The position numbers were made by a program, and so were the translations under genes. 64,000 nucleotides of DNA from Yinghuangia soli (lineage in GTDB: Bacteria; Actinomycetota; Actinomycetes; Streptomycetales; Streptomycetaceae). Below the pieces are notes generated by a model. That model saw nothing but the letters and a program-made list of their open reading frames with translations. It ran no database searches and was not told the DNA's origin. Shown here piece by piece: positions 1 through 64,000 of the stretch. Position 1 is the stretch's first letter. Every line of letters begins with the position of its first letter. The stretch lies in the NCBI RefSeq assembly GCF_021502675.1, contig NZ_JAKFHA010000001.1:680400-744399 (forward strand), read 5' to 3'.

Positions 1-2244
1 GCGCAGCGCGGTGCCGAAGTTGTCGTGCTCCTCGGCGATGACCCCGATGGCATCGAGCTGGTCGCCGGTGCGGAGCATCGGGTCGAGGCGTTCGAGCAGC
101 CGGATGGCCCAGTCCACGTGCCGCTGCGCGATACCGGCGTCGGCGCCGTCGTCCTCGCGGCGTTCGGCGGCGAAGGCGGCGATGGTCTCCAGCATGCGGT
201 AGCGCGGTTCGCCGGTGCCGAAGACGTCCACGAGCGACTTGTCGACCAGCCCGGCCAGCAGGTCCAACACGTCGTCAGGCTCGAGGAGTTCGCCGTCCGA
301 GAGGACTTCCTCGGCGGCTTCCAGGGTGGCACCGCCCGCGAAGACCGACAGCCGGCGCAGCACCGCGCGTTCGCGGTCGTCCAGCAGGTCCCAGCTCCAT
401 TCGACGACGGCGCGCAGGGTCTGGTGCCGCGGCATGGCGGTACGGCTGCCGCCGGTGAGCAGCTTGAAGCGGTCGTCGAGGCGCCGGGCGATCTGGGTCG
501 GGGTGAGCGACCGGGTGCGCGCGGCGGCGAGTTCGATGGCCAGTGGCATGCCGTCGAGGCGGCGGCAGATCTCCACGACCGCGCCGATGTTGGCGCCGTC
601 GATGACCAGGCCGGGCCGTACGGCCTTGGCGCGGTCCGCGAACAGCCTTACCGACGGGGAGGCCAGGGCCGCGGCGGAATCGGCCGTCTCACCCGGCAGC
701 CCCAGCGGGCCCAGCGGATACAGTGCTTCGCCGACGATGCCCAGCGGCTCGCGGGTCGAGGTCAGGACGCGCAGCGTGGGCGCCTGGGCCAGCAGGGTGT
801 CGGCGACCTCGGCGATGTCCGCGACGAGGTGCTCGCAGTTGTCGAGGATCAGCAACGCGGGTCGACGCACCAGGAGTTCGACCACGCGGGCCAGGACATC
901 GCGGGGTGCGTCGCGGCCGCCGCTGCCGCCCGGCGACTCGACCATGCCGGAGGCGAGGATGCCGCTCTCGCGGCGGCCGAGCGCGCCCAGGATCGCCTGC
1001 GGGATGTCGGACGGGTCGTGCACCGGGGCGAGTTCGACGATCCACACGCCGCCGGGGAAGTCCGCGAGCAGCGCGGTTCCGGTCTCCACGGTGATACGCG
1101 TCTTCCCGGCGCCGCCGGGGCCTACCACCGAGACGAGGCGCGACTCGGCGAGCATCCCGGCGAGGCGGCTGCGTTCGTCGTCACGGCCGACGAAGCTGGT
1201 GAGGCGGGCGGTGAGGTTGGTCGCGGGAGCCGGAGCGGAAGCGGACGCGGGGGCAGCGGCGGGCGCGGGGGCGGAGTCGGGCGCGGGGTCGGCTGCGGAG
1301 GCCGGCGTCGTGGTGCCGGCCGCGGTTGCCGCCGGCGCCGCAGCGGGTTCGCTCGTACGAACCGTCTCGGCGGCGCCGGACACCGCAGCAGCAAGCGTCT
1401 CGTCACCGGACCCGGCGGCCCCGGATCCCGCGGCCCCGGACCCGACAGGCCCTGATGCGGCAGCCCGGGATGCGGCAGACCCGGCCGCCACCGAACCCGG
1501 CGTGGCAATGGTCGGCTCCCCGCGCAGGATCGCCATATGCACGGCGTCCAGCTCCGGCGAAGGATCGATGCCCAACTCGTCGGCCAGTTCGGTGCGCAGC
1601 GTCTGGTACACCGCCAGCGCGTCCGCCCGCCGCCCGACCGCGTCCAATGCGGCCATCAGCCTGCCGTGGATGCGCTCGCGCAACGGGTGTTCCATCGCCA
1701 GTTGTTCGAGTTCCGGCACCACCTCGGCCGCCTGCCCGAGCCGCAGTCGGGCATCGACGCGGTCCTCGAGGGCGGTCAGGCGCAGCTCTTCTAGCCGGGC
1801 GGCCGGTCCGGCCGCGAAGCCCGCTTCGGCGGCATCCGCAAGGGCGGCGCCGCGCCACAGGCCCAGGGCCTCGGCCAGCCGGGCCTCGGCCGCGGCCGGG
1901 TCGTCGTCGGCCAGCAGGCGGCGGCCGTCCGCCGCGGCGCGTTCGAACCGGTGCACGTCGACGGCGCCCGGGTCGACGGCCAGCACGTAGCCGGCCGGTC
2001 CGGAGGTGATGGCCTCGGGGCCGAGCATGCGGCGCAGCCGGGAGACCAGGGATTGCAGGGCGTTCGCCGCGCCGCTCGGTTCGTCTTCGTCCCAGACCGC
2101 GCGGACCAGGACGTCCGCGGGCACCGGCCGGCCGGCGTCCAGCGCCATCCGGGTCAGCAGGACGCGCAGGCGCGTGCCGGAGACCGGGACGGGTTCCCCT
2201 ACCTCGTCCCGCACCTGAAGCGGGCCCAGCACCGATACATACAC
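1..2244 (-). CDS. SARP/AfsR-type regulator with NB-ARC ATPase domain, 3' end outside window
   Basis: This is a transcriptional activator of the SARP family, fused to a STAND-type ATPase. The N-terminus reads VYVSVLGPLQV, followed by a winged-helix DNA-binding region and a bacterial transcriptional activation (BTAD) domain. A low-complexity Ala/Pro/Ser linker comes next, encoded at about 1210-1500. The NB-ARC part then shows the P-loop GPGGAGKT (near 1110-1130), the Walker-B-like LLILDNCEH and the TSTREPL sensor. The frame is still open at base 1, so the TPR-like C-terminus is missing. The GTG start at 2244 gives the usual SARP N-terminus; a purine-rich GGAAGAG lies just upstream. Such proteins usually activate secondary-metabolite or developmental genes, but no biosynthetic cluster is visible here, so the target is unknown. 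Confidence 0.88.
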   Translation of the reverse strand, partial: MYVSVLGPLQVRDEVGEPVPVSGTRLRVLLTRMALDAGRPVPADVLVRAVWDEDEPSGAANALQSLVSRLRRMLGPEAITSGPAGYVLAVDPGAVDVHRFERAAADGRRLLADDDPAAAEARLAEALGLWRGAALADAAEAGFAAGPAARLEELRLTALEDRVDARLRLGQAAEVVPELEQLAMEHPLRERIHGRLMAALDAVGRRADALAVYQTLRTELADELGIDPSPELDAVHMAILRGEPTIATPGSVAAGSAASRAAASGPVGSGAAGSGAAGSGDETLAAAVSGAAETVRTSEPAAAPAATAAGTTTPASAADPAPDSAPAPAAAPASASAPAPATNLTARLTSFVGRDDERSRLAGMLAESRLVSVVGPGGAGKTRITVETGTALLADFPGGVWIVELAPVHDPSDIPQAILGALGRRESGILASGMVESPGGSGGRDAPRDVLARVVELLVRRPALLILDNCEHLVADIAEVADTLLAQAPTLRVLTSTREPLGIVGEALYPLGPLGLPGETADSAAALASPSVRLFADRAKAVRPGLVIDGANIGAVVEICRRLDGMPLAIELAAARTRSLTPTQIARRLDDRFKLLTGGSRTAMPRHQTLRAVVEWSWDLLDDRERAVLRRLSVFAGGATLEAAEEVLSDGELLEPDDVLDLLAGLVDKSLVDVFGTGEPRYRMLETIAAFAAERREDDGADAGIAQRHVDWAIRLLERLDPMLRTGDQLDAIGVIAEEHDNFGTALR

Positions 2245-2430
2245 ACCCCCACTCTTCCAGGTGACGCCCGGAAGGTCGGCGACCGGCTCGGCCGGGGGTG
2301 CGGTGCGGCGTCCTCGAGCTCGGGGCAGAGGTGCCGCGGACCCGCTTCAGGGCGGGTGGCGAGCGCACCGTCCGGGCCCGGAACACGGGGATTCGGCCGG
2401 TGGGGGGAACCATCGAAGTGATCATCGTGC

Positions 2431-2476
2431 GAATTCACTCTTACGGGTAATTCACATCACGCTTTAGAGTGAATTC
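2431..2476. terminator. Inverted repeat, terminator or SARP-promoter operator
   Basis: GAATTCACTCT at 2431-2441 is repeated as its perfect complement AGAGTGAATTC at 2466-2476, giving an 11-bp stem with a 24-base loop. It begins 16 bases after the DUF397 stop, so it can terminate the XRE-DUF397 transcript. It also lies about 190 bases upstream of the SARP start. On the minus strand GTGAATT occurs twice with a 17-base period, which could be a direct-repeat binding site. The two roles cannot be separated from sequence. Confidence 0.5.
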
Positions 2477-2491
2477 GGGTGGTGCGGATAC

Positions 2492-2746
2492 TCAGTGGGC
2501 GGAACCGCTGCGGCCCACCCGGCCGAGGAATTCGCCCCAGGCCGCGGGGGCCACGGCGAGCATCGGACCGGGTACCGACTTCGAATCGCGGACCCGCACG
2601 GAAGCCCCCGAACCGGCGGCTTCCACACAGTTGTTGGCGCCGCCGCTGTAAGTGCTGCGGTGCCACGGCAAGCCCGCGTGAGCTGCGGCGACATCGGCCG
2701 CGACAGAAGTGCCCGGGGAAGCGGGATCGTGCTGTGCGTTGCTCAA
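2492..2746 (-). CDS. DUF397 domain protein
   Basis: This small protein (84 aa) carries the DUF397 signature WHRSTYSGGANNCVEAA, followed by VRVRDSKSVPGP. Streptomyces encodes many of these next to WhiJ-like XRE regulators, and they are thought to act as partners or antagonists of them. The start is TTG, overlapping the stop of the upstream XRE gene by four bases (TTGA). AAAGGA lies about eight bases upstream, so the two are probably translationally coupled. The N-terminal 25 residues look like a flexible tail. Its molecular activity is unknown. Confidence 0.85.
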   Translation of the reverse strand: MSNAQHDPASPGTSVAADVAAAHAGLPWHRSTYSGGANNCVEAAGSGASVRVRDSKSVPGPMLAVAPAAWGEFLGRVGRSGSAH

Positions 2747-3618
2747 GACAATTCCTTTGCAGCGTGCTCGATCATGGACGTCGAGTCCCCGTACGAGAGC
2801 GCGGAAGCGCGGATGTCCTCGAACATCCGCTGATAGACGCGGACGTGGTCGGGTTCCTCGAGATAGAGGCTACTCGTGCGGCTGTCGACCACCACCACGT
2901 CCAGATCGGACAATGCGGGGAAATCGATGATGGCGAACGCCCCTTCGATGGCCGGGTGTGCGCCGCACGCGAACGGGAGCACCTGGATCCGGATGTTGGG
3001 GCGCTGCGAGGCCTCGGCCAGGTGCGCCAGCTGGGCCCGCATGCTCTCGCGCCCGCCGACCGCCTGGCGCAGCACGGCCTCGCCGAGGACCAGCGTGAGC
3101 TGGAACGCCGGTTCGCCGTCCGGACCGGTGCGGTCCAGGATCGTCTGGCGCTCGCCGCGCACCCGGACCAGGGTGTCGACCTCGTCCGGGGTGAGGTCGT
3201 CGCGCACCGACGAGATCACCGCACGGGCGTAGTCCGGGGTCTGCAAGAGGCCCGGCACGAGCGAGAGTTCGTAGCTGCGCATGCCGGACGCGTCCGCCTC
3301 CAGGCTGAGCAGCTCGGTGTACGACGGCGGCAGCACCGAGGAGTAACTCCGCCACCAGCCGCGCTTCTTGGCCTCGCGGGCCAGGGTGAGCAGGGCCTCG
3401 CGCTCGTCCTCGTCCTCGACCGCGTACAGGTCGAGGAGGATGCGCAGGTCCACGGGCCGCACGCCGCTGCGGCCCAGTTCGATGCGGCTGACCTTGGAGT
3501 CGGAGCACTCCAGGCGCGCGGCGACGTCCTCGAGGCTCAGTCCGCGGTGCTCGCGGAGCCGGCGCAGCTCGGTGCCGAGCCGGCGCTGGCGGACGGTGGG
3601 ATTGGGGGCCAGGGCCAC
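2743..3618 (-). CDS. XRE-family regulator with DUF5753 (WhiJ/AbaA-like)
   Basis: This DNA-binding protein (291 aa) has an N-terminal helix-turn-helix (RRLREHRGLSLEDVAARL, about residues 12-45) and a long C-terminal DUF5753 region with LVPGLLQTPDYARA and the terminal EEPDHVRVYQRMFEDI. The length and domain order match the WhiJ/BldB-locus family of Streptomyces developmental regulators. I chose the GTG at 3618 because GGAGG sits nine bases upstream; an earlier in-frame start would add about 70 low-complexity residues. With the coupled DUF397 gene and the divergent ATPase at 3952 it forms the usual three-gene set. Confidence 0.87.
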   Translation of the reverse strand: MALAPNPTVRQRRLGTELRRLREHRGLSLEDVAARLECSDSKVSRIELGRSGVRPVDLRILLDLYAVEDEDEREALLTLAREAKKRGWWRSYSSVLPPSYTELLSLEADASGMRSYELSLVPGLLQTPDYARAVISSVRDDLTPDEVDTLVRVRGERQTILDRTGPDGEPAFQLTLVLGEAVLRQAVGGRESMRAQLAHLAEASQRPNIRIQVLPFACGAHPAIEGAFAIIDFPALSDLDVVVVDSRTSSLYLEEPDHVRVYQRMFEDIRASALSYGDSTSMIEHAAKELS

Positions 3619-3951
3619 GGTGCGCCTCCGGGGGAATCCGAGGGATGGGGCCGGGCGCGGCCGCGCTGCATCCGGTCCGGGCGCCGCGCGGGGGTTCCGG
3701 GGTGCGGGCGCGCCGGGTGGATTTCGCGGCTGCGATGGGGGGACAGTGTGCACCACGTTGAGGCGCTTCGTGACCAGTACGCGAAAACGCCCAACAGTCC
3801 AAGAATGGGAGTTGCAGGCTTGGTGGTCGCACGGCACGCTGAAAGTCCGATCTGACTCACCGTCGCCTTCGGGTCGCTCACGGTTCCCAAAAACCCCGAC
3901 CGCGCGGCCCCCATCTCACGCACCCCATGCGTGTGCCCTCGGAGGATGACT
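3619..3951. promoter_or_regulatory. Divergent intergenic region between XRE regulator and ATPase
   Basis: No gene is supported in these 333 bases. It must hold the divergent promoters of the XRE-DUF397 pair (minus) and the ATPase (plus). The only sites I can place are the ribosome binding sites at its two ends, GGAGG on the minus strand at about 3628-3632 and GGAGG at 3941-3945 on the plus strand. Confidence 0.4.
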
Positions 3952-4350
3952 ATGCCGGTGATGGCGGAAGACGTCCGTCACTACTGCGTCCAACTCTCGG
4001 CCTCGGACCTCGCGGTCCACCGGGCCCGCCGCAGCGCGGAGCGCGTCCTGAAGGCCTGGGACCTCGGCGAACTCGCCGATGTCGCGAGCCTCTTGATGAG
4101 CGAACTGCTGACCAACGTGCTGATCCACGTCGGCCCGGGAGCCTGGCATTCGCTCACCGTCGTGCACGACGGCGCCGGGTTGCGCGTCGAAGTGCGCGAC
4201 CCCTGCCCGCGGCTGCCTGCGGCCCGCGGCGGGGGTCCCGACGACGAGTTCGGACGCGGCCTCGCACTCGTCGAGTGCCTCGCGCACAGCTGGGGAGCCG
4301 ACGCCCTGCCGAGTGGCAAGGTGGTCTGGTTCACTCTCCGGGCTGACTGA
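3952..4350 (+). CDS. RsbW/SpoIIAB-like ATP-binding protein
   Basis: This GHKL-type ATPase (132 aa) belongs to the HATPase_c_2 group typical of Streptomyces anti-sigma-like regulators. The N-box is SELLTNVLIHV. A G1-like region EVRDPCP follows, and the glycine-rich FGRGLALVECLA stands for the lid and G2 box. The start at 3952 is favoured because GGAGG (3941-3945) is six bases upstream; the ATG at 3946 would abut it. It is divergent from the XRE-DUF397 pair and completes a WhiJ/AbaA-type cluster. It probably binds a partner regulator or sigma factor, but no partner can be named. Confidence 0.82.
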   Translation: MPVMAEDVRHYCVQLSASDLAVHRARRSAERVLKAWDLGELADVASLLMSELLTNVLIHVGPGAWHSLTVVHDGAGLRVEVRDPCPRLPAARGGGPDDEFGRGLALVECLAHSWGADALPSGKVVWFTLRAD

Positions 4351-4488
4351 GGATTTCACCCGATCGAGTGGAGTTGCGGCAGGGTCGGCGAGGGGCTGCC
4401 ACATCCCGCCCACGCCCGTCCCGGATCCGGCCCCGGCACCCCCGGAAACGCGCCCGGAACGCGCCCGCTCCCCCGGTCCGGCGTCCCG

Positions 4489-5379
4489 TCAGACCCGCGC
4501 CCGGCACTCCTCGGCGAAAGCCATGATGCGCAGGTGATACGCCCGCGCAGCGTGGTGCAGGCTCATGTTGTGGCCGACCCCGGGCTGCGTGTGGAGCTCC
4601 ACGCGCGGCGCCTGGGCCAGCAGCCGGCCGGCCTCCTCCAGCACCTCGGGCCCGGCCAGGTTGGAGCTCTCGTACTCCGCGACGGTCCAGTGCACCGGCA
4701 CCTGCACCTTGCCGAGGATGCCGGGCAGCGTGAGCGGGTTGTCGCGGGCGTCGCAGAACTCGGCGATCGGGACCGGCGCGACCACGCGCCCCTCGCGGGT
4801 CAGCAGCGCCGGGTCGTAGGTGCCGGGCGGGCCGAAGTAGGTCTCGGCGCCCGTCCCGGGCCCGCGCAGCGGCGGCACCAGCTCTCCGTCGGTCGGCACC
4901 GCGGCCATCGCCCGGGCCTTCTCCTCGGTATAGCGCAGCGGCACGCCGCCGGCCGCGACGCCGAGCAGCCGCTTGCCCTCCTCGGTCGCCGCCATGCGGA
5001 GCGCGAGGATCGCGCCCATCGAGTGCGCGGCGAGGAAGAGGCCGCCGCCGAAGGCGCCGCCCAGGTACGCGGGCAGCACATCGGCCAGCCGGAACAGCAG
5101 TTCGGCCTGGTGGTCGAGGTCCTGGCGGTCGCGCGGCAGCCCTGCCGACGCGCCGTACCCGGGCCGGTCGACGGCCAGTACGGTCCAGCCCAGCGAGGCG
5201 CCGAGCAGCAGAAGCGAGGTGTCCGGAGCCGAGTCGCGGTGCCAGTACGCGGCGTGCGAGCCGCCGCCGTGCAGGGCCAGGACCGTGCCGCGGCTGGGCC
5301 ACACCGCGGACCGCGCGAGCAGCCCGGACAGGTGGACGCCGGCCACGTCGTACTGCACCGACTCGACCTTGTACTGCAT
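4489..5379 (-). CDS. alpha/beta hydrolase
   Basis: This is a cytosolic alpha/beta-hydrolase-fold enzyme (296 aa). It has the oxyanion HGGGSH near residue 38, the nucleophile elbow AHSMGA and a C-terminal GVGHN that supplies the catalytic histidine. There is no signal peptide. It is divergent from the Rieske oxygenase and shares its upstream region, so it may hydrolyse an ester or ring-cleavage product of the same pathway. That role is inferred from position; the substrate is unknown. Confidence 0.82.
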   Translation of the reverse strand: MQYKVESVQYDVAGVHLSGLLARSAVWPSRGTVLALHGGGSHAAYWHRDSAPDTSLLLLGASLGWTVLAVDRPGYGASAGLPRDRQDLDHQAELLFRLADVLPAYLGGAFGGGLFLAAHSMGAILALRMAATEEGKRLLGVAAGGVPLRYTEEKARAMAAVPTDGELVPPLRGPGTGAETYFGPPGTYDPALLTREGRVVAPVPIAEFCDARDNPLTLPGILGKVQVPVHWTVAEYESSNLAGPEVLEEAGRLLAQAPRVELHTQPGVGHNMSLHHAARAYHLRIMAFAEECRARV

Positions 5380-5443
5380 GTGCTTCGTCCGACCTCCGCG
5401 TACTTCCCCCCGTGCCTCCCCCTTGATGAGAACACATCGGTCA

Positions 5444-5473
5444 TTGACGCTGTCATGACCCCCTTCACATAAT
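5444..5473 (+). promoter_or_regulatory. Sigma-70-type promoter for the Rieske oxygenase gene
   Basis: TTGACG at 5444-5449 and CATAAT at 5468-5473 are separated by 18 bases. This is a good vegetative promoter for a GC-rich actinobacterium and predicts a start near 5480 and a leader of about 97 bases. The -10 box overlaps the inverted repeat at 5470-5485, as expected for a repressed promoter. Confidence 0.6.
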
Positions 5474-5485
5474 GAACTCTCATTA
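5470..5485. promoter_or_regulatory. Candidate TetR operator upstream of the Rieske gene
   Basis: TAATGA-ACTC-TCATTA is a perfect inverted repeat with a four-base centre. It overlaps the predicted -10 box. A 16-base site identical at 12 positions lies at 7452-7467 next to the TetR gene, so both are proposed as binding sites of that repressor. Confidence 0.6.
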
Positions 5486-5576
5486 GAAACCGCTCGGGCG
5501 GGCGGCAGCCGGGAGGCCGGCCGCGACCGCCGCCCCGGAGCGGGTACGGGAGCACCGAAGCAGCGGGAGAGCGGGC

Positions 5577-6740
5577 ATGAAGCACGAGGACGTCGTCGCC
5601 ACCGGACGCCGCATCATCGACCACATCACCGAGCGCACGCTCGACCTCGGCGAGGCCCCGCTGCAGGTGGACAGCTCGGTGTTCACCGACCCCGAGCGCC
5701 TGGCCCGGGAGCGCGAGGTCCTCTTCCGCCGCACCCCGCAGGTCGTCGGCTGGGCCGGCGAGGTCGCCGAACCGGGCGACTTCCTGGCCCGCGACGTGGA
5801 CGGCATGCCGGTCCTGGTCACCCGCGACGAGGACGGCGAACTGCACGCGTTCCTGAACGCCTGCACGCACCGCGGCATGCCGGTCGCCCCCGAGACCGCC
5901 GACCGCGAGGGCACCTCCGGCACCGGCTGCAGCAGCGCGCGCCGCTTCATCTGCAGCTACCACGGCTGGCAGTTCGACTCGGCCGGCTCCCTGGTCGGCC
6001 TGCCCTCGCGCCCGCAGTTCCCGGGCATCGACCCCAAGCAGTTCGGCCTCAAGAAGCTGCCGGTGGCGATATCCGCCGGCCTGATCGTGGTCGGCCTGCG
6101 CCCCGACGTCGAGGTCGAGGGCGCGCTCGCGGACGTCGAGGAGGCCTTCGCCGGCTTCCCGTACGACCGGACCCGCGCGGTGGTCAGCGAGACCTTCACG
6201 CTCAAGGCCAACTGGAAGCTGACCGTCGACATCAACCTGGAGGGGTACCACATCCCCTTCCTGCACAAGGCCACCATCCACGGCATCGTGCTCAACAACG
6301 GCATCGTCGACACGTGGGGCCCGCACAGCCGCTTCGCCGTCCCGATCGCCGGCTTCGAGGCGCTCGACGCGGTCCCCGAGGAGAACTGGCCGGCCCGGCT
6401 GCCGATGGTCAACGTGCAGACCGTCCTGCCGTCCACCGTCCTCATCGAGAGCCCGCTGAGCACCACGATGCTCCGTGTCTACCCCGGCCAGGTCCCCGGC
6501 GAGTCGGTCATCCACATGACCGAGGGCACCTGGGACCCCCTGGACGAGAACAGCACCGCGACGGCGCGCAGCAACCACGAGACCAACAAGCGCGTGCTGG
6601 TCACCGAGGACTTCCCCGGCGCCGAGGCCTGCCACCGCGGCTTCGCCAACGGCATCGACACGATGGTCATCGGCATGGGCGAGTCGGCCGTCGCCCACTG
6701 GCACCACGTCTGGGACAAGGCCCTCGCCGACGCGAGCTGA
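5577..6740 (+). CDS. Rieske non-heme iron oxygenase, large subunit
   Basis: This is the oxygenase component (387 aa) of an aromatic-ring hydroxylating or related mono-oxygenase. The Rieske [2Fe-2S] ligands are C96 and H98 (CTHRG) and C126 and H129 (CSYHGW). The mononuclear iron site is DINLEGYHIPFLH with H225 and H230; the later EDF motif probably gives the acidic ligand. The loop between the two Rieske halves has 27 residues instead of the usual 15-17 and contains an extra cysteine, C118. No reductase or ferredoxin gene lies nearby, so electrons must come from a partner encoded elsewhere. It sits in a cluster with amidohydrolases and a TetR regulator. Confidence 0.92.
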   Translation: MKHEDVVATGRRIIDHITERTLDLGEAPLQVDSSVFTDPERLAREREVLFRRTPQVVGWAGEVAEPGDFLARDVDGMPVLVTRDEDGELHAFLNACTHRGMPVAPETADREGTSGTGCSSARRFICSYHGWQFDSAGSLVGLPSRPQFPGIDPKQFGLKKLPVAISAGLIVVGLRPDVEVEGALADVEEAFAGFPYDRTRAVVSETFTLKANWKLTVDINLEGYHIPFLHKATIHGIVLNNGIVDTWGPHSRFAVPIAGFEALDAVPEENWPARLPMVNVQTVLPSTVLIESPLSTTMLRVYPGQVPGESVIHMTEGTWDPLDENSTATARSNHETNKRVLVTEDFPGAEACHRGFANGIDTMVIGMGESAVAHWHHVWDKALADAS

Positions 6741-6752
6741 GCAGCCGGACCA

Positions 6753-6784
6753 AGCGGGACGCCCTTGCTTCAGGGCGTCCCGCT
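6753..6784. terminator. Bidirectional hairpin terminator
   Basis: AGCGGGACGCCC (6753-6764) and GGGCGTCCCGCT (6773-6784) form a perfect 12-bp stem with an 8-base loop. It lies between the convergent Rieske and TetR genes and can serve both strands. It has no strong U-tract, as is common in Streptomyces. Confidence 0.75.
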
Positions 6785-6790
6785 GCTGCT

Positions 6791-7423
6791 TCAGCGGGCC
6801 ACGGGGGCCAGGGTCGCGGCCAGGAACATGTCGACCAGGTTGCCCACGAACAGCTCCGGGGCGATCTGGGTCGGGCGGCCCGCGTGGTCGAGGAGGCGGG
6901 CGCGGTCGGCGAGCGCGTGCAGGACCATCGTGCCGCCGACGCGCATCCGCTCGGGGCGCAGCAGGGCCGGGACCTGGCGGCCGTGCTTCCAGATGCGGGC
7001 GTACGCCTCGTCCGCGGCCGTCGCGTCCAGCAGGGCCCGCACCTCGGGGGCGCTGCGCGTCGGGTCGGCCATCAGCTCGGCGACGATGCGCAGGAACGCA
7101 CGGCCGCGCCACTCGTCCGCGTCCAGCTGCTCGGCGAGCGGCAGGACGAAGGCCTCCGCGGCCCGGCGCACCTTCTCCGGGTGCGCGTCGGCGAGCGCGA
7201 GCAGTTCGCTGCGGCGCTCGCGGACCTGCGGGATGTGCCGTTCGAGCAGGGCGCTGAGCAGGCCCTCGCGGGAGCGGAAGTGGTACTGGAGAGCTGATGC
7301 GTTGCGCTGCCCCGCCGCGGTGTTGATCTCGTTGAGCGACACCGCGGCGATGCCGCGCTCGGCGAAGAGGCGCGCGGCGGCATCGAGCAGCTCGCGGCGC
7401 GTGGCCTCTGGATTACGTCCCAC
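6791..7423 (-). CDS. TetR-family repressor
   Basis: This TetR-type repressor (210 aa) has the N-terminal helix-turn-helix in RRELLDAAARLFAERGIAAV through ALQYHFRSREGLLSALLE (residues 9-62). The C-terminal ligand-binding part is helical and diverged. It is convergent with the Rieske gene and divergent from the amidohydrolase pair. The related candidate operators at 5470-5485 and 7452-7467 suggest that it represses itself, the oxygenase and the amidohydrolases until a pathway substrate binds. The ligand is unknown. Confidence 0.88.
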   Translation of the reverse strand: MGRNPEATRRELLDAAARLFAERGIAAVSLNEINTAAGQRNASALQYHFRSREGLLSALLERHIPQVRERRSELLALADAHPEKVRRAAEAFVLPLAEQLDADEWRGRAFLRIVAELMADPTRSAPEVRALLDATAADEAYARIWKHGRQVPALLRPERMRVGGTMVLHALADRARLLDHAGRPTQIAPELFVGNLVDMFLAATLAPVAR

Positions 7424-7451
7424 AACCGTTGAAACTAACGGACGCGCTACT

Positions 7452-7467
7452 TAATGTGCACTCATCA
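7452..7467. promoter_or_regulatory. Candidate TetR operator between TetR and amidohydrolase genes
   Basis: TAATGTGCACTCATCA matches the site at 5470-5485 at 12 of 16 positions and is itself a partial palindrome. It lies in the 124-base divergent region. A second inverted repeat, CCGTT and AACGG with a six-base gap, lies at about 7426-7441, close to the TetR start. Confidence 0.55.
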
Positions 7468-7547
7468 ATTGCGTGCCCGCCGTCGCGCGCACCGCTGCCG
7501 CTTGCCTGCGACACGGCGGCTGGCGTGCCGCACGTGAGAGGACCGGT

Positions 7548-8774
7548 ATGGGGACCGCGACGACTTCTCCACCTCCCGAGACTCCGCCGACGCCGCCGAA
7601 GCTGGCCGCGATATCCGCGGACTCGCATGTCACCGAGCCGGGCGACTGCTACGTGGACCGCATCGATCCGGCTTTCCGGGACCGTGCGCCGGTGGCCGCC
7701 ACCGACCCGCGGATGGGGGCGGTGATGCTGATCGACAACGGCCGCAACCGCATCCCGTACGGCATGATCGCCGCCGCGGGCCGCCCGCCGGAGACCGTCG
7801 GGCCGTTCGAGTTCACCGGCTGGGAGCAGCTCCACCAGGGCGGTTGGGACCCGGTCGCGCGGCTTGCCGAGCAGGACCGGGACGGCGTGCTGGCCGAGGT
7901 GATCTACCCGTCGGTCGGCATGCTGCTGTGCAACCACCCGGACGCGGACTACAAGAAGGCCTGCTTCGACGCGTACAACCTGTGGCTCGCCGAGGAGTTC
8001 GCCGGGCACGCGCCCGACCGGCTGATCGGCATGGGCCAGACCGCGCTGCGCAGTGTCGCGGAAGGCGTCGAGGACCTGGCCCGGATGAAGGCGCTCGGGC
8101 TGCGCGGCGTGATGATGCCCGGCCACCCGGCCTGCGCGCAGGAGGCCGGCGACTACGACGACCCGCGCTGGGACCCGCTGTGGCGGGCCGCCGCCGAACT
8201 CGGCATGCCGGTCGCGTTCCACATCCTCACCTCGGGCAACGACCAGATCGGCAGCCCGCAGTACCGCGGCCCCAAGATGAACAGCTTCCTGGGCATCATG
8301 CGCGGCTGCCAGGACGTCATCGGGACGCTGGTCTTCGGCGGCGTGTTCGACCGCGTGCCCGAGCTGAAGGTGGTGTGCGTCGAGGCGGACGCGGGGTGGA
8401 TGCCGCACTGGATGTACCGGGCCGACCACGCGGTCCGCTACCACGGCAACTGGCTCGGCGACCGCGACCTGTCGCGGCTGCCCAGCGAGTACGTGCGCGA
8501 CCACGTCCACCTGACCTTCCAGGACGACGCGGTGGCGTTCCGGGTCACCGACCTGATGGACCACCGCCGCCTGATGTGGGCCAACGACCACCCGCACTCC
8601 GACTCGACGTTCCCGCACTCGCAGCAGGTCCTCGCGGAGCACACCGCGCACCTCTCCGACGATGTGCGCGATGCCATCCTGTGGCGCAACTGCGCCGAAC
8701 TGTACGGACTTTCTCTCCCTGACCTGCCCGCCTCCCCGGCAGGAACCCCCGACCGAAAGGGCGTCCCGGCATGA
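7548..8774 (+). CDS. Amidohydrolase 2-family metal-dependent hydrolase or decarboxylase
   Basis: This TIM-barrel enzyme (408 aa) belongs to the amidohydrolase-2 superfamily, which includes ACMS decarboxylase and related ring-acid decarboxylases. ISADSHVTEP supplies the first metal motif, MPVAFHIL an internal histidine and WANDHPHSDSTFPHS the C-terminal Asp/His motif. The start at 7548 is preceded by GAGAGG and follows a Pro/Thr-rich unstructured N-terminus. Its stop overlaps the start of the next gene (ATGA), so the two are co-translated. Substrate unknown; an acid produced downstream of the Rieske oxygenase is a reasonable guess. Confidence 0.85.
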   Translation: MGTATTSPPPETPPTPPKLAAISADSHVTEPGDCYVDRIDPAFRDRAPVAATDPRMGAVMLIDNGRNRIPYGMIAAAGRPPETVGPFEFTGWEQLHQGGWDPVARLAEQDRDGVLAEVIYPSVGMLLCNHPDADYKKACFDAYNLWLAEEFAGHAPDRLIGMGQTALRSVAEGVEDLARMKALGLRGVMMPGHPACAQEAGDYDDPRWDPLWRAAAELGMPVAFHILTSGNDQIGSPQYRGPKMNSFLGIMRGCQDVIGTLVFGGVFDRVPELKVVCVEADAGWMPHWMYRADHAVRYHGNWLGDRDLSRLPSEYVRDHVHLTFQDDAVAFRVTDLMDHRRLMWANDHPHSDSTFPHSQQVLAEHTAHLSDDVRDAILWRNCAELYGLSLPDLPASPAGTPDRKGVPA

Positions 8775-10441
8775 CCGCAGACCTCGTGATCACCGGCGGC
8801 ACGGTGGTCGACGGCACCGGCGCCGCACCCTACGCGGCCGACGTCGCGGTCACCGGCGGCCGCATCGTCGCGATAGGCCCCGGCCTGTCCGGCCGCCGCA
8901 CGCTCGACGCGACCGGGCACATCGTGGCGCCCGGCTTCATCGACATCCACACGCACTATGACGCCCAGGTCTTCTGGGACCCGGCGCTGACCCCGTCGTG
9001 CTTCCACGGCGTCACGACGGTCGTGGCCGGAAACTGCGGCTTCTCCATCGCCCCGACGCGCCCCGAGCACCACGGCGTCATCGCGCGCACGCTGGAGAAC
9101 GTCGAGGACATGGACGTCGCCACCCTGGAAGCCGGAATCCCCTGGGACTTCAGCGACTTCCCCGGCTACCTCGACTCGGTGGAGCGGCGCGGCGTCGGCC
9201 TCAACTACACCGCGTACATCGGGCACACCGCGCTGCGGCTGTACGTCATGGGCATGGACGCGTACGAACGCGCCGCCACCGCCGACGAGATCGCCGAGAT
9301 GCAGGAGGTGCTGCGCGCCTCGCTGCGGGCCGGCGCAGCCGGTTTCGCGACCAGCTTCGCGCCCACCCACCGCGGCATCGACGGCAAGCCGGTGCCGAGC
9401 CGCCACGCGGACCGCGCCGAGATCGACGCGCTGCTCGACGTGGTACGCGAAGAGCGGCGCGGCGTGGTCGAGTTCACCCCCGGCGAGCAGCTCGGCATCC
9501 CGGACCTGTACGACATCCAGCCGGGCGTCGGCGTGCCGTTCACCTACACCGCGCTGATGACCACCCCGGCCGGCTCGCACGAACGCCTGGTGGCCCTCAA
9601 CCGGGCCGGCTGGGCCAAGGGCGCGCAGGTGTGGCCGCAGGTCAGCCCTCGTCCGCTGACGTTCTCGTTCACGCTCCTCGAGCCGTTCACGCTGAACTCC
9701 AACCCGGTCTTCGGCGAGCTGATGGCCGGCGGCCTCGAGGAGCGCCGGGCAGCGTACGCCGACCCGGAGTTCCGCGAGCGCGCCCGCGCGGCGTGGAAGG
9801 CGGAAGGCGCTTTCCTGGTGCCGCGCTGGGGCACGTACACGGTCGACGAGTCGGCCGCGCACCCCGACCTGCTGGGCCGCAAGCTGGACGAGGTGGCCGC
9901 CGAGCGCGGCCTCGACCCCTTCGACCTGCTGCTGGACCTGGCCCTCGAAGAGCCGGGCCTCGACCTGCGGATGCGCTGCATTCTGGCCAACGACGACGTC
10001 GACGCGCTGCTCGGCATCCTCACCGAGGAGCACTGCACGCTCGGCCTGTCCGACGCGGGCGCGCACGTCGGCCAGCTGTGCGACGCCCCGCAGGCCACCG
10101 ACTTCCTCGGCAAGTGGGTGCGGGAGCGGTCGCTCATGCCGATCGAGACCGCGGTACGCAAGCTCACCGGCGTGCAGGCCGACATCCTGGGCCTGACCGA
10201 CCGCGGCTACCTGCGTCCGGGGCAGTGGGCCGACATCGTGGTCTTCGACCCGGCGACCGTGGCCCCGGGCCCGATCCGCCGCGTCCGCGACTTCCCCGCC
10301 GACGGCGAACGCCTCACCGCCGACCAGCCCACCGGCATCCGCCACGTGGTGGTCAACGGCACCCCGATCCAGATCGACGGCACCCGCACCGAAGACGCAG
10401 GCCTGCCGGGCCAGGTGGTCAGGGTCCCCGCGCGCGCCTGA
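8771..10441 (+). CDS. Amidohydrolase family 3 / N-acyl-D-amino-acid deacylase-like protein
   Basis: This metal-dependent hydrolase (556 aa) has the composite beta-sandwich start DLVITGGTVVDGTG. The HxH motif DIHTHYD follows, then conserved GNCGFSIAP, and the late GLSDAGAHV that carries the catalytic Asp. The C-terminal GYLRPGQWADIVVFDP closes the sandwich. It resembles D-aminoacylases and dihydropyrimidinase relatives, so it probably cleaves a C-N bond in an amide or cyclic amide. It is translationally coupled to the preceding amidohydrolase and shares its probable TetR control. Confidence 0.87.
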   Translation: MTADLVITGGTVVDGTGAAPYAADVAVTGGRIVAIGPGLSGRRTLDATGHIVAPGFIDIHTHYDAQVFWDPALTPSCFHGVTTVVAGNCGFSIAPTRPEHHGVIARTLENVEDMDVATLEAGIPWDFSDFPGYLDSVERRGVGLNYTAYIGHTALRLYVMGMDAYERAATADEIAEMQEVLRASLRAGAAGFATSFAPTHRGIDGKPVPSRHADRAEIDALLDVVREERRGVVEFTPGEQLGIPDLYDIQPGVGVPFTYTALMTTPAGSHERLVALNRAGWAKGAQVWPQVSPRPLTFSFTLLEPFTLNSNPVFGELMAGGLEERRAAYADPEFRERARAAWKAEGAFLVPRWGTYTVDESAAHPDLLGRKLDEVAAERGLDPFDLLLDLALEEPGLDLRMRCILANDDVDALLGILTEEHCTLGLSDAGAHVGQLCDAPQATDFLGKWVRERSLMPIETAVRKLTGVQADILGLTDRGYLRPGQWADIVVFDPATVAPGPIRRVRDFPADGERLTADQPTGIRHVVVNGTPIQIDGTRTEDAGLPGQVVRVPARA

Positions 10442-10446
10442 CAACA

Positions 10447-10499
10447 GCTCCGGGGGCTGCAGACCACATCGACGCAGGTCAGTCCGCAGTCCCCGGAGC
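10447..10499. terminator. Long imperfect hairpin between convergent genes
   Basis: The arms at 10447-10464 and 10482-10499 pair over 18 positions with two mismatches (GCTCCGGGG against CCCCGGAGC at the base). It follows the amidohydrolase stop and overlaps the last codons of vapC on the other strand, so it can stop transcripts from both sides. Confidence 0.65.
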
Positions 10500-10898
10500 A
10501 GCGACCCATCGCACAACCTGACCGGTCAGGGCCGCGATCATGTCGTAGTCGCCGTCGTAATGAAGCACGACCAAGCCGTGCCGCTCCGCCGTGGCCGCGA
10601 TGATCAGGTCTGCCATCGACAGCGACCGGTGGATGCCCTTGGCGATCGCAAGTTGCTGGACCTCGACCACCCGGTCCCAGACTTCGTCGGTACAGCGTAC
10701 GTAGTCGAAGCCGTAGAGCAGCCGCTTGATGCGTGCTGCCTCACCGACGTTGCGGGCACTGAAGAGCATTTCGTACTCGACTGCGCCCGTCACGGCGAGC
10801 AGTGCTCTCTCCGACAGTTCATCGAGCAGCGGCTTGGCTGCGGGTTTCCCCCAGCGCACGAGGGCCGACTTGTCGATGAGGTAGCGCACACCGCTCAC
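10479..10898 (-). CDS. vapC: VapC-like PIN-domain ribonuclease toxin
   Basis: This PIN-domain toxin (139 aa) is predicted to cleave RNA using Mg2+. The acidic residues are in YLIDKSALVRW, the central GAVEYEML, SMADLIIAATAERHG and the terminal LHYDGDYDMIA, so the active site looks complete. The GTG start overlaps the antitoxin stop by four bases (GTGA), the usual vapBC arrangement. The RNA target cannot be predicted. Confidence 0.9.
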   Translation of the reverse strand: MSGVRYLIDKSALVRWGKPAAKPLLDELSERALLAVTGAVEYEMLFSARNVGEAARIKRLLYGFDYVRCTDEVWDRVVEVQQLAIAKGIHRSLSMADLIIAATAERHGLVVLHYDGDYDMIAALTGQVVRWVAAPGTAD

Positions 10899-11095
10899 CT
10901 CGCGGCTCCGCCAGGGCCGTCGTCCGAAAAGTCGAACTCGCCTGCGGCAATTGCCTCGGCCAGTTCACGACGCCTGGCCAACTTCACGGCCGCTTCAAGT
11001 GCCGCGTTGACCGTCGCCACCTTGGTCGGTGTCCCGTAGTGCCGCTGGGCTTCGGCCAGCAAAGTGTCATCGACGTCTATCACCGTACGGCTCAT
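10895..11095 (-). CDS. vapB: VapB-type antitoxin
   Basis: This short antitoxin (66 aa) begins MSRTVIDVDDTLLAEAQ, a ribbon-helix-helix-like N-terminus. ATVNAALEAAVKLARRRELAE follows, and the acidic tail EFDFSDDG would wrap and block VapC. The ATG at 11095 is chosen because AGGAGGAGG sits just upstream; an in-frame start at 11137 would skip this site. It probably represses its own promoter together with VapC. A short AT-rich stretch upstream (about 11128-11155) may be that promoter. Confidence 0.88.
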   Translation of the reverse strand: MSRTVIDVDDTLLAEAQRHYGTPTKVATVNAALEAAVKLARRRELAEAIAAGEFDFSDDGPGGAAR

Positions 11096-11180
11096 GGCTG
11101 CCTCCTCCTGAAACGACCGAGGCAGCCATGATATCAACTCGACAGGTCAATCGATATCACCTCTTGAGCCCCTCCCGGTC

Positions 11181-11232
11181 TTGACAGTGTGCGCGGGGCG
11201 GTCCAATCTCCTGGGTGTGAGAGCGCTCTCAC
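11181..11232 (+). promoter_or_regulatory. Promoter and LacI operator of the sugar-uptake operon
   Basis: TTGACA at 11181-11186 is a consensus -35 box. CAATCT at 11204-11209, 17 bases on, is a plausible -10 box. The perfect 16-bp palindrome GTGAGAGCGCTCTCAC follows at 11217-11232, over the expected start site. It shares the AGCGCT core with CebR/CelR-type operators, so the LacI regulator at 16533 is the likely repressor. Confidence 0.82.
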
Positions 11233-11467
11233 GCAGATGTAACAGGGAGCGCTTCGACGCTGCTTTGCCCTGCCTTCTTGCGCCTGCGCCTGCTGTATTC
11301 CGAGCTGTGCCGGGCGCCGTTCCGCCGCACTTCTGCTTTGCCGCACGTCTGTTTTGCCGCACTGCCGTACCGCCGCTTTGCCGTACCGCTGCCCCGCCGC
11401 GCCGCCGCGCCCGTCCGCGCGGCCGCGTTTCCCGCCTGCCCGTCTCCTCGTCCCCAGGAGGTCCCCC
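11233..11467 (+). repeat. Long leader with degenerate short repeats
   Basis: This 235-base leader of the sugar operon contains no supported gene. From about 11325 to 11400 it is built of degenerate units such as TTTGCCGCAC and TTTGCCGTACCGC repeated four times, then a GCCGC-rich run. AGGAGG near the end is the ribosome binding site of the binding-protein gene. A structured or slippage-prone leader is possible. Confidence 0.5.
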
Positions 11468-12781
11468 ATGCGCACGCCCCCCGGCCGCCACAGAGCGCTG
11501 GCCGTTCTCTGCGCCGCCGTACTCGCCGGCTCCGCCCTTGCCGGCTGCGGTTCCGACGACGACAAGGGCGGCGACTCCGGTTCGCCCGACGCGCCCGGGC
11601 AGATCACGCTCACCGTGGGCCTGTTCGGCTCGTTCGGCTACGAGGAGGCCGGGCTCTACAAGGAGTACGAGGCCCTCCACCCGAACATCAAGATCAAGCA
11701 GAACGCCACCCAGAAGGAGGAGGTCTACTGGCCCGCCCTCCAGACCCGCCTCGGCGGGGGCGGCGACCTGGACGACATCCAGGGCATCGAGGTCGGCCGC
11801 ATCGTCGACGTGGTGAACAACCAGGCCGACAAGTGGCTCGACCTCAACACCCTCGGCGCGCAGACGCAGACCCAGGAATACCTGAGCTGGAAGGCGAAGG
11901 CCGCGACCACCGCGGACGGCAAGAGCCTGGCCCTCGGCACTGACGTCGGCCCGATGGCCATCTGCTACCGCAGCGACCTGTTCCAGCAGGCCGGACTGCC
12001 CACCGGCCGTGACGAGTTGGCGCAGAAGTGGTCGACCTGGGAGGGCTACCTGGACGTGGGCCGCCAGTTCGCCGCGAAGGCCCCCAAGGGCTCGTCGTAC
12101 ATGGACAGCGTCACCGGCATGTACAACGCGATGATCGGCCAGCAGCAGACGTTCTACTACGACGCCTCCGGCAAGCTGATCTACGACACCAACCCCGCCG
12201 TGCGCAGCGCGTTCGACCTGTCCGCGAAGGCCGCGCAGGACGGGCTCAGCGCCAAGCTCGTGCAGTTCCAGACCGACTGGGACCAGGCGTTCGCCAAGGG
12301 CGGCTTCGCCACCATCTCGTGCCCGTCGTGGATGATCGGCTACATCAAGGAGAAGGCCGGCGACGCCACCAAGGGCAAGTGGGACGTCGCGGCCGCGCCC
12401 GGCGCCACCGGCAACTGGGGCGGCTCGTACCTCGCCATCCCGAAGGGCGCCAAGCACGCCAAGGAGGCGTACGAGCTGCTGCAGTGGCTGACCGCCAAGG
12501 AGCAGCAGGTCAAGCTGTTCGAGCGGCGCGGCTCGTTCCCGTCGCGGACCACCGCCATCTCGCAGGTCGCCGCGACGACGGACCCGTACTTCAACGGCGC
12601 GCCGATCGGGCAGATCTTCAGCCAGGCCGCGCAGAAGATGCCGGTCCAGACCCTCGGCGTGCGCGACAACGACGTCAAGGTCGCGATCCAGAACGCGCTG
12701 AACGCGGTCGAGGCGCAGGGCGTCAAGCCGGACGACGCCTGGAAGGACGCCAAGGCGTCGGTCAAGGCCGCACTGGGCTGA
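11468..12781 (+). CDS. Sugar ABC transporter substrate-binding lipoprotein (CebE-like)
   Basis: This extracellular family-1 solute-binding protein (437 aa) has a lipobox, LAGCG with C27, so it is anchored to the outside of the membrane. The mature part has the two-lobe pattern of oligosaccharide binders, including GQITLTVGLFGSFG, the aromatic-rich KWSTWEGYLDVGRQF and WGGSYLAIPKGAKH. The start at 11468 has AGGAGG upstream and gives a clean signal peptide. It opens an operon with two permeases, a GH1 glucosidase and a LacI regulator, which points to cellobiose or another beta-glucoside. No ATPase is encoded here, so the shared MsiK-type ATPase is probably used. Confidence 0.88.
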   Translation: MRTPPGRHRALAVLCAAVLAGSALAGCGSDDDKGGDSGSPDAPGQITLTVGLFGSFGYEEAGLYKEYEALHPNIKIKQNATQKEEVYWPALQTRLGGGGDLDDIQGIEVGRIVDVVNNQADKWLDLNTLGAQTQTQEYLSWKAKAATTADGKSLALGTDVGPMAICYRSDLFQQAGLPTGRDELAQKWSTWEGYLDVGRQFAAKAPKGSSYMDSVTGMYNAMIGQQQTFYYDASGKLIYDTNPAVRSAFDLSAKAAQDGLSAKLVQFQTDWDQAFAKGGFATISCPSWMIGYIKEKAGDATKGKWDVAAAPGATGNWGGSYLAIPKGAKHAKEAYELLQWLTAKEQQVKLFERRGSFPSRTTAISQVAATTDPYFNGAPIGQIFSQAAQKMPVQTLGVRDNDVKVAIQNALNAVEAQGVKPDDAWKDAKASVKAALG

Positions 12782-12979
12782 CCGGCCTGGCCGACCGCCC
12801 CCGGGGGCCCCCCAAACCCCCCCGGCCGAAGGGGCCCCCCCCCCCCGGCGCCCCCCGCGGCCCCGGCCGGGCGGGGGGGGGCCCCCACCGCCCCGCACGC
12901 CGCGAACCCGCGCCCCGAGAACCCGCGCCGCGCCCCGCTCCCGACGCCGACCTCGGCCACCCCCGACGAGGACCCCCGC
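12782..12979 (+). repeat. Homopolymer-rich spacer
   Basis: The 198 bases between the binding-protein and permease genes contain extreme G and C runs: seven C at 12817-12823, twelve C at 12835-12846 and nine G at 12873-12881. Strong GGGGGCCCCC-type hairpins are possible and could lower permease expression relative to the binding protein. Such runs are also prone to sequencing error. No gene is supported. Confidence 0.55.
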
Positions 12980-13954
12980 ATGGCCGTCACCTCCCCCGCC
13001 CGCCTGCTGACCACCCGTCAGCTGTGGCGGCGGCGCGGCACCAAGGCCGCGCCGTACGCCTTCATCGCCCCGTTCTTCGTGATGTTCGCGGCGTTCGGGC
13101 TGTTCCCGCTCGTCTACACCGGCTACGTCTCGCTGCACCGCGTGCGGCTGCAGAACCCGGACGCGATGAGCTGGGTCGGGCTCGACAACTACACGACGCT
13201 CCTCCAGGACGAGTTCTTCTGGAACTCGCTCAAGAACACCTTCACCATCGGCGTCATCTCCACCGTCCCGCAGCTCTGCCTCGCGCTCGGCCTGGCGCAC
13301 CTGCTCAACTACCGGCTCCGCGGCCGCACGTTCTTCCGGGTCGCGGTGCTCCTGCCGTACGCGACCTCGGTGGCCGCCGCGACGCTCGTCTTCGCCGGGC
13401 TCTTCGGCCGCGACTACGGCATGCTCAACTGGTTCCTGGGCCTGATCGGCATCGATCCGGTCGACTGGTTCAACGAGAAGTGGCCGTCCCAGATCGCCGT
13501 CTCGACGATCGTGACGTGGCGCTGGACCGGCTACAACGCGCTCATCTACCTCGCCGCCATGCAGGCCATCTCGTACGACCGCTACGAGGCCGCGATGCTC
13601 GACGGCGCCAACCGGTGGCAGCAGTTCCGGCACGTGACGCTGCCCGGGCTGCGGCCGACGATCGTCTTCACGATCATCGTCTCGACCATCGGCGCCCTGC
13701 AGATCTTCGGCGAACCGCTGCTGCTGCAGGGCGGGACGACCGGCATGAACGGCGGTGCGTCCCGGCAGTACCAGACCACCGGGCTGTACATGTACCAGAC
13801 CGGCTGGCAGTACTTCTCGCTCGGCAAGGCCGCCGCGATCGCGTGGCTGATGTTCCTGATCATCGCGCTGGTCGTCGGCGTCAACGCGGCGATCGTCCGG
13901 TACCGCCTCAAGCGCGCTGCGGCACTCACCGCGGCCAAGCCCGGAAAGGGGTGA
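12980..13954 (+). CDS. Sugar ABC transporter permease (CebF/MalF-like)
   Basis: This is an integral membrane permease (324 aa) with six predicted helices, the first at about residues 25-50. The EAA loop that contacts the ATPase reads YEAAMLDGANRWQQFRHVTLPGL. It is the first of two permeases; the second starts six bases after its stop. The family and neighbours indicate carbohydrate uptake by the CUT1 class. Confidence 0.92.
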   Translation: MAVTSPARLLTTRQLWRRRGTKAAPYAFIAPFFVMFAAFGLFPLVYTGYVSLHRVRLQNPDAMSWVGLDNYTTLLQDEFFWNSLKNTFTIGVISTVPQLCLALGLAHLLNYRLRGRTFFRVAVLLPYATSVAAATLVFAGLFGRDYGMLNWFLGLIGIDPVDWFNEKWPSQIAVSTIVTWRWTGYNALIYLAAMQAISYDRYEAAMLDGANRWQQFRHVTLPGLRPTIVFTIIVSTIGALQIFGEPLLLQGGTTGMNGGASRQYQTTGLYMYQTGWQYFSLGKAAAIAWLMFLIIALVVGVNAAIVRYRLKRAAALTAAKPGKG

Positions 13955-13959
13955 CCCCC

Positions 13960-14913
13960 ATGTCGTCAGCAACCACGAGCCCGGGCAAGGACGTTCGGAT
14001 CGACGACGCCGGGACGTCCGACCGGCCGGGCGGCCCGCCGCGCCTCCCGCGCATGCGGCGCACCCCCGGAAGCCGCCGGCCGCGCCGCCGCGGCGGGGGC
14101 CGCGACAAGGCCGGGGTCTTCACGTACGCGGTCCTGATCCTGGCCACGCTCGTGTCGGCGTTCCCGTTCTACTGGTCGATCGTCGCCGCCACGCACTCGA
14201 ACGCCGAGATCAACGCGGTGCCGCCGCCCTTCCTGCCGGGCGGCGGGACGGGCAGCTTCGAGCAGGCCGCCGAGCAGGCGAACATCGGCAAAGCGCTGGT
14301 CAATTCGACGATCGTGTCGGGAACGGTCGCGATCGGCACGGTCCTCGCCTGCACGCTCGCCGGATTCGCCTTCGCCAAGCTGCGGTTCCGCGGCCGCGGG
14401 GCACTGCTGTCGCTGACCGTCGCGACCATGATGATCCCGCCGCAACTGGGCCTGATCCCGCTCTACATGATGATGGCGAAACTGGGCTGGGCCAACGAAC
14501 TCCAGTCCGTCATCCTGCCGACGCTGGTCACCGCCTTCGGGGTGTTCTTCATGCGGCAGTACCTCTCCGAGGCCCTGCCCGATGAACTCATCGAGGCCGG
14601 GCGGGTCGACGGCGCCTCGTACTTCCGGATCTTCCGCAGCATCGTGCTCCCGGCCGCGCGGCCCGCCATGGCGGTGCTGGGCCTGCTGACCTTCATGACC
14701 ACCTGGAACGACTTCTTCTGGCCGATCATCGCGCTGAGCCAGGACAACCCGACCGTCCAGGTCGCCATCAACTCGCTGGGCGGCGGCTACGTCCCCGACC
14801 AGTCCGTGATCCTGGCCGGCACGGTACTCGGCACTCTCCCGGTGCTGGTGGTCTTCGGCCTGCTGGGCCGGCAGATCGTCGGCGGCATCATGCGCGGCGC
14901 CGTGAAGGGCTGA
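13960..14913 (+). CDS. Sugar ABC transporter permease (CebG/MalG-like)
   Basis: This second CUT1 permease (317 aa) has an unusually long cytoplasmic N-terminus of about 48 residues that is rich in Arg, Pro and Gly. Six transmembrane helices follow. The EAA loop is [23 protein letters not shown], and [10 protein letters not shown] is typical of MalG relatives. GGAAAGGGG precedes the ATG at 13960. It would pair with the permease at 12980 in a 1:1 channel. Confidence 0.92.
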
Positions 14914-14934
14914 ACCGGCACCACTGCTCCCCTC

Positions 14935-15005
14935 GCCCTCACCCCCCGGGCTCCTGGCCTCCCGGACTCCTGGGCTCTTCGACTCTTGGGCTCCCGGACT
15001 CCCGT
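14935..15005 (+). repeat. Micro-repeat spacer before the glucosidase gene
   Basis: The spacer is composed of short imperfect repeats of GGGCTCCTGG, CCCGGACTCC and GGGCTCTTCGACTC, spaced about 18 bases apart. It is the third low-complexity spacer in this operon. Alternative hairpins are possible. It contains no gene. Confidence 0.5.
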
Positions 15006-15022
15006 ACAGAGAAGGACTACGC

Positions 15023-16540
15023 GTGCGCACGACCGCCGACGACCAGACCACCGACGACCAGTCCGCTGGCGACGAGACCGCCCCGGCCCACCTGCGGCCG
15101 TCCTCGGCCGCCGCCGCGTTCCCGCCCGATTTCCTGTGGGGCGCGGCGACCGCCTCGTACCAGATCGAGGGCGCGGCGGACGCCGACGGACGTACGCCCT
15201 CCATCTGGGACACCTTCAGCCGCACCCCAGGCCGCGTGCGCAACGGCGACACCGGCGACGTCGCGGCCGACCACTACCGGCTCTACCGCAGCGACGTCGC
15301 GCTCATGAAGTCGCTCGGGCTGTCCGCGTACCGCTTCTCGGTCGCCTGGCCGCGCATCGTCCCCGAGCCGGGCGGCCGCATCGAACCGCGCGGACTCGCC
15401 TTCTACGACCGGCTGGTCGACGCCCTCCTCGACGCGGGCATCGAACCGGCCCTCACCCTCTACCACTGGGACCTGCCGCAGTACCTCCAGGACGCGGGCG
15501 GCTGGACGAACCGCGACACGGCGGCCCGCTTCGGCGAGTACGCCGGCGCGGTGGCCGCCAGGCTGGGCGACCGGGTGCGGCGCTGGACCACGCTCAACGA
15601 GCCGTGGTGCTCGGCGTTCCTCGGGTACGCGTCCGGCGTGCACGCGCCCGGCCTGAACGACCCGGCCGCCGCGCTCACCGCCCACCACCACCTGCTCCTC
15701 GCGCACGGCGAGGCGGTGGCCGCACTGCGCGCCGAACTGCCCGAGGACCGGCGTATCTCGCTGGTGCACAACCCGGCGGCGGTACGCGCACTGTCCACCG
15801 ACCCCGCGGACGTGGACGCCGCGCGGCGCATCGACGGCCTGGCCAACCGCATCTTCCTCGACCCGCTGCTGCACGGCCGCTATCCCGCGGACGTTCTCGC
15901 CGACACGGCCGGCATCACCGACTGGGCGTTCCTGCGCGACGGCGACCTCGCGCGCATCGCGCAGCCGCTCGACGAACTCGGCGTGAACTACTACACGCCG
16001 ACCCTCGTGGGCGGCGGCGCCCGGCCCGGTGATCCACGCAACGACGGCCACGGCGGCGGTACTTCGACCCCGTGGCCGGGCTGCGAGGACATCCGCTTCG
16101 CACACGCTCCCGGACCGCGTACCGCGATGGACTGGCCGGTGGACGCGAGCGGCCTGTACGACGTGCTCATGCGGCTGCGGGCGGAGGCCCCCGGGCTGCC
16201 GCTGCTGGTGACCGAGAACGGTGCGGCGTACGACGACGACACCGCGGCCGGGCCTGCCGGGAACGGGCGGTTCGCGGACCCCGAGCGCCGCACGTACATC
16301 GCGGAGCACCTGGCCGCCATCGGGCGCGCCATCGCGGACGGTGCGGACGTGCGGGGGTATTTCGTATGGTCGCTGCTGGACAATTTCGAATGGTCCTACG
16401 GCTATGCCAAGCGGTTCGGCATCGTGCACGTGGACTTCGCGTCCGGGCGCCGTACGCTCAAGGACAGCGCGCACTGGTACGCGTCGGTCATCGCCGCCCA
16501 CCGCGGCGGCAACGGGAACGGGGAGTCGCAGGGTGCCTGA
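15023..16540 (+). CDS. GH1 beta-glucosidase (BglC-like)
   Basis: This family-1 glycoside hydrolase (505 aa) has no signal peptide, so it acts in the cytoplasm on imported beta-glucosides. [18 protein letters not shown] marks the family N-terminus. The acid/base is E193 in TLNEPW and the nucleophile E398 in VTENGAA. The sugar-binding [13 protein letters not shown] is also intact. The first 35 residues are an acidic Thr/Asp-rich tail. The GTG start at 15023 follows GAGAAGGA. The last codons overlap the LacI gene, so enzyme and regulator are co-translated. Confidence 0.93.
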
Positions 16541-17612
16541 GGAGACGACGCCCGGGGCACCGCACGACGCCCCGACCCTCGACGCGCCGCCTCTCGACGC
16601 CCCGGCCCCGGACGCCCCCACCCCGGACACCCCGACCCTGGAGACCGTCGCCGCCGTAGCCGGCGTCTCGCGGGCCACCGTCTCGCGCGTCATCAACAAC
16701 TCGCCCAAGGTCAGCCCGCAGGTGCGCGAAGCCGTCGAGGCGGCCATCGCGGCCACCGGCTACGTGCCGAACCGCGCCGCGCGCACCCTGGTGACGCGGC
16801 GGACCGACTCGGTGGCCCTGGTCATCCAGGAGCCGGAGGCGCATCTGTTCGGCGACCCGTACCTGACCGGCATCGTGCGGTCGGTGAGCGAGGAGCTGTC
16901 CGGCACGGATACGCAGCTCGTGCTGATGATGGTCAAGACCGACGCCGACCAGCAGCGGCTGGAGCGCTACCTGCGCGGCGGCCACGTCGACGGCGCGCTG
17001 CTGGTGTCGCTGCACGGCGACGCCCAGCTCCCCGGGCGGCTGGTCGGGGCCGGGATCCCGGTCGTGGTCGGCGGCCGCCCGCTGGGCCCGACGGCCGGCC
17101 TCGTCTACGTGGACGCGGACAACGTGGGCGGCGCCCGCCTGGCCACCCGCTACCTCCACGACCTGGGGCGGAGCCGGGTGGCCACCATCGCGGGGCCGGC
17201 CGACATGTGCGCGGGCGTCGACCGGCTGGCCGGCTACCTGGACGCGGTCGAGGGCGAGCCGGTGGTCGTGCACGGCGACTTCACCCGGGCGTCCGGCACC
17301 GCGGCGATGCGCGAACTCCTGGAGCGGGCACCCGGCTTGGACGCGGTGTTCGCGGCCTCGGACCTGATGGCCGCGGCGGCGCTCGCGGTGCTGCGCGAGT
17401 CGGGCCGGCGGGTCCCGGACGACGTCGCGGTGGTCGGCTTCGACGACGTCGACGCCGCGCTGTGGTCCGACCCGCCGCTGACCACGGTCCACCAGCCGGT
17501 GCACGAGCAGGGGCGGCGCATGACGCGGCTGCTGCTGGACGCGGCGATCCCGGGCCGGCCGGCCGAACCGGAGATCCTGCCGACCCGGTTGGTCGTGCGC
17601 GCGTCGGCCTGA
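16533..17612 (+). CDS. LacI-family regulator of the sugar operon
   Basis: This repressor (359 aa) has an N-terminal tail of DAP-type repeats, then the LacI helix-turn-helix [22 protein letters not shown] with hinge [13 protein letters not shown] periplasmic-binding-like effector domain follows, ending in [20 protein letters not shown]. Between RLAGYLDAV and [11 protein letters not shown] about ten residues found in most relatives are missing, probably a natural loop shortening. It overlaps the glucosidase gene by eight bases. The operator at 11217-11232 is its likely target. Confidence 0.9.
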
Positions 17613-17676
17613 CGTACCCGGCCGGCGGTCGGCGCGGGTGCCGCGGCGGCTTCGGCTGCTTCGGCCGCCGCCGCCG

Positions 17677-18033
17677 TCACGCGCCCGGGAACGGGTGGAC
17701 CACGAACGACGCGCTCGACGACTCCGCGACGACGGTCGCCCGCAGCGCCGGCTCGCCGGCCACCGAGATGCGCACCTCGGCGGTGTGCGGCGGGCCGCCG
17801 TCGGAGGGCGCCCAGGTCACGGTCAGCATGGGCAGCACGCCGAGGCCGCTCATGCTGACCTCTTCGCGCCACGGGGTCCGGACGTCGACGACCCGGGTCT
17901 CCTCGCCCTTGGCCGGGTCGCCGTAGCTGTACGTCAGCTCGGAGACCCCGGCGCCGACCACCTCGTACACGACCGGCGTCCCCGGGTCGCCGCCGCTGTC
18001 GTCGCGGCGGAAGCGGGAGAACCAGGAGGCCAT
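17677..18033 (-). CDS. MmpS-like small domain protein
   Basis: This 118-residue protein resembles the extracytoplasmic domain of actinobacterial MmpS proteins: VVYEVVG, then a TYSYGD strand, TRVVDVRTPWREEV, and alternating strands ending VVHPF. Unlike true MmpS proteins it lacks an N-terminal membrane helix and the disulfide cysteines, so it may be cytosolic. The ATG at 18033 follows GAGGAG; a longer frame upstream would read through an AT-rich promoter-like stretch. Function unknown. Confidence 0.65.
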   Translation of the reverse strand: MASWFSRFRRDDSGGDPGTPVVYEVVGAGVSELTYSYGDPAKGEETRVVDVRTPWREEVSMSGLGVLPMLTVTWAPSDGGPPHTAEVRISVAGEPALRATVVAESSSASFVVHPFPGA

Positions 18034-18085
18034 GCCTACTCCTCGGGAGACCGGTGAGCAGGGCGCACCGGCCGGCGCACCCTTA

Positions 18086-18097
18086 ATGATGATCATC
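18086..18097. promoter_or_regulatory. AT-rich palindrome upstream of the MmpS-like gene
   Basis: TGATGATCATCA is a perfect 12-bp palindrome in an otherwise GC-rich intergenic region, about 53 bases upstream of the MmpS-like start. It may be an operator. A related AT-rich inverted repeat stands before galE at 19309-19327. Confidence 0.35.
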
Positions 18098-18175
18098 AGT
18101 CTGCCCGCAATCACCGCAAATAGCGGAATATGCGGCAGGTCGGGTGAGCCGGTTCCGATCGGGTAGGATCGGGCC

Positions 18176-18237
18176 TGCTCGCGAACCTGTGTAGTTCGCA
18201 CAGAAGGGCGCCCTTGGCCGGGCGCCCTTCGTCTTTT
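18176..18237 (+). ncRNA. Candidate small RNA with intrinsic terminator
   Basis: TAGGAT at 18164-18169 fits the Streptomyces -10 consensus; the -35 is weak. About seven bases on, a transcript would contain the hairpin GCGAAC/GTTCGC (18181-18186 and 18194-18199). An 11-bp perfect stem follows, GAAGGGCGCCC (18203-18213) with GGGCGCCCTTC (18220-18230), then TCTTTT. This is one of the few hairpins in the window with a real U-tract, and no upstream plus-strand gene needs it. On the minus strand the same hairpin can terminate galE. Confidence 0.5.
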
Positions 18238-18307
18238 CCCCTGCTCTTCCGGTGCTCGCCCGGTGCTTGTCCGGTGCCTGTCCGGCGTGCTGCTTGCTCG
18301 CCCGGCG

Positions 18308-19264
18308 TCACGCGCCGGGGCGCACCAGCTCCCAGGCGTCGCCGATCATGCGGTCCAGCCCCGGGTGCTCCGGCTTCCAGCCGAGCAGCTCGCGCGCCCG
18401 GTCCGCGGAGGCCACGAGGACGGCCGGGTCGCCGGCGCGGCGCTCGGCGGCCGCCTCGGGGATGGCGTGGCCGGTGACCGCGCGGGCCGCCTCGATCACC
18501 TCGCGGACCGAGAAGCCGACGCCGTTGCCGAGGTTGCAGATCTCGTGCCGGCCGGCGGTGGCCGCGTCGAGGGCCAGCAGGTGGGCGCGGGCCAGGTCGG
18601 CCACGTGGATGTAGTCGCGGATGCAGGTGCCGTCCGGCGTGGGCCAGTCGGTCCCGTACACCGCGATCTGCTCGCGCACGCCCTGCGCGACCTGCAGGAC
18701 CAGCGGGATCAGGTGCGTCTCGCGCACGTGCCGCTCGCCGAAGCCCTGGTAGGCGCCGGCCACATTGAAGTAGCGCAGCGAGACCGCGGCCAGGCCGTAC
18801 GCGTGCGCGTACGAGCTGATCATGTTGTCCACCGCGAGCTTGGAGGCGCCGTAGGGGTTGGTCGGGCGGGTCTCCGCGGTCTCCAGGATCGGGGACGTGA
18901 CGGGGTCGCCGTAAGTGGCCGCCGTCGACGAGAAGACGAACCGCGGCACCTCGTTCTCGCGCAGCGCGTCGAGCAGGGCCAGCGAGCCGCCGACGTTGAT
19001 CCGCCAGTACTCGGCCGGGTCGACGACGGAGTCCCCGACCAGGGAGCGCGCCGCGAAGTGCAGCACGCCGTCGTACCGGTCCCGGCTCAGCACCTGCCCG
19101 GCCTCGGTCACATCGGCCTGCACGAACTCCGCACCGCCGGGAATGGCGTCCCGGTGCCCGGTGGACAGGTCGTCCAGCACGGTCACCGTGTGCCCGGCCT
19201 CCAGCAGCATCGCCGCGGTGACCGAACCGATGTACCCGGCGCCACCGGTAACGAGCAATCGCAT
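18308..19264 (-). CDS. galE: UDP-glucose 4-epimerase
   Basis: This NAD-dependent enzyme (318 aa) interconverts UDP-glucose and UDP-galactose. The Rossmann motif is GGAGYIGS, the catalytic serine lies in [10 protein letters not shown] and the YxxxK pair in [22 protein letters not shown] and the [14 protein letters not shown] motif are characteristic of GalE. It is a single gene with no galT or galK beside it, so cell-wall precursor supply is as likely as galactose use. A strong hairpin at 18203-18230 lies downstream. Confidence 0.94.
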
Positions 19265-19308
19265 GGGTCCGCCTCCACCTCTCGAACAGAACCCTCATCA
19301 TGCGGACC

Positions 19309-19327
19309 AAAGATGATAACCATCTTT
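19309..19327. promoter_or_regulatory. Inverted repeat in the galE promoter region
   Basis: AAAGATG-ATAAC-CATCTTT is a perfect 7-5-7 inverted repeat about 45 bases before the galE start. On the minus strand TATCAT lies inside it and would make a good -10 box. A second small inverted repeat, CTGAC and GTCAG, lies at 19348-19362. A repressor site over the galE promoter is plausible. Confidence 0.45.
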
Positions 19328-19550
19328 GATTCCCCCGCTTCGCGCATCTGACACTCCGTCAGCTGGGTGCGTACGCACCGCGCGACCCCGGGCACGGAGG
19401 GTAGGCGTTCAGCATGCCCGAAATGCGCACCCGGAACCGCCGCTTGGACCGGCGCCGGCCGATGAGTTTCGGCGGTCCCGCGGGTCTGTGCTCCTGAGAA
19501 CCGCGGGTGCCGGGACGGCCGTGCACCGCGTCGAGCCTTCGGGAGTGTCC

Positions 19551-20147
19551 ATGGAGACCGTGCACGTCCAGGACGGCGTCGCCCTGCTCGCTCGGGCGAC
19601 CGGGCAACTCGGCGCACTGATCGGGCGGATCGGGCCGGAGCAGCGCGCTCTGCCGACGCCGTGTGCGCTGTGGGACGTGCGCGACCTGGTCGCGCACGCC
19701 GTCGAAGAGGTGGTCCGCTTCGCCCTGGTGACCGAGGCGCGGGACGGCGGCGACGCCGTCGGAGTGGGCGCCGCGATGGGCGACGACTGGGCGGCCGCGT
19801 ACGAAGCCGCCGCGTCCCGGCTGCGCAGCGCGTGGGCCGCTCCCGGCGCGGTCGACCGCCCGCAGCGGCTGCCGTTCGGCGAGGTGCCGGGGGCCTGGGC
19901 GGTCGCCCAGCAGACGACCGAACTGGCCGTCCACGCTTGGGACCTGGCAAGCGCGCTCGGCGAGGACGTGCGCGAGCTGGACGAAGAGGTCGGGCAGCTT
20001 GCCCTCGCGTGGAGCCGGGCCAACATCGTCCCGGCGATGCGCGGAGAGGCGGGCGGCGGATTCATCGGTGCGGAGGTCGAGGCAGCCGCCGACGCCCCGA
20101 CCTACGAGGCACTGGCGGCGTTCTCGGGACGGAAGACGCCCAGCTGA
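19551..20147 (+). CDS. TIGR03086-type (mycothiol-dependent isomerase-like) protein
   Basis: This protein (198 aa) belongs to the DinB-like/TIGR03086 superfamily related to mycothiol-dependent maleylpyruvate isomerase. TPCALWDVRDLVAHAVEEVV carries the first histidine and AWAVAQQTTELAVHAWDLASA the second, as expected for the metal site. Members act as mycothiol S-transferases or isomerases. I started it at 19551 after GGGAG. It is divergent from galE and convergent with the next gene. No substrate is evident. Confidence 0.78.
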   Translation: METVHVQDGVALLARATGQLGALIGRIGPEQRALPTPCALWDVRDLVAHAVEEVVRFALVTEARDGGDAVGVGAAMGDDWAAAYEAAASRLRSAWAAPGAVDRPQRLPFGEVPGAWAVAQQTTELAVHAWDLASALGEDVRELDEEVGQLALAWSRANIVPAMRGEAGGGFIGAEVEAAADAPTYEALAAFSGRKTPS

Positions 20148-20190
20148 GGGGAACAGGCTGACAGGCAGCCGGACGGTGCGGCGGTCGAGC

Positions 20191-20236
20191 GGTCGAGCGG
20201 GCTGCGCCAGGTTGGCGGCGTGTTCCCCGCTCGACC
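20191..20236. terminator. Hairpin between convergent genes
   Basis: GGTCGAGCGGG (20191-20201) pairs perfectly with CCCGCTCGACC (20226-20236), an 11-bp stem with a 24-base loop. It lies between the stops of the convergent genes at 20147 and 20241 and is followed by CTCTT on the plus strand. Confidence 0.6.
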
Positions 20237-20240
20237 CCTC

Positions 20241-21395
20241 TTAAGGCGAAGGCGCGGCCGCGGACGGGATGACCGGGGCGTTCTGCGCCATGTAGCGCAG
20301 CTGGGACGGCAGGATCTGCGGGTTCTGCACGGCCGCGATCTGCTCGAAGACCCATGCCAGCACCGGCGCCGTCGTGCCCGCGGGAAAGGCCTCCGCGAGC
20401 CGCCACGTGCCGATGGCCACTTCCTGGGCCATGTTCTGGGACATCTCGTAGCCAAGCACGAGCTGGTACACCCTGTGCGCGACACGCGGCGTGACCTTCA
20501 GGAAAGCCTCCACCGCCGCGGCGCCGTACACGTCGACGAAGTCGTCGAGCATTCCCGCGTGCAGGGCGTCCTTGCCCACGAAGCGCAGTTCGTAGGCGGC
20601 GACCGTGGTGTCGGTCGATGCCGACGCCGCCGCCATCCGCTCGATCGCCGGCCGCACGGTGGCCCGTGCCCGGTCGAAGGGAACAGCCAGGGCCTGGTGC
20701 TGTTCGCGGAGCGTCGCGTTCGGCGGCAGCATGCGCACCGCCCGGTCCGCGTCGTCGCGCGTCCGCTCCACGATGGCCAGGATCGGACGTACGGCATCGC
20801 GGGTGGCGAGTTCGTCGCCGAGCGCGAGCAGGGCCGGCCGGCGGTCCCACGTCGCGCCGAACGCGGTCTCGATGTCGGTCACATGCTTGACCACAGCCCC
20901 CAACGAGTCGCGCAGCAGCGCCAATTCGCCGCCTTTGGCGGCCCACAGGTCGTCGAGCACCGGTGCCCGCGCCGCGAGTTCGGCGCCGGCCGCATCGCCT
21001 GCGGCCAATATGGCGGCAAGCTCACCTCCGGCGACCGTGCTCGGCGCGAGCGCTTGGAGCATCTTGCGCGTCTCCGGGGACGGCGTGGCGACTGCCGCCG
21101 CGGTCAGGCGCGGATCCGCGTCCCGCAGCAAGACGAAAGCCTGCTCCGCCACCTCGGCACGCCGCTTCTCCGCCGCCCGGCGGAATGCGATGGTGCTCTC
21201 GCGCACCGTCCGGACGGCGACATCCCGCCACATCGGGCGCCGCTTCTCGGGAAGGTCGCCGAAAACCGTCGTCAGGACGCTCCGGTTCTCCCACTTGTCG
21301 GCCAAAGCACGCTCGGTGTCCTCGATCCAACGGTCGGTGAATTCCTTGGCCGTGCGGCGTAATTGCTCGTCGGTGGCCCCTATCGGATCTGGCAT
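20241..21395 (-). CDS. Helical protein of unknown function
   Basis: I do not recognise this 384-residue protein. It is soluble, rich in Ala, Arg and acidic residues, and predicted almost entirely alpha-helical. It has no cysteine-rich motif, signal peptide or nucleotide-binding loop. The N-terminus (DEQLRRTAKEFTDRWIEDTERALADK) looks like an amphipathic helix or coiled coil. GGGGAGGA precedes the ATG at 21395. It lies downstream of an ASCH-like/winged-helix protein on the same strand, with a 186-base gap, so they may be independent. Confidence 0.75.
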   Translation of the reverse strand: MPDPIGATDEQLRRTAKEFTDRWIEDTERALADKWENRSVLTTVFGDLPEKRRPMWRDVAVRTVRESTIAFRRAAEKRRAEVAEQAFVLLRDADPRLTAAAVATPSPETRKMLQALAPSTVAGGELAAILAAGDAAGAELAARAPVLDDLWAAKGGELALLRDSLGAVVKHVTDIETAFGATWDRRPALLALGDELATRDAVRPILAIVERTRDDADRAVRMLPPNATLREQHQALAVPFDRARATVRPAIERMAAASASTDTTVAAYELRFVGKDALHAGMLDDFVDVYGAAAVEAFLKVTPRVAHRVYQLVLGYEMSQNMAQEVAIGTWRLAEAFPAGTTAPVLAWVFEQIAAVQNPQILPSQLRYMAQNAPVIPSAAAPSP

Positions 21396-21581
21396 GACGC
21401 TTCCTCCCCGGTTCGATACCAGCACCACGGCGTCGGCGCCCCCTCCGCCGTGCGCCCCCCAAGCCCGCGAACCCGCCGTTCGGAGTGTGCCATCCCGGGA
21501 CGACCGCCCACAGCCCAAAGACCGGTACGCGTTCCCGCCAAGCCGGCAGGCCGGCCGACCGGTTCGAGTTCCGAGCACGGC

Positions 21582-22154
21582 TCACGCAGAAGCCGTGGCC
21601 CTCCGTACCGCGCTGAGGACGGCCTTCCCCCGCGGCGAGAGCCGGTACCCGACGGCAAGGCTCTCGGTCAGGCCGAGCTCCTTGAGCCTGCGTACCGAGG
21701 CCTTGAAGGGGCGCTTCTCGCGGCCGGCCTGCGCGGCCAGGTCGGGAGCGCGGACGCCCGGCTGGGCGGCGATCATCTCCAGTGTCGGTACCGCCCAGTC
21801 GCCCATGTGCAGGACCCGGTCGCGCAGCGCGGTGAGCTCGCGGCCGCGCGGGATCTCGGCGCGGAGGGCGATGCGCGGGTCCTCGCCCGCGAGGTGCAGG
21901 GTGATGCGGTAGAGCGTGCCGTCGCGGGTCTCGGCGTCGTGGCGCAGGGCATCGAGGGACGCGTATCCCCCGCGGCGGGCGTCCTCCTCGGTCAGCTCGG
22001 CCGGGTCGGTCTCCTCCACCGCGTCCACGGCCAGGACGCCGATGGCCGTGCGCTGCGTGCTGCCCGCGTGGACGCGCTCGGCGTCCCAGGTCCGGAACAG
22101 CAGGTCGATGTCGCCGCTCGCGATGCCGTCCAGGACGGCCTTCTTGATGAGCAC
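21582..22154 (-). CDS. ASCH/PUA-like domain protein with winged helix
   Basis: The N-terminal half of this protein (190 aa) reads LIKKAVLDGIASGDIDLLFRTW, then TAIGVLAVDAVEE and a TLYRITLHLAGEDPRIALR strand pair. That resembles ASCH/PUA-like RNA-binding folds seen in actinobacterial hypothetical proteins. The C-terminal 75 residues form a winged helix ending in KELGLTESLAVGYRLSPRG. GTG starts at 22154 and 22160 are both possible; the first has GGGAG at a better distance. Role unknown, perhaps regulation in response to a nucleic-acid ligand. Confidence 0.72.
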   Translation of the reverse strand: MLIKKAVLDGIASGDIDLLFRTWDAERVHAGSTQRTAIGVLAVDAVEETDPAELTEEDARRGGYASLDALRHDAETRDGTLYRITLHLAGEDPRIALRAEIPRGRELTALRDRVLHMGDWAVPTLEMIAAQPGVRAPDLAAQAGREKRPFKASVRRLKELGLTESLAVGYRLSPRGKAVLSAVRRATASA

Positions 22155-22356
22155 CGGCACGGCTCCCTTCGTACGCCCGCGCACGGCACGGAGGCCTTTT
22201 CCATCGTAGGTCAGGGAGATCGCCGTGCCCTGGTGAGCAGGGCCGGGCGGGGCCGAGTGCGGCCTGCTCGGAAGCGGGGTGAATCCTTTTCCGGAAGCCG
22301 CGCCTCTCATATCCGTGCGGACCACACCGTCCGCCGCGGACCCTTCGGAGGACCCC

Positions 22357-22449
22357 ATGACCGCCGTCGTCATAGCCGTCGCCGTCACGCTGCTGATCTG
22401 CGCGTGCACCGCCACGCTGCTGCGCCGCCGGAAGTGCAAGCGTGGCTGA
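22357..22449 (+). CDS. Small membrane peptide upstream of ECF sigma factor
   Basis: This 30-residue ORF starts with ATG preceded by GGAG at 22348-22351 (six bases away). It encodes one hydrophobic helix (VVIAVAVTLLICACTATLL) and the basic tail RRRKCKRG. Three cysteines are present. Its last eight bases overlap the GTG start of the sigma factor, so translation is probably coupled. It may be a single-pass membrane peptide that tunes or anchors the sigma system, or only a leader ORF. It is too short for reliable homology. Confidence 0.55.
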   Translation: MTAVVIAVAVTLLICACTATLLRRRKCKRG

Positions 22450-23032
22450 GCACACCTGGCCGGGCGCGACCCTGGTGGCGGCGGCCCAGCGCGGTGAGGT
22501 CGAGGCGCTCACCGCGCTGGTGCACGGCTCGTACCCGCACGTGCGCCGGTTCGCCAACACGCTGTGCGCGACCCCGCAGGACGCCGAGGACGCAGCTCAG
22601 GAAGCGCTGATCATCCTGTATCGGAAGATCGGCATGCTGCGCGCTTCCGGTGCCCTGGCGTCGTGGATGTTCCGCATCGTGCGCCACGAGTGCCTCCGCC
22701 GCACCCGTGCGCTGATGCACCGCGCTCCCGCCCCGGACGAAGCGCTCGAGGACTTCGGGGACAGCGCGCGGTCCGCCGAGGAGGACGTCCTGCTCCGCCT
22801 GGAGGCCGAGCGCGTCGCGGCCGCGGTGGCCGCGCTGCCCGCCGACCAGCGCCACGTGCTCGTGATGCGGGACATCCAGGGCCTGCCGGGCCGCACTGTC
22901 GCGGCCCGTCTGGGGCTCAGCACCGCGGCCATGAAGTCCCGTCTGCACCGCGCGCGTTCCGCGGTCCGGGAAGCACTGCGCGAGGAACCGTACGGAACGA
23001 TCGAAGCGAAGGGATCCCACGATGAGCCGTGA
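22442..23032 (+). CDS. ECF-type RNA polymerase sigma factor
   Basis: This sigma factor (196 aa) has region 2 in PHVRRFANTLCATPQDAEDAAQEALI and SWMFRIVRHECLRR, and region 4 in LPADQRHVLVMRDIQGL through STAAMKSRLHRARSAVRE. The GTG start at 22442 lies within the end of the small upstream ORF. The next gene overlaps it by 11 bases and encodes a membrane protein with paired cysteines, so that protein may act as an unusual anti-sigma. No classical zinc-dependent anti-sigma is present. The promoters it reads are unknown. Confidence 0.9.
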   Translation: MAEHTWPGATLVAAAQRGEVEALTALVHGSYPHVRRFANTLCATPQDAEDAAQEALIILYRKIGMLRASGALASWMFRIVRHECLRRTRALMHRAPAPDEALEDFGDSARSAEEDVLLRLEAERVAAAVAALPADQRHVLVMRDIQGLPGRTVAARLGLSTAAMKSRLHRARSAVREALREEPYGTIEAKGSHDEP

Positions 23033-23369
23033 TTCCGGTACGACCACGACCCTCGCCAAGCCGTCCGCGGACACCGCCGCGGACGCCGCACACGACGGGC
23101 CCGATCAGCCTGCGCGCGGCAGTTTCGCCAGTTCGTCCGTACCGCGGCACCTGGCCCGCGGAGCCATCGGATTCGGGGCGCTGATCGCGTCCTTGGCCCT
23201 CCTGCCCTGGGCCGGCTGGCCGAGCCTGCTGCTGGCCCCGGTCGGCGTGGTCGCGCTGCGCGGCTGCCCGATGTGCTGGGCGGTAGGGCTGGCCGAGACC
23301 ATCTCGGCCGGCCGGCTGCGCCGCGCCTGCAAGGACGGAGTCTGCACGCTGACCCGCACCAAGGGCTGA
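23022..23369 (+). CDS. Small Cys-containing membrane protein, possible sigma partner
   Basis: This 115-residue protein has a disordered N-terminus of about 40 residues and two close membrane helices (about 43-63 and 66-82). A C-terminal segment with C82 and C85 (CPMC) and C103 and C108 (CKDGVC) follows. It loosely resembles DUF2892-type membrane domains found with rhodaneses. Because it overlaps the sigma-factor gene, a redox-sensing anti-sigma role is plausible but is only inferred. Confidence 0.65.
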   Translation: MSRDSGTTTTLAKPSADTAADAAHDGPDQPARGSFASSSVPRHLARGAIGFGALIASLALLPWAGWPSLLLAPVGVVALRGCPMCWAVGLAETISAGRLRRACKDGVCTLTRTKG

Positions 23370-23388
23370 CCGGCCGCGGGAGGGGGCG

Positions 23389-24168
23389 TCAGGCCGGCTT
23401 GCGCACGACCTGGGCGACGTCGAGATGGACATCGCCCTCGGCCGGGGCGCCAAAGCCCTCCACCGCCACGCCGTTGCCCGCGGCGGTGACCTCGATGACC
23501 AGGTTCTCGGTCATGAAGCGCAGGTCCACGCGGACGCGGGGCCCACCGGCGTGGTCCGGCATCCGGATGATCCGGTCCGCCGGGTAGTCGAGCCCGGTCA
23601 GCGTGCCGCGCATGGCCTCGTAGGTCGCCGGCCGCCGGGTGCCGAATCCCTGGGTGATGCGCTTCGCGTGTTCCCCGGCGACACAGGATTCGATCTTGAT
23701 GAGCGGTACTTCGGGGACCGGTCCGGTCTGCGTCGGGATGGGCGTGGGAGGAGCGGGGGCATCGAAGGCGATCGGCTTGCCGTCGGGTCCCACCGGTATC
23801 GGAGGTCCGCCGGGGCCGTACACCCCCTCCCAGAACTCGTCGGGCAGCTCCGCTTCCTCGCCCGACGCCTCCGCGGCCCGCATCAGCTCTTCGAGCCGGG
23901 CCTTGCCGCCGGGGAAGCAGGCCGCCATGAAGTCCGTGTTCACCTCGAAGACCCGCATTGCCGACTCGTCGTAGGCGACCCGGTCGTCAGGGCCGGGTTC
24001 GGGACCGGGAAAGCCGGGCTTGCCCGCGCCCCCGTCGTCGCTCGACGACGGGGGCTGCGGGGTGGAGCCGGCCGAGCCGGCGGAGCCGTCCTTGGTGCCG
24101 CAGCCGGTCAGGAACAGACCGGCGAGTGCGGTGGCCACAACAAGCTTGGAAATCACAGGCGTTCGCAT
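23389..24168 (-). CDS. Secreted lipoprotein of unknown function
   Basis: This 259-residue protein has a lipoprotein signal peptide with lipobox LTGC (C23). A Ser/Pro/Gly-rich linker and a globular domain without recognised motifs follow. Two cysteines outside the lipobox (in AACFPGG and IESCVAG) could form a disulfide. I took the ATG at 24168 because it gives a clean signal peptide, although TTG or ATG codons lie upstream. It ends close to the convergent Cys-rich membrane gene. No function can be assigned. Confidence 0.75.
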   Translation of the reverse strand: MRTPVISKLVVATALAGLFLTGCGTKDGSAGSAGSTPQPPSSSDDGGAGKPGFPGPEPGPDDRVAYDESAMRVFEVNTDFMAACFPGGKARLEELMRAAEASGEEAELPDEFWEGVYGPGGPPIPVGPDGKPIAFDAPAPPTPIPTQTGPVPEVPLIKIESCVAGEHAKRITQGFGTRRPATYEAMRGTLTGLDYPADRIIRMPDHAGGPRVRVDLRFMTENLVIEVTAAGNGVAVEGFGAPAEGDVHLDVAQVVRKPA

Positions 24169-24216
24169 GGCAACAGCTTGGCTGGCCCTGGTCGGCGCCC
24201 GGATGAGCATGCGTAC

Positions 24217-25386
24217 TCAGATTCCGGCGCGCGGCTTTCCGGCGTAGATGTTCCCCGGCGTGGCGATCGTGGTGATGGCCCGCGCGAGCAACGTGCTCGG
24301 CTCCTGACCGCCGCTGAGGCTGTCGGTGTTGATCATGACGACGAGGGTGGCGTCCTGCTCCGGGAGATAGACGGTCACGGTCTCGTAGCCGGGCAGCGAG
24401 CCGTTGTGGCCGATCCAGCCGTTCGTCGTGAGGATGCCGAGGCCGTACGCCGTTCCGGGGAAGCCGGTCGGCTTGGTGTCCAGGCGGGCGGCCTGCGTGG
24501 CGGGGCTGAGGAGTGCGCCGGTGGCGACGACCTTCGCCCAGGTCCGCAGGTCGCGCAAGTTCGAGGTCATCGCGCCGGCCGCCCAGGCCCAACTGGAGTT
24601 CCAGTCCGTGGTGTCCGCGGTCTGGCCGTCGAGGGTCTGGTTGCTGTAGCCGTGCGGGTGCGGCTGCGGGAACTCGGCACCGTAGGGGAACCGCGTCTGC
24701 CGCAGTCCGCTCGGCCGGATGACCCGGTCGCGGATCACGGAGGCCAGGTCGCGTCCGGTCATCCGCTCGATCACCATGCCGAGCAGCACGATGTTGGAGT
24801 TGGAGTAGTCGAACGCGGTGCCGGGCGGGAACTTGTTGTCGTGCTTCATGCCGTACGGGAGCAGCTCCGCGGGCGTCCACTGGCGATAGGGCCGGCCAAG
24901 GAGGGCCTTCGTGAAGTCCGCGTCTTCGGTGTACGAGAACAGTCCGCTGCGCATCTCGGCCAGCTGGCGCAAGGTGATGTTGTCGCCGTTGCGGACGCCG
25001 GACACGTACTTGGAGATCGGGTCGTCCAGCCCGACCAGGCAGTCGTCGACCAGCTGCAGGAGGGCGGTGACCGTGAAGGTCTTGGTCTCGCTGCCGATCC
25101 GCAGGTGCATGTTGCGGAGCATCGGTGCGCCGGTGGCGAGGTCGGAGACACCGAACGTACGCACGTAGTCGGGCTTGCCGGCACGCCACAGGCCGACGAT
25201 CGCGCCGGGGATGCCGGCGTCCCGCATCGTCTGCGGGATGGCCGCGTCGAGCTGCGCGGCGACGGGGTCGTGCGCGGCGGGATGCGCGGGGGGCGCGGCA
25301 TGCGCGGGCAGCGCGGTCGGCAGGACGACGGCCACCGCGAGTGCGGCGGCGGCCAGGGCGCGGCGTAGGGCGGAAGCGGCTCTCAT
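24217..25386 (-). CDS. Secreted serine hydrolase, beta-lactamase/DD-peptidase fold
   Basis: This class-C-like serine hydrolase (389 aa) has a signal peptide ending near AHA-APP (residue 30). The catalytic tetrad SETK has S99 and K102, the second motif is Y194-S195-N196 and the third is GHNGSLPG in place of KTG. Related proteins are D-alanyl-D-alanine carboxypeptidases, D-aminopeptidases or esterases. The motif set suggests a peptidase or esterase rather than a resistance beta-lactamase. GGAG precedes the ATG at 25386. It shares its strand with the lipoprotein downstream (gap 48 bases). Confidence 0.88.
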   Translation of the reverse strand: MRAASALRRALAAAALAVAVVLPTALPAHAAPPAHPAAHDPVAAQLDAAIPQTMRDAGIPGAIVGLWRAGKPDYVRTFGVSDLATGAPMLRNMHLRIGSETKTFTVTALLQLVDDCLVGLDDPISKYVSGVRNGDNITLRQLAEMRSGLFSYTEDADFTKALLGRPYRQWTPAELLPYGMKHDNKFPPGTAFDYSNSNIVLLGMVIERMTGRDLASVIRDRVIRPSGLRQTRFPYGAEFPQPHPHGYSNQTLDGQTADTTDWNSSWAWAAGAMTSNLRDLRTWAKVVATGALLSPATQAARLDTKPTGFPGTAYGLGILTTNGWIGHNGSLPGYETVTVYLPEQDATLVVMINTDSLSGGQEPSTLLARAITTIATPGNIYAGKPRAGI

Positions 25387-25580
25387 ATGGGACTCCAACC
25401 GGGACTGCGGTCACTGCGGTCCCGGCGATCATCGGTGCCCGGATGCCGCCGCCCGGTGCGGCGCACCGAGCCTTTCGGGTGAACCCGTCGCCCGCCCGGG
25501 CGTGTCGGCGGCGGCCGGTACGCTCCGCACGGCCCGGAGGAATCGGGCGGGTGCAGGCGCCTACCGAGAGGACGCACGCC

Positions 25581-25985
25581 ATGTCGATGTGGCTGACGCT
25601 GGTGAAGACCGACCCCGCCCGCGCCGAAGAGGTGCGCCGCACCCCGGACTCGGCCGCGGCACTCCTGGACGACGAGAGCAGCAGCGACGCGCACGGCGAG
25701 GACTTCCGCGCCCTCGGGGACATCGCCGAGGGCCGCGCGGAGGCCGAAGAGGGCACGGTCGACTGGATGGACGTGTACCCGGCGCTGGCCCAGGCGACCG
25801 GCGAAGGCTGCACCGCCCTCGAAGGCGACCACGGGCACGACTACGTATTCGTCCTCACCGCCGCGGAAGTCGCCGCCGTCACCACCGGATTGGCCGCCGA
25901 GGGCTGGACCGGGTTCCTGGAGATAGCCCGCTTCTACGAAGCGGCCGCCACCGAAGGCCGCGCCGTCGTCGGCGGAATAGCCTGA
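25581..25985 (+). CDS. DUF1877-family protein
   Basis: This small cytosolic protein (134 aa) starts MSMWLTLVKTDPARAEEVRR. It has the acidic centre and closing pattern of DUF1877 (YfbM-like) proteins, ending LAAEGWTGFLEIARFYEAAATEGRAVV. The ATG at 25581 follows GAGAGGA. Family members have no proven activity. It is a single gene, divergent from the serine hydrolase and convergent with the urease operon. Confidence 0.75.
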   Translation: MSMWLTLVKTDPARAEEVRRTPDSAAALLDDESSSDAHGEDFRALGDIAEGRAEAEEGTVDWMDVYPALAQATGEGCTALEGDHGHDYVFVLTAAEVAAVTTGLAAEGWTGFLEIARFYEAAATEGRAVVGGIA

Positions 25986-26054
25986 CCAGAGCCGTGGGCA
26001 GCCCTCCGCGTCACGCCCTCATCCAGACGATCTCCAGTTCCGCCGGCGGCGCCG

Positions 26055-26900
26055 TCAGGGGGTGGCGATTCGCGGGCGGGACGGGGATTGGGGGCCGAGG
26101 GACGGAACGGTGGCGGTGGGCAGCGGGGGCTGGTCCGGGGCGGTCGGGAGCGGCTCCGGTGGGGCGGCCAGGAGGCGGTCGGCGGTCAGGGCGTCGGCTG
26201 CCATGACCGTGGTGAGCAGGCCGCCGCCGGCGAGTTCGCAGACTGCTCGGCCGACCGCGCTCGGCAGGCGCGGGGTGCTGCCCGGGATATCCGGGAAGCG
26301 GAGTTCGGCGGCCACGACGGTGCCGCCGGAGGTGCCCGCGGGGCCGCGCCAGCCGGGTTTGGCGGCGGGGCCGTACGCGGACTGCTGGCGCAGCAGCGGG
26401 CGGCCTTCGGCGACGACGTTCCAGTGCGCGACCGCGTCGCCGCACGGTTCGGCGGCCCGGCCGAGCACCAGCGTCTCGCGCATCAGGAGGCGCGTGGCGC
26501 GGCCCAGGGTGACCTTCACGGTCGACTCGTAGCGGGCGCCCGCGGAGACCACGACCGGCTCCGGGAGCCAGGCGAGTTCGCCGCCGTCTTCGACGACGAT
26601 CTCGACGTGCTGGCGGGCCGGTTCGCCGGTGCCGGGGAGGACCACCGCGGCGGCGGCGGTGCGTACGGTGAGGCGGGCCCCGGCGCCCACCTCGATGCGT
26701 ACGGTCAGCTCGTCGCCGCCGAGCGGACCGGCCGCGCCGGCCACGAAGACGACTTCCGCCGCGGTTCCGGGGACGGAGGTGATGCGGGGCAGCAGCGGCA
26801 CCTGGCCGCGCATCTCCACCACCCGGGTCTCCGGACCCGGGTGGCGCGAGCCGCGCCGCGGGGGTGCCGTCTCCGCCCGGACGACCGCACTGGCCTGCAC
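26055..26900 (-). CDS. ureD: Urease accessory protein UreD
   Basis: UreD (281 aa) is the scaffold that binds apo-urease and recruits UreF and UreG for nickel insertion. The sequence shows the UreD core: GARLTVRTAAAAVVLPG, then ELAWLPEPVVVSAGARYES and the RLLMRETLVLGR segment. I placed the GTG start at 26900, eight bases after the ureG stop, with GGGTGA as binding site. The C-terminal 35 residues are Pro-rich and unconserved. It is the last gene of the operon. Confidence 0.88.
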   Translation of the reverse strand: MQASAVVRAETAPPRRGSRHPGPETRVVEMRGQVPLLPRITSVPGTAAEVVFVAGAAGPLGGDELTVRIEVGAGARLTVRTAAAAVVLPGTGEPARQHVEIVVEDGGELAWLPEPVVVSAGARYESTVKVTLGRATRLLMRETLVLGRAAEPCGDAVAHWNVVAEGRPLLRQQSAYGPAAKPGWRGPAGTSGGTVVAAELRFPDIPGSTPRLPSAVGRAVCELAGGGLLTTVMAADALTADRLLAAPPEPLPTAPDQPPLPTATVPSLGPQSPSRPRIATP

Positions 26901-26907
26901 GGTCGTA

Positions 26908-27732
26908 TCACCCGGCCGCGGTCGGCAGAGCGGCGGAGGCAGCCGCAGGGGCAGCCGCAGGACCAGCCGCGGAGTCAGCGGCAGGGTAAGCAGGTACGGC
27001 GCCCAGGGCGACAGCCGCATCCGCGGCGACCGGGACCGCGGTGCCCGCCTGCCACGCGGCCAGTTGGGCCAGGACCCATTCGGTGACCGGCGCCGCGCCC
27101 GTCTCGCCGCGCAGCGACAGGAACACGACGGGCGTGCCCGGACGCATGCGGGCCGCGTCGCGGTCCATGACGCCCAGGTCGGCGCCCACCATCGGGGCCA
27201 GGTCGGTCTTGTTGACCACCAGGAGGTCGGAGCGGGTGACGCCCGGGCCGCCCTTGCGCGGCACCTTGTCGCCGCCGGACACGTCGATGACGAACAGCTG
27301 GACGTCGGCGAGGCCGCGGCTGAAGGTCATCGTGAGGTTGTCGCCGCCGGATTCGACGATGACCAACTCCAGGTCCCCATGCGCGGCTTCGAGGTCCTCG
27401 ACGGCGTCGAGGTTGCCGCTGATGTCGTCGCGTACCGCGGTGTGCGGGCAGCAGCCGGTCTGCACCGCGGCGATGCGGGTGGGTTCCAGCACGCCCGCGG
27501 CGCGCAGGAAGTCGGCGTCCTCGGTGGTGTAGATGTCGTTGGTCACCACGGCCAGCGACACACGCCCGGTCAGCGCCCGGCACAGCGCCGCCACCAGGGC
27601 GGTCTTGCCCGAGCCGACCGGTCCGCCGATCCCGATCCGCAGCGGACGGGAGCCGGGGACGACCGGGGGAAAGCCCTGCCGGTGGTGCGAACCGCTCCCG
27701 ATTCCGGGGCTGTTGTCGTGGTCAAGATGCAA
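26908..27732 (-). CDS. ureG: Urease accessory GTPase UreG
   Basis: This GTPase (274 aa) delivers nickel to urease. The P-loop is GGPVGSGKT, with [13 protein letters not shown], the nickel-binding GCCPHTA (CPH) and ESGGDNL downstream. The final 45 residues are an Ala/Pro extension not usual in UreG. The start is the rare TTG at 27732, which gives the family-like LHLDHDN N-terminus and overlaps ureF by 11 bases; GGAGG is nine bases upstream. Confidence 0.92.
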
Positions 27733-28411
27733 AGTGAACGACCTCCTCGCGGGCGTGCAGTTCGGCGCAGACGTCCAGGCCGGGCGCGGACCAGGCGGGC
27801 AGCCGGTCCCAGTCGCCGTCGGCGTGCACGGTGCGGGCCGCATCGGCGGCTTCTTCGGCGACCTGGTCGCAGTGCCCGGCCATTTCGGCGAGGACGACGG
27901 TGACCGCGATGGGGTCGAAGGACAGGAGCTTGACCGCGGCCGAGGCCGGGCCGTTGACGGTGTTGGTGACCGCGAGGACGGCCGCTTCGCGCTCGTCCAG
28001 GCGGGCCCGGGTGGCCGCGGCGCCCAGCACGACGGCGTGGTGCGGCGAGACGCCGAGCGCGGTCCACGGCTCCTCGGGCCAGGCGGCGCGGGCGATGCGG
28101 CGCAGCGAGCGGCCCTGGGCGCGCGAGGCGGCCCGGGACGGGGCGGAGGGGGTGCGGGCGTCGAGTTCGGTGTCGAGTTCGGCCCACGGACCGTGCGCGT
28201 CCAGGGCGTACGGACCGGCCACCAGCGCGGCGCAGGCCGCGAACGCGCCCTGGACCGCGCCGCTGCCGTACAGCCTGCCGAGCAGGAAGTCGGTGAGCGT
28301 GTCGAGGTCGTGCACCTCGCCGCGCGCCACGGCGTTCTCGAGTCCGCCGGAATGGGCGTGCCCGCCCGCCGGAAGCCGCGAGTCGCCCAGCAAAAGAAGA
28401 CCTGCTCCCAT
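27722..28411 (-). CDS. ureF: Urease accessory protein UreF
   Basis: UreF (229 aa) works with UreD as the GTPase-activating partner of UreG. It is all-helical and shows [21 protein letters not shown] and the later [27 protein letters not shown]. The ATG at 28411 has GAGGTGG upstream. It follows ureC after a 114-base spacer and overlaps ureG. No ureE gene lies between them, as in many actinobacterial urease operons. Confidence 0.9.
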
Positions 28412-28525
28412 GACAACCACCTCTAACCGTTCTAGCCGTCGATTCCGGATTCTGGCCGGTCACCGCTGCTTTGCGATTCTGCCTGACGGGCTCCGGGGAG
28501 CCGCCGGCCCATTGTTGACGGGCCG

Positions 28526-30247
28526 TCAGAACAGGAAGTAACGCTGCGCCATCGGCAGGATTGCCGCCGGTTGCGCTTCCACCTTCTCGCCGTCGATGCG
28601 GACCTCGAACGTGCCGGGGTCGACCTCGATGTGCGGCATGGCGTCGTTCAACGGCATCGCGGCCTTGCCGCGGCCGCGGACATCCGCGACCGGGACCAGG
28701 CGGCGCCGCACGTCGAGCCGGTCCGCGAGCCCCGCATCCAGCGCCGCCGGGGCCACGAAATGCACGCTGGTGGCCGCCGCAGTACGGGCTGCCGCGCCGA
28801 ACATCGGGCGCGGCAGCACCGGTTGCGGCGTGGGGATGGACGCGTTGGCGTCGCCCATCGCCGCGTACGCGATCGCGCCGCCCTTGACCACGACGTGCGG
28901 CCGGACGCCGAAGAAGGCCGGGTCCCACAGCACGAGGTCGGCGAGCTTGCCGACCGCGACCGAGCCGATCTCGTCGTCGAGGCCGTGCGCGACGGCCGGG
29001 CAGATCGTGTACTTCGCGACGTACCGCCGGGCCCGCAGGTTGTCGGAGTGCCCGTCGCCGGGCAGTGCACCGCGCCGCACCTTGTTGACGTGCGCGGTCT
29101 GCCAGGTCCGCAGGACCGTCTCGCCGACCCGGCCCATGGCCTGGCTGTCCGAGCCGATCATCGAGATGGCACCGAGGTCGTGCAGGACGTCCTCGGCGGC
29201 GATGGTCGAGGGGCGGATCCGCGATTCGGCGAACGCGAGGTCCTCCGGGATCGACGGGTTGAGGTGGTGGCACACCATGAGCATGTCGAGGTGCTCCTCG
29301 ACCGTGTTGACGGTGTGCGGCCGGGTCGGATTGGTGGACGACGGAAGGATGTTGGGCATCGAGGCGACGGTGATGATGTCGGGCGCGTGCCCGCCGCCGG
29401 CGCCTTCGGTGTGGTACGCGTGGATGGTCCGGTCGCCGATCGCGGCGAGGGTGCCCTCCACGAAGCCGGTCTCGTTGAGCGTGTCGCTGTGCAGGGCGAC
29501 CTGCACGCCGGCTGCATCGGCGACGCGCAGTGCGGCGTCGATCGCGGCGGGCGTCGATCCCCAGTCCTCGTGCACCTTGAAACCGGCGGCCCCGGCCCGC
29601 AGTTGCTCCCACATCGCCTCGTCGGAGACGGTGTTGCCCTTGCCCAGGAGCACGAAGTTGATCGGGATCTCGTCGAGCGATTCGAGCATGCGGGCCAGGT
29701 GCCACGCACCGGGAGTGACGGTGGTGGCCTTGCTGCCCTCGGCCGGCCCGGTGCCGCCCGCGATCATGGTCGTGACGCCCGCGCCGAGGGCCTCGTCGAA
29801 CTGCTGCGGGCAGATCAGGTGCACGTGGCAGTCGACCGCGCCGGCGGTGAGGATGCGGCCGTTGCCCGCGATGATCTCGGTGGACGGGCCGATCACCAGG
29901 TCCGGGTGCACGCCGTCCATGGTGTCCGGGTTGCCGGCCTTGCCGATGCCGCAGATGCGGCCGTCGCGGATGCCGATGTCGGCCTTCACCACGCCCCAGT
30001 GGTCCAGCACGACGGCGCCGGTGATGACGGTGTCAGGAGCGCCGTCGGCGCGGGTGGCGACCGACTGGCCCATGGACTCGCGGATCACCTTGCCGCCGCC
30101 GAAGATCACTTCGTCGCCGCCCGCGCCGTGCGGGCGGCACAGGTCCTCGGTGACCTCGACGACGAGGTCGGTGTCGGCGAGCCGGATGCGGTCGCCGGTG
30201 GTGGGGCCGTACAGCAGGGCGTAGCGGTGCCGGTCGAGGGAGCTCAC
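28526..30247 (-). CDS. ureC: Urease alpha subunit
   Basis: This is the catalytic subunit of urease (573 aa), which hydrolyses urea to ammonia and carbamate. Ni ligands and active-site residues are visible: HVHLICPQQ, the carbamylated lysine in [27 protein letters not shown] and the flap cysteine in MVCHHL. Length and motifs are those of a functional enzyme. The GTG start overlaps the ureB stop by four bases. Confidence 0.97.
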
Positions 30248-30699
30248 GAGGACACCTCCGGTGCCGATGCCGCTGCCGGATCCCCTGCGGGCGCCGCGGT
30301 GTGCGGGCCGGCAAAGTCGTCGAGCGTGCCGCCGCGGCCCGCCTTCAGGCCGGGGACGACGCGCGCGCCGGCCAGCGGCACGAGCGCGACCTCGCGGGCC
30401 ACGCCCGGTTCGAAGCGCACCGCGGTGCCGGCCGGGACGTCAAGCCGCTTGCCCCACGCCGCGGCGCGGTCGAAGTCGAGGGCGTCGTTGGCGGCCGGGA
30501 AGTGCAGGTGCGACCCGACCTGCACGGGCCGGTCGCCCGTGTTGAGGACGCGCAGCGTGGTGACCGGGCGGCCCGGGTTGAGCGGCACCGGCTCGGTGCC
30601 GAGGAGGACTTCGCCGGGGATGACCGGGCGACCCGCGCTCCGCGCCCGCGAACCGGGCGCGGAACCCCGGTTCTTCGCACCGTTCTTGGCGGCGGTCAC
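30244..30699 (-). CDS. ureB: Urease beta subunit
   Basis: UreB (151 aa) is a structural subunit of the urease trimer. The core begins [22 protein letters not shown] and continues through [18 protein letters not shown] and [17 protein letters not shown]. It has an extra basic N-terminus of about 22 residues and an Ala/Pro-rich tail compared with minimal UreB. Start and stop overlap ureA and ureC by four bases each. Confidence 0.95.
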
Positions 30700-30998
30700 G
30701 GGATCGGGTGATGGACCGTCACGAGCTTGGTCCCGTCCGGGAACGTGGCCTCCATCTGCACCTCCCCCAGCATCTCGGGGACGCCGTCCATGACGTCGTC
30801 CCGGCCGAGCACATGGCGTCCGGCTTCCTGGAGGTCCGCCACGCTGCGGCCGTCCCTGGCTCCTTCGAGCAGGAACGACGACAGGACGGCGACCGCCTCG
30901 GGATAGTTGAGTCTCAAGCCGCGGTCTCTGCGCCGTTGCGCGAGATCGGCGGCGTACGAGAGCATCAGGCGCTCTTGCTCGTGCGGGGTCAGCAGCAC
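30696..30998 (-). CDS. ureA: Urease gamma subunit
   Basis: UreA (100 aa) is the small structural subunit. It has the canonical start [40 protein letters not shown] and the end [10 protein letters not shown]. It is the first gene of the operon ureABCFGD. The 227 bases upstream must contain the promoter; no nitrogen-regulator (GlnR) site could be fixed by eye. Confidence 0.96.
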
Positions 30999-31168
30999 GC
31001 TCTTCTCCCCCGTTCCTGGTTCTGCCGGTGCCCTCCTGGCTGCCTCGAGAATTCACGGCTTCTGTTTCCCGCCGATGCGGTCATTGTTGCCGGGATGTAT
31101 CCAAATTCTCACTGGCCGTCACCGGCCGGGCTGACCAGCAGTTTTCCGGTTGTGGAACGGACCACATC

Positions 31169-31211
31169 GCAGGCACGCCCGGCCGAACGGGTGAAGCACG
31201 GGCGTGCCTGC
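31169..31211 (-). terminator. Hairpin terminator after the S9 peptidase gene
   Basis: GCAGGCACGCCCG (31169-31181) and CGGGCGTGCCTGC (31199-31211) form a perfect 13-bp stem with a 17-base loop. It starts 14 bases after the peptidase stop, on the minus strand. No U-tract follows. Confidence 0.72.
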
Positions 31212-31225
31212 GCAGCGCGTACGGG

Positions 31226-33334
31226 TCAGAAGCCCTCGCCCGGCGGAGGCTCGATGGCGTCCGCCGGCTCGAAGCCGAACACCTTTCCGAAGAACCAGAG
31301 TTCGGCCTCGCGGCAGCGGATGATGTTCTCCGCCTTGCGGAAGCCGTGCTGCTCGCCCTCGAAGGTCAGGTAGACGTACGGCAGGCCCTTGGCGCGCACC
31401 GCGTCCACGATCATCTGGGACTGCGCGGGCGGCACGACCTCGTCCTCCAGCCCCTGGAACACCGCGAGCGGGCAGGACAGGTCGTCGGTGTGGTTGATCG
31501 GGGAGAGCTCCTTGTAGCGGTCGGCGGCCTCCGGGTACGGGCCGACCAGGCGGTCCAGGTAGCGCGATTCGAACTTGTGGGTGTCGCGGGCCAGCGCGGC
31601 CAGGTCCGCGACGCCGAAGTGGTTGGCGCCCGCCGCGAAGGTGTCGCCGGCGGCCAGCGCGGCGAGCGTGGTGAACCCGCCGGCCGAGCCGCCGCGGATG
31701 GCCAGCTTGCCGGGGTCGGCGACGCCGGTCCCGGCCAGGTGCCGGGCCGCCGCGATGCAGTCCTGGACGTCGACCACGCCCCAGGCGCCGTTGAGCAGTT
31801 CGCGGTACGGGCGGCCGTATCCGGTGCTGCCGCCGTAGTTGACGTCCACCACGGCGAAGCCGCGGGTGGTCCAGTACTGGATGTTGAGCGTGAGCATCGC
31901 GCGCGTCATCGCGGTCGGGCCGCCGTGGATGCTGACCAGCAGCGGCGGGAGCGTGCCCGCGGGGGCGGCGGCCTCCGGGTTGCGCGGCCGGTAGAGGATG
32001 CCGTACGCGACCCGGCCGTCCGCGGACGGGAACGAGATCGGCTCGGGGATGGAGAACCACTCGCGGCCCACCACCGACTCGCGGGCGGGGCGCAGGCGTT
32101 CCAGCAGCGCGTGGCCGACCTCGGGGGCCTCCGCGGTGCCCATGATGTCGAACTCGGTGTCGTCCGGGTCGCCTTCGTCGCCCGCGGCGACCACGTGCGC
32201 GTGCTGCAGCGAGACGCCCAGCGGCTCGGCCTCCTCGGCCGGCGCGGCCCCGACCAGCACGATGTCCGCACCGCCCGCCGGTCCGGCGGCGACCTGGTCC
32301 ACCCAGGTCAGCCCGGTGACCACGGCCTGCGGCGGCTGCTCGGGGCGTACCGGGTCCGCGATCGCCAGGTCGTAGAGCCCGTCGCGCTCCAGCGCGCAGG
32401 CCACCCGGCCGTCCGCCAGGAACGCGAACCAGGACGCCCCGAAGCGCCATTGCGGGCCGCCGATCTCGGCGTCGACCGGGGCGACCACCTCGACCTGCCC
32501 GCCCGCGCCGACCCTGTGCAGGTTCCACCAGCCGTCGCGGCGGTCGGAAGCGAACCACAGCGAGTCGTCCGGGGCCCAGGTCGGCTGCACCACCGACTCG
32601 CCCGGACCGCCCGCGACCACCTCGGCACCGGTCAGCTCCGGGCCGTCCGCCCCGGCGTCCACGCGCGCGACGACCAACTCGGTGGCGTCCCACGGCATGT
32701 CCGGGTGGTTCCACTGCGTCCACGCCAGCGCCCCACCGCCGGGGGCCACGCGCGGCGAGGACACGAAGTCCGGCCCGGTCACCAGCACCCGGACCGCGCC
32801 GGGGGCGGCGACCGCGGAACCGTCCAGCGGGATCGCGACGATCTCGTTGACCGCCTCGCCGTGCGCCTCGACCGCGGTCGGCTCGTGGCTCTCCCGCACC
32901 GCGACCGCCCACGCGCCGGGGCCCCACACCCCGGCCGGCACGATCTCGGCGTCCGCGAACCGCCACCCATGAGGAACGGACGGCTCGGGCGTCACCGGCA
33001 CCGGCTCCGCGCTCCCGGGGTCGAGCCGGTAGAGCCGCTGGTCGGCCCAGTTCGCATAGACGAGCACCCCGCCGCGCACCGCCCACGCGCCGCCGCCGTA
33101 CTCGTGCACCCGGGTCCGCGCCGACACCCCCTCGGGGAGCACGTCGACCCGCTCCCCGCCGGCCGCACGGCGCACCAACTGCTCCCGGCCGCCCTCCGAG
33201 GGCCGGGACTCCGACCACCACACGTCGGCACCGTCGACCCGCACCTCCCCCGGCGACGCGGCGCCCGCCACCAGCGCCTCCGCAGTGATCGGAGACGGCC
33301 AGGACCCGTACGGAAGTTCCCTCTGAACTGTCAT
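31226..33334 (-). CDS. S9 prolyl-oligopeptidase-family peptidase
   Basis: This serine peptidase (702 aa) has an N-terminal beta-propeller (about residues 1-430) with WWNLHRV and TQWNHPDMPWD blades. The C-terminal hydrolase domain shows HGGPTAM, the nucleophile GGSAGG, EDEVVPP with the catalytic Asp and EQHGFRKAEN with the His. There is no signal peptide, so it cleaves short intracellular peptides or acyl-peptides. It starts at 33334 by ATG with a weak binding site. It is transcribed toward the urease operon but is insulated by the hairpin at 31169-31211. Confidence 0.92.
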   Translation of the reverse strand: MTVQRELPYGSWPSPITAEALVAGAASPGEVRVDGADVWWSESRPSEGGREQLVRRAAGGERVDVLPEGVSARTRVHEYGGGAWAVRGGVLVYANWADQRLYRLDPGSAEPVPVTPEPSVPHGWRFADAEIVPAGVWGPGAWAVAVRESHEPTAVEAHGEAVNEIVAIPLDGSAVAAPGAVRVLVTGPDFVSSPRVAPGGGALAWTQWNHPDMPWDATELVVARVDAGADGPELTGAEVVAGGPGESVVQPTWAPDDSLWFASDRRDGWWNLHRVGAGGQVEVVAPVDAEIGGPQWRFGASWFAFLADGRVACALERDGLYDLAIADPVRPEQPPQAVVTGLTWVDQVAAGPAGGADIVLVGAAPAEEAEPLGVSLQHAHVVAAGDEGDPDDTEFDIMGTAEAPEVGHALLERLRPARESVVGREWFSIPEPISFPSADGRVAYGILYRPRNPEAAAPAGTLPPLLVSIHGGPTAMTRAMLTLNIQYWTTRGFAVVDVNYGGSTGYGRPYRELLNGAWGVVDVQDCIAAARHLAGTGVADPGKLAIRGGSAGGFTTLAALAAGDTFAAGANHFGVADLAALARDTHKFESRYLDRLVGPYPEAADRYKELSPINHTDDLSCPLAVFQGLEDEVVPPAQSQMIVDAVRAKGLPYVYLTFEGEQHGFRKAENIIRCREAELWFFGKVFGFEPADAIEPPPGEGF

Positions 33335-33579
33335 CCCCCGATTCTGCCCCGCAGAGCGGCACCCACGACGTCCGCACGGCACCCGGTGTCCGCCCTGCGC
33401 CCGGGGAATGCAGCACATGCCTTCCACGGCCGCCCCGCCCCTGCCCGGACAGCGGCCCCGCACCGCCCTCCGCAGGCGCGCACCTCCCTTGGGCCGCCCA
33501 ACTACCCACTGCCTCAAGGGATATGGCCCTCCGCCCGTCGGGCTCGCATACTGGCCTCCTGCGCCACAGGGGAGGCTCG

Positions 33580-34119
33580 ATGGAGACGGCAGCCGGACCT
33601 GAAGCGACGCAGCCTGCGCTCGCCACGCCCGCCACACGCGAAGCGTTCCGCGAGTATGTGCGCATCAGGGAGTTCCTTATGACGCGGGGCCTGGCGGTGT
33701 TCGCCGTCGCGGCGACGGGTCTGTGGCTGCTGGGCGAAGCGGGCCCGGACCTGCCGGCGCACCAGCGGAACCAGATGCTGGCCGTCTCCGCGACGCCGTT
33801 CCTGATCGCCCTGGGCGCCCGCGTCAACAGCGTCCGCATCCGGCGGACCCTGTCCCGGCATCCCTGGCGCCCTCTCGTCGGCCGTTTCGAGTCCGGCGGC
33901 TCTTGGCGCCATGCCGGGGTGACGATCACCGACCCGGTCACCGGCGCGACATACCGGCTGAACGTGCTCGGCATGGGGCCCCGCCACGAAGAACTGCTCG
34001 GCGCCAAGCTCTGGTACGCCGGAGACCCCCGCCGCCACGTCCTCCTGTCCCGGCCCGGCGGCCGCGAGATCTTCTGGGTGCGCAACCCGCGTATCTTCCG
34101 CCGCCGACGACCCCGCTGA
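33580..34119 (+). CDS. Membrane protein of unknown function
   Basis: This 179-residue protein has two adjacent hydrophobic helices (about residues 37-52 and 67-84). A basic soluble C-terminal domain with WRHAGVTITDPVTGATYRLNV follows, ending in RIFRRRRPR. I do not recognise a family. GGAGG sits four bases before the ATG at 33580. It is divergent from the S9 peptidase and lies upstream of arfB. Confidence 0.7.
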   Translation: METAAGPEATQPALATPATREAFREYVRIREFLMTRGLAVFAVAATGLWLLGEAGPDLPAHQRNQMLAVSATPFLIALGARVNSVRIRRTLSRHPWRPLVGRFESGGSWRHAGVTITDPVTGATYRLNVLGMGPRHEELLGAKLWYAGDPRRHVLLSRPGGREIFWVRNPRIFRRRRPR

Positions 34120-34176
34120 CCGCACGCCGCGGAAACCCCCTCGCCCGCGGCACCCTGCAGCGTCGACAATGGGGGC

Positions 34177-34599
34177 ATGCCGACAGATCTGGATATCCGC
34201 GGCTCGGTGGTGCCCGCGGCCGAGCTGTCGTGGCGTTTTTCGCGGTCCTCCGGGCCCGGCGGGCAGTCCGTCAACACCACCGACAGCCGTGCCGAGGTGT
34301 CTTTCGACCTGGCCGGGACCAACGCCCTGCCCGAGCCGCTCAAGATGCGTGCGCTGGCCAATCTCGCCGACCGGCTGGTCGACGGGGTGATCACCGTTGC
34401 CGCTTCGGAGCAGCGCTCTCAGCTGATGAACCGGCAGGCCGCCCAGCGCCGCCTGGCCGAGCTTCTGGTGGCGGCCACCGCACCGCCGCCGCCCCCGCGG
34501 CGCCCCACCCGGCCGAGCCGCGGGTCCAAGGAGCGGCGGCTGGCCGCCAAGACCCGCCGCGGCGAGCTGAAGCGCCTGCGCCGCGCCCCCGGCGAGTAG
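34177..34599 (+). CDS. arfB: Alternative ribosome-rescue peptidyl-tRNA hydrolase ArfB
   Basis: ArfB (140 aa) is codon-independent and releases peptides from ribosomes stalled without a stop codon. The catalytic GGQ is at residues 28-30 (GPGGQSVN). The C-terminal half is the long, very basic tail (RPTRPSRGSKERRLAAKTRR) that enters the empty mRNA channel. Its small size and single GGQ domain distinguish it from RF1/RF2. Confidence 0.93.
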   Translation: MPTDLDIRGSVVPAAELSWRFSRSSGPGGQSVNTTDSRAEVSFDLAGTNALPEPLKMRALANLADRLVDGVITVAASEQRSQLMNRQAAQRRLAELLVAATAPPPPPRRPTRPSRGSKERRLAAKTRRGELKRLRRAPGE

Positions 34600-34662
34600 C
34601 CGCCGCCCACCCAGCCGGGTGTTAAATGTCGCATTTGTCCGATTGTCTGGCCAAAATCAAGT

Positions 34663-36144
34663 ATGGCCAGCACCTCAGGATCCGCCGCAGCGCCCACGCC
34701 CCCTGAGCCGTCGTCAGGCGACCATCCCCTCGACGACGGGGAGCGCGCCGAGCTCGCGCGCCTGCGCAAGCGCACCTCGGGGCGCGGCAAACGCCGGCTG
34801 CGTACCGTCGGCGCGATCCTGGCCATCACGCTGGCTTCCATTTTGGCCCTGGTGTCGGTGGTCGCGGTGTGGGCGAGCGACCAGATCGAGGACACCGACC
34901 GCTACGTCGCCACGGTCGCACCGCTCGCCGAAGACCCGGCGGTGCAGAACGCCGTCGCGAACCGCATCACCAACGCCATCACCAGCCGCATCGACATGGA
35001 CCAGGTCACCGATGCGCTGGCCGACACGCTCGCCGAGAACGGCCTCCCGGCCAACGCCGCGGACACCCTGCGGCGGCTGTCCGGCCCGCTGGAGAGCGGC
35101 GTGCAGAGCTTCGTGCACACCCAGGCGGAGAACGTCGTGCAGAGCGACGTGTTCGCCGACCTGTGGACCACCGTCAACCGCGATGCGCACGCGGCCGTCG
35201 TCAAGGCCCTGACCGGGCAGGGCGACGGCGCCCTGGACGTCGACGGCGGCACCGTCACCCTGCAGCTCGGGCCGATCATCGCGCAGGTCGAGCAGCGCCT
35301 CGTGGACCGCGGCTTCTCGCTTGCCGGTTCGATCCCCGAGGTCGACCGGTCCATCGTGCTCGTGCAGTCCGACCAGCTGGAGAAGGTCCGCGACGGGGTC
35401 GAGCTGCTGCACGCGGTCGGCTGGTGGCTGCCGATCATCACCCTGGCGCTGGCCGCGCTCGGCGTGTGGATCGCACCCAACCGGCGGCGGGGCATCATGG
35501 GCTTCGGCATCGGCCTGCTGGTCTCGATGCTCGTCCTCGGCCTCGCCCTGGTGATCGGACGCCGCATCTACCTCGACAAGCTGCCCGCGACCGTCGAGAA
35601 GGACGCCGCCGCGGCGATCTTCGACGCGCTCGTGCGCTTCATCCGCGAGTCGGCCCGCACGCTCGGCCTGATCGGCGTACTGGCAGCGCTGGCCGCGTTC
35701 CTGTACGGCCCGGCCAAGCTCGCCGTGATGGCCCGGGGCGGCGCCACGAAGGGCCTCGGCTTCGCAGGGCGCGCGGCGTCCGATGCGGGCGTACGCACCG
35801 GCAAGGCGGGGGCGTGGATCGCCTCGCACCGCGCGCCCCTCTACGCAGGCGTGATCGGCCTCGGCGGCCTGTGGCTGTTCCTGTGGAACCACCCCACGCC
35901 CGCCTCGGTGTTCCTGGTCGCGGTGCTCGTGCTGCTGGTCCTGGCGCTCCTGGAGACCGCCGCCGCGGCCGCCGAGGACCACGCCGACCGGCTCGCCCCC
36001 GCGGCCGCGGTCCCCGCGACGCCGGCGGCCCCCGCGGGCCAGGCTCCGGCGGCCGGCCGGAAGACCGCGACCTGGGAGGCCGACGAGCCCAAGTCCCGCG
36101 CGGAGAGCGGCCGTCCTTCGGACGATCGGAAGTCGGAGGAGTAG
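34663..36144 (+). CDS. Multi-pass membrane protein, actinobacterial conserved
   Basis: This 493-residue protein has a soluble N-terminus, a helix at about 46-68, a long extracytoplasmic part (about 70-260) and then several helices (about 260-278, 287-305, 335-350, 403-418, 424-442). An Ala/Pro-rich acidic tail closes it. Similar integral membrane proteins occur widely in Streptomyces without assigned function. The extracytoplasmic part begins IEDTDRYVATVAPLAEDPAVQ, typical of that family. A single gene, apparently with its own promoter. Confidence 0.78.
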   Translation: MASTSGSAAAPTPPEPSSGDHPLDDGERAELARLRKRTSGRGKRRLRTVGAILAITLASILALVSVVAVWASDQIEDTDRYVATVAPLAEDPAVQNAVANRITNAITSRIDMDQVTDALADTLAENGLPANAADTLRRLSGPLESGVQSFVHTQAENVVQSDVFADLWTTVNRDAHAAVVKALTGQGDGALDVDGGTVTLQLGPIIAQVEQRLVDRGFSLAGSIPEVDRSIVLVQSDQLEKVRDGVELLHAVGWWLPIITLALAALGVWIAPNRRRGIMGFGIGLLVSMLVLGLALVIGRRIYLDKLPATVEKDAAAAIFDALVRFIRESARTLGLIGVLAALAAFLYGPAKLAVMARGGATKGLGFAGRAASDAGVRTGKAGAWIASHRAPLYAGVIGLGGLWLFLWNHPTPASVFLVAVLVLLVLALLETAAAAAEDHADRLAPAAAVPATPAAPAGQAPAAGRKTATWEADEPKSRAESGRPSDDRKSEE

Positions 36145-36487
36145 CGCGGGGTGGCGAACGGGAGTAAGGCGGGCATTCTTGCGGTACGCCTTATTCGTCA
36201 CGTTGAGTCCGCACCTGGACACCGCGCGGCGTCGACCATCAGTATGCAGATACGGGCAAACCTGACCGGCAAAGCATCACGACCGATGTCATTCCGGATC
36301 ACAGGCGGAAAACCATGGATGCTTCACCACGGGGCGCTCCACACTGGCCATCCAAGCCGTTCCGCACATTTGAGGATTCAGGGATGCACCATCCCTTCGC
36401 GGTCGCATGCCGCCCCTCGGCCCCGACACGAAGTCCGGCCGACACAGTCCCGCTGTTTTCCCCCGCTTTCCCCCTTACGGGCAGCCC
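36145..36487. promoter_or_regulatory. Intergenic region before ATPase gene
   Basis: The 343 bases hold no supported gene. An inverted repeat AGGGATG-CAC-CATCCCT lies at 36380-36396, and the region is less GC-rich than its surroundings, so it probably contains the promoter of the ATPase at 36488. Confidence 0.35.
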
Positions 36488-37033
36488 ATGACCGTGCCCG
36501 GCCGCCCCGGTTCGCGCCGGGCCGCACACCGAGAAAGCGCCGATGCGCGCGTCCGGCGGGTCGGCGAGAGCTGTCCGAACCCGCGCTCCGAATCGGCCCC
36601 GGGGGCGCCCGGCCCGCCCCCGGGGCCGGTCCTGGTCCGCTGGACGCTGCCGCCGGTGGTCGCCGCGGTTCCCGAAGTCCGGCACCGCCTGCGCGATGTC
36701 TTGCGGGGTTGGCGTATTCACGCCGATCTCGAAGACACCCTCTTACTCGTGGCGACCGAACTCGTGTCCAATTCCGTCCGGCACGCTGCGGTTCTGACCG
36801 AGCGGGTCCGCGTGACACTCGCTCTCACCCAGGGCCGCATCCGGCTCGACGTCACCGACGACCACCCGTTCCGGCCGCGGGCGCTCATGGACACCGACGA
36901 GGACTCGGAGGACGGCCGCGGACTGCTGATCGTCAAACTCACGGTCGCCGAGGCGCACGGCGTCATCGACGTCCTGCCCTCGCAGACCGGCAAGACCATC
37001 CGTGTGCGGGTGCCCGCGTTCCAGCCGTCCTGA
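36488..37033 (+). CDS. RsbW-like ATP-binding regulatory protein
   Basis: This 181-residue protein has a disordered basic N-terminus of about 60 residues and a GHKL ATPase domain. The N-box is ATELVSNSVRHA, the G1 region LDVTDDHPFRP and the G2 region EDGRGLLIVKLT. It is of the single-domain anti-sigma-like class abundant in Streptomyces. The ATG at 36488 is only weakly supported by upstream bases, and a later start is possible. The partner is unknown; no sigma or STAS gene is adjacent. Confidence 0.78.
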   Translation: MTVPGRPGSRRAAHRESADARVRRVGESCPNPRSESAPGAPGPPPGPVLVRWTLPPVVAAVPEVRHRLRDVLRGWRIHADLEDTLLLVATELVSNSVRHAAVLTERVRVTLALTQGRIRLDVTDDHPFRPRALMDTDEDSEDGRGLLIVKLTVAEAHGVIDVLPSQTGKTIRVRVPAFQPS

Positions 37034-37046
37034 ACCCGCGACCGGG

Positions 37047-38252
37047 TCAGGCCGGCACCACCCGGACCGGGACGCTCTCCAGCGCCCGGGACACGTGCCC
37101 GAGCCGCCGCCGCGGCTCCCCCGCCGGCTCGATCCGGGCGACCTTGCCCACCAGCGCCACGAGCAGCGCCTTCGCCTCCAGCCGGGCCAGCGCCTGGCCC
37201 GCGCAGCTGTGCGCACCCGAGCCGAACGCCAGGTGGTCCACCGGGTTGCGGCCCACGTCGAAGCGGTCCGGGTCGGCCCACTTGCGCCCGTCCCGGTTCG
37301 CCGCGCCGAACAGCAGCATCGCCCGCGCCCCGGCCGGGACCTTCACCCCGTCGACCTCGGTGTCGCACGTGACATGCCGGAAGAACGCCTGGACGGGGGC
37401 GTCGTAGCGCAGCACTTCCTCGAACGCGCCGGGGATCAGCGCGGGGTTGGCGCGCAGCGCCGCCCACTGGTCGGGGTGCTCGGCGAGCAGCAGGAGCAGC
37501 TGCGCCAGCGCATCGGACGTCGTGCCCATGCCGGACACCAGGAACGTCATGATGACCGACATCGCCTCGACTTCGTTGACCTCGCCGCGGTCGGCCGCCT
37601 CGAACACCTTGGCGCCCATGCCGTCCGGGTCGAGGTTCTCGCGGGTCACCACCTCGCCGATGTACCGGATGAGGTCGTCGAGGAGCGGCTGCGCGGCCGT
37701 CGAACGCTCGTTCTCCGGTCCGAAGTTGTCGAACACCGCGGCAGCCCACTGCGGCAGCCGCTCGCGGCCCTGCACCGGCAGGCCCACCAGGTCGCCGAGG
37801 ATCTCCACCGGGAACGTGCGCCCCCAGTCCTGCACCGCATCGAACGTGCCGCGCGCCAGCAGGTCGGCGACCAGGTCCTCGGCCCGGATCCGGATCATGT
37901 CGCCCAGCTTCGGCAGGTGCCGCGGCCCCAACTGGGCGCCCATCAGGCGCCGGTAGCGGTCCAGCTCGGGCGGGTCGACGCCGCTGGGCAGCCCGGCCTC
38001 GACCGGGTCGGCGAGCCGGCGCAGCCCGACGCCGCCCGCCGAGGAGAACGTCTCCGCATCGCGCAGCGCCTCGCGCACGTCGGCGTACCGGCCGATGGCC
38101 CAGACGTCGTGCAGCGGGATGTGGACCGCCGCGCCGGCCTCGCGCACCCGCGCCCAGGCCGGGTAGGGGTCGGCCAGCACCGCGTCGGCGAAGGGGTCGA
38201 AGCCCGGGTCGAGAGCCTGGCTCGTGCTCGCCGGGCCGGACTGCGCACTCAC
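37047..38252 (-). CDS. Cytochrome P450
   Basis: This soluble bacterial class-I P450 (401 aa) has all landmarks: I-helix VSGMGTTSDALAQ, the K-helix ExxR in FEEVLRYDAP and the heme loop FGSGAHSCAGQALARLEA with the cysteine ligand. I chose GTG 38252, which has AGGAAGAAGG just upstream. No ferredoxin or ferredoxin reductase gene is next to it. The substrate cannot be predicted. It lies convergent to the ATPase gene. Confidence 0.93.
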   Translation of the reverse strand: MSAQSGPASTSQALDPGFDPFADAVLADPYPAWARVREAGAAVHIPLHDVWAIGRYADVREALRDAETFSSAGGVGLRRLADPVEAGLPSGVDPPELDRYRRLMGAQLGPRHLPKLGDMIRIRAEDLVADLLARGTFDAVQDWGRTFPVEILGDLVGLPVQGRERLPQWAAAVFDNFGPENERSTAAQPLLDDLIRYIGEVVTRENLDPDGMGAKVFEAADRGEVNEVEAMSVIMTFLVSGMGTTSDALAQLLLLLAEHPDQWAALRANPALIPGAFEEVLRYDAPVQAFFRHVTCDTEVDGVKVPAGARAMLLFGAANRDGRKWADPDRFDVGRNPVDHLAFGSGAHSCAGQALARLEAKALLVALVGKVARIEPAGEPRRRLGHVSRALESVPVRVVPA

Positions 38253-38426
38253 GCGTACCTTCTTCCTCGGCCCTGCACCGGCCGTAGAACGCACCGGTGA
38301 CCGTGGGACGACGGGCCGGAAAACGCTGGGGAGCAAGGTAGTGCCAATCGGCGGCCGCCAGAAGACCCGGATCCCGGCGAATCGGCGCCCCGCGCGCGCG
38401 AATCCGCCCGCGGACCGGGTATCCGG

Positions 38427-40133
38427 CTACCCGCGCGCCGGAGCCGCGCACTCCGGTATGGGCCCGACCAGCACACCTGTGCGAGCCACCACCGGGCTCG
38501 GGTTCCCGCGGTCGAACTTGCGGACCACGACATGTTTCTGCTGCGGATCGCCGACGGTGTCGAACGAGATCACCCCGGTCGCACCGCGCACGGCCGCGGC
38601 ACCGCAGGTCCCGTCCAGCCCGGCCCGGACCGCCTCGCGCAGCGCGTCGCCGGACTTCGCCCCCGCGTCCTTCGGGGCCGCCGCGGCCATCACCATCAGG
38701 CCGTCGTACGCCGCCATCGACGAGCTCGACGGAAGCACGCCCGGGTTGGCCGCGGCGAACTGCGCGAAGAAGGCGTGCGCCCGGACGTCGGGCGCGTCCG
38801 GCCAGAGCTCTTTGGTGGTCGGCGCGTAGTCGACGAAGTAGAGCGGGCGGTCGTCGGAGAACGACAGCGCCGCGGCGGCGCCCGGGCGCTGCATCGTCTT
38901 CGCCGACTCCAGCACGGCCAGGTCGTCGCCCGCCACGATCGGCAGGGCCTTGCAGCCGCGTTCGTCCATCGCCGCGGAAAGGCTGCGCAGGTCGTCGGCC
39001 CGCCCGGTGAACACCACCGCGTCGTAGCCGCGCCCGGCGGCCGCCTCGGCGCAGGCCGGCTCGACCGCCTTGGCCATCTCGGCCTGCAGGGCGAGGCGGT
39101 CCTGGCCCTGGTACGCCCGGGCATGCGGCCAGGTGCCGGGCGGGCTCGCGTAGTACGCCGACTGGACGTCGCCCGCCAGGTTGGTGCTGTAGGCGTCCTT
39201 GTCGCGGAACACGATGAACGGCCGCTTCGCCCGCGGCGCCTTGGTGGCCGGATCCACCTCGCGCAGGAACTTCACGATCAGCTCGGCCTCGGCGCTGTTC
39301 TTCGCGGCGATCCGCCAGTACCACGCGAACATGCGACGCCCGGCCTGCGGCGCGGTCAGGTCGTCCGAGGTCGCCGTCGTGGCCAGCATCGGGATCTTGG
39401 CTTCGTCGAACAGCGATATGGCGGACGACGTGGTCCCGCGGCCTTGGTTGAGCCCGACCACCCCGGCGAACGACGGGTCGAGCCGACCGGACTCGATCAC
39501 CTTGGCGGCCACCGCCTCGGCATGCGAGAAACCCGCTCCGACGTCCGCGACCACCAGCCTGACCAGCGGCAGGGTGCCCGGGTGGGCGTCCGATCCGTCG
39601 CCGTTGTGCTCGCGCAATGCGGTGTGGATACCGCGCAGTTGGTAGACCCCGCCGAGTACGTCGATGGGCCGGTTCTGGGCGTCGCCGGTCAGCGGCAGCA
39701 TCGCCACCACCGTGACGGTCGGCTTGCCGCGCTGCTCGACGCTGCGGTTGTCCTGCCCGACCAGGTCGAGGATCGCGGCGATGTCCGGATCGCCGTGCGC
39801 CAGCACCGCGGACGGGCCGGTGGCGAACCCCACGCAGCGCGGGTCGGCGGCGCCGCCCGGCGTGCCCAGCCAGGTCCACGGCTGCACCGGGCCGGCCGGC
39901 GGCGCACAGGTGTCGCCGACCGGCGCGATCGGGGCCGGCGGCGCGGCGGTCGGGGACTGCGTAGGCGGCACCTTCTTCTTCCCGTCCCCGCCGGTCAGCA
40001 GCGCGGGCACGATGGCCGCCGCGGCCACCGCCAGGCACACCCCGGCGGCCAGCAGCACCGTTCCCTTGCGGGTGGCCGGGCGGTGCAGCTGAAACCAGTC
40101 GACGATCGCGCGGAACATCTTGGCAAGGCCCAT
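38427..40133 (-). CDS. Membrane-anchored periplasmic-binding-like receptor of the caspase operon
   Basis: This 568-residue protein has a short cytosolic N-terminus, one transmembrane helix (about 24-47, TVLLAAGVCLAVAAAAIVPALL) and a large extracytoplasmic type-I periplasmic-binding fold. The fold shows TVTVVAMLPLTGDAQ, FAGVVGLNQGRGTTSSAI and the late SSSSMAAYDGLMVMA. It looks like a branched-chain amino-acid binding protein but has no lipobox and no ABC permease nearby. Its ATG overlaps the caspase stop by one base (TGATG), so the two are made together. I infer a sensor that detects an external ligand and controls the protease; the ligand is unknown. Confidence 0.8.
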   Translation of the reverse strand: MGLAKMFRAIVDWFQLHRPATRKGTVLLAAGVCLAVAAAAIVPALLTGGDGKKKVPPTQSPTAAPPAPIAPVGDTCAPPAGPVQPWTWLGTPGGAADPRCVGFATGPSAVLAHGDPDIAAILDLVGQDNRSVEQRGKPTVTVVAMLPLTGDAQNRPIDVLGGVYQLRGIHTALREHNGDGSDAHPGTLPLVRLVVADVGAGFSHAEAVAAKVIESGRLDPSFAGVVGLNQGRGTTSSAISLFDEAKIPMLATTATSDDLTAPQAGRRMFAWYWRIAAKNSAEAELIVKFLREVDPATKAPRAKRPFIVFRDKDAYSTNLAGDVQSAYYASPPGTWPHARAYQGQDRLALQAEMAKAVEPACAEAAAGRGYDAVVFTGRADDLRSLSAAMDERGCKALPIVAGDDLAVLESAKTMQRPGAAAALSFSDDRPLYFVDYAPTTKELWPDAPDVRAHAFFAQFAAANPGVLPSSSSMAAYDGLMVMAAAAPKDAGAKSGDALREAVRAGLDGTCGAAAVRGATGVISFDTVGDPQQKHVVVRKFDRGNPSPVVARTGVLVGPIPECAAPARG

Positions 40134-41062
40134 CAAGCGCCTCCGCCGAAACCGCTCCCGGGCCCGGCGCCCGGTTCGGCGTCCGGGTCCTCGGGGCTCA
40201 CCACCACCAGCTCGGAACGCTGCCCGGCGACCCGGGTGTTGCTCCGCACCTGGGCGTCCACCTGCGGCAGCACCGTCCGGAACAGCGCCGCGTACACCTC
40301 GGGGCCGACGCCCGCACCGCTGCGCACGGTGTCGATGAACGCCCGGGTGAACTCCGACGGCTTCCACCCGCCGCCCGCCGCGGCGCGCTCGGTGGCCCGG
40401 CAGGACGCCAGGATCACCACGGTCGGCACCAGCCCGACGTGGTGCAGCCCCGCCCCCGGGACGTGGTCCTGGGCGCGCAGCAGGATGCTCGACCGCGGGT
40501 CCTGCCGCTTGCGGCGCTCCTCGACGGACGGCCCGCGCAGCTCCTCGGTGAGATTGCGCTTGAACGCCAACTCCTCGGCGATCGCGCCCGCGTAGCAGGT
40601 GTCGACCACCACGATGACGGTCGATGCCTGGCAGGCCGCGATGGCGTCCGCGACCCACCCCGCGGCCAGCCCCGACTTCGCCAGCCGGGCGCGCGTGGTG
40701 TCCTCCGCGACGAAGTAGACCTTGGGCGGGCCCTTGTCGCCGCGCTCCGGCTCGGCCCGGTCGGCGTGCGTGGACAGGTAGAGGAAGCGGGTGTCGCCCG
40801 GCTCGGCGTCCTCCAGGTGCGCCTCGATGCGCTCCTCGATGCTCGCCGCCTTGGCGTTGTGCAGCCGCTCGACCTCGAACCCGCCCAGGATGTGCGACGC
40901 GTCGCGGCGCAGCAGCGCCTCCAGGTGCCGGCCGTCCTCGACCGCGGAGGTCAGCCGCGGATAGCGGTCCTCGTCGCGGAAGCGCGACCCGGTCACCAGC
41001 AGGGCCCGGCGGGCGGCCTGCGGCCGGGCGCCGCGCGCGCCGCGGCGGCCGTCACCGATCAC
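40133..41062 (-). CDS. Caspase-like (peptidase C14) protein
   Basis: This 309-residue protein has a caspase-hemoglobinase fold. ARRALLVTGSRF is the first strand and the catalytic dyad is predicted as H99 in YLSTHADR and C156 in VVDTCYAG. The usual SGHG context of the histidine is replaced by STHA. VILASCRATERAAAGGGW matches the late specificity region, and the C-terminus is disordered and acidic. The GTG start overlaps the stop of the EACC1-like gene (GTGA). Caspase-like proteases in bacteria often act as effectors in conflict or regulated-death systems. The substrate is unknown. Confidence 0.86.
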   Translation of the reverse strand: MIGDGRRGARGARPQAARRALLVTGSRFRDEDRYPRLTSAVEDGRHLEALLRRDASHILGGFEVERLHNAKAASIEERIEAHLEDAEPGDTRFLYLSTHADRAEPERGDKGPPKVYFVAEDTTRARLAKSGLAAGWVADAIAACQASTVIVVVDTCYAGAIAEELAFKRNLTEELRGPSVEERRKRQDPRSSILLRAQDHVPGAGLHHVGLVPTVVILASCRATERAAAGGGWKPSEFTRAFIDTVRSGAGVGPEVYAALFRTVLPQVDAQVRSNTRVAGQRSELVVVSPEDPDAEPGAGPGSGFGGGA

Positions 41063-41550
41063 GCGGCGCCGTCCGGACGGCCGCCGGTCCCGCGCTCGCC
41101 GTCGTCGTCGCCGGGGTCCGCGTCCTCGGCGCCGTCCTCGCCCGCGCCGGCGGCGCCCGGCTCCGTTGCCGGTTCGGCTTCCGGCCGTGCTTCCGGCAGC
41201 GGCGGATCCACACCGCCGATCTCGCTTGTCCCGTCCGGGCGTTGCTCGCGCACGCGGCGGAACCGCGAGCCGCGCAGCCAGCGCACCAGGATGTCGCCGA
41301 TCACGTTCACCGCGAGCGCCTGGCCCATGCCGATGGCGATGGTCAGCAGCGCCTGCGGCTCGACACCGCGGAACCCCTCCGGGGCCTCCTCGGGCCGCCG
41401 GACCTCGGCGTTCACTCCCGCACCGCGGAGTTCGGCGTACAGCTGGTCCATCTCGCGGGCCTGGTCGACGAGTTCGTCGTCGGGTACGTCGTCCGCGAGG
41501 TACGCGGTGAACACCAGGACGCCCGTCTGCCCGTCGCTCCGACCCGTCAT
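41059..41550 (-). CDS. EACC1-like effector-associated component
   Basis: This 163-residue protein resembles effector-associated constant component 1. An alpha/beta N-terminus contains MDQLYAELRGAGVNAEVRRPEEAPEGFRG. A hydrophobic amphipathic helix follows (about 66-92, LLTIAIGMGQALAVNVIGDILVRWL) and then a basic strand pair. The last 50 residues are acidic and disordered. EACC1 proteins are encoded next to variable effectors such as caspases or trypsins in actinobacteria and are thought to couple sensing to effector activation. GGGGGAG precedes the ATG. It is the first gene of the operon. The family call is from memory of the consensus. Confidence 0.68.
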   Translation of the reverse strand: MTGRSDGQTGVLVFTAYLADDVPDDELVDQAREMDQLYAELRGAGVNAEVRRPEEAPEGFRGVEPQALLTIAIGMGQALAVNVIGDILVRWLRGSRFRRVREQRPDGTSEIGGVDPPLPEARPEAEPATEPGAAGAGEDGAEDADPGDDDGERGTGGRPDGAA

Positions 41551-41609
41551 CGCGGCTCCCCCAGTCGGCCAACGATCATCTCGGGGTCATTGTTGCGCAA
41601 ACCCCGGGG

Positions 41610-41641
41610 CCCGCGCGGTGTCCTCGTCGACACCGCGCGGG
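41610..41641 (-). terminator. Hairpin terminator after glutaryl-CoA dehydrogenase gene
   Basis: CCCGCGCGGTGTC (41610-41622) and GACACCGCGCGGG (41629-41641) form a perfect 13-bp stem with a six-base loop. It lies between the dehydrogenase stop (41721) and the EACC1-like start (41550), so it separates the two same-strand units. Confidence 0.75.
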
Positions 41642-41720
41642 ATAGCGGGAGTTCCCTCGGCCGCGCAGCCGGCTGCGCACTCGGCTGCGCGCCGGGCAGC
41701 GCGCCCGGTCGGGCCGCGGG

Positions 41721-42899
41721 TCAGCGGAAGGCCTCCAGGCCGGTCAGCGCCTTGCCGATCACCAACGTGTGCATCTCCGAGGTGCCTTCGTACGTCAGTA
41801 CGGACTCCAGGTTGGTGACGTGCCGCATGACCGGATACTCCAGCGAGATGCCGTTGGCGCCCAGGATGGTGCGCGAGGTGCGGCAGATCTCGATGGCCTC
41901 GCGGACGTTGTTGAGCTTGCCGAAGCTGACCTGGTCCGGGTGCAGCTTGCCGGCGTCCTTGCGGCGGCCGAGGTGCAGCGCGAGCAGCAGGCCCTTGTGG
42001 AGTTCGACCGCCATGTCCGCGAACTTGGCCTGGGTGAGCTGGAATCCGGCGATCGGCTTGCCGAACTGCTCGCGCGTCGCCGCGTAGTCGAGTGCCGTCT
42101 CCAGGCACGTGCGCGCGGCCCCGAGCGAGCCCCAGACGATCCCGTACCGCGCCTCGCCCAAGCAGGTCAGCGGCCCGCGCATGCCGACGACACCGGGCAG
42201 CACCGCCTCGGCCGGCAACCGCACCTGGTCGAGCACCAGTTCGCTGGTCACCGACGCGCGCAGCGACATCTTGTGGTGGATGTCGGGCGTCGAGAGCCCC
42301 GGCGTGTCGGTCGGCACCACGAACCCGCGTACGCCCTCATCGGTACGCGCCCACACGACCGCCACCGAGGCCACCGAGCCGTTGGTGATCCACATCTTGC
42401 GGCCGTCGAGGATCCAGTCGGTGCCGTCCCGCTTGGCATGCGTCCGCATGGAGGCGGGGTCGGAGCCGTGGTCCGGCTCGGTCAGCCCGAAGCAGCCGAT
42501 GGCCTCCCCCGCGGCCATCCGCGGCAGCCACTCCTGCTTCTGCTCCTCCGAGCCGAACCGGTGGATCGCGAACATCGCCAGCGAGCCCTGCACCGACACC
42601 AGCGACCGCAGCCCCGAGTCGCACGCCTCGAACTCCAGGCAGGCAAGGCCGTACTGCACCGCGCTCGCACCCGCGCACCCGTAGCCCTCCAGGTGCATCC
42701 CGAAGGCCCCGATCCGTCCCAGCTCGAGCGCCAACTCGCGCACGGTGGGCATCTCCCCGCGCTCGAACCAGTCGGCGACATAGGGCGCCACCCGCTCCGC
42801 ACAGAACCTGCGCACGGTGTCGCGGACGGCCAGCTCCTCGGCATCGAACAAGTCGTCGATGCCCAGGGGGTCCCGCGGATCGATCGGCGCGAGCGCCAT
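41721..42899 (-). CDS. gcdH: Glutaryl-CoA dehydrogenase-like acyl-CoA dehydrogenase
   Basis: This FAD enzyme (392 aa) of the acyl-CoA dehydrogenase family oxidises and decarboxylates glutaryl-CoA to crotonyl-CoA in lysine and aromatic degradation. The motifs GCFGLTEPDHGSDPASM, KMWITNGSVA and the catalytic TYEGTSEMHTLVIGKALTG are closest to GcdH. The ATG at 42899 follows GGGAGG. No partner genes of lysine catabolism are adjacent. Confidence 0.88.
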   Translation of the reverse strand: MALAPIDPRDPLGIDDLFDAEELAVRDTVRRFCAERVAPYVADWFERGEMPTVRELALELGRIGAFGMHLEGYGCAGASAVQYGLACLEFEACDSGLRSLVSVQGSLAMFAIHRFGSEEQKQEWLPRMAAGEAIGCFGLTEPDHGSDPASMRTHAKRDGTDWILDGRKMWITNGSVASVAVVWARTDEGVRGFVVPTDTPGLSTPDIHHKMSLRASVTSELVLDQVRLPAEAVLPGVVGMRGPLTCLGEARYGIVWGSLGAARTCLETALDYAATREQFGKPIAGFQLTQAKFADMAVELHKGLLLALHLGRRKDAGKLHPDQVSFGKLNNVREAIEICRTSRTILGANGISLEYPVMRHVTNLESVLTYEGTSEMHTLVIGKALTGLEAFR

Positions 42900-43486
42900 G
42901 TCAGCCTCCCGGTCGTCGGCCGGCTGCTCCGCCGCCCGTTCCGCCCACTTTGCTACCACTCGGTAGACGGTGATGTCTCCCCCGCCACGAAGATCGAGTG
43001 ACGGTACACACCCCGCCGACGCCGCACCGCGACGACCTGAAGGACCACCGGCAGCACGGCGCAAGGGCAGCCGACGCGAAGTCGCCCCGGCCGATCAACC
43101 CCGCCAAGCACACTCGCCGCCCGCGCGCCCCGCAGTCGCCTCTTGGGCGGCGCCCGAACGAGGCGCCACACGCCGACGAGACAAGGAGGGAAGACAAGGG
43201 CGCGGGGGACGCCGGACACGAGTCGGGGCTCGGGAGGGACACCGACGCAGGCCGCCCGTCACATGGGCGGGGAGCGAGCGGGGACGAAGCCGCGGGGCGA
43301 CGCCCACGCGGCGGCACAGGTCGAGTGGAGGGCATCACGAGGCACCGCCGCGCCTCGACGCAACGGGGACGCGAGCGACACGGCCGAACCTGCCGACCGG
43401 CCACCGCAGCGCAGCCCTGGCATGGCGGACGCGCACGTCGAACTTGCCGACCGCGCACAGCCACCAGCCCCGCCCGCGCGGGCGGG

Positions 43487-43905
43487 GCCATGCAACGGCG
43501 CAGTGCGGGCGGGGTCGCGGGTAGCGGGTGCCGCGCATCGGTCGGCCGGACGGACCCGCAGGACCGCGGGTGGCGGGTGGCGGGTGCCGCGCGTCGGTCG
43601 GCGGGGCGAACTCGCAGGGCCGACCGCAGGCCTCGCACGCGCGGGACGCCATGCAGCGGCGCAGCGCGCGCGGAGGCCGACGCGAGACGAAACTACGAGG
43701 GCAGCGCGCGCGGTCGCGGGTGGCGGGTGCCGCCCGTCGGTCGGCCGGGCGGACCCGCAGGACCGACCGCAGGCCTCGCACGCGGGGGACACCATGCAGC
43801 GGCGCAGCGCGCGCGGGGTCGCGGGTGCCGCGCGTCGGTCGGCCGGGCGGACTCGCAGGGCCGACGGCAGTCCGCGCACGCGGGGGACGCCATGCAGCGG
43901 CGCGG
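43487..43905. repeat. Imperfect tandem repeats of about 100 bases in a non-coding block
   Basis: The block 42900-44095 (1.2 kb) has no gene I can support. Within it a unit of about 98 bases recurs. It begins GGGTGCCGCGCGTCGG, continues through CGCAGGGCCGACCGCAGG and ends near ATGCAGCGGCGCAGCG. Full copies start at 43582, 43725 and 43823. A truncated copy starts at 43526, and the end of another lies at 43487-43521. Spacings of 56, 143 and 98 bases are not multiples of three, so this is not a repeated protein. Long open frames here only reflect GC content. Confidence 0.7.
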
Positions 43906-44095
43906 GCGACGGGCGCTCGTGTGGTGGTCGGCGCTCGTCGGCAGGTCGAGGCGGGCTCGCAGCCCGGGATCGTCGGTGGGTCCTGCGGCGGCCCTCGTAC
44001 TGCCTCGTCTCGCGACTGCGTGGCGTGGCGTATGGGTACGCGGGCAGGGCGGGTTCCGAGGTCGGGGTCCGCCCTGCCTTGGTGCGTTGCCCTCC

Positions 44096-45085
44096 CTACT
44101 TCGGGACGGGGTCGTGGCCGCCGGGGTGGCTCCGGTTGCAGCGGGAAAGGCGGTGCATGGTCAGGCGGGCGCCCTTCCAGGCGCCGTGGCGCTGGAGCGA
44201 GGTCGCGGCGTAGGTGGAGCAGCTGGGGGTGTACCGGCAGACCGGTTCCGTGCGCGGGCTCACCGACAGGCGGTACCAGCGCACGGCACGGAACATGGTG
44301 CGTGCGGTGCGGCCGTGGGGCTCGGTGCGGTCGGTGTGCGAGAGCGGCTTGCGGTGGGCCTCGGTGCGGACCGGGCGTCCGACCAGCGCGCGGAGCACGG
44401 ACCACAGCACGATGAACGGCATGATCAGGACGATGCGGAGCAGGCAGATGTCGCAACCGCCGCCGCCGCCTCCACCGCCGCCACCTCCGCCGCAGCCGCC
44501 ACCACCTCCGCCACCACCGCTGCCGCTGCCGCTGCCGCTGCCACCGGAGTTGCCTCCCCCGCCGCCGCAGCCGCAGCCGTCCTTGCCGCCTCCGCCGCCG
44601 CCCCCGCCGCCGGACGGCGTGCCGTCCGAGCTGCCGGAGCTGCCCGGGCCGCTGGTGCCGCCCGAGTTACCGCCGGAGCCCCCGGAACCGCCCGAGCCGC
44701 CCGAGCCGCCGCTCGAACCGTCGCCGCGGCCGAAGAAGCCCTCGCGGTCGCGGCCACCACGACCACCACCGCCGCCCCCGCCGCCGAAGTCGAAGGACCC
44801 GTCGCCGCCGCCGGACTCCTCGCCGCCCTCGAACTCGGGCTCGTCGTCATCGTCGTCGCCGCAGGGCCGCGCACAGGGGTTCTGGTACGGCGACTGGCAG
44901 TTCCGCTGATGCCCGCAGGGCTGCTGGCACGGATAGGGGTCGCTGAACGGGGCGATGCACTCGCGCATGTGCGGTACCGGAGCCTGGCCGCCGCCGGAGC
45001 CGTACGGATTGCCGCCGTACGGGCCGCCGCCCCCCATCGCACCTCCCGAGGCAAACGGGTTCCCGTTGTTCGGATAGTGCGCCAT
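44096..45085 (-). CDS. yidD: YidD-like protein with long Gly/Cys-rich N-terminal extension
   Basis: The last 65 residues are a typical YidD domain (FRAVRWYRLSVSPR, CRYTPSCSTYAATSLQRHG, LTMHRLSRCN), which helps YidC insert membrane proteins. Ahead of it are about 260 extra residues. They comprise an Asn/Pro/Gly segment, six cysteines at about 43-75 including CQQPCGHQRNC, an Asp/Glu run, about 120 residues that are mostly Gly and Ser, then CDIC and a membrane helix (about 215-232). GGGGAGGA precedes the ATG at 45085. An internal start at M264 would give a normal YidD but has no binding site. Confidence 0.82.
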   Translation of the reverse strand: MAHYPNNGNPFASGGAMGGGGPYGGNPYGSGGGQAPVPHMRECIAPFSDPYPCQQPCGHQRNCQSPYQNPCARPCGDDDDDEPEFEGGEESGGGDGSFDFGGGGGGGGRGGRDREGFFGRGDGSSGGSGGSGGSGGSGGNSGGTSGPGSSGSSDGTPSGGGGGGGGGKDGCGCGGGGGNSGGSGSGSGSGGGGGGGGCGGGGGGGGGGGGCDICLLRIVLIMPFIVLWSVLRALVGRPVRTEAHRKPLSHTDRTEPHGRTARTMFRAVRWYRLSVSPRTEPVCRYTPSCSTYAATSLQRHGAWKGARLTMHRLSRCNRSHPGGHDPVPK

Positions 45086-45201
45086 GCCGAGTCCTCCCCA
45101 TTCCCATACGCCGGGTGCCAAGAAGGTTCCATCCAACCCGGTACCCGACAAGAGGGCGCGACCGCCCCGCCCGGTTCCCGGGCGGGGCGGTCGCGGTGCC
45201 G

Positions 45202-45315
45202 CTACTTATTCGGCGACGCATTGTGCCGCTTCTCCTTGTGGATGGGCTTCCACAGGAGGGCACCATTACCCCGCCCGTTGCCGAGCGAAGTGATCGTGGC
45301 GGCCGGTGTACCCAC
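45202..45315 (-). CDS. Mini-ORF coupled to rsgA that repeats its C-terminal tail
   Basis: This 37-codon ORF begins with GTG whose first base is the last base of the rsgA stop (TAGTG), so ribosomes finishing rsgA could restart here. Its last 16 residues, WKPIHKEKRHNASPNK, match the RsgA tail WKVIHKEMRRNPSPKK. At DNA level 42 of 52 bases agree (45202-45253 against 45315-45366). It may be a partial tandem duplication or a conserved small protein. No homologous family comes to mind. Confidence 0.5.
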   Translation of the reverse strand: MGTPAATITSLGNGRGNGALLWKPIHKEKRHNASPNK

Positions 45316-46385
45316 TACTTCTTCGGGGACGGGTTGCGGCGCATTTCCTTGTGGATGACCTTCCACTCCCGCGCCCGCTCCGCCCGCAGGCGGTAGTCGG
45401 TGCGGGACGCGATCCAGTCGGCTTCGCGGCGCAGCTTGCGGTAGCTCTCCAGTCGGCGCAGCGGCAGCTGCCCCAGCTCGACCGCGGTCAGGACCGCGCA
45501 GCCGGGCTCGGCCACGTGGCCGCAGTCCGCGAAGCGGCAGTCCTCGGCGAACGCCTCGACGTCCGAGAACGCCAGGTCGATGCCGTCGTTGACGTCGTAC
45601 AGCCCGATGCCGCGCAACCCCGGGGTGTCGACCAGCACGCCACCGCCGGGCAGCGGGACGAGCTCGCGCCACGTGGTGGTGTGCCGGCCCTTGCCGTCCT
45701 GGCGCACCTCGCCGGTGACCAGGCCGGCGCCGGTGAGCGCGTTGGCGAGGGTGGACTTGCCGGCCCCCGAGGTGCCGATGAGCGCGACGGTCCGGCCGGC
45801 CGTGAGGGCGCCGAGCACGTCGAGGCCCTCGCCGGTGACCGAGCTGACCACGACGACATCGGCGCCGGGCGCGGCGCCGACGACCTCTTCGCACACCTGG
45901 TCGGCGTCGTCGACGGTGTCCGCCTTGGTGAGCACGACGACCGGCTGGGCGCCGGAGTCCCAGGCCACGGTGAGCAGGCGCTCGACGCGGCCGAGGTCGG
46001 GGGTCACGTCCAGCGGGACGACGAGCAGCACGGCGTCCACGTTGACCGCGAGCACCTGCCCCTCGGAGCGCCCGGAGGCCACCGCGCGGGTGAGCGCGCT
46101 GCGCCGCGGCAGCAGCGCCTGCACGACGGGTTCGTCGTGCGTGGGGTCGTCGAGGACCGCGGCCCAGTCGCCGGTGCACGGCATCGGACCGCTGCCGTGC
46201 GCGGCGCGCAGCATGGTGCCTTCGCCGGTGACGACGTCGCAGGTGCCGCGGTCGACGCGCGAGACGCGCCCCGCGGTCAGGCCGAGCTCCGCGTACGGCG
46301 CGAACTCGGCCTCCCGGTCGGCGTCCCAGCCGAGGAAGGACAGAGAAGTGGAACGGGAAGAACCGAAAGAAGATTCGGTACGCAA
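45315..46385 (-). CDS. rsgA: Ribosome small-subunit GTPase RsgA
   Basis: This circularly permuted GTPase (356 aa) matures the 30S subunit. Order seen: OB-fold start, G4 VVLTKAD, P-loop GTSGAGKSTLANAL, G3 VDTPGLRGIGL, and the zinc knuckle CRFADCGHVAEPGC. The start is uncertain. The TTG at 46385 follows GAAGGG and leaves about 15 unconserved residues before the OB fold. Upstream in-frame codons would add Ser/Pro-rich sequence. The stop is joined to the mini-ORF at 45315. Confidence 0.9.
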   Translation of the reverse strand: MRTESSFGSSRSTSLSFLGWDADREAEFAPYAELGLTAGRVSRVDRGTCDVVTGEGTMLRAAHGSGPMPCTGDWAAVLDDPTHDEPVVQALLPRRSALTRAVASGRSEGQVLAVNVDAVLLVVPLDVTPDLGRVERLLTVAWDSGAQPVVVLTKADTVDDADQVCEEVVGAAPGADVVVVSSVTGEGLDVLGALTAGRTVALIGTSGAGKSTLANALTGAGLVTGEVRQDGKGRHTTTWRELVPLPGGGVLVDTPGLRGIGLYDVNDGIDLAFSDVEAFAEDCRFADCGHVAEPGCAVLTAVELGQLPLRRLESYRKLRREADWIASRTDYRLRAERAREWKVIHKEMRRNPSPKK

Positions 46386-46464
46386 CTGAGTGAAGACCCT
46401 TCGGTACGGGTCCCGTGAAGCGTGTGACGCTGCCGCAGCGGCCGAAGTGGCGGCTGGACGGTGG

Positions 46465-46551
46465 CTAGACGGTGGGGACCCGGAGGTATGAGACGGATGC
46501 AGAAGCGGGGCCGCCGACAACGACAGCCGCCATCCAGGTGACATGTGCCAT
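46465..46551 (-). CDS. Candidate 28-residue ORF upstream of rsgA
   Basis: An ATG at 46551 is preceded by a strong GGAGGAGGTGGAG. The peptide is hydrophobic (VTWMAAVVVGGPASASV), long enough for a short membrane segment, and stops 80 bases before rsgA. It could be a leader or a true small protein. Only the ribosome binding site supports it. Confidence 0.35.
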   Translation of the reverse strand: MAHVTWMAAVVVGGPASASVSYLRVPTV

Positions 46552-46658
46552 CACGGTCTCCACCTCCTCCGCTCGTCTCGTCCTCGACAGGTCGGGCGCG
46601 TACGCCGCCGACCAGCATACGGCATCGGGCCGGTCGCGCGCCGGGCCGAAAGGCCTTC

Positions 46659-47948
46659 TCAGCGCGGGTCGTGCCGGGTGCGCTCGTCCGGCGGCCCGCC
46701 GCCCGGCCGTACCGGCGGCCAGAGTTGCTCGTCGAGGGAGAGCCCCGGCGGGGCCTGCCCGGCGGGCAGCTGCACCGGCGGGGAGCCCGCGTCCAGCCGG
46801 TGGGCGCCGTTCCGCCCCTCCGGGCGGTTGCCGCGCGGCGGCTGGTAGTTGGCCCAGCGCTCCGGGAACTCGGCGGGCGGCTCGTCGCCGTCGGAGCCCT
46901 CGTCGGGGGCGATCAGGTCGACGGTGTCGTCGCCGGCCTCCGGGTCCCAGTCCTCGGGTAGGCCGCGGTGCTTGCCGGCCCGGCGGACCGCGGCCATCGC
47001 GGTGGCGATCTCGGCGGCGGCGCGCTCCTTCTCCGCCTCGGCACGCGCCTGCGCGGTCTCCTGGCTGGGCCAGACCTGGTCGATCGCGGCGTTCATGGCG
47101 GCCCCGATGAGGATCGCCATCGCCGCGAAGTACATCCACACCAGCACCGCGACGGGTGCCGCGAGCGAGCCGTAGACGCTCGGCCCGTCGACCGTGGTGG
47201 CCAGGTAGACGCGCAGCAGGAAGCTGCCCAGGATGCACAGCAGCAGCGCGACCAGCGCGCCCGGGATGTCCTCGCGCCACGGCGTCCGGACCGGTACGGA
47301 CACGTGGTACAGGGTGGTCAGGAAGCACACCGACATGACCACGAGGACCGGCCAGTACAGGATGTGCACGGTCCCCTCGAAGTGCGGGAACGTCTTGACC
47401 ACCAGCTCGGGGCCGGCCAGCAGCAGCGGGATCAGGAACATGCCGAGCACCAGGCCGACCACATACAGCCCGAAGGACAGCAGGCGCGTCTTCACGATGC
47501 CGCGCTTGCCGTCCAGGCCGTACATGATCGTGATGGTGTCGACGTAGACGTTGAGCGCGCGCGAGCCGGACCACAGGGCGATCACGAAGCCGACCGAGAT
47601 GATGTCCGCGCGGCCCGACGCGAAGACGTCGTTGACCAGCGGCACGACGACTTGGTCGACGCTCTTCTGGGACAGGACGTTGCCGCTCCCGTCGATGATG
47701 TCCTGCTTGAGCCCGTCGATGGTGTCCTGGCCGATGGCCCCCTGCAGGTAGCCGATGGTGCCGGCCAGGCCGAGCAGCAGCGGCGGCAGCGACAGCAGCA
47801 TGAAGAACCCGGCCTCGGCGGCCAGGCCGGTGACGCGGTTGTGGTAGCACGCCATGAACGTCTCGCGGACTATCCGCCACAATGCGCTCCGCAACCGGAT
47901 GCGGCCGGGACCGCGGACCGGCGTACGTACTTTCTTGTCCGCTGCCAC
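46659..47948 (-). CDS. YihY/BrkB-family membrane protein
   Basis: This 429-residue protein has about six membrane helices, with the family features NRVTGLAAEAGFFMLLSLPPLLLGLAG, SGSRALNVYVDTITIMYGL and PGALVALLLCILGSFLLRVYL. The C-terminal 120 residues are cytosolic, acidic then Pro/Gly-rich. Family members were once called RNase BN but have no established activity. The GTG start at 47948 leaves only 18 bases to the divergent AidB-like gene. Confidence 0.88.
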   Translation of the reverse strand: MAADKKVRTPVRGPGRIRLRSALWRIVRETFMACYHNRVTGLAAEAGFFMLLSLPPLLLGLAGTIGYLQGAIGQDTIDGLKQDIIDGSGNVLSQKSVDQVVVPLVNDVFASGRADIISVGFVIALWSGSRALNVYVDTITIMYGLDGKRGIVKTRLLSFGLYVVGLVLGMFLIPLLLAGPELVVKTFPHFEGTVHILYWPVLVVMSVCFLTTLYHVSVPVRTPWREDIPGALVALLLCILGSFLLRVYLATTVDGPSVYGSLAAPVAVLVWMYFAAMAILIGAAMNAAIDQVWPSQETAQARAEAEKERAAAEIATAMAAVRRAGKHRGLPEDWDPEAGDDTVDLIAPDEGSDGDEPPAEFPERWANYQPPRGNRPEGRNGAHRLDAGSPPVQLPAGQAPPGLSLDEQLWPPVRPGGGPPDERTRHDPR

Positions 47949-47966
47949 GCTTCTAAAGTATCGGGA

Positions 47967-49610
47967 ATGGGCCGTCCTACCCACGTGGTCGCCAACCAGC
48001 CGCCCCCGCTGACCGGTCATGACGTCTTCGGCGCGGACCAAGTACTCGTCGACGCGGTCCGCAGACACGCGCCCGACGCCGACATCGAGCGCCTGCACGA
48101 CCTCGGGAAGCTGGCCGGCTCCCCGGACGTCCAGGAGCTGGGCCGCCTGGCCAATGTGCACGAGCCCGAGCTGCGCACCCACGACCGGTACGGCAACCGC
48201 ATCGACGAGGTCGAGTTCCATCCGGCCTGGCACGAACTGATGCGCACCGCGGTCGGGTACGGCCTGGCCGGCACCCCGTGGGCGGTCGACAAGCCCGAGG
48301 CGCACGTGTGGCGCGCGGCCGCGTTCATGACCTGGAGCCAGGCCGAGGGCGGCCACGGCTGCCCGGTCTCGATGACGTACGCCGCGGTCCCCGCGCTGCG
48401 CACCGACCCCGTGCTGGCCGCCGAATGGGAGCCGCGGCTGACCGCGGCGGAGTACGGCGGGCAGCTCCTGGTGCCGCCCGGCACCAAGCCCGGCTGCCTG
48501 GCCGGCATGGGCATGACCGAGAAGCAGGGCGGCACCGACGTGCGCGCCAACACCACCGAGGCCGTGCCGCTGGCCGCCGACGGCGAGTATCTGCTGACCG
48601 GGCACAAGTGGTTCTGCTCGGCGCCGATGTGCGATGTGTTCCTGGTGCTCGCGCAGGCGCCGGGCGGGCTGACCTGTTTCGTGGTGCCGCGGGTGCTGCC
48701 GGACGGCAGCCGCAACGTGTTCATGCTGCAGCGCCTCAAGGACAAGCTGGGCAACCGGTCGAACGCCTCCTCCGAGGTGGAGTTCGACGGGACCTGGGCG
48801 CGGCGGCTCGGTGAGGAGGGCCGCGGGGTCCGGACCATCATCGGCATGGTCGCGGCCACCCGGCTGGACTGCACGATCGGGTCGGCGGCGCTGATGCGCC
48901 GGGCCGTCTCGGAGGCCGCGCACCATGCGGCGTACCGCAGTGTCGGCGGGCGGCTGCTGATCGACCAGCCCCTGATGTCCAACGTGCTGGCCGACATGGC
49001 GGTCGAGTCGGAGGCCACCACGCTCCTCGCGCTGCGGCTGGCCGCCGCGTACCGCTCGGAGGACCCCGTCGAGCAGTCGCTGTTCCGCATTGCGGTCGCG
49101 GTGTCCAAGTACTGGACGACCAAGCGCGGCATCGCGGTGGCCGCCGAGGCGATGGAGTGCCTGGGCGGCAACGGCTACGTCGAGGACAGCGGTATGCCGC
49201 GCATATATAGGGAAGCGCCGGTCAATGCGATCTGGGAGGGCTCCGGCAACGTCCAGGCCCTGGACGTGCTGCGCGCGCTGCGCCGCGACCCGGCCTGCCT
49301 GGACGCGTTCCTGCGCGAGCTGGGCCTGGCCCGCGGCGCCGACCACCGCTTCGATGCGGCGGTGAAGGACTTCCTGGTCGAGCTGTCCGACCTGGACGGC
49401 GTCGAGATGCGCGCCCGGCGGCTGATCGAGCGGATGGCGCTGCTGCTGTCCGGCTCGCTGGTGCTGCGCTGGTCGCCGCCCGGCGTCGCGGACGCGTTCT
49501 GCGCGGGGCGCCTCGGCGGCGAGGGCGGCCTGATGTTCGGGACGCTGCCGCGCGGCATCGACACCGCCGCCATCGTGGACCGGGCCCGCCCGCTGCTGCC
49601 CGGCGCCTGA
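47967..49610 (+). CDS. AidB-like acyl-CoA dehydrogenase
   Basis: This flavoprotein (547 aa) has the AidB pattern. The N-terminus reads THVVANQPPPLTGHDVF, MTWSQAEGGHGCPVSMTYAA and GMGMTEKQGGTDVRANTT contact FAD, and AMECLGGNGYVEDSGMPRIYREAPVNAIWEGSGN is in the dehydrogenase core. E. coli AidB binds DNA and is linked to alkylation stress, but the enzyme activity is unclear. The start at 47967 is 18 bases from a divergent gene and has little room for a leader, so a leaderless mRNA is likely. Confidence 0.9.
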   Translation: MGRPTHVVANQPPPLTGHDVFGADQVLVDAVRRHAPDADIERLHDLGKLAGSPDVQELGRLANVHEPELRTHDRYGNRIDEVEFHPAWHELMRTAVGYGLAGTPWAVDKPEAHVWRAAAFMTWSQAEGGHGCPVSMTYAAVPALRTDPVLAAEWEPRLTAAEYGGQLLVPPGTKPGCLAGMGMTEKQGGTDVRANTTEAVPLAADGEYLLTGHKWFCSAPMCDVFLVLAQAPGGLTCFVVPRVLPDGSRNVFMLQRLKDKLGNRSNASSEVEFDGTWARRLGEEGRGVRTIIGMVAATRLDCTIGSAALMRRAVSEAAHHAAYRSVGGRLLIDQPLMSNVLADMAVESEATTLLALRLAAAYRSEDPVEQSLFRIAVAVSKYWTTKRGIAVAAEAMECLGGNGYVEDSGMPRIYREAPVNAIWEGSGNVQALDVLRALRRDPACLDAFLRELGLARGADHRFDAAVKDFLVELSDLDGVEMRARRLIERMALLLSGSLVLRWSPPGVADAFCAGRLGGEGGLMFGTLPRGIDTAAIVDRARPLLPGA

Positions 49611-49630
49611 GACGGACGGGCCGCGGAGGT

Positions 49631-50116
49631 TCAGCGTGCCGGCACGATCACGCCGGTCAGCCGGCTGATGACCCGGGCCGCGGTGCGCAGGTCGTCGGCC
49701 GGCAGGTCGGCCAGGGCCGCTTCCCAGTGCTTGCGGAAGACGGTGTCGAGCTCGTCGAGGGCGCGCAGTCCGGACGGGGTGAGCCGGATGACCGTGCCGC
49801 CCCGCCCGCGGCCCGCGCGCACCGCCTCCACCAGGCCTTCCCGGCCGAGCACCTCGAGCAGGGCGCTCATGTGCGCGAGCGGCAGGCCGACCACGCCGGC
49901 CAGCGTGGCGGTGTCCAGGTCGAGCTCGTCGGCGAGGGTGACCAGCACGCGGTGCCGCTGCACCTGCGGCGAGTCGGAGCCCGCGCTGCGCGCGGCCCGG
50001 TCGGCGCGGACCGCGGCGAGGAACCCGTTGAAGGCGTAGCGCAGCGTCTCGACCGACGCCTCGCGGTGCTCGTCGCCCGCCCGGCACTCCGGGCGGTCGA
50101 GTACGTCTCCGGACAC
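49631..50116 (-). CDS. MarR-family regulator
   Basis: This winged-helix protein (161 aa) has DTATLAGVVGLPLAHMSALLEVLGREGLVEAVRAGRGRGGTVIRLTPSG, the recognition helix and wing of MarR proteins. The GTG at 50116 follows AAGGAG. It is convergent with the AidB-like gene and divergent from the sulfur operon, so it might regulate either. No operator could be assigned to it with confidence. Confidence 0.85.
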   Translation of the reverse strand: MSGDVLDRPECRAGDEHREASVETLRYAFNGFLAAVRADRAARSAGSDSPQVQRHRVLVTLADELDLDTATLAGVVGLPLAHMSALLEVLGREGLVEAVRAGRGRGGTVIRLTPSGLRALDELDTVFRKHWEAALADLPADDLRTAARVISRLTGVIVPAR

Positions 50117-50277
50117 GACGATCAGCTCCTTACCGGTCCCGCTCCCACGGCCGCCCCACGCGCGGCCGCGCTGGTCCCCCGGGGCCCGGCGCACCCTCTC
50201 GGGAACGTGTTCGGGCCTCCCGTACCGTAACCAAACGCACCACATCCGCAACTCGGGGCGTCCGTGATGCGCACGCT

Positions 50278-50315
50278 ATCTCACTTGTTGAGATTGCGTG
50301 TCCACATATTAAGAT
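50278..50315 (+). promoter_or_regulatory. Promoter with palindrome for the sulfur-assimilation operon
   Basis: TTGAGA (50288-50293) and TAAGAT (50310-50315), 16 bases apart, make a sigma-70-type promoter. The -35 lies inside the perfect inverted repeat ATCTCA-CTTGT-TGAGAT (50278-50294). A repressor or activator that responds to sulfur supply is likely to bind here. The predicted start is near 50322. Confidence 0.6.
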
Positions 50316-50374
50316 TTGCGTTCGTATGGCGGACGAAGATGGACGACGTGCCGCCGCCATGCCAACCTTTCCGC

Positions 50375-50458
50375 ATGTCTCGCGCCGGAATCGCCCTCGT
50401 TGGTCGACTGCATGTCGACCTCGGACGCATGTCCAGCGCCTTCTGTATGCCGGTATGA
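50375..50458 (+). CDS. Cysteine leader peptide upstream of sulfite reductase
   Basis: This 27-residue ORF contains the motif LVGRLHVDLGRMSSAFC, the hallmark of actinobacterial leader peptides found before cysteine and sulfur genes. One cysteine codon stands three codons before the stop. When cysteinyl-tRNA is scarce the ribosome would stall there and change the folding of the RNA ahead of the sulfite reductase start. The peptide itself needs no function. Confidence 0.85.
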   Translation: MSRAGIALVGRLHVDLGRMSSAFCMPV

Positions 50459-50479
50459 GACCCCCGCCCGCAACCATTC

Positions 50480-50586
50480 GCTGCCGGGCGCGCGGTCGTG
50501 CCGGCAGCCTGCGTCCAGTCGCCTGAATAGGCGCGGAGCGGGACCGCCGTGTGCGGCGCGCGTCCAGACACACCGTCAAAGGACGC
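50480..50586 (+). promoter_or_regulatory. Candidate translational attenuator before sulfite reductase
   Basis: GCTGCCGG (50480-50487) pairs with CCGGCAGC (50501-50508). GCGTCC at 50560-50565 can pair with GGACGC at 50581-50586, which contains the ribosome binding site of the reductase gene. A second copy of the same anti-binding-site sequence, GCGTCCAG, lies at 50511-50518 right after the first hairpin. The two copies could form mutually exclusive structures switched by stalling on the leader peptide. Confidence 0.5.
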
Positions 50587-50589
50587 CCC

Positions 50590-52275
50590 ATGGCCACCTC
50601 CTCCTCGGCCGCCGGACCCCGCAAGACCGCTCGCCATCGCGGCGAGGGGCAGTGGGCGCTCGGCCACCGCGAGCCGCTCAATGCCAATGAGCAGTTCAAG
50701 AAGGACGACGACGGCCTCAACGTCCGTGCGCGCATCGAGAACGTCTACGCGCACCGGGGCTTCGACTCCATCGACGGCAGCGACCTGCGCGGCCGGATGC
50801 GCTGGTGGGGCCTCTACACCCAGCGCAAGCCCGGGATCGACGGCGGCAAGACCGGTGTCCTGGAGCCGCACGAGCTCGACGACGAGTACTTCATGCTCCG
50901 CGTCCGCATCGACGGCGGCCGGCTGAACCTGGCCCAGCTGCGCGCGGTCGCCGAGGTCTCCGAGCGGTACGCCCGCGGCACCGCGGACGTCACCGACCGG
51001 CAGAACGTGCAGTACCACTGGATCCGCATCGAGGACGTCCCGGCGATCTGGCGCATCCTCGAAGGCGTCGGCCTGTCCACCACCGAGGCCTGCGGCGACA
51101 CCCCGCGCATCGTGCTCGGCTCGCCGACCGCCGGCATCGCCGAGGACGAGATCATCGACGGCACCTGGGCCATCGACGAGATCAACAAGCGCTACATCGG
51201 CAAGCCCGAGTACTCCAACCTGCCGCGCAAGTTCAAGTCGGCGATCTCCGGTTCGCCGCTGCTGGACGTGGCGCACGAGATCAACGACATCTCGTTCGTC
51301 GGCGTGAACCACCCCGAGCACGGCCCCGGCTTCGACGTGTGGGTCGGCGGCGGGCTCTCCACCAACCCCAAGCTCGCGGTCCGCCTCGGCACCTGGGTGC
51401 CGCTGGAGGAGGTGCCGGACGTCTGGGAAGGCGTCATCAGCATCTTCCGCGACTACGGCTACCGCCGGCTGCGCAACCGCGCCCGCCTGAAGTTCCTGGT
51501 CGCCGACTGGGGACCCGAGAAGTTCCGCCAGGTCCTGGAGGACGAGTACCTCCAGCGCAAGCTGATCGACGGCCCCGCGCCCGAGCAGCCCAGCGGCGTG
51601 TGGCGCGACCACGTCGGCGTGCACCGCCAGAAGGACGGCAAGTTCTACGTCGGCTTCGCGCCGCGCGTGGGCCGCGTCGACGGCGCCACGCTCGGCAAGA
51701 TCGCCGACCTCGCCGAGGCGCACGGCTCGGACCGGGTGCGCACCACCGTCGAGCAGAAGATGCTCATCCTCGACATCGAGGAAGACAAGGTCGCCTCGCT
51801 GACCGAGGGCCTGGAGGCGCTCGGCCTGCGGGTCACCCCGAGCCCGTTCCGGCGCGGCACGATGGCCTGCACCGGCATCGAGTTCTGCAAGCTGGCCATC
51901 GTCGAGACGAAGGGCCGCGGCCAGCGCCTGATCGAGGAAATGGAGCAGCGCCTCCCGGACTTCGACCAGCCGCTCACCATCAACATCAACGGCTGCCCGA
52001 ACGCCTGCGCCCGCATCCAGGTCGCCGACATCGGCCTCAAGGGCCAGCTGGTCCTGGACGACGAGGGCAATCAGGTCGAGGGCTACCAGGTGCACCTGGG
52101 CGGCAGCCTCGGCTTCGACCCCGGCTTCGGCCGCAAGGTCCGCGGCCTGAAGGTCACCGCCGACGGCCTGCCCGACTACGTCGAGCGCGTGGTCCGCAAC
52201 TTCGAGGCGCAGCGCACCGAGGGCGAGCGGTTCGCCCAGTGGGCGGCGCGCGCCACGGAGGCGGACCTGTCATGA
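50590..52275 (+). CDS. sir: Ferredoxin-type sulfite reductase
   Basis: This siroheme and [4Fe-4S] enzyme (561 aa) reduces sulfite to sulfide. Cluster cysteines are C427 and C433 (CTGIEFC) and C469 and C473 (CPNAC). The substrate-site arginines lie in VTDRQNVQYHWIR and PRKFKSAISG. The nitrite reductase family is very similar, but the cysteine leader upstream and cysH, cysD and cysN downstream favour sulfite. GGAC at 50581 is the binding site for the ATG at 50590. Confidence 0.93.
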   Translation: MATSSSAAGPRKTARHRGEGQWALGHREPLNANEQFKKDDDGLNVRARIENVYAHRGFDSIDGSDLRGRMRWWGLYTQRKPGIDGGKTGVLEPHELDDEYFMLRVRIDGGRLNLAQLRAVAEVSERYARGTADVTDRQNVQYHWIRIEDVPAIWRILEGVGLSTTEACGDTPRIVLGSPTAGIAEDEIIDGTWAIDEINKRYIGKPEYSNLPRKFKSAISGSPLLDVAHEINDISFVGVNHPEHGPGFDVWVGGGLSTNPKLAVRLGTWVPLEEVPDVWEGVISIFRDYGYRRLRNRARLKFLVADWGPEKFRQVLEDEYLQRKLIDGPAPEQPSGVWRDHVGVHRQKDGKFYVGFAPRVGRVDGATLGKIADLAEAHGSDRVRTTVEQKMLILDIEEDKVASLTEGLEALGLRVTPSPFRRGTMACTGIEFCKLAIVETKGRGQRLIEEMEQRLPDFDQPLTININGCPNACARIQVADIGLKGQLVLDDEGNQVEGYQVHLGGSLGFDPGFGRKVRGLKVTADGLPDYVERVVRNFEAQRTEGERFAQWAARATEADLS

Positions 52276-52472
52276 GCGAGCGAGCGGCGCCCTTTTACTG
52301 CCCGTACTGCGGGGACGAGGACCTGCGCCCCCACGAAGAGGGGCACGGGGCCTGGCTCTGCGGAGCGTGCCGCCGCGCGTTCACGCTGAAGTACCTGGGC
52401 CTGGTGTTCAACGCGAACACCACGCCCGAACCGGCAAGTTCCGCATCGACATCCGAGAAGGAGGGGCAGTGA
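52272..52472 (+). CDS. Small zinc-ribbon protein of the sulfur operon
   Basis: This 66-residue protein has four cysteines in two knuckles (C10, C13, C30, C33), a likely zinc or iron site, then a short helix and a Ser/Thr tail. Similar small proteins stand between sulfite reductase and cysH in many actinobacteria. Function unproven; help with electron transfer or reductase assembly is possible. It overlaps both neighbours by four bases (ATGA and GTGA). Confidence 0.8.
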   Translation: MSERAAPFYCPYCGDEDLRPHEEGHGAWLCGACRRAFTLKYLGLVFNANTTPEPASSASTSEKEGQ

Positions 52473-53167
52473 CCACGACCTTCACCGACGAGGCGCTGGA
52501 GCAGCTCGCCCTCACCGCCGGACGCGAGCTGGAGGACGCCACCGCCGAGGAGATCCTCGGCTGGGCGTCCGCGACCTTCGGCACCCGCTGGGCGGTGACG
52601 TCCTCGATGGAGGACGCCGTCGTCGCCCACCTGGCGTCGCGCGTCCAGCCCGGCATCGACGTGATCTTCCTCGACACCGGCTACCACTTCGTGGAGACCA
52701 TCGGCACCCGCGATGCGGTCGCCGCGGTCTACCCGGTCAACGTCATCACGCTGACCCCGCGCCAGACGGTCGCCGAGCAGGACGCCGAGTACGGCCCCAA
52801 GCTGCACGACCGGGACCCCGACCTGTGCTGCGCACTGCGCAAGGTCGCCCCGCTGCAGACCAGCCTGGACGGCTACGACGCGTGGGCCACCGGCCTGCGC
52901 CGCGACGACTCCCCGGAGCGCGCGGACACCCCCGTGGTCGGCTGGGACGCCAAGAAGCGCCGCGTGAAGATCTCCCCGATCGCGCGCTGGGACCAGGACC
53001 AGGTGGACGCCTACATCCTGGAGCACGGCGTACTGACCAACCCGCTCCTCATGGACGGGTACGCCTCGATCGGCTGCGAGCCCTGCACCCGCCGCGTGGC
53101 CCCCGGCGAGGACGCCCGGGCCGGCCGCTGGGCGGGCCGGGCCAAGACCGAGTGCGGGATCCACTGA
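52469..53167 (+). CDS. cysH: Adenylyl-sulfate (APS) reductase
   Basis: This enzyme (232 aa) reduces activated sulfate to sulfite. SSMEDAV is the nucleotide-binding loop. The cluster cysteines C120-C121 (CCALRK) and C203-C206 (CEPC) mark the [4Fe-4S] APS-specific type, and ECGIH near the end holds the catalytic cysteine. That specificity fits the absence of an APS kinase gene (cysC) in this operon. The GTG at 52469 overlaps the zinc-ribbon stop. Confidence 0.93.
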   Translation: MTTTFTDEALEQLALTAGRELEDATAEEILGWASATFGTRWAVTSSMEDAVVAHLASRVQPGIDVIFLDTGYHFVETIGTRDAVAAVYPVNVITLTPRQTVAEQDAEYGPKLHDRDPDLCCALRKVAPLQTSLDGYDAWATGLRRDDSPERADTPVVGWDAKKRRVKISPIARWDQDQVDAYILEHGVLTNPLLMDGYASIGCEPCTRRVAPGEDARAGRWAGRAKTECGIH

Positions 53168-53168
53168 C

Positions 53169-53249
53169 ATGGCCCCGCACATAGCGCAGCCGCGCAAGCA
53201 CCACTCGCAGCACCCGACCACCGCCCCGACCTCCTGGAGGAGCAAGTGA
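53169..53249 (+). CDS. Mini-ORF filling the cysH-cysD gap
   Basis: This 26-codon ORF starts one base after the cysH stop, and its stop overlaps the GTG of cysD. The peptide is rich in His, Pro and Gln with no hydrophobic segment. It occupies the place where cysC lies in many streptomycetes but shows no cysC motif. It probably passes ribosomes to cysD or is only a spacer. Confidence 0.35.
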   Translation: MAPHIAQPRKHHSQHPTTAPTSWRSK

Positions 53250-54169
53250 CAACCGCGGTCGAGCTTTCCGCGCCCGGCGCGCTCTCCCACCTGGACGCGC
53301 TCGAGGCCGAGGCGGTCCACATCTTCCGCGAGGTCGCGGGCGAGTTCGAGCGGCCGGTGATCCTCTTCTCCGGCGGCAAGGACTCCATCGTCATGCTGCA
53401 CCTGGCGCGCAAGGCGTTCTGGCCGGCCCAGATCCCGTTCGCGCTGCTGCACGTCGACACCGGGCACAACTTCCCCGAGGTCATCGAGTACCGCGACCGC
53501 ACGGTGGCCGAGCACGGGCTGCGCCTGTACGTGGGCCACGTGCAGGAGTTCATCGACAGCGGCCGCCTGCAGGAGCGCCCGGACGGCACCCGCAACCCGC
53601 TGCAGACCGTCCCGCTGCTCGACGCCATCGAGAAGAACCGCTTCGACGCGGTCTTCGGCGGCGGCCGCCGGGACGAGGAGAAGGCCCGCGCCAAGGAGCG
53701 TGTCTTCTCGCTGCGCGACGAGTTCGGCCAGTGGGACCCGCGCCGCCAGCGCCCCGAGCTGTGGAACCTGTACAACGGCCGGCACCGCGTGGGCGAGCAC
53801 GTCCGGGTCTTCCCGCTGTCCAACTGGACCGAGCTGGACGTGTGGCAGTACATCGAGCGCGAGGAGATCCCGCTCCCGGAGATCTACTTCTCGCACGAGC
53901 GCGACGTCTTCCTGCGCAACGGCATGTGGCTCGCGCCCGGCGACTGGGGCGGCCCGAAGGAGGGCGAGGCGCTGGAGCGCCGCGTCGTCCGGTACCGCAC
54001 GGTCGGCGACATGAGCTGTACCGGGGCGGTGGAGTCCCCGGCCACCACGGTGGCCGAGGTGATCGCCGAGATCGCGGTGAGCCGACTGACCGAACGGGGT
54101 GCCACGCGCGCGGACGACAAGCTGTCCGAGGCCGCGATGGAAGACCGCAAGCGCGAGGGATACTTCTAA
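53246..54169 (+). CDS. cysD: Sulfate adenylyltransferase subunit 2
   Basis: CysD (307 aa) joins ATP and sulfate to APS. The PP-loop is LFSGGKDSIVMLHLA, with HVDTGHNFPEVIEYRDR and FGGGRRDEEKARAKER downstream, and it ends in the typical REGYF. GGAGGAG precedes the GTG at 53246. It is directly followed by cysN; both subunits work as one enzyme driven by GTP hydrolysis. Confidence 0.96.
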   Translation: MTTAVELSAPGALSHLDALEAEAVHIFREVAGEFERPVILFSGGKDSIVMLHLARKAFWPAQIPFALLHVDTGHNFPEVIEYRDRTVAEHGLRLYVGHVQEFIDSGRLQERPDGTRNPLQTVPLLDAIEKNRFDAVFGGGRRDEEKARAKERVFSLRDEFGQWDPRRQRPELWNLYNGRHRVGEHVRVFPLSNWTELDVWQYIEREEIPLPEIYFSHERDVFLRNGMWLAPGDWGGPKEGEALERRVVRYRTVGDMSCTGAVESPATTVAEVIAEIAVSRLTERGATRADDKLSEAAMEDRKREGYF

Positions 54170-55522
54170 ATGACCAGCAACATTCCCGGCACCGCCGAGG
54201 GTTCGGCCGCCGTGGACGCGCCGGTGGGCCTGCTCCGGCTGGCCACCGCGGGCTCGGTCGACGACGGCAAGTCCACGCTCGTGGGCCGCCTGCTGCACGA
54301 CTCCAAGTCGGTCCTGACCGACCAGCTGGAGGCGGTCGAGCGGGTCAGCCGCGACCGCGGCATGGAGGAGGCGGACCTCGCGCTCCTGACTGACGGCCTG
54401 CGCGCCGAGCGCGAGCAGGGCATCACCATCGACGTGGCGTACCGCTACTTCGCGACCGCCAAGCGCCGGTTCATCCTGGCCGACACGCCGGGCCACGTGC
54501 AGTACACCCGCAACATGGTGACCGGCGCGTCGACCGCCGAGCTGGCCGTGGTCCTGGTGGACGCCCGCAACGGCGTCGTCGAGCAGACCCGCCGGCACGC
54601 CGCGGTGGCCGCGCTGCTGCGCGTCCCGCACGTGGTCCTCGCGGTCAACAAGATGGACCTGGTCGACTACGACGAGGCCGTCTTCGCCTCGGTGGCCGAC
54701 GAGTTCACCGCGTTCGCCAAGGAGCTCGGCATCCCGGACGTGACCACCATCCCGGTCTCCGCGCTGCGCGGCGACAACGTGGTGGACCCGTCCGCGCACA
54801 TGGACTGGTACGGCGGCCCGACGCTCCTGGAGTACCTGGAGACCGTCGAGACCGGCGGCCAGGACGAGCAGGGGCCGGCGCGCTTCCCGGTGCAGTTCGT
54901 GCTGCGCCCGCAGAGCGACGACGAGTTCCGCGACTACCGCGGCTACGCGGGCCAGGTCGCGTCCGGCGTGTTCCGTACCGGCGACCCGGTCGTGGTGCTG
55001 CCGTCCGGCTCGCGTTCGACCATCGAGGGCATCGACCGGCTCGGCGCGACGGTGGACCGCGCGCAGGCCGGCGAGTCGGTCACGCTGCGGCTGTCGTCCG
55101 ACGTGGACGTCTCGCGCGGCGACCTGATCGCCCCGGCCGAGGAGGCCCCGGTGGCCACCCAGGACATCGAGGCGACGGTCTGCCACGTGGCGGACAAGCC
55201 GCTGCGGCCCGGCGACCGGGTGCTGCTCAAGCACACCACCCGCACGGTCAAGGCGATCGTCCGGGAGATCCCCTACCGGGTCGACATCCAGACCCTCGAA
55301 CGGCAGTCCGCGCCGGGCGAGTTGCACCCGAACGACATCGCGCACGTGGTGCTGCGGACCGCGCAGCCCCTCGCGCTCGACCCGTACGCGGCCGGGCGCC
55401 GCACCGGTTCCTTCCTCCTCATCGACGAATCCGACGGATCGACGCTGACGGCCGGCATGGCCGGTCCGGCGTTCGTGGACCGCGGCGGCGAGCCGGGCTC
55501 CACTACGGAGCGATGTCGCTAG
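54170..55522 (+). CDS. cysN: Sulfate adenylyltransferase subunit 1 (GTPase)
   Basis: CysN (450 aa) is the regulatory GTPase of ATP sulfurylase, an EF-Tu relative. G1 is AGSVDDGKSTLVGRLLHDSK, the switch II region DTPGHVQYTRNMVTGAS and the G4 motif NKMD. Beta-barrel domains II and III follow. There is no fused CysC domain at the C-terminus. It starts immediately after cysD. Confidence 0.96.
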   Translation: MTSNIPGTAEGSAAVDAPVGLLRLATAGSVDDGKSTLVGRLLHDSKSVLTDQLEAVERVSRDRGMEEADLALLTDGLRAEREQGITIDVAYRYFATAKRRFILADTPGHVQYTRNMVTGASTAELAVVLVDARNGVVEQTRRHAAVAALLRVPHVVLAVNKMDLVDYDEAVFASVADEFTAFAKELGIPDVTTIPVSALRGDNVVDPSAHMDWYGGPTLLEYLETVETGGQDEQGPARFPVQFVLRPQSDDEFRDYRGYAGQVASGVFRTGDPVVVLPSGSRSTIEGIDRLGATVDRAQAGESVTLRLSSDVDVSRGDLIAPAEEAPVATQDIEATVCHVADKPLRPGDRVLLKHTTRTVKAIVREIPYRVDIQTLERQSAPGELHPNDIAHVVLRTAQPLALDPYAAGRRTGSFLLIDESDGSTLTAGMAGPAFVDRGGEPGSTTERCR

Positions 55523-55634
55523 CCGATCCTCCGGGATCCGGCCGACACCCGTAGCGCAAGTCCCGTTCCCCGTCCCGTCCATCAAAACCCGTCGAATTCC
55601 GTGCCCCTGCACGGTCACCCAGGGAAGGTCCCTC

Positions 55635-56777
55635 ATGCCTGCTGCCCGCGTCCAGCGTCGCAGAACCGTACGTACCGTCATAGCCCTCGCAATTGTCCCG
55701 CTGCTCGCCGTGGTCTCCGCCTGCGGCTACGGCGACGACAAGGACAGCGACAAGACCGACCCCGCCGCCGCCCAGCAGTCCCCGGGCGCGTCCCAGGCCG
55801 GCAAGCCCGCCGGCACGTCCGCCTCCGAGCTGCGCCTCGGGTTCTTCGCGAACGTCACGCACGCGACGCCGCTGGTCGGTCTGAAGGAAGGCTTCTACGC
55901 CAAGGAGCTGGGCACCACCAAGATCACCCCGACGGTGTTCAACGCGGGCCCGGCGGCCATCGAGGCGCTCAAGGGCGGCTCGCTGGACGCCACGTACATC
56001 GGCCCGAACCCGTCGATCTCCGGCTTCACCTCGACCAACGGCGAGCTGCTGCGCATCGTCGCGGGCACCACCTCCGGCGGTGCCTCGCTGGTCGTCAAGC
56101 CGAACATCAACTCGGCCGCCGACCTCAAGGGCAAGAAGATCGCCTCGCCGCAGCTGGGCGGCACGCAGGACGTCGCGGTCCGCGCCTGGCTGGCGAAGAA
56201 CAACCTCAAGACCGACACCAAGGGCGGCGGCGACGTCAGCATCGTGCCGACCGACAACGCCCAGACCCTCGCGCTGTTCAAGAGCGGCGAGCTGGACGGC
56301 GGCTGGCTGCCCGAGCCGTGGGCGACCCGCCTGGTCCAGGAGGCCGGCGGCAAGGTGCTGATCGACGAGCGCACGCTGTGGCCCGAGGGCAAGTTCGTCA
56401 CCACGAACCTGATCGTCCGCAAGGACTTCCTGGAGAAGCACCCGGACACCGTCGAGGCGCTGCTCCGCGGCCAGCTGGCCACCACCGAGTTCATCAACGC
56501 GAACGCGGAGAAGGCCAAGGCCGACGTCAACGCGCAGCTCCTCGAGTACACCAAGAAGGAACTGCCCAAGCCGGTCATCGACGCGGCGTGGCCCAACATC
56601 GAGGTCACCAACGACCCGCTGGCCGCCTCGCTGCTCAAGCTCAAGGACGAGGGCGTGCACGTCGGAGTCACCAAGGACGCCGACATCAAGGGCATCTACG
56701 ACCTGACGATCCTCAACAAGCTGCTGACCGCGAGCGGCAAGCCGGCCGTCCAGGACGCCGGACTCGGCAAGAAGTAG
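55635..56777 (+). CDS. ssuA: Aliphatic-sulfonate-type ABC substrate-binding lipoprotein
   Basis: This binding protein (380 aa) has a lipobox VSACG with C30. The NMT1/SsuA-like pattern LRLGFFANVTHATPLVGLKEGFY and GPNPSISGF follows, with PEPWATRLVQEAGG in the second lobe. Proteins of this class bind sulfonates, sulfate esters or taurine. Position in the sulfur operon supports sulfur-compound uptake; the exact ligand is unknown. AGGGAAGG precedes the ATG. Confidence 0.87.
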   Translation: MPAARVQRRRTVRTVIALAIVPLLAVVSACGYGDDKDSDKTDPAAAQQSPGASQAGKPAGTSASELRLGFFANVTHATPLVGLKEGFYAKELGTTKITPTVFNAGPAAIEALKGGSLDATYIGPNPSISGFTSTNGELLRIVAGTTSGGASLVVKPNINSAADLKGKKIASPQLGGTQDVAVRAWLAKNNLKTDTKGGGDVSIVPTDNAQTLALFKSGELDGGWLPEPWATRLVQEAGGKVLIDERTLWPEGKFVTTNLIVRKDFLEKHPDTVEALLRGQLATTEFINANAEKAKADVNAQLLEYTKKELPKPVIDAAWPNIEVTNDPLAASLLKLKDEGVHVGVTKDADIKGIYDLTILNKLLTASGKPAVQDAGLGKK

Positions 56778-56786
56778 CAGGGCACC

Positions 56787-56818
56787 GGGGCGGGGCCACC
56801 ACGAGTCGGCCCCGCCCC
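56787..56818 (+). terminator. Hairpin between ssuA and ssuB
   Basis: GGGGCGGGGCC (56787-56797) and GGCCCCGCCCC (56808-56818) form a perfect 11-bp stem with a ten-base loop, nine bases after the ssuA stop. Such hairpins usually stabilise or partly terminate the message so that more binding protein than ATPase is made. Confidence 0.65.
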
Positions 56819-56873
56819 GCAGCACCGTACCGACCGCTTACCCGGCGACTCCCACCCGCGAAAGGCGGACGCG

Positions 56874-57695
56874 ATGTCCCAGACCGTGCACGAGCAGCCG
56901 CTGACGGCCGCCGCTCCGGCGGCCGGCGAGAACGGCACCGCCGGTACCGGCGCGCCTGCCGTCCGCCTGTCCAAGGTCACCAAGGTCTTCGGCCGCGCGG
57001 ACGGCGCGCCGGTCCTCGACAACATCGACCTGACCGTCGCCCCGGGCGAGTTCGTCTGCCTGCTGGGTGCGTCCGGGTGCGGCAAGTCGACCCTGCTCAA
57101 CCTGGTCGCCGGGCTGGACAAGCCGAGCGCCGGCACCATCGAGGTCAACGGCGGCCGCCCGGCGCTGATGTTCCAGGAGCACGCGCTCTTCCCGTGGCTC
57201 AAGGCCGGCAAGAACGTCGAACTGGCCCTGAAGCTGCGCGGCGTGCCGCGCGAGCAGCGCCGCGAGGAAGCCCAGAAGCTGCTCGCGCTGGTCCGCCTGG
57301 ACACCGCGTACGAGAAGCGCGTACACGAGCTCTCCGGCGGCATGCGGCAGCGCGTCGCGCTGGCCCGCGCGCTCGCGCAGTCCGGCGAGGTGCTGCTGAT
57401 GGACGAGCCGTTCGCCGCGCTGGACGCGATCACCCGCGACGTGCTGCACGACGAGCTCACCCGCATCTGGGCGGACACCGGCCGCTCGGTCGTCTTCGTG
57501 ACGCACAACGTGCGCGAGGCGGTCCGGCTGGCCCAGCGCGTGGTGCTGATGTCGTCCCGCCCGGGACGCATCGCCCGCGAGTGGACCATCGACATCCCGC
57601 AGCCGCGCCGCATCGAGTCGCCGGACGTCTCGGCGCTGTCCATCGAGATCACCGAACAGCTCCGTGGGGAGATCCGCCGCCATGGCAAGCACTGA
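56874..57695 (+). CDS. ssuB: Sulfonate-type ABC transporter ATPase
   Basis: This ATPase (273 aa) has Walker A GASGCGKSTLL, the Q-loop LMFQEHALFPW, the signature ELSGGMRQRVALARAL, Walker B EVLLMDEPF and the switch histidine in FVTHNVREA. It is of the SsuB/TauB class. The first 30 residues are an unstructured Ala/Gly-rich tail. Its end overlaps the permease gene. Confidence 0.93.
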   Translation: MSQTVHEQPLTAAAPAAGENGTAGTGAPAVRLSKVTKVFGRADGAPVLDNIDLTVAPGEFVCLLGASGCGKSTLLNLVAGLDKPSAGTIEVNGGRPALMFQEHALFPWLKAGKNVELALKLRGVPREQRREEAQKLLALVRLDTAYEKRVHELSGGMRQRVALARALAQSGEVLLMDEPFAALDAITRDVLHDELTRIWADTGRSVVFVTHNVREAVRLAQRVVLMSSRPGRIAREWTIDIPQPRRIESPDVSALSIEITEQLRGEIRRHGKH

Positions 57696-58587
57696 CCTGA
57701 CGAAGACGGCCGCGGCGGATGTGCCGTCCTCCGACGACGTCGCGGGCCTGGAAGCCGGCCTGGACGCGCTGGAGACGTACGAGAAGGACCGCGCCCCGCT
57801 GTGGCGGACCGCGCTCGGCAAGATCGGCCCGCCGATCCTGGCCATCGCGTTCATGCTGCTGGTGTGGCAGATCGCCTACTGGGCCGAGGTCAAGCCCCGC
57901 TACGCGCTGCCGTCGCCGGCCGACGTGTGGGACGCGTTCATGGTCCAGTGGCAGGCCGGCGAGGTCCACCAGATCCTCTGGGTCAGCCTCGAACGCGCCT
58001 TCCTCGGCTTCCTGATGGCCATCGCGATCGGCACCCCGCTCGGCCTGCTGGTGGCCCGGGTGCGCTGGGTGCGCGCGGCGATCGGCCCGCTGCTGTCCGG
58101 TCTGCAGTCGCTGCCGTCGGTGGCCTGGGTGCCGCCGGCCGTCATCTGGTTCGGCCTGAACAACAGCGCGATCTACGCGGTCGTGCTGCTCGGTGCGGTC
58201 CCGTCGATCGCGCAGGGCATCGTCTCCGGCGTCGACCAGGTCCCGCCGCTGTTCATCCGGGCCGGGCGCGTGCTCGGCGCCACCGGCCTGCTGGGCGTGT
58301 GGCACGTGCTGCTGCCCGCCTCGCTGCCCGGCTACCTGGCCGGCCTCAAGCAGGGCTGGGCGTTCAGCTGGCGCTCGCTGATGGCTGCGGAGCTGATCGC
58401 CGCATCGCCGGACCTCGGGTACGGCTTGGGCCAGCTCATGAACCAGGGCCGCGACCTGGGCGACATGCCGATGATGCTCACCGCGGTCTTCATGATCCTG
58501 CTGGTCGGCATCGGCATCGAGCTGCTGTTCTTCTCGCCGCTGGAGAAGCTCGTGCTGCGCCAGCGCGGTCTGCTGATCTCCAAGTAG
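57682..58587 (+). CDS. ssuC: Sulfonate-type ABC transporter permease
   Basis: This permease (301 aa) has about six membrane helices and the conserved loop RAGRVLGATGLLGVWHVLLPASLPGYLAGLKQ that binds the ATPase. The SsuC-like SLPSVAWVPPAVIWFGLNN is also present. I chose ATG 57682, which overlaps ssuB by 14 bases; a GTG at 57664 is possible but less likely. Confidence 0.92.
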   Translation: MASTDLTKTAAADVPSSDDVAGLEAGLDALETYEKDRAPLWRTALGKIGPPILAIAFMLLVWQIAYWAEVKPRYALPSPADVWDAFMVQWQAGEVHQILWVSLERAFLGFLMAIAIGTPLGLLVARVRWVRAAIGPLLSGLQSLPSVAWVPPAVIWFGLNNSAIYAVVLLGAVPSIAQGIVSGVDQVPPLFIRAGRVLGATGLLGVWHVLLPASLPGYLAGLKQGWAFSWRSLMAAELIAASPDLGYGLGQLMNQGRDLGDMPMMLTAVFMILLVGIGIELLFFSPLEKLVLRQRGLLISK

Positions 58588-58629
58588 CCTCCTGTCCCTG
58601 CCCTCTTCTCCCCTCGGAACGACGCCCCC

Positions 58630-59379
58630 ATGAGAACCGCACCCGCACCCGCGCTGCTGGCCATCGCGCACGGCAGCCGGGACCCGCGCCACGCCGCGAC
58701 GGCCGAGTCGCTCGCGGCGCGGGTGCGGCGTGCCCGGCCGGGCGTGCGGGTGGAGGTGGCGTACCTGGACCACGACGGTCCGCGGGTGCCGGAGAAGCTG
58801 GCCGCACTGGCCGCGGACGGGGTCCGCGAGGCGGTGGCGGTCCCGCTGCTGCTGTCCACGGCGTACCACGCGAAGCACGACGTCCCGGCGATGCTCGATG
58901 CGGGCCGGCAGCTCCGGCTGCGGGTCCGCACCGCGGCCGCGCTCGGTCCGCATCCGCTGCTGCTCGCCGCGCTGGACCGCCGGCTGCGCGAGGCGGGCGT
59001 GTGGCCGGGCGACGACGCGTACGGCATCGTGCTCGCCTCGGCCGGCTCCACCGACGCCGCGGCGAACGCGGCGCTGACCGACCTGGCCCGCACCTGGCGC
59101 CGCACCGGCTGGGGCTCGGTGGTCACCGCCTTCGCCTCGGCGCTCAGCCCCGAGGTCGGCGAGGCGGTCCGCGACCTGCGGCGCACCGGCTTGGAGCGGG
59201 TTGCGGTCGCGACGTACATGCTGGCTCCGGGCTTCCTGCCGGACCGCATCGCCCGCCAGTCCGCCGAGTCGGGCGCCGACCTGGTGACCGTACCGGTCGG
59301 CGACACCGACGAGGTGGCCGCGCTGGCCGCGCTGCGGTACGACGAGGCGCTCGGCCTGGCCGGCGCCAAGAGCGCCTGA
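58630..59379 (+). CDS. Sirohydrochlorin chelatase-like protein (CbiX/SirB family)
   Basis: This 249-residue protein has two CbiX-like halves, each starting with a metal-chelatase pattern. The first, LLAIAHGSRDPRH, carries the metal-binding histidine, with STAYHAKHDVP following. The second half is degenerate. The family inserts iron or cobalt into sirohydrochlorin, so it probably supplies siroheme for the sulfite reductase of this operon. It closes the sulfur cluster. Confidence 0.87.
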   Translation: MRTAPAPALLAIAHGSRDPRHAATAESLAARVRRARPGVRVEVAYLDHDGPRVPEKLAALAADGVREAVAVPLLLSTAYHAKHDVPAMLDAGRQLRLRVRTAAALGPHPLLLAALDRRLREAGVWPGDDAYGIVLASAGSTDAAANAALTDLARTWRRTGWGSVVTAFASALSPEVGEAVRDLRRTGLERVAVATYMLAPGFLPDRIARQSAESGADLVTVPVGDTDEVAALAALRYDEALGLAGAKSA

Positions 59380-59482
59380 GGCCCCGAAAGGCCCCCCGTC
59401 CCGCTCGAATTGCCGAACGTCCCGGGTATGGAGGACGTCAATCTGTCGGAACAGAGTTGGCCTACCCAGTAGCATCTGACGC

Positions 59483-60379
59483 GTGATCGACACAGCTGCT
59501 GCCGAGCGGGCGGTGTTGGCGCGGGCCTGCAATACGGCGGGGATCGATCCCGGGGCGGCCGACGGCGCGGAACTCCTGGCTTTCGGCGAGAACGCGGTCT
59601 TCGCGCTGCCCGGGGTGGGGATAGTCGCGCGCATCGCGCGCGGGCCGCACCTCAAGGAGCGGGCCCGCCGTGAAGTCGCGGTCGCGCAGTGGCTGTGCGC
59701 GCTGGACTTCCCGACCGTGCGGCCCGCCGCGGCGGTGCCGGTGCAGCCTCTGGAGGTGTCCGAGCGGCCGGTCACCTTCTGGGAGATACTGCCGCCCGCC
59801 GACGGCACGCCGGACGTGCGCGACCTGGCGAAGCTGCTCAAGCGGCTGCATGCGCTGCCCGAACCGCCGTTCGCGCTGCCCCGGCGCGAACCGCTGGCGC
59901 TGGTGGAGACCTGGCTGGACTCCGCGGACGCGGCCGTGCACCTGGACGACCGGCGGTTCCTGCTGGACCGCAAGGCGGCGCTGGCCGAGGCGTACGCGCA
60001 GGTCCGCCCGGTGCTGGCGCCCGGGGTGATCCACGGCGACGCGCTGCTGCGCAATGTGGGCGTGCACGGGGGCCGGGCGGTGCTGCTCGACCTGGAGAAC
60101 GTGGCATCCGATCTGCGCGAGCTGGACCTGATCCTGACCCCGATGGCCGCGGTGCGGTACGGGCTGCCGGAGGGCTCGGTCGAGCGGTTCGCGAGGAAGT
60201 ACGGGTTCGACGTGACCGGATGGGACGGCTATCCGGTGCTGCGCGACGTGCGCGAACTGGCCGCCACCGCGTGGGTCGCCCAGCATGTTCCGGGCAATCC
60301 GGCGGCCGAGGAGGAGTTCGCGCACCGGGTGCGCTGCCTGCGCACCGGCGACACGACGTCGCGCTGGCACGCGTTCTGA
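59483..60379 (+). CDS. Aminoglycoside-phosphotransferase-like kinase
   Basis: This 298-residue protein has a kinase-like fold with the catalytic loop GVIHGDALLRNV and the metal motif LLDLENVASDLRELDL, where DLE replaces DFD. Small phosphotransferase-family proteins with these features act on sugars, drugs or metabolites. There is no resistance context. TAGCAT eight bases before the GTG start suggests a leaderless transcript. Confidence 0.8.
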   Translation: MIDTAAAERAVLARACNTAGIDPGAADGAELLAFGENAVFALPGVGIVARIARGPHLKERARREVAVAQWLCALDFPTVRPAAAVPVQPLEVSERPVTFWEILPPADGTPDVRDLAKLLKRLHALPEPPFALPRREPLALVETWLDSADAAVHLDDRRFLLDRKAALAEAYAQVRPVLAPGVIHGDALLRNVGVHGGRAVLLDLENVASDLRELDLILTPMAAVRYGLPEGSVERFARKYGFDVTGWDGYPVLRDVRELAATAWVAQHVPGNPAAEEEFAHRVRCLRTGDTTSRWHAF

Positions 60380-60462
60380 GCTCTCCGCCGGGGATCCTCG
60401 GCGTACCGGGTGTGGTGCAGAACTCGCTGGACAGGTGACCGGGGCGGTCCGAGCATGAGCCC

Positions 60463-61083
60463 ATGCTGACCACACTTCTCGCCTTCCTCGGCGCCTGCAC
60501 GATCGTCGCGGCCGCGCCCGGCCCGAGCACCATGCTCATCATCAAGGAGTCGCTGCGCTCGAAGCGCGCCGGCTTCGCGACCGTGCTCGGCAACGAGACC
60601 GGCGTCTTCATCTGGGGTGTGGTGGCGGCGTTCGGGCTCACCGCGCTGCTGGCCGCGTCCGAGGTGGCGTACGACGTCATGCGGTACGTCGGAGCGGCGG
60701 TGCTGATCGTGTTCGGCATCCAGACACTGCGCGCGGCGTGGCGCGGGCAGGGCCAGGCGGACCTGGACGCGGACGTGAAGGTGCGCTCCCCGTGGGCGTC
60801 GTACCGGTCGGGGCTGGCGATCAACCTGGCCAACCCGAAGGCGGCGATCTTCGCGATGTCGTTCCTGCCGCAGTTCGTGCCGGCCGGGGCGCCGCAGCTG
60901 CCGACGATGATCGGGCTGGCCGCGCTGTGGGCGGTATTCGAGGTCGGCTACTACGGCACCTACGTGTGGTTCGTGGGCCGCATGAAGAAGGTCGTCTCGC
61001 GGGCCGGGGTCCGCAAGCGGCTCGAACAGGTCTCGGGCGGGGTCCTGTTGGTGCTCGGGGTGCGAATGGCCGTGGAGAGCTGA
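60463..61083 (+). CDS. LysE/RhtB-family exporter
   Basis: This membrane protein (206 aa) has about six helices and the family hallmarks AAPGPSTMLIIKESL near the N-terminus and NLANPKAAIFAMSFLPQFV in the middle. Family members export amino acids or related small compounds. It is a single gene and its substrate is unknown. Confidence 0.9.
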   Translation: MLTTLLAFLGACTIVAAAPGPSTMLIIKESLRSKRAGFATVLGNETGVFIWGVVAAFGLTALLAASEVAYDVMRYVGAAVLIVFGIQTLRAAWRGQGQADLDADVKVRSPWASYRSGLAINLANPKAAIFAMSFLPQFVPAGAPQLPTMIGLAALWAVFEVGYYGTYVWFVGRMKKVVSRAGVRKRLEQVSGGVLLVLGVRMAVES

Positions 61084-61196
61084 GGCATTCGCCTGCCGCT
61101 TCTCGCTTCGTGGATAGCGCGTCTCACCCCTTGGGATTCTGTCTCGGGGGACGGAACGGGCATTGCGGCGTGGTGTGACGCACGTACGATCGCTTC

Positions 61197-61277
61197 ATGA
61201 ACCGGAGGACACTGACCCGGCGCCGCGCGGTGGACTACTGCCGTGTGTGCAGCTGCGTGTGTCCGGCTTCGCGATGA
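61197..61277 (+). CDS. Cys-rich leader peptide before an orphan winged-helix regulator
   Basis: This 26-residue ORF reads MNRRTLTRRRAVDY and then has four cysteines within eight residues (C15, C18, C20, C22). The TRRRAVDYCRV core matches a class of actinobacterial leader peptides. Only 52 bases separate it from the regulator at 61330. Cysteine starvation would stall ribosomes at the Cys codons, so the regulator is probably under cysteine attenuation. Confidence 0.72.
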   Translation: MNRRTLTRRRAVDYCRVCSCVCPASR

Positions 61278-61329
61278 ACCCTCATCCGCAAGCCGTTCGC
61301 TTCCTCCGTTCTTAAGGACACCTGCCGCC

Positions 61330-61683
61330 ATGACGCACACTCTGCTGCTTCCGCCTGCCCTGGACTCCTTCGCCGCCACCGACATCGTGCTGGAGGACGA
61401 CGGCCTCCAGTTGGACCTGTCCGGCCGCACCGCGACCGTGGACGGCCGCCTGCTGCAGCTGACCTTCCTCGAATTCGGGCTGCTGGCCCACCTGTTGGGC
61501 AATCCGCGCCGGGTCTTCACGCGCCGCCAGCTGATGGACGCGGTGTGGGGCTATCCGGACTCCGGCGAGGGCCGCACCGTGGACGTGCACGTGGCGCGCC
61601 TGCGCCGCAAGGTCGGCGGCCGGCACAAGCGGCGGCTGTCGACGGTGCACCGGGTGGGCTACAAGTACCTGCCGTCCATCTGA
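61330..61683 (+). CDS. Orphan OmpR/PhoB-type winged-helix DNA-binding protein
   Basis: This 117-residue protein is a stand-alone transcriptional regulatory C-domain: LTFLEFGLLAHLLGNPRRVFTRRQLMDAVWG, VDVHVARLRRKVGG and the wing STVHRVGYKYLPS. It lacks a receiver domain and no histidine kinase is adjacent, so it is not a normal two-component regulator. AAGGAC precedes the ATG. The leader peptide upstream suggests a link to cysteine or sulfur supply. Confidence 0.88.
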   Translation: MTHTLLLPPALDSFAATDIVLEDDGLQLDLSGRTATVDGRLLQLTFLEFGLLAHLLGNPRRVFTRRQLMDAVWGYPDSGEGRTVDVHVARLRRKVGGRHKRRLSTVHRVGYKYLPSI

Positions 61684-61773
61684 GGACCCCGGGACCTCAC
61701 ACGGTCTCGTAGCGCTTGGCCTCGCGGGACATCGCAGGCTTCTGCGGTCGCGGGATCGGCGGGCGCACCGCTT

Positions 61774-63267
61774 TCAGGCGGTGCGCTTGCCGACCGCCCA
61801 CAGCTGCTCGAACTCCTCGTCGAACAGCGCGAACAGGCCGCGCCGCGGGTCGGCGGCGTCGCTTCCGGCGCGCAGCACGAAGGACGGTGACTCCACGCCG
61901 CGCGCCCGGCGCAGGTACGGCTGGACCACGGCGGCGTCGCTGTCCACGAGGTAGGCGTTGAAGCGCGGCGTCTCCTCGTACACCCGGATCTCGATGCGGT
62001 CCGGTTCGGCGAGCTTCGCGCGGATCTTGCGGGCGTGCAGGATGTTCATGGTGGTGAGCCGGGACAGTATGCCGCGCTTCACGCCCTCCTCGCGCTCGCG
62101 CTGCCGCATCGCGTCGCCGGCCGGGTTGAGGAACAGCAGGCGCATGCGGCAGCCGGCCGCGGCCAGCCGGTGCAGTTCGCGGCCCGAGTAGTTCTGGCAC
62201 AGCAGGTTGAGCGCGACGCCCATCGCGTCGATCGTGCGGGCCTCGCCGACCAGGTCGGCGAACGGCAACTTCCGCTGCAGCGCGGAGCGGTCCGGGAAGA
62301 CCGCGACCATGTCGCCGTACCGGCCCGCGAACAGCTCCTCGACCGCGTCGAGGGCGAGGCGCTCCCCGGCGTGCCTGCCGAGCCGGCCGTCGAGCTCGGC
62401 CAGCACCTTGGTGCAGGCGCGCTCGACCTGGCGCAGCACGTCGGGCGACAGCACGCGGTTGCGGGCCACGATGTGCCGCCCGATCTCCACTTCCTCCAGG
62501 GCGCGTTCGAGCGACCGGCGGTCGGTGAGATAGGGCGCGAAGCACCACCAGTTGCGGACCAAGAGCTCGCGCAGCTGCGGGAGGGTCAGGAAGGCCACCA
62601 GGTCGTCGTCCGCGGGGTCCACGATGTAGCCGCGCCGCCGGCTCATCTCCCGGACCGCCTCGGCGCGTTCGACCCATTCGCTCTGGGTGGGGCCGGCCGC
62701 GGCGACCACCCAGGCGCCGTCGTCGTGCGCGGCGTGCTCGACGGTGCCGTACACCGGCAGCAGGACCTGGCGTACCACCGAGCGCAGGCGCTGCTCGACG
62801 AGGTTGAGGTACACGTACGCGCGGCCCGCGCGGCGGGCCCGCAGGAGGGCCGAGCTCCAGTCGTCCTCGGCCCACGACAGGTCGCCCGGTTCGAGCGGCT
62901 CGGGCACGATCGGCACGGGTCCGGACGGGGGCGGCGGGCCGCTGCCGTCGAGCTGCGGGAGGTCGCCGTCGTCGGCGGCGCTGCGCGGTCCGGGGAAGGG
63001 CAGCCGGGCGGCGTTCCCGTATCCGGGGCGGGTGTTGCCCTGGTCGCCGCCCGTGGTGCCGCCCTTGCCGCCGGTGGTGCCGTCGGATTCGCCGCCCGGT
63101 GCGGGCCGGGCCGGGTTGCGCGGGAGGCGGCCGGGTCCGGACTCCTCGGGCGCGGTCGGATCCGCCAGGTCGTCGCCCGGGCCGGCGGCCTTGTCCGCAC
63201 CCTCCGTCCCGGCGTCCGGAAGATCGTCCGGCTCCGGGGCAGGCGGGTTCGGGCCCAGGTCGGTCAT
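61774..63267 (-). CDS. SAV2148-family HEPN-domain protein
   Basis: This 497-residue protein matches the SAV2148 family of streptomycetes. A disordered acidic Pro/Gly-rich N-terminus covers about 150 residues. A HEPN-like helical part follows (YVYLNLVEQRLRSVVRQVLLPVYG), then VERAEAVREMSRRRGYIVDPADDDLVAFLTL. The C-terminal domain contains NYSGRELHRLAAAGCRMRLLFLNPAGDAM and ETPRFNAYLVD. HEPN domains often act in RNA cleavage or toxin systems, but no ribonuclease motif is obvious here. GGGGAC precedes the ATG at 63267. It is convergent with the regulator at 61330. Confidence 0.82.
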   Translation of the reverse strand: MTDLGPNPPAPEPDDLPDAGTEGADKAAGPGDDLADPTAPEESGPGRLPRNPARPAPGGESDGTTGGKGGTTGGDQGNTRPGYGNAARLPFPGPRSAADDGDLPQLDGSGPPPPSGPVPIVPEPLEPGDLSWAEDDWSSALLRARRAGRAYVYLNLVEQRLRSVVRQVLLPVYGTVEHAAHDDGAWVVAAAGPTQSEWVERAEAVREMSRRRGYIVDPADDDLVAFLTLPQLRELLVRNWWCFAPYLTDRRSLERALEEVEIGRHIVARNRVLSPDVLRQVERACTKVLAELDGRLGRHAGERLALDAVEELFAGRYGDMVAVFPDRSALQRKLPFADLVGEARTIDAMGVALNLLCQNYSGRELHRLAAAGCRMRLLFLNPAGDAMRQREREEGVKRGILSRLTTMNILHARKIRAKLAEPDRIEIRVYEETPRFNAYLVDSDAAVVQPYLRRARGVESPSFVLRAGSDAADPRRGLFALFDEEFEQLWAVGKRTA

Positions 63268-63648
63268 AGCGTCCCCAATCGCATGGTTCGGTCCTGCCGC
63301 CGCGGCGCCGCGCCCGGACGTCGGCGCGCGCCCGCGGTGCGGCGATCGCCCGGAACCGGTCGAGCGTACTTCAGGCGCACGGGTCGACCCGCCGTATACG
63401 CGCGTCAACGGTACGCGCAGTTACGGCAGTCCGGGTTGCGCCTTGCGGACCTATTAGTTGCGACACGGTGTTTCTACGGCAGGCAATCATGAGAGTTTGG
63501 ACCATTCCTCGGCAATCATTGCCAACAGTCCACGGACCGGTGAGGGTGCTCCCTCAACTCGCGACTTCGGCGTGCCCGCATGAAACCGGGAGGCCGCCGC
63601 CGCCCGTCTGTACCGGCGAGAACCCCGTGGCACCAGCAGGAGGTCGCC
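63268..63648. promoter_or_regulatory. Divergent intergenic region with inverted and direct repeats
   Basis: No gene is supported in these 381 bases. GGCAAT-C-ATTGCC at 63511-63523 is a perfect inverted repeat. GGCAATCAT also occurs at 63482-63490, 29 bases upstream, as a direct repeat. AT content rises around 63450-63530, so promoters for both flanking genes probably lie here. Confidence 0.45.
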
Positions 63649-63864
63649 ATGATGGCCACGCCCAGCAGCACTGCCCACATGACGGGCATCGAGATCGACG
63701 CAGAGTTCGACCGGTACCGGCACGTCGTCGCGGAGATCTTCGACTGCCACCACCGCTCCCCCGAGACTCCGGAGACCGCCGGCGGTCCGGCCACCTGCAC
63801 CTGCGGCTCGGCCTGGCCGTGCGCGCAGGAGATGCTGGCGGCCGAACTGCTCGACTGGATCTGA
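63649..63864 (+). CDS. Small protein of unknown function with three cysteines
   Basis: This 71-residue protein has an acidic helical centre (IEIDAEFDRYRHVVAEIFDCHH) and a terminal CTCGSAWPCAQE cluster that could bind metal. GGAGG lies five bases before the first of two adjacent ATG codons, so the start may be 63649 or 63652. Short proteins with a similar Cys pattern occur in streptomycetes without known function. Confidence 0.65.
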   Translation: MMATPSSTAHMTGIEIDAEFDRYRHVVAEIFDCHHRSPETPETAGGPATCTCGSAWPCAQEMLAAELLDWI

Positions 63865-64000
63865 CGGATCGGCACGGGCCCGCAGCCGCCGCGCTCCGGG
63901 CCTGGGCCCGGTGTGTCGGCCACCCATCCGGGGGAAGGCCGGCCACAAGGCGCGCATGAAGCGGCCGCGGTAGGCGAGGATGCGGGGGTAGCCCCGCTCG
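63865..64000. other. Right-edge region, no supported gene
   Basis: The last 136 bases show no clear start, stop or motif on either strand. A minus-strand gene could enter from the right edge: a frame reads RGYPRILAYRGRFMRALWPAFPRMGG, which looks protein-like, but it continues into low-complexity sequence. It is left unassigned. Confidence 0.3.

Follow-up and report, generated by a model that had tools for sequence, protein, structure and literature searches.

The mechanism of the mycobacterial polycysteine attenuators, which are among the closest described systems, is reportedly the one set out by Canestrari in 2020. In the accessible part of one report, mycobacterial systems of this kind are described as translation attenuation (PMC13236596). 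The available text on the upstream ORF motif of cysS in Rhodobacterales describes UGC as the dominant codon (PMC8632094). Selective charging of isoacceptors is given, in the accessible portion of PMC1183508, as the reason for the codon choice of attenuators. The re-annotation of Streptomyces lividans lists eight leader peptides, none of which is termed cysteine-dependent in the sections available (PMC8079986).

In this study, we analysed a stretch of 64,000 nucleotides of the Yinghuangia soli genome (the window), in which a leader ORF of this type precedes a nitrite/sulfite reductase (SiR) gene and its Shine-Dalgarno (SD) sequence. The features referred to below are as follows.

50340 to 50368, forward strand: promoter-like elements, TGGACG (50340-50345) and CAACCT (50363-50368) separated by 17 nt, ending six nt before the leader ATG
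50375 to 50458, forward strand: leader ORF of 27 codons, from ATG 50375 to a TGA ending at 50458, encoding MSRAGIALVGRLHVDLGRMSSAFCMPV and matching NF042934
50444 to 50446, forward strand: putative sensor Cys codon TGT, codon 24 of 27, with the stop four codons on
50459 to 50485, forward strand: brief C-rich stretch immediately 3' of the leader stop, putative Rho entry site
50511 to 50516, forward strand: copy 1 (GCGTCC), predicted 5' arm of a hairpin of its own with 50535-50539 and not an anti-SD element
50535 to 50539, forward strand: partner of copy 1 (GGAGC), from folding
50560 to 50565, forward strand: copy 2 (GCGTCC), predicted anti-SD arm of a local hairpin
50578 to 50586, forward strand: SD region of SiR, AAAGGACGC
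50590 to 52275, forward strand: SiR, first gene of the operon, ATG at 50590 (NCBIfam, PF01077, PF03460)
Genes 3' of SiR, forward strand: cysH from 52466, cysD from 53246, cysN from 54170 and an SsuA-like gene from 55635 (NCBIfam; PF01507 for cysH)

The leader peptide scored 30.6 bits against the NF042934 profile in the NCBIfam search, above the cut-off of 27, and is thus a member of that family, while its score of 24.3 bits against NF042936 (Ms4527A leader), with a cut-off of 45, places it outside the latter. The element in the window is a cysteine-containing leader peptide of a known family, and both the leader and its family are established directly. It shares with the NF042934 entry, a "putative leader peptide" (cis_reg_atten), the profile score above the cut-off, the position of a short ORF before a sulfur operon and the HVDL.R...C core; no feature excluding membership was found, and the family entry itself is an annotation and not a tested function. 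Its 27 residues include one Cys (codon 24). The leader ORF lies 131 nt from SiR, which is followed by cysH-cysD-cysN, and SiR identity in two other Yinghuangia genomes is 95% and 89%. A comparison with Rfam families gave only sub-threshold matches at 49800-50800 (best chrB-a, 19.3 against a gathering score of 43.9) and no match at six related loci. At the SiR end, before cysH, a short forward-strand ORF at about 52272-52472, which was read as the tail of a longer mechanically called ORF, contains CPYC...CGAC and looks zinc-ribbon-like by eye.

Seven NF042934-family leaders, the SiR leader included, were found in the Yinghuangia soli genome. The other six precede genes for a sulfurtransferase, an oligopeptide-/nickel-type solute-binding protein, a ThiS/MoaD protein, an SsuA-like protein and two luciferase-type monooxygenases/oxidoreductases, one of which is alkanesulfonate monooxygenase-like; these names come mostly from matches below curated cut-offs, and the solute-binding protein has no demonstrated link to sulfur. 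The preliminary description of this DNA had placed the leader in a family known to precede sulfur genes, which agreed with our profile match, with the sulfur operon and with the mostly sulfur-type genes after the leaders of this genome; the sequences and coordinates that it gave for the leader, for both repeat copies and for GGACGC all proved correct. The genome would hold seven probable cysteine-controlled loci.

SiR was present in 297 of the 297 sampled genomes of the family Streptomycetaceae. From 110 SiR loci (L008-L117), six repeats and two with too short upstream DNA (L047, L104) were removed, and a 27-codon leader preceded SiR in all 102 that were left, 101 by pattern and one by eye (L037, whose leader escaped the strict pattern and which is excluded from the statistics on 101 loci). 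All 101 leaders were equal in length, carried TGT at the sensor place and ended in TGA, and the spacer between leader and SiR ranged from 114 to 240 nt in the Streptomycetaceae SiR loci. A single Cys codon was found in 89 of these leaders, and the other 12 had one extra, always TGC. One of the groups compared with Yinghuangia is taken to be Embleya; our search shows it as a separate genus, with Streptomyces sp. SID3343 as one member. A search of the phylum placed 18 of 19 genomes with a leader match inside the class Actinomycetes, and the sole match outside it (G615) scored 23.8 bits, below the cut-off, and was without the Cys. One locus (L127) harbors two family leaders within 1.9 kb on opposite strands, at about 1630 on the forward strand and as a reverse complement at about 384, both with a TGT sensor.

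The sensor Cys lies nine residues past the D of the VDL motif (116 loci from 23 families), and the near-fixed TGT at this place was established directly from the letters. TGT was found at the sensor place in 102 of 102 Streptomycetaceae SiR leaders, in all seven leaders of the Yinghuangia soli genome and in 116 of 117 class-wide NF042934 leaders, the remaining one having TGC; the class-wide set consists of the best-scoring matches, is not random, and includes those seven leaders (L006 being the SiR leader of the window). Among 33 further loci, of which 20 were picked as lower-scoring and 13 came from the phylum search at any score, the Cys was present at the sensor place in 30 (27 TGT and 3 TGC, two of the latter sharing their peptide) and missing in L262, L288 and L289. 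With all sets joined, TGC stands at the sensor place in 4 of the 147 family leaders that have a Cys there. The other Cys codons of 116 class-wide leaders were 165 TGC and 46 TGT (Fisher P about 7e-49, relatedness ignored), and the longest open frames 3' of the leaders had 269 TGC and 32 TGT. The share of TGT among Cys codons was 1.2% in the SiR genes, and 109 predicted genes of the Yinghuangia soli genome used 266 TGC and 11 TGT (11/277). The codon cannot have been selected by the collecting profile, since the profile scores amino acids. One leader, L280, reverses the rule, with TGC at the sensor place and TGT at a Cys seven residues earlier.

One tRNA-Cys generally reads both Cys codons, and a tRNA-Cys with the anticodon GCA was found here. 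Selective charging needs two isoacceptors; with one tRNA-Cys for both codons, that theory would predict no UGU preference. The dominance of UGC in the cysS upstream ORF of Rhodobacterales likewise indicates that UGU is not a general need of cysteine attenuators. Slow wobble reading or a UGU-dependent arrest may be the reason for UGU. We tentatively suggest that the signal may lie in the identity of the codon and not in the amino acid alone: one UGU, read by wobble, has stayed at the same position of a conserved nascent peptide across the class Actinomycetes, in genomes that otherwise favor TGC. If so, the leader would sense cysteine through one codon, with slow reading of UGU and the nascent chain in place of the usual run of regulatory codons, and its UGU preference would be inexplicable by selective isoacceptor charging, should one tRNA-Cys read both Cys codons. 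What deserves testing is the near-fixed UGU sensor codon: if this codon does the sensing, a synonymous change from UGU to UGC should change the cysteine control, and the codon-choice theory of attenuators becomes directly testable where its usual explanation fails. We do not claim that the UGU codon of these leaders is unpublished; it is undescribed in the available portions of PMC8079986, PMC9094748, PMC4633059, PMC13236596, PMC1183508, PMC8632094 and PMC4046918.

Other codons of the SiR leaders were also nearly uniform (GTC in 101, TCC in 100, AGC in 100 and GCC in 99 of 101 loci), and none of the near-invariant columns of the SiR gene (18 Val, 10 Ser and 18 Ala) was as uniform as these; codon uniformity was ordinary at the leader His and Asp and, within its N-terminal half, at Leu, Val and Arg. 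That several leader codons are held more tightly than those of the same residues in SiR genes suggests some constraint beyond the peptide in Streptomycetaceae SiR leaders, and no structure accounts for it so far. A self-hairpin of the leader, which RNAalifold drew in all four groups, was rejected, native leaders being hardly stabler than synonymous sequences that preserve the peptide. Compared with synonymous sequences of SiR codon usage, the mean z was +0.19 (85 distinct leaders); with matched G+C it was +0.16 in the 7 Yinghuangia/Embleya leaders, -0.52 in 60 Streptomyces and -0.35 in 18 Kitasatospora leaders. Rare codons are kept in the 25-codon aligned core, namely TTG at one Leu (74/101) and GGA at one Gly (95/101), and AGT is used in all 72 SiR leaders that have Ser at one aligned place.

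Upstream of ATG 50375 no SD was seen and a -35/-10-like spacing was present. The lack of an SD before this ATG, together with promoter-like elements that end six bases 5' of it, makes a leaderless transcript likely, as far as the letters allow. TGGAC was found upstream of the leader in all 101 scanned loci, and a consensus promoter scan chose another site in the window, at 50288-50315.

The 8-mer GCGTCCAG stands at 50511-50518 and 50560-50567, and GGACGC at 50581-50586 overlaps the SD AAAGGA (50578-50583). This 8-mer occurs 19 times in the window on both strands (7.0 expected from shuffles), so that a pair of copies with a spacing of 49 nt is unremarkable. In the fold of the window with the leader included, copy 2 paired with GGACGC at P 0.99, which bears out the proposal that the second copy can pair with the hexamer holding the SiR ribosome binding site. 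The letters complementary to the SD in the copy 2 helix are present in 3 of 3 Yinghuangia and in 4 Embleya-group loci, and the probability of the hairpin in the latter ranged from 0.01 to 0.59 (three of four loci folded). A helix of at least 6 bp was found in 3 of 3 Yinghuangia loci (0.2 expected from shuffled own upstream DNA) and in 3 of 3 distinct Embleya-group loci (0.7 expected). By comparison, 7 of 103 predicted gene starts of the Yinghuangia soli genome have an SD-covering Watson-Crick helix of at least 6 bp within 60 nt upstream, and the SD exposure of SiR falls at the 30th percentile of these starts in an 80-nt fold and at the 36th in a 160-nt fold. As a family-wide feature the hairpin was rejected: outside Yinghuangia and Embleya only 1 of 93 distinct loci has such a helix (3.9 expected), which indicates a lineage-specific feature. 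The stem letters are identical in all seven Yinghuangia/Embleya loci; the covariation suggested earlier as a check gave no support, and because these letters never vary it neither supports nor refutes the hairpin. In our folding models, the SD hairpin of copy 2 with GGACGC is a static lineage feature and not a two-state switch.

Taken together, the Yinghuangia soli leader is most likely a cysteine-starvation stall leader, and, judged from its sequence, a response to cysteine is quite probable. For the full mechanism we favor, at about even chances, a cysteine-starvation attenuator on the short leader ORF with a Rho-type output and a static SD hairpin. Translation of the leader ORF would probably begin at the very 5' end of the transcript. 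Under a shortage of charged tRNA-Cys, the ribosome would pause at the only Cys codon, the rare UGU at 50444 with the stop four codons on, and hold the SiR-cysH-cysD-cysN-ssu operon on. With ample cysteine, the ribosome would reach UGA and leave, and the C-rich leader, now bare, would permit shut-off, for which Rho-dependent termination seems the most likely step. At the SiR start of Yinghuangia, the permanent local hairpin of copy 2 with GGACGC would lower basal translation.

The C-rich tract in relatives was measured directly. Over the 80 nt that follow the leader stop, the C-minus-G value of 101 SiR loci averaged 0.228, with 96% above 0.1, against 0.009 and 18% upstream of the leader; the corresponding values for 115 class-wide leaders were 0.147 and 73%, against 0.008 and 18%, and the background before 103 gene starts of the Yinghuangia soli genome was 0.030 and 23%. 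In the window it was 0.05, a value reached or exceeded by 33% of random windows, and the first 30 nt after the stop gave a mean of 0.29 in three Yinghuangia. No site resembling a terminator hairpin was found in 50200-50700. The C excess after the stop and the lack of a terminator fit loading of Rho on the bare leader after the ribosome leaves, and protection while it is paused. On the other hand, C excess is found inside the SiR genes too (83% at one place), so the signal is not Rho-specific, and the mycobacterial precedent of translation attenuation, as far as the accessible text describes it, counts against a Rho-type output (PMC13236596). Rho thus appears a plausible candidate for the output step at somewhat less than even chances, and unmasking of the SD a rather less probable one. 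In the spacer between leader and SiR, CAGGTCA recurs (e.g., L028, L023) in 34 of 41 short-spacer Streptomyces, 16 of 20 Kitasatospora and 9 of 32 long-spacer Streptomyces loci, with an expectation below 0.3 per group from base shuffles, and is absent from the Yinghuangia and Embleya spacers.

The alternative that survives best is translational attenuation, in which the SiR SD is paired with the leader end that holds the Cys codon, until a ribosome stalled on that codon breaks the pairing; we consider it somewhat unlikely. The precedent in mycobacteria, in the part of the report available, speaks for it (PMC13236596). Pairing of (U)GUCC with GGAC appears in the consensus folds of Kitasatospora and long-spacer Streptomyces, and in the Embleya group UGUUC...CCGG stands against CCGGAGGACG. 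For the modelled stall, a ribosome footprint was masked on the Cys codon and the SD exposure was computed from equilibrium folds, which are not co-transcriptional. Masking raised the mean exposure from 0.437 to 0.499 in Kitasatospora (4 of 20 loci up by more than 0.1, 1 down) and from 0.407 to 0.458 in long-spacer Streptomyces (8 of 32 up, 2 down), whereas short-spacer Streptomyces went from 0.347 to 0.339 (0 of 42 up, 4 down). None of the seven Yinghuangia/Embleya loci shifted by more than 0.1 (three Yinghuangia, mean 0.315 to 0.332; four Embleya, 0.288 to 0.287): the window stayed at 0.334, G002 went from 0.378 to 0.334, and the largest shift was that of Y. seranimata, from 0.235 to 0.327. 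The duplexes were equally mixed. Leaders paired better with their own SD regions than with those of Streptomyces in Embleya (-16.15 vs. -13.56 kcal/mol) and Kitasatospora (-16.34 vs. -14.86 kcal/mol), but swapping cost the Streptomyces leaders little (own -18.35, swapped -18.08 kcal/mol), Yinghuangia leaders did no better with their own SD regions (-12.0) than with those of Streptomyces (-12.8), and the strongest duplex of Kitasatospora leaders was with Yinghuangia SD regions (-18.77). A candidate covariation between leader and SD in Kitasatospora, from C-G to U-A at core codon 23 and seen by eye, was discarded, since Streptomyces with the same codon mostly form G-U. With these mixed swaps, leader:SD pairing was rejected as the main explanation and retained as a rival only.

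An arrest peptide is less probable still, and we regard it as unlikely. Here the nascent chain L..R.HVDL.R...C would itself stall the ribosome and respond, inside the exit tunnel, to free cysteine or to some other sulfur signal, the codon being secondary. In its favor, four positions, R(D-4), D, R(D+3) and C(D+9), are invariant in 116 of 116 class-wide leaders, the codons of the Arg vary (at R(D-4), e.g., CGC 38, CGG 37, CGT 17, AGG 13, CGA 11), and most SiR leaders have a single Cys codon; however, this conservation is partly built in, the class-wide set having been gathered with a profile of the same residues, and the nearly fixed D+9 codon would be needless for a pure peptide sensor.

It is improbable that the leader is incidental and that a repressor or activator acts at the conserved GTCC-N7..9-GGA(C/T) site before it. 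Base shuffles predict this site in 1.3 of the 94 Streptomyces/Kitasatospora loci; 91 carry it, and in 76 of these it sits at -56 relative to the leader ATG. However, the pattern is missing in the seven Yinghuangia/Embleya loci, and an operator leaves the conserved leader and its TGT codon unexplained. Such an operator-like site may act alongside the leader. The order is the operator-like pattern and then TGGAC, of which the window has a degenerate form only (50320-50345). A divergent ORF on the reverse strand (49631-50251) looks by eye like a MarR-type winged-helix regulator that could serve such a site; Pfam gave no match at E 0.001 for the part at 49631-50158.

The weakest alternative, the preliminary description's ribosome that stalls on the leader and selects one of two anti-SD copies, is highly improbable in our models and can be set aside, although its letters are present, both copies are retained in three Yinghuangia and they partly exchange on the SD in Y. 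seranimata (L009; 0.32 and 0.67), the only locus where they do. The main partner of copy 1 in the window is GGAGC (50535-50539; P about 0.86), whereas a leader-internal GGACGC reaches P 0.11 and the SD P 0.00; in G002 its partner is another GGACGC, 99-104 nt 5' of the SiR start (P 0.99), and copy 1 is absent from the four Embleya-group loci. Since the GGACGC at the SD is the common complement of the two copies, their exchange cannot free the SD, which is blocked in both states. Folding with and without the leader masked had been put forward as a check: masking a ribosome on the Cys codon left the SD exposure of the window unchanged, as given above, and the SD was not always free, being partly blocked in every modelled state. 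With the ribosome masked at the stop codon the exposure of the window was 0.429; this state stands for ample cysteine, so that the slight rise runs in the wrong direction for the proposed switch.

Compared with known systems, the favored reading of a cysteine-starvation attenuator shares features with several. Rho-dependent control of the tnaC type has in common with it a sensor codon near the leader stop and, in the relatives, C-rich DNA after the stop, and differs in that the C-rich tract is weak in the window. As in attenuators of the trp/his type, the leader ORF holds a codon for the end product, whereas in the window leader only one codon is regulatory and 50200-50700 shows no terminator-like hairpin. 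The uORFC-8-2 motif before cysS of Rhodobacterales is, in the text available, also an upstream ORF whose conserved Cys codons are presumed sensors of charged tRNA-Cys (PMC8632094). That motif is described there as having two tandem Cys codons, with UGC dominant, and an intrinsic terminator, whereas the window leader has one UGU, with no terminator found (PMC8632094). The Ms4527A leader (NF042936) and the polycysteine attenuators of mycobacteria share with the Yinghuangia leader a C-terminal Cys in a leader ORF before sulfur genes and a probable leaderless start. The stalled ribosome reportedly unmasks the SD in the mycobacterial attenuators, while the equilibrium fold of Yinghuangia predicts no unmasking (0.334 in both states). 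The related polycysteine leaders examined mostly have TGT at the aligned Cys as well; the mycobacterial attenuators carry a Cys tract, and the Yinghuangia leader has one Cys codon.
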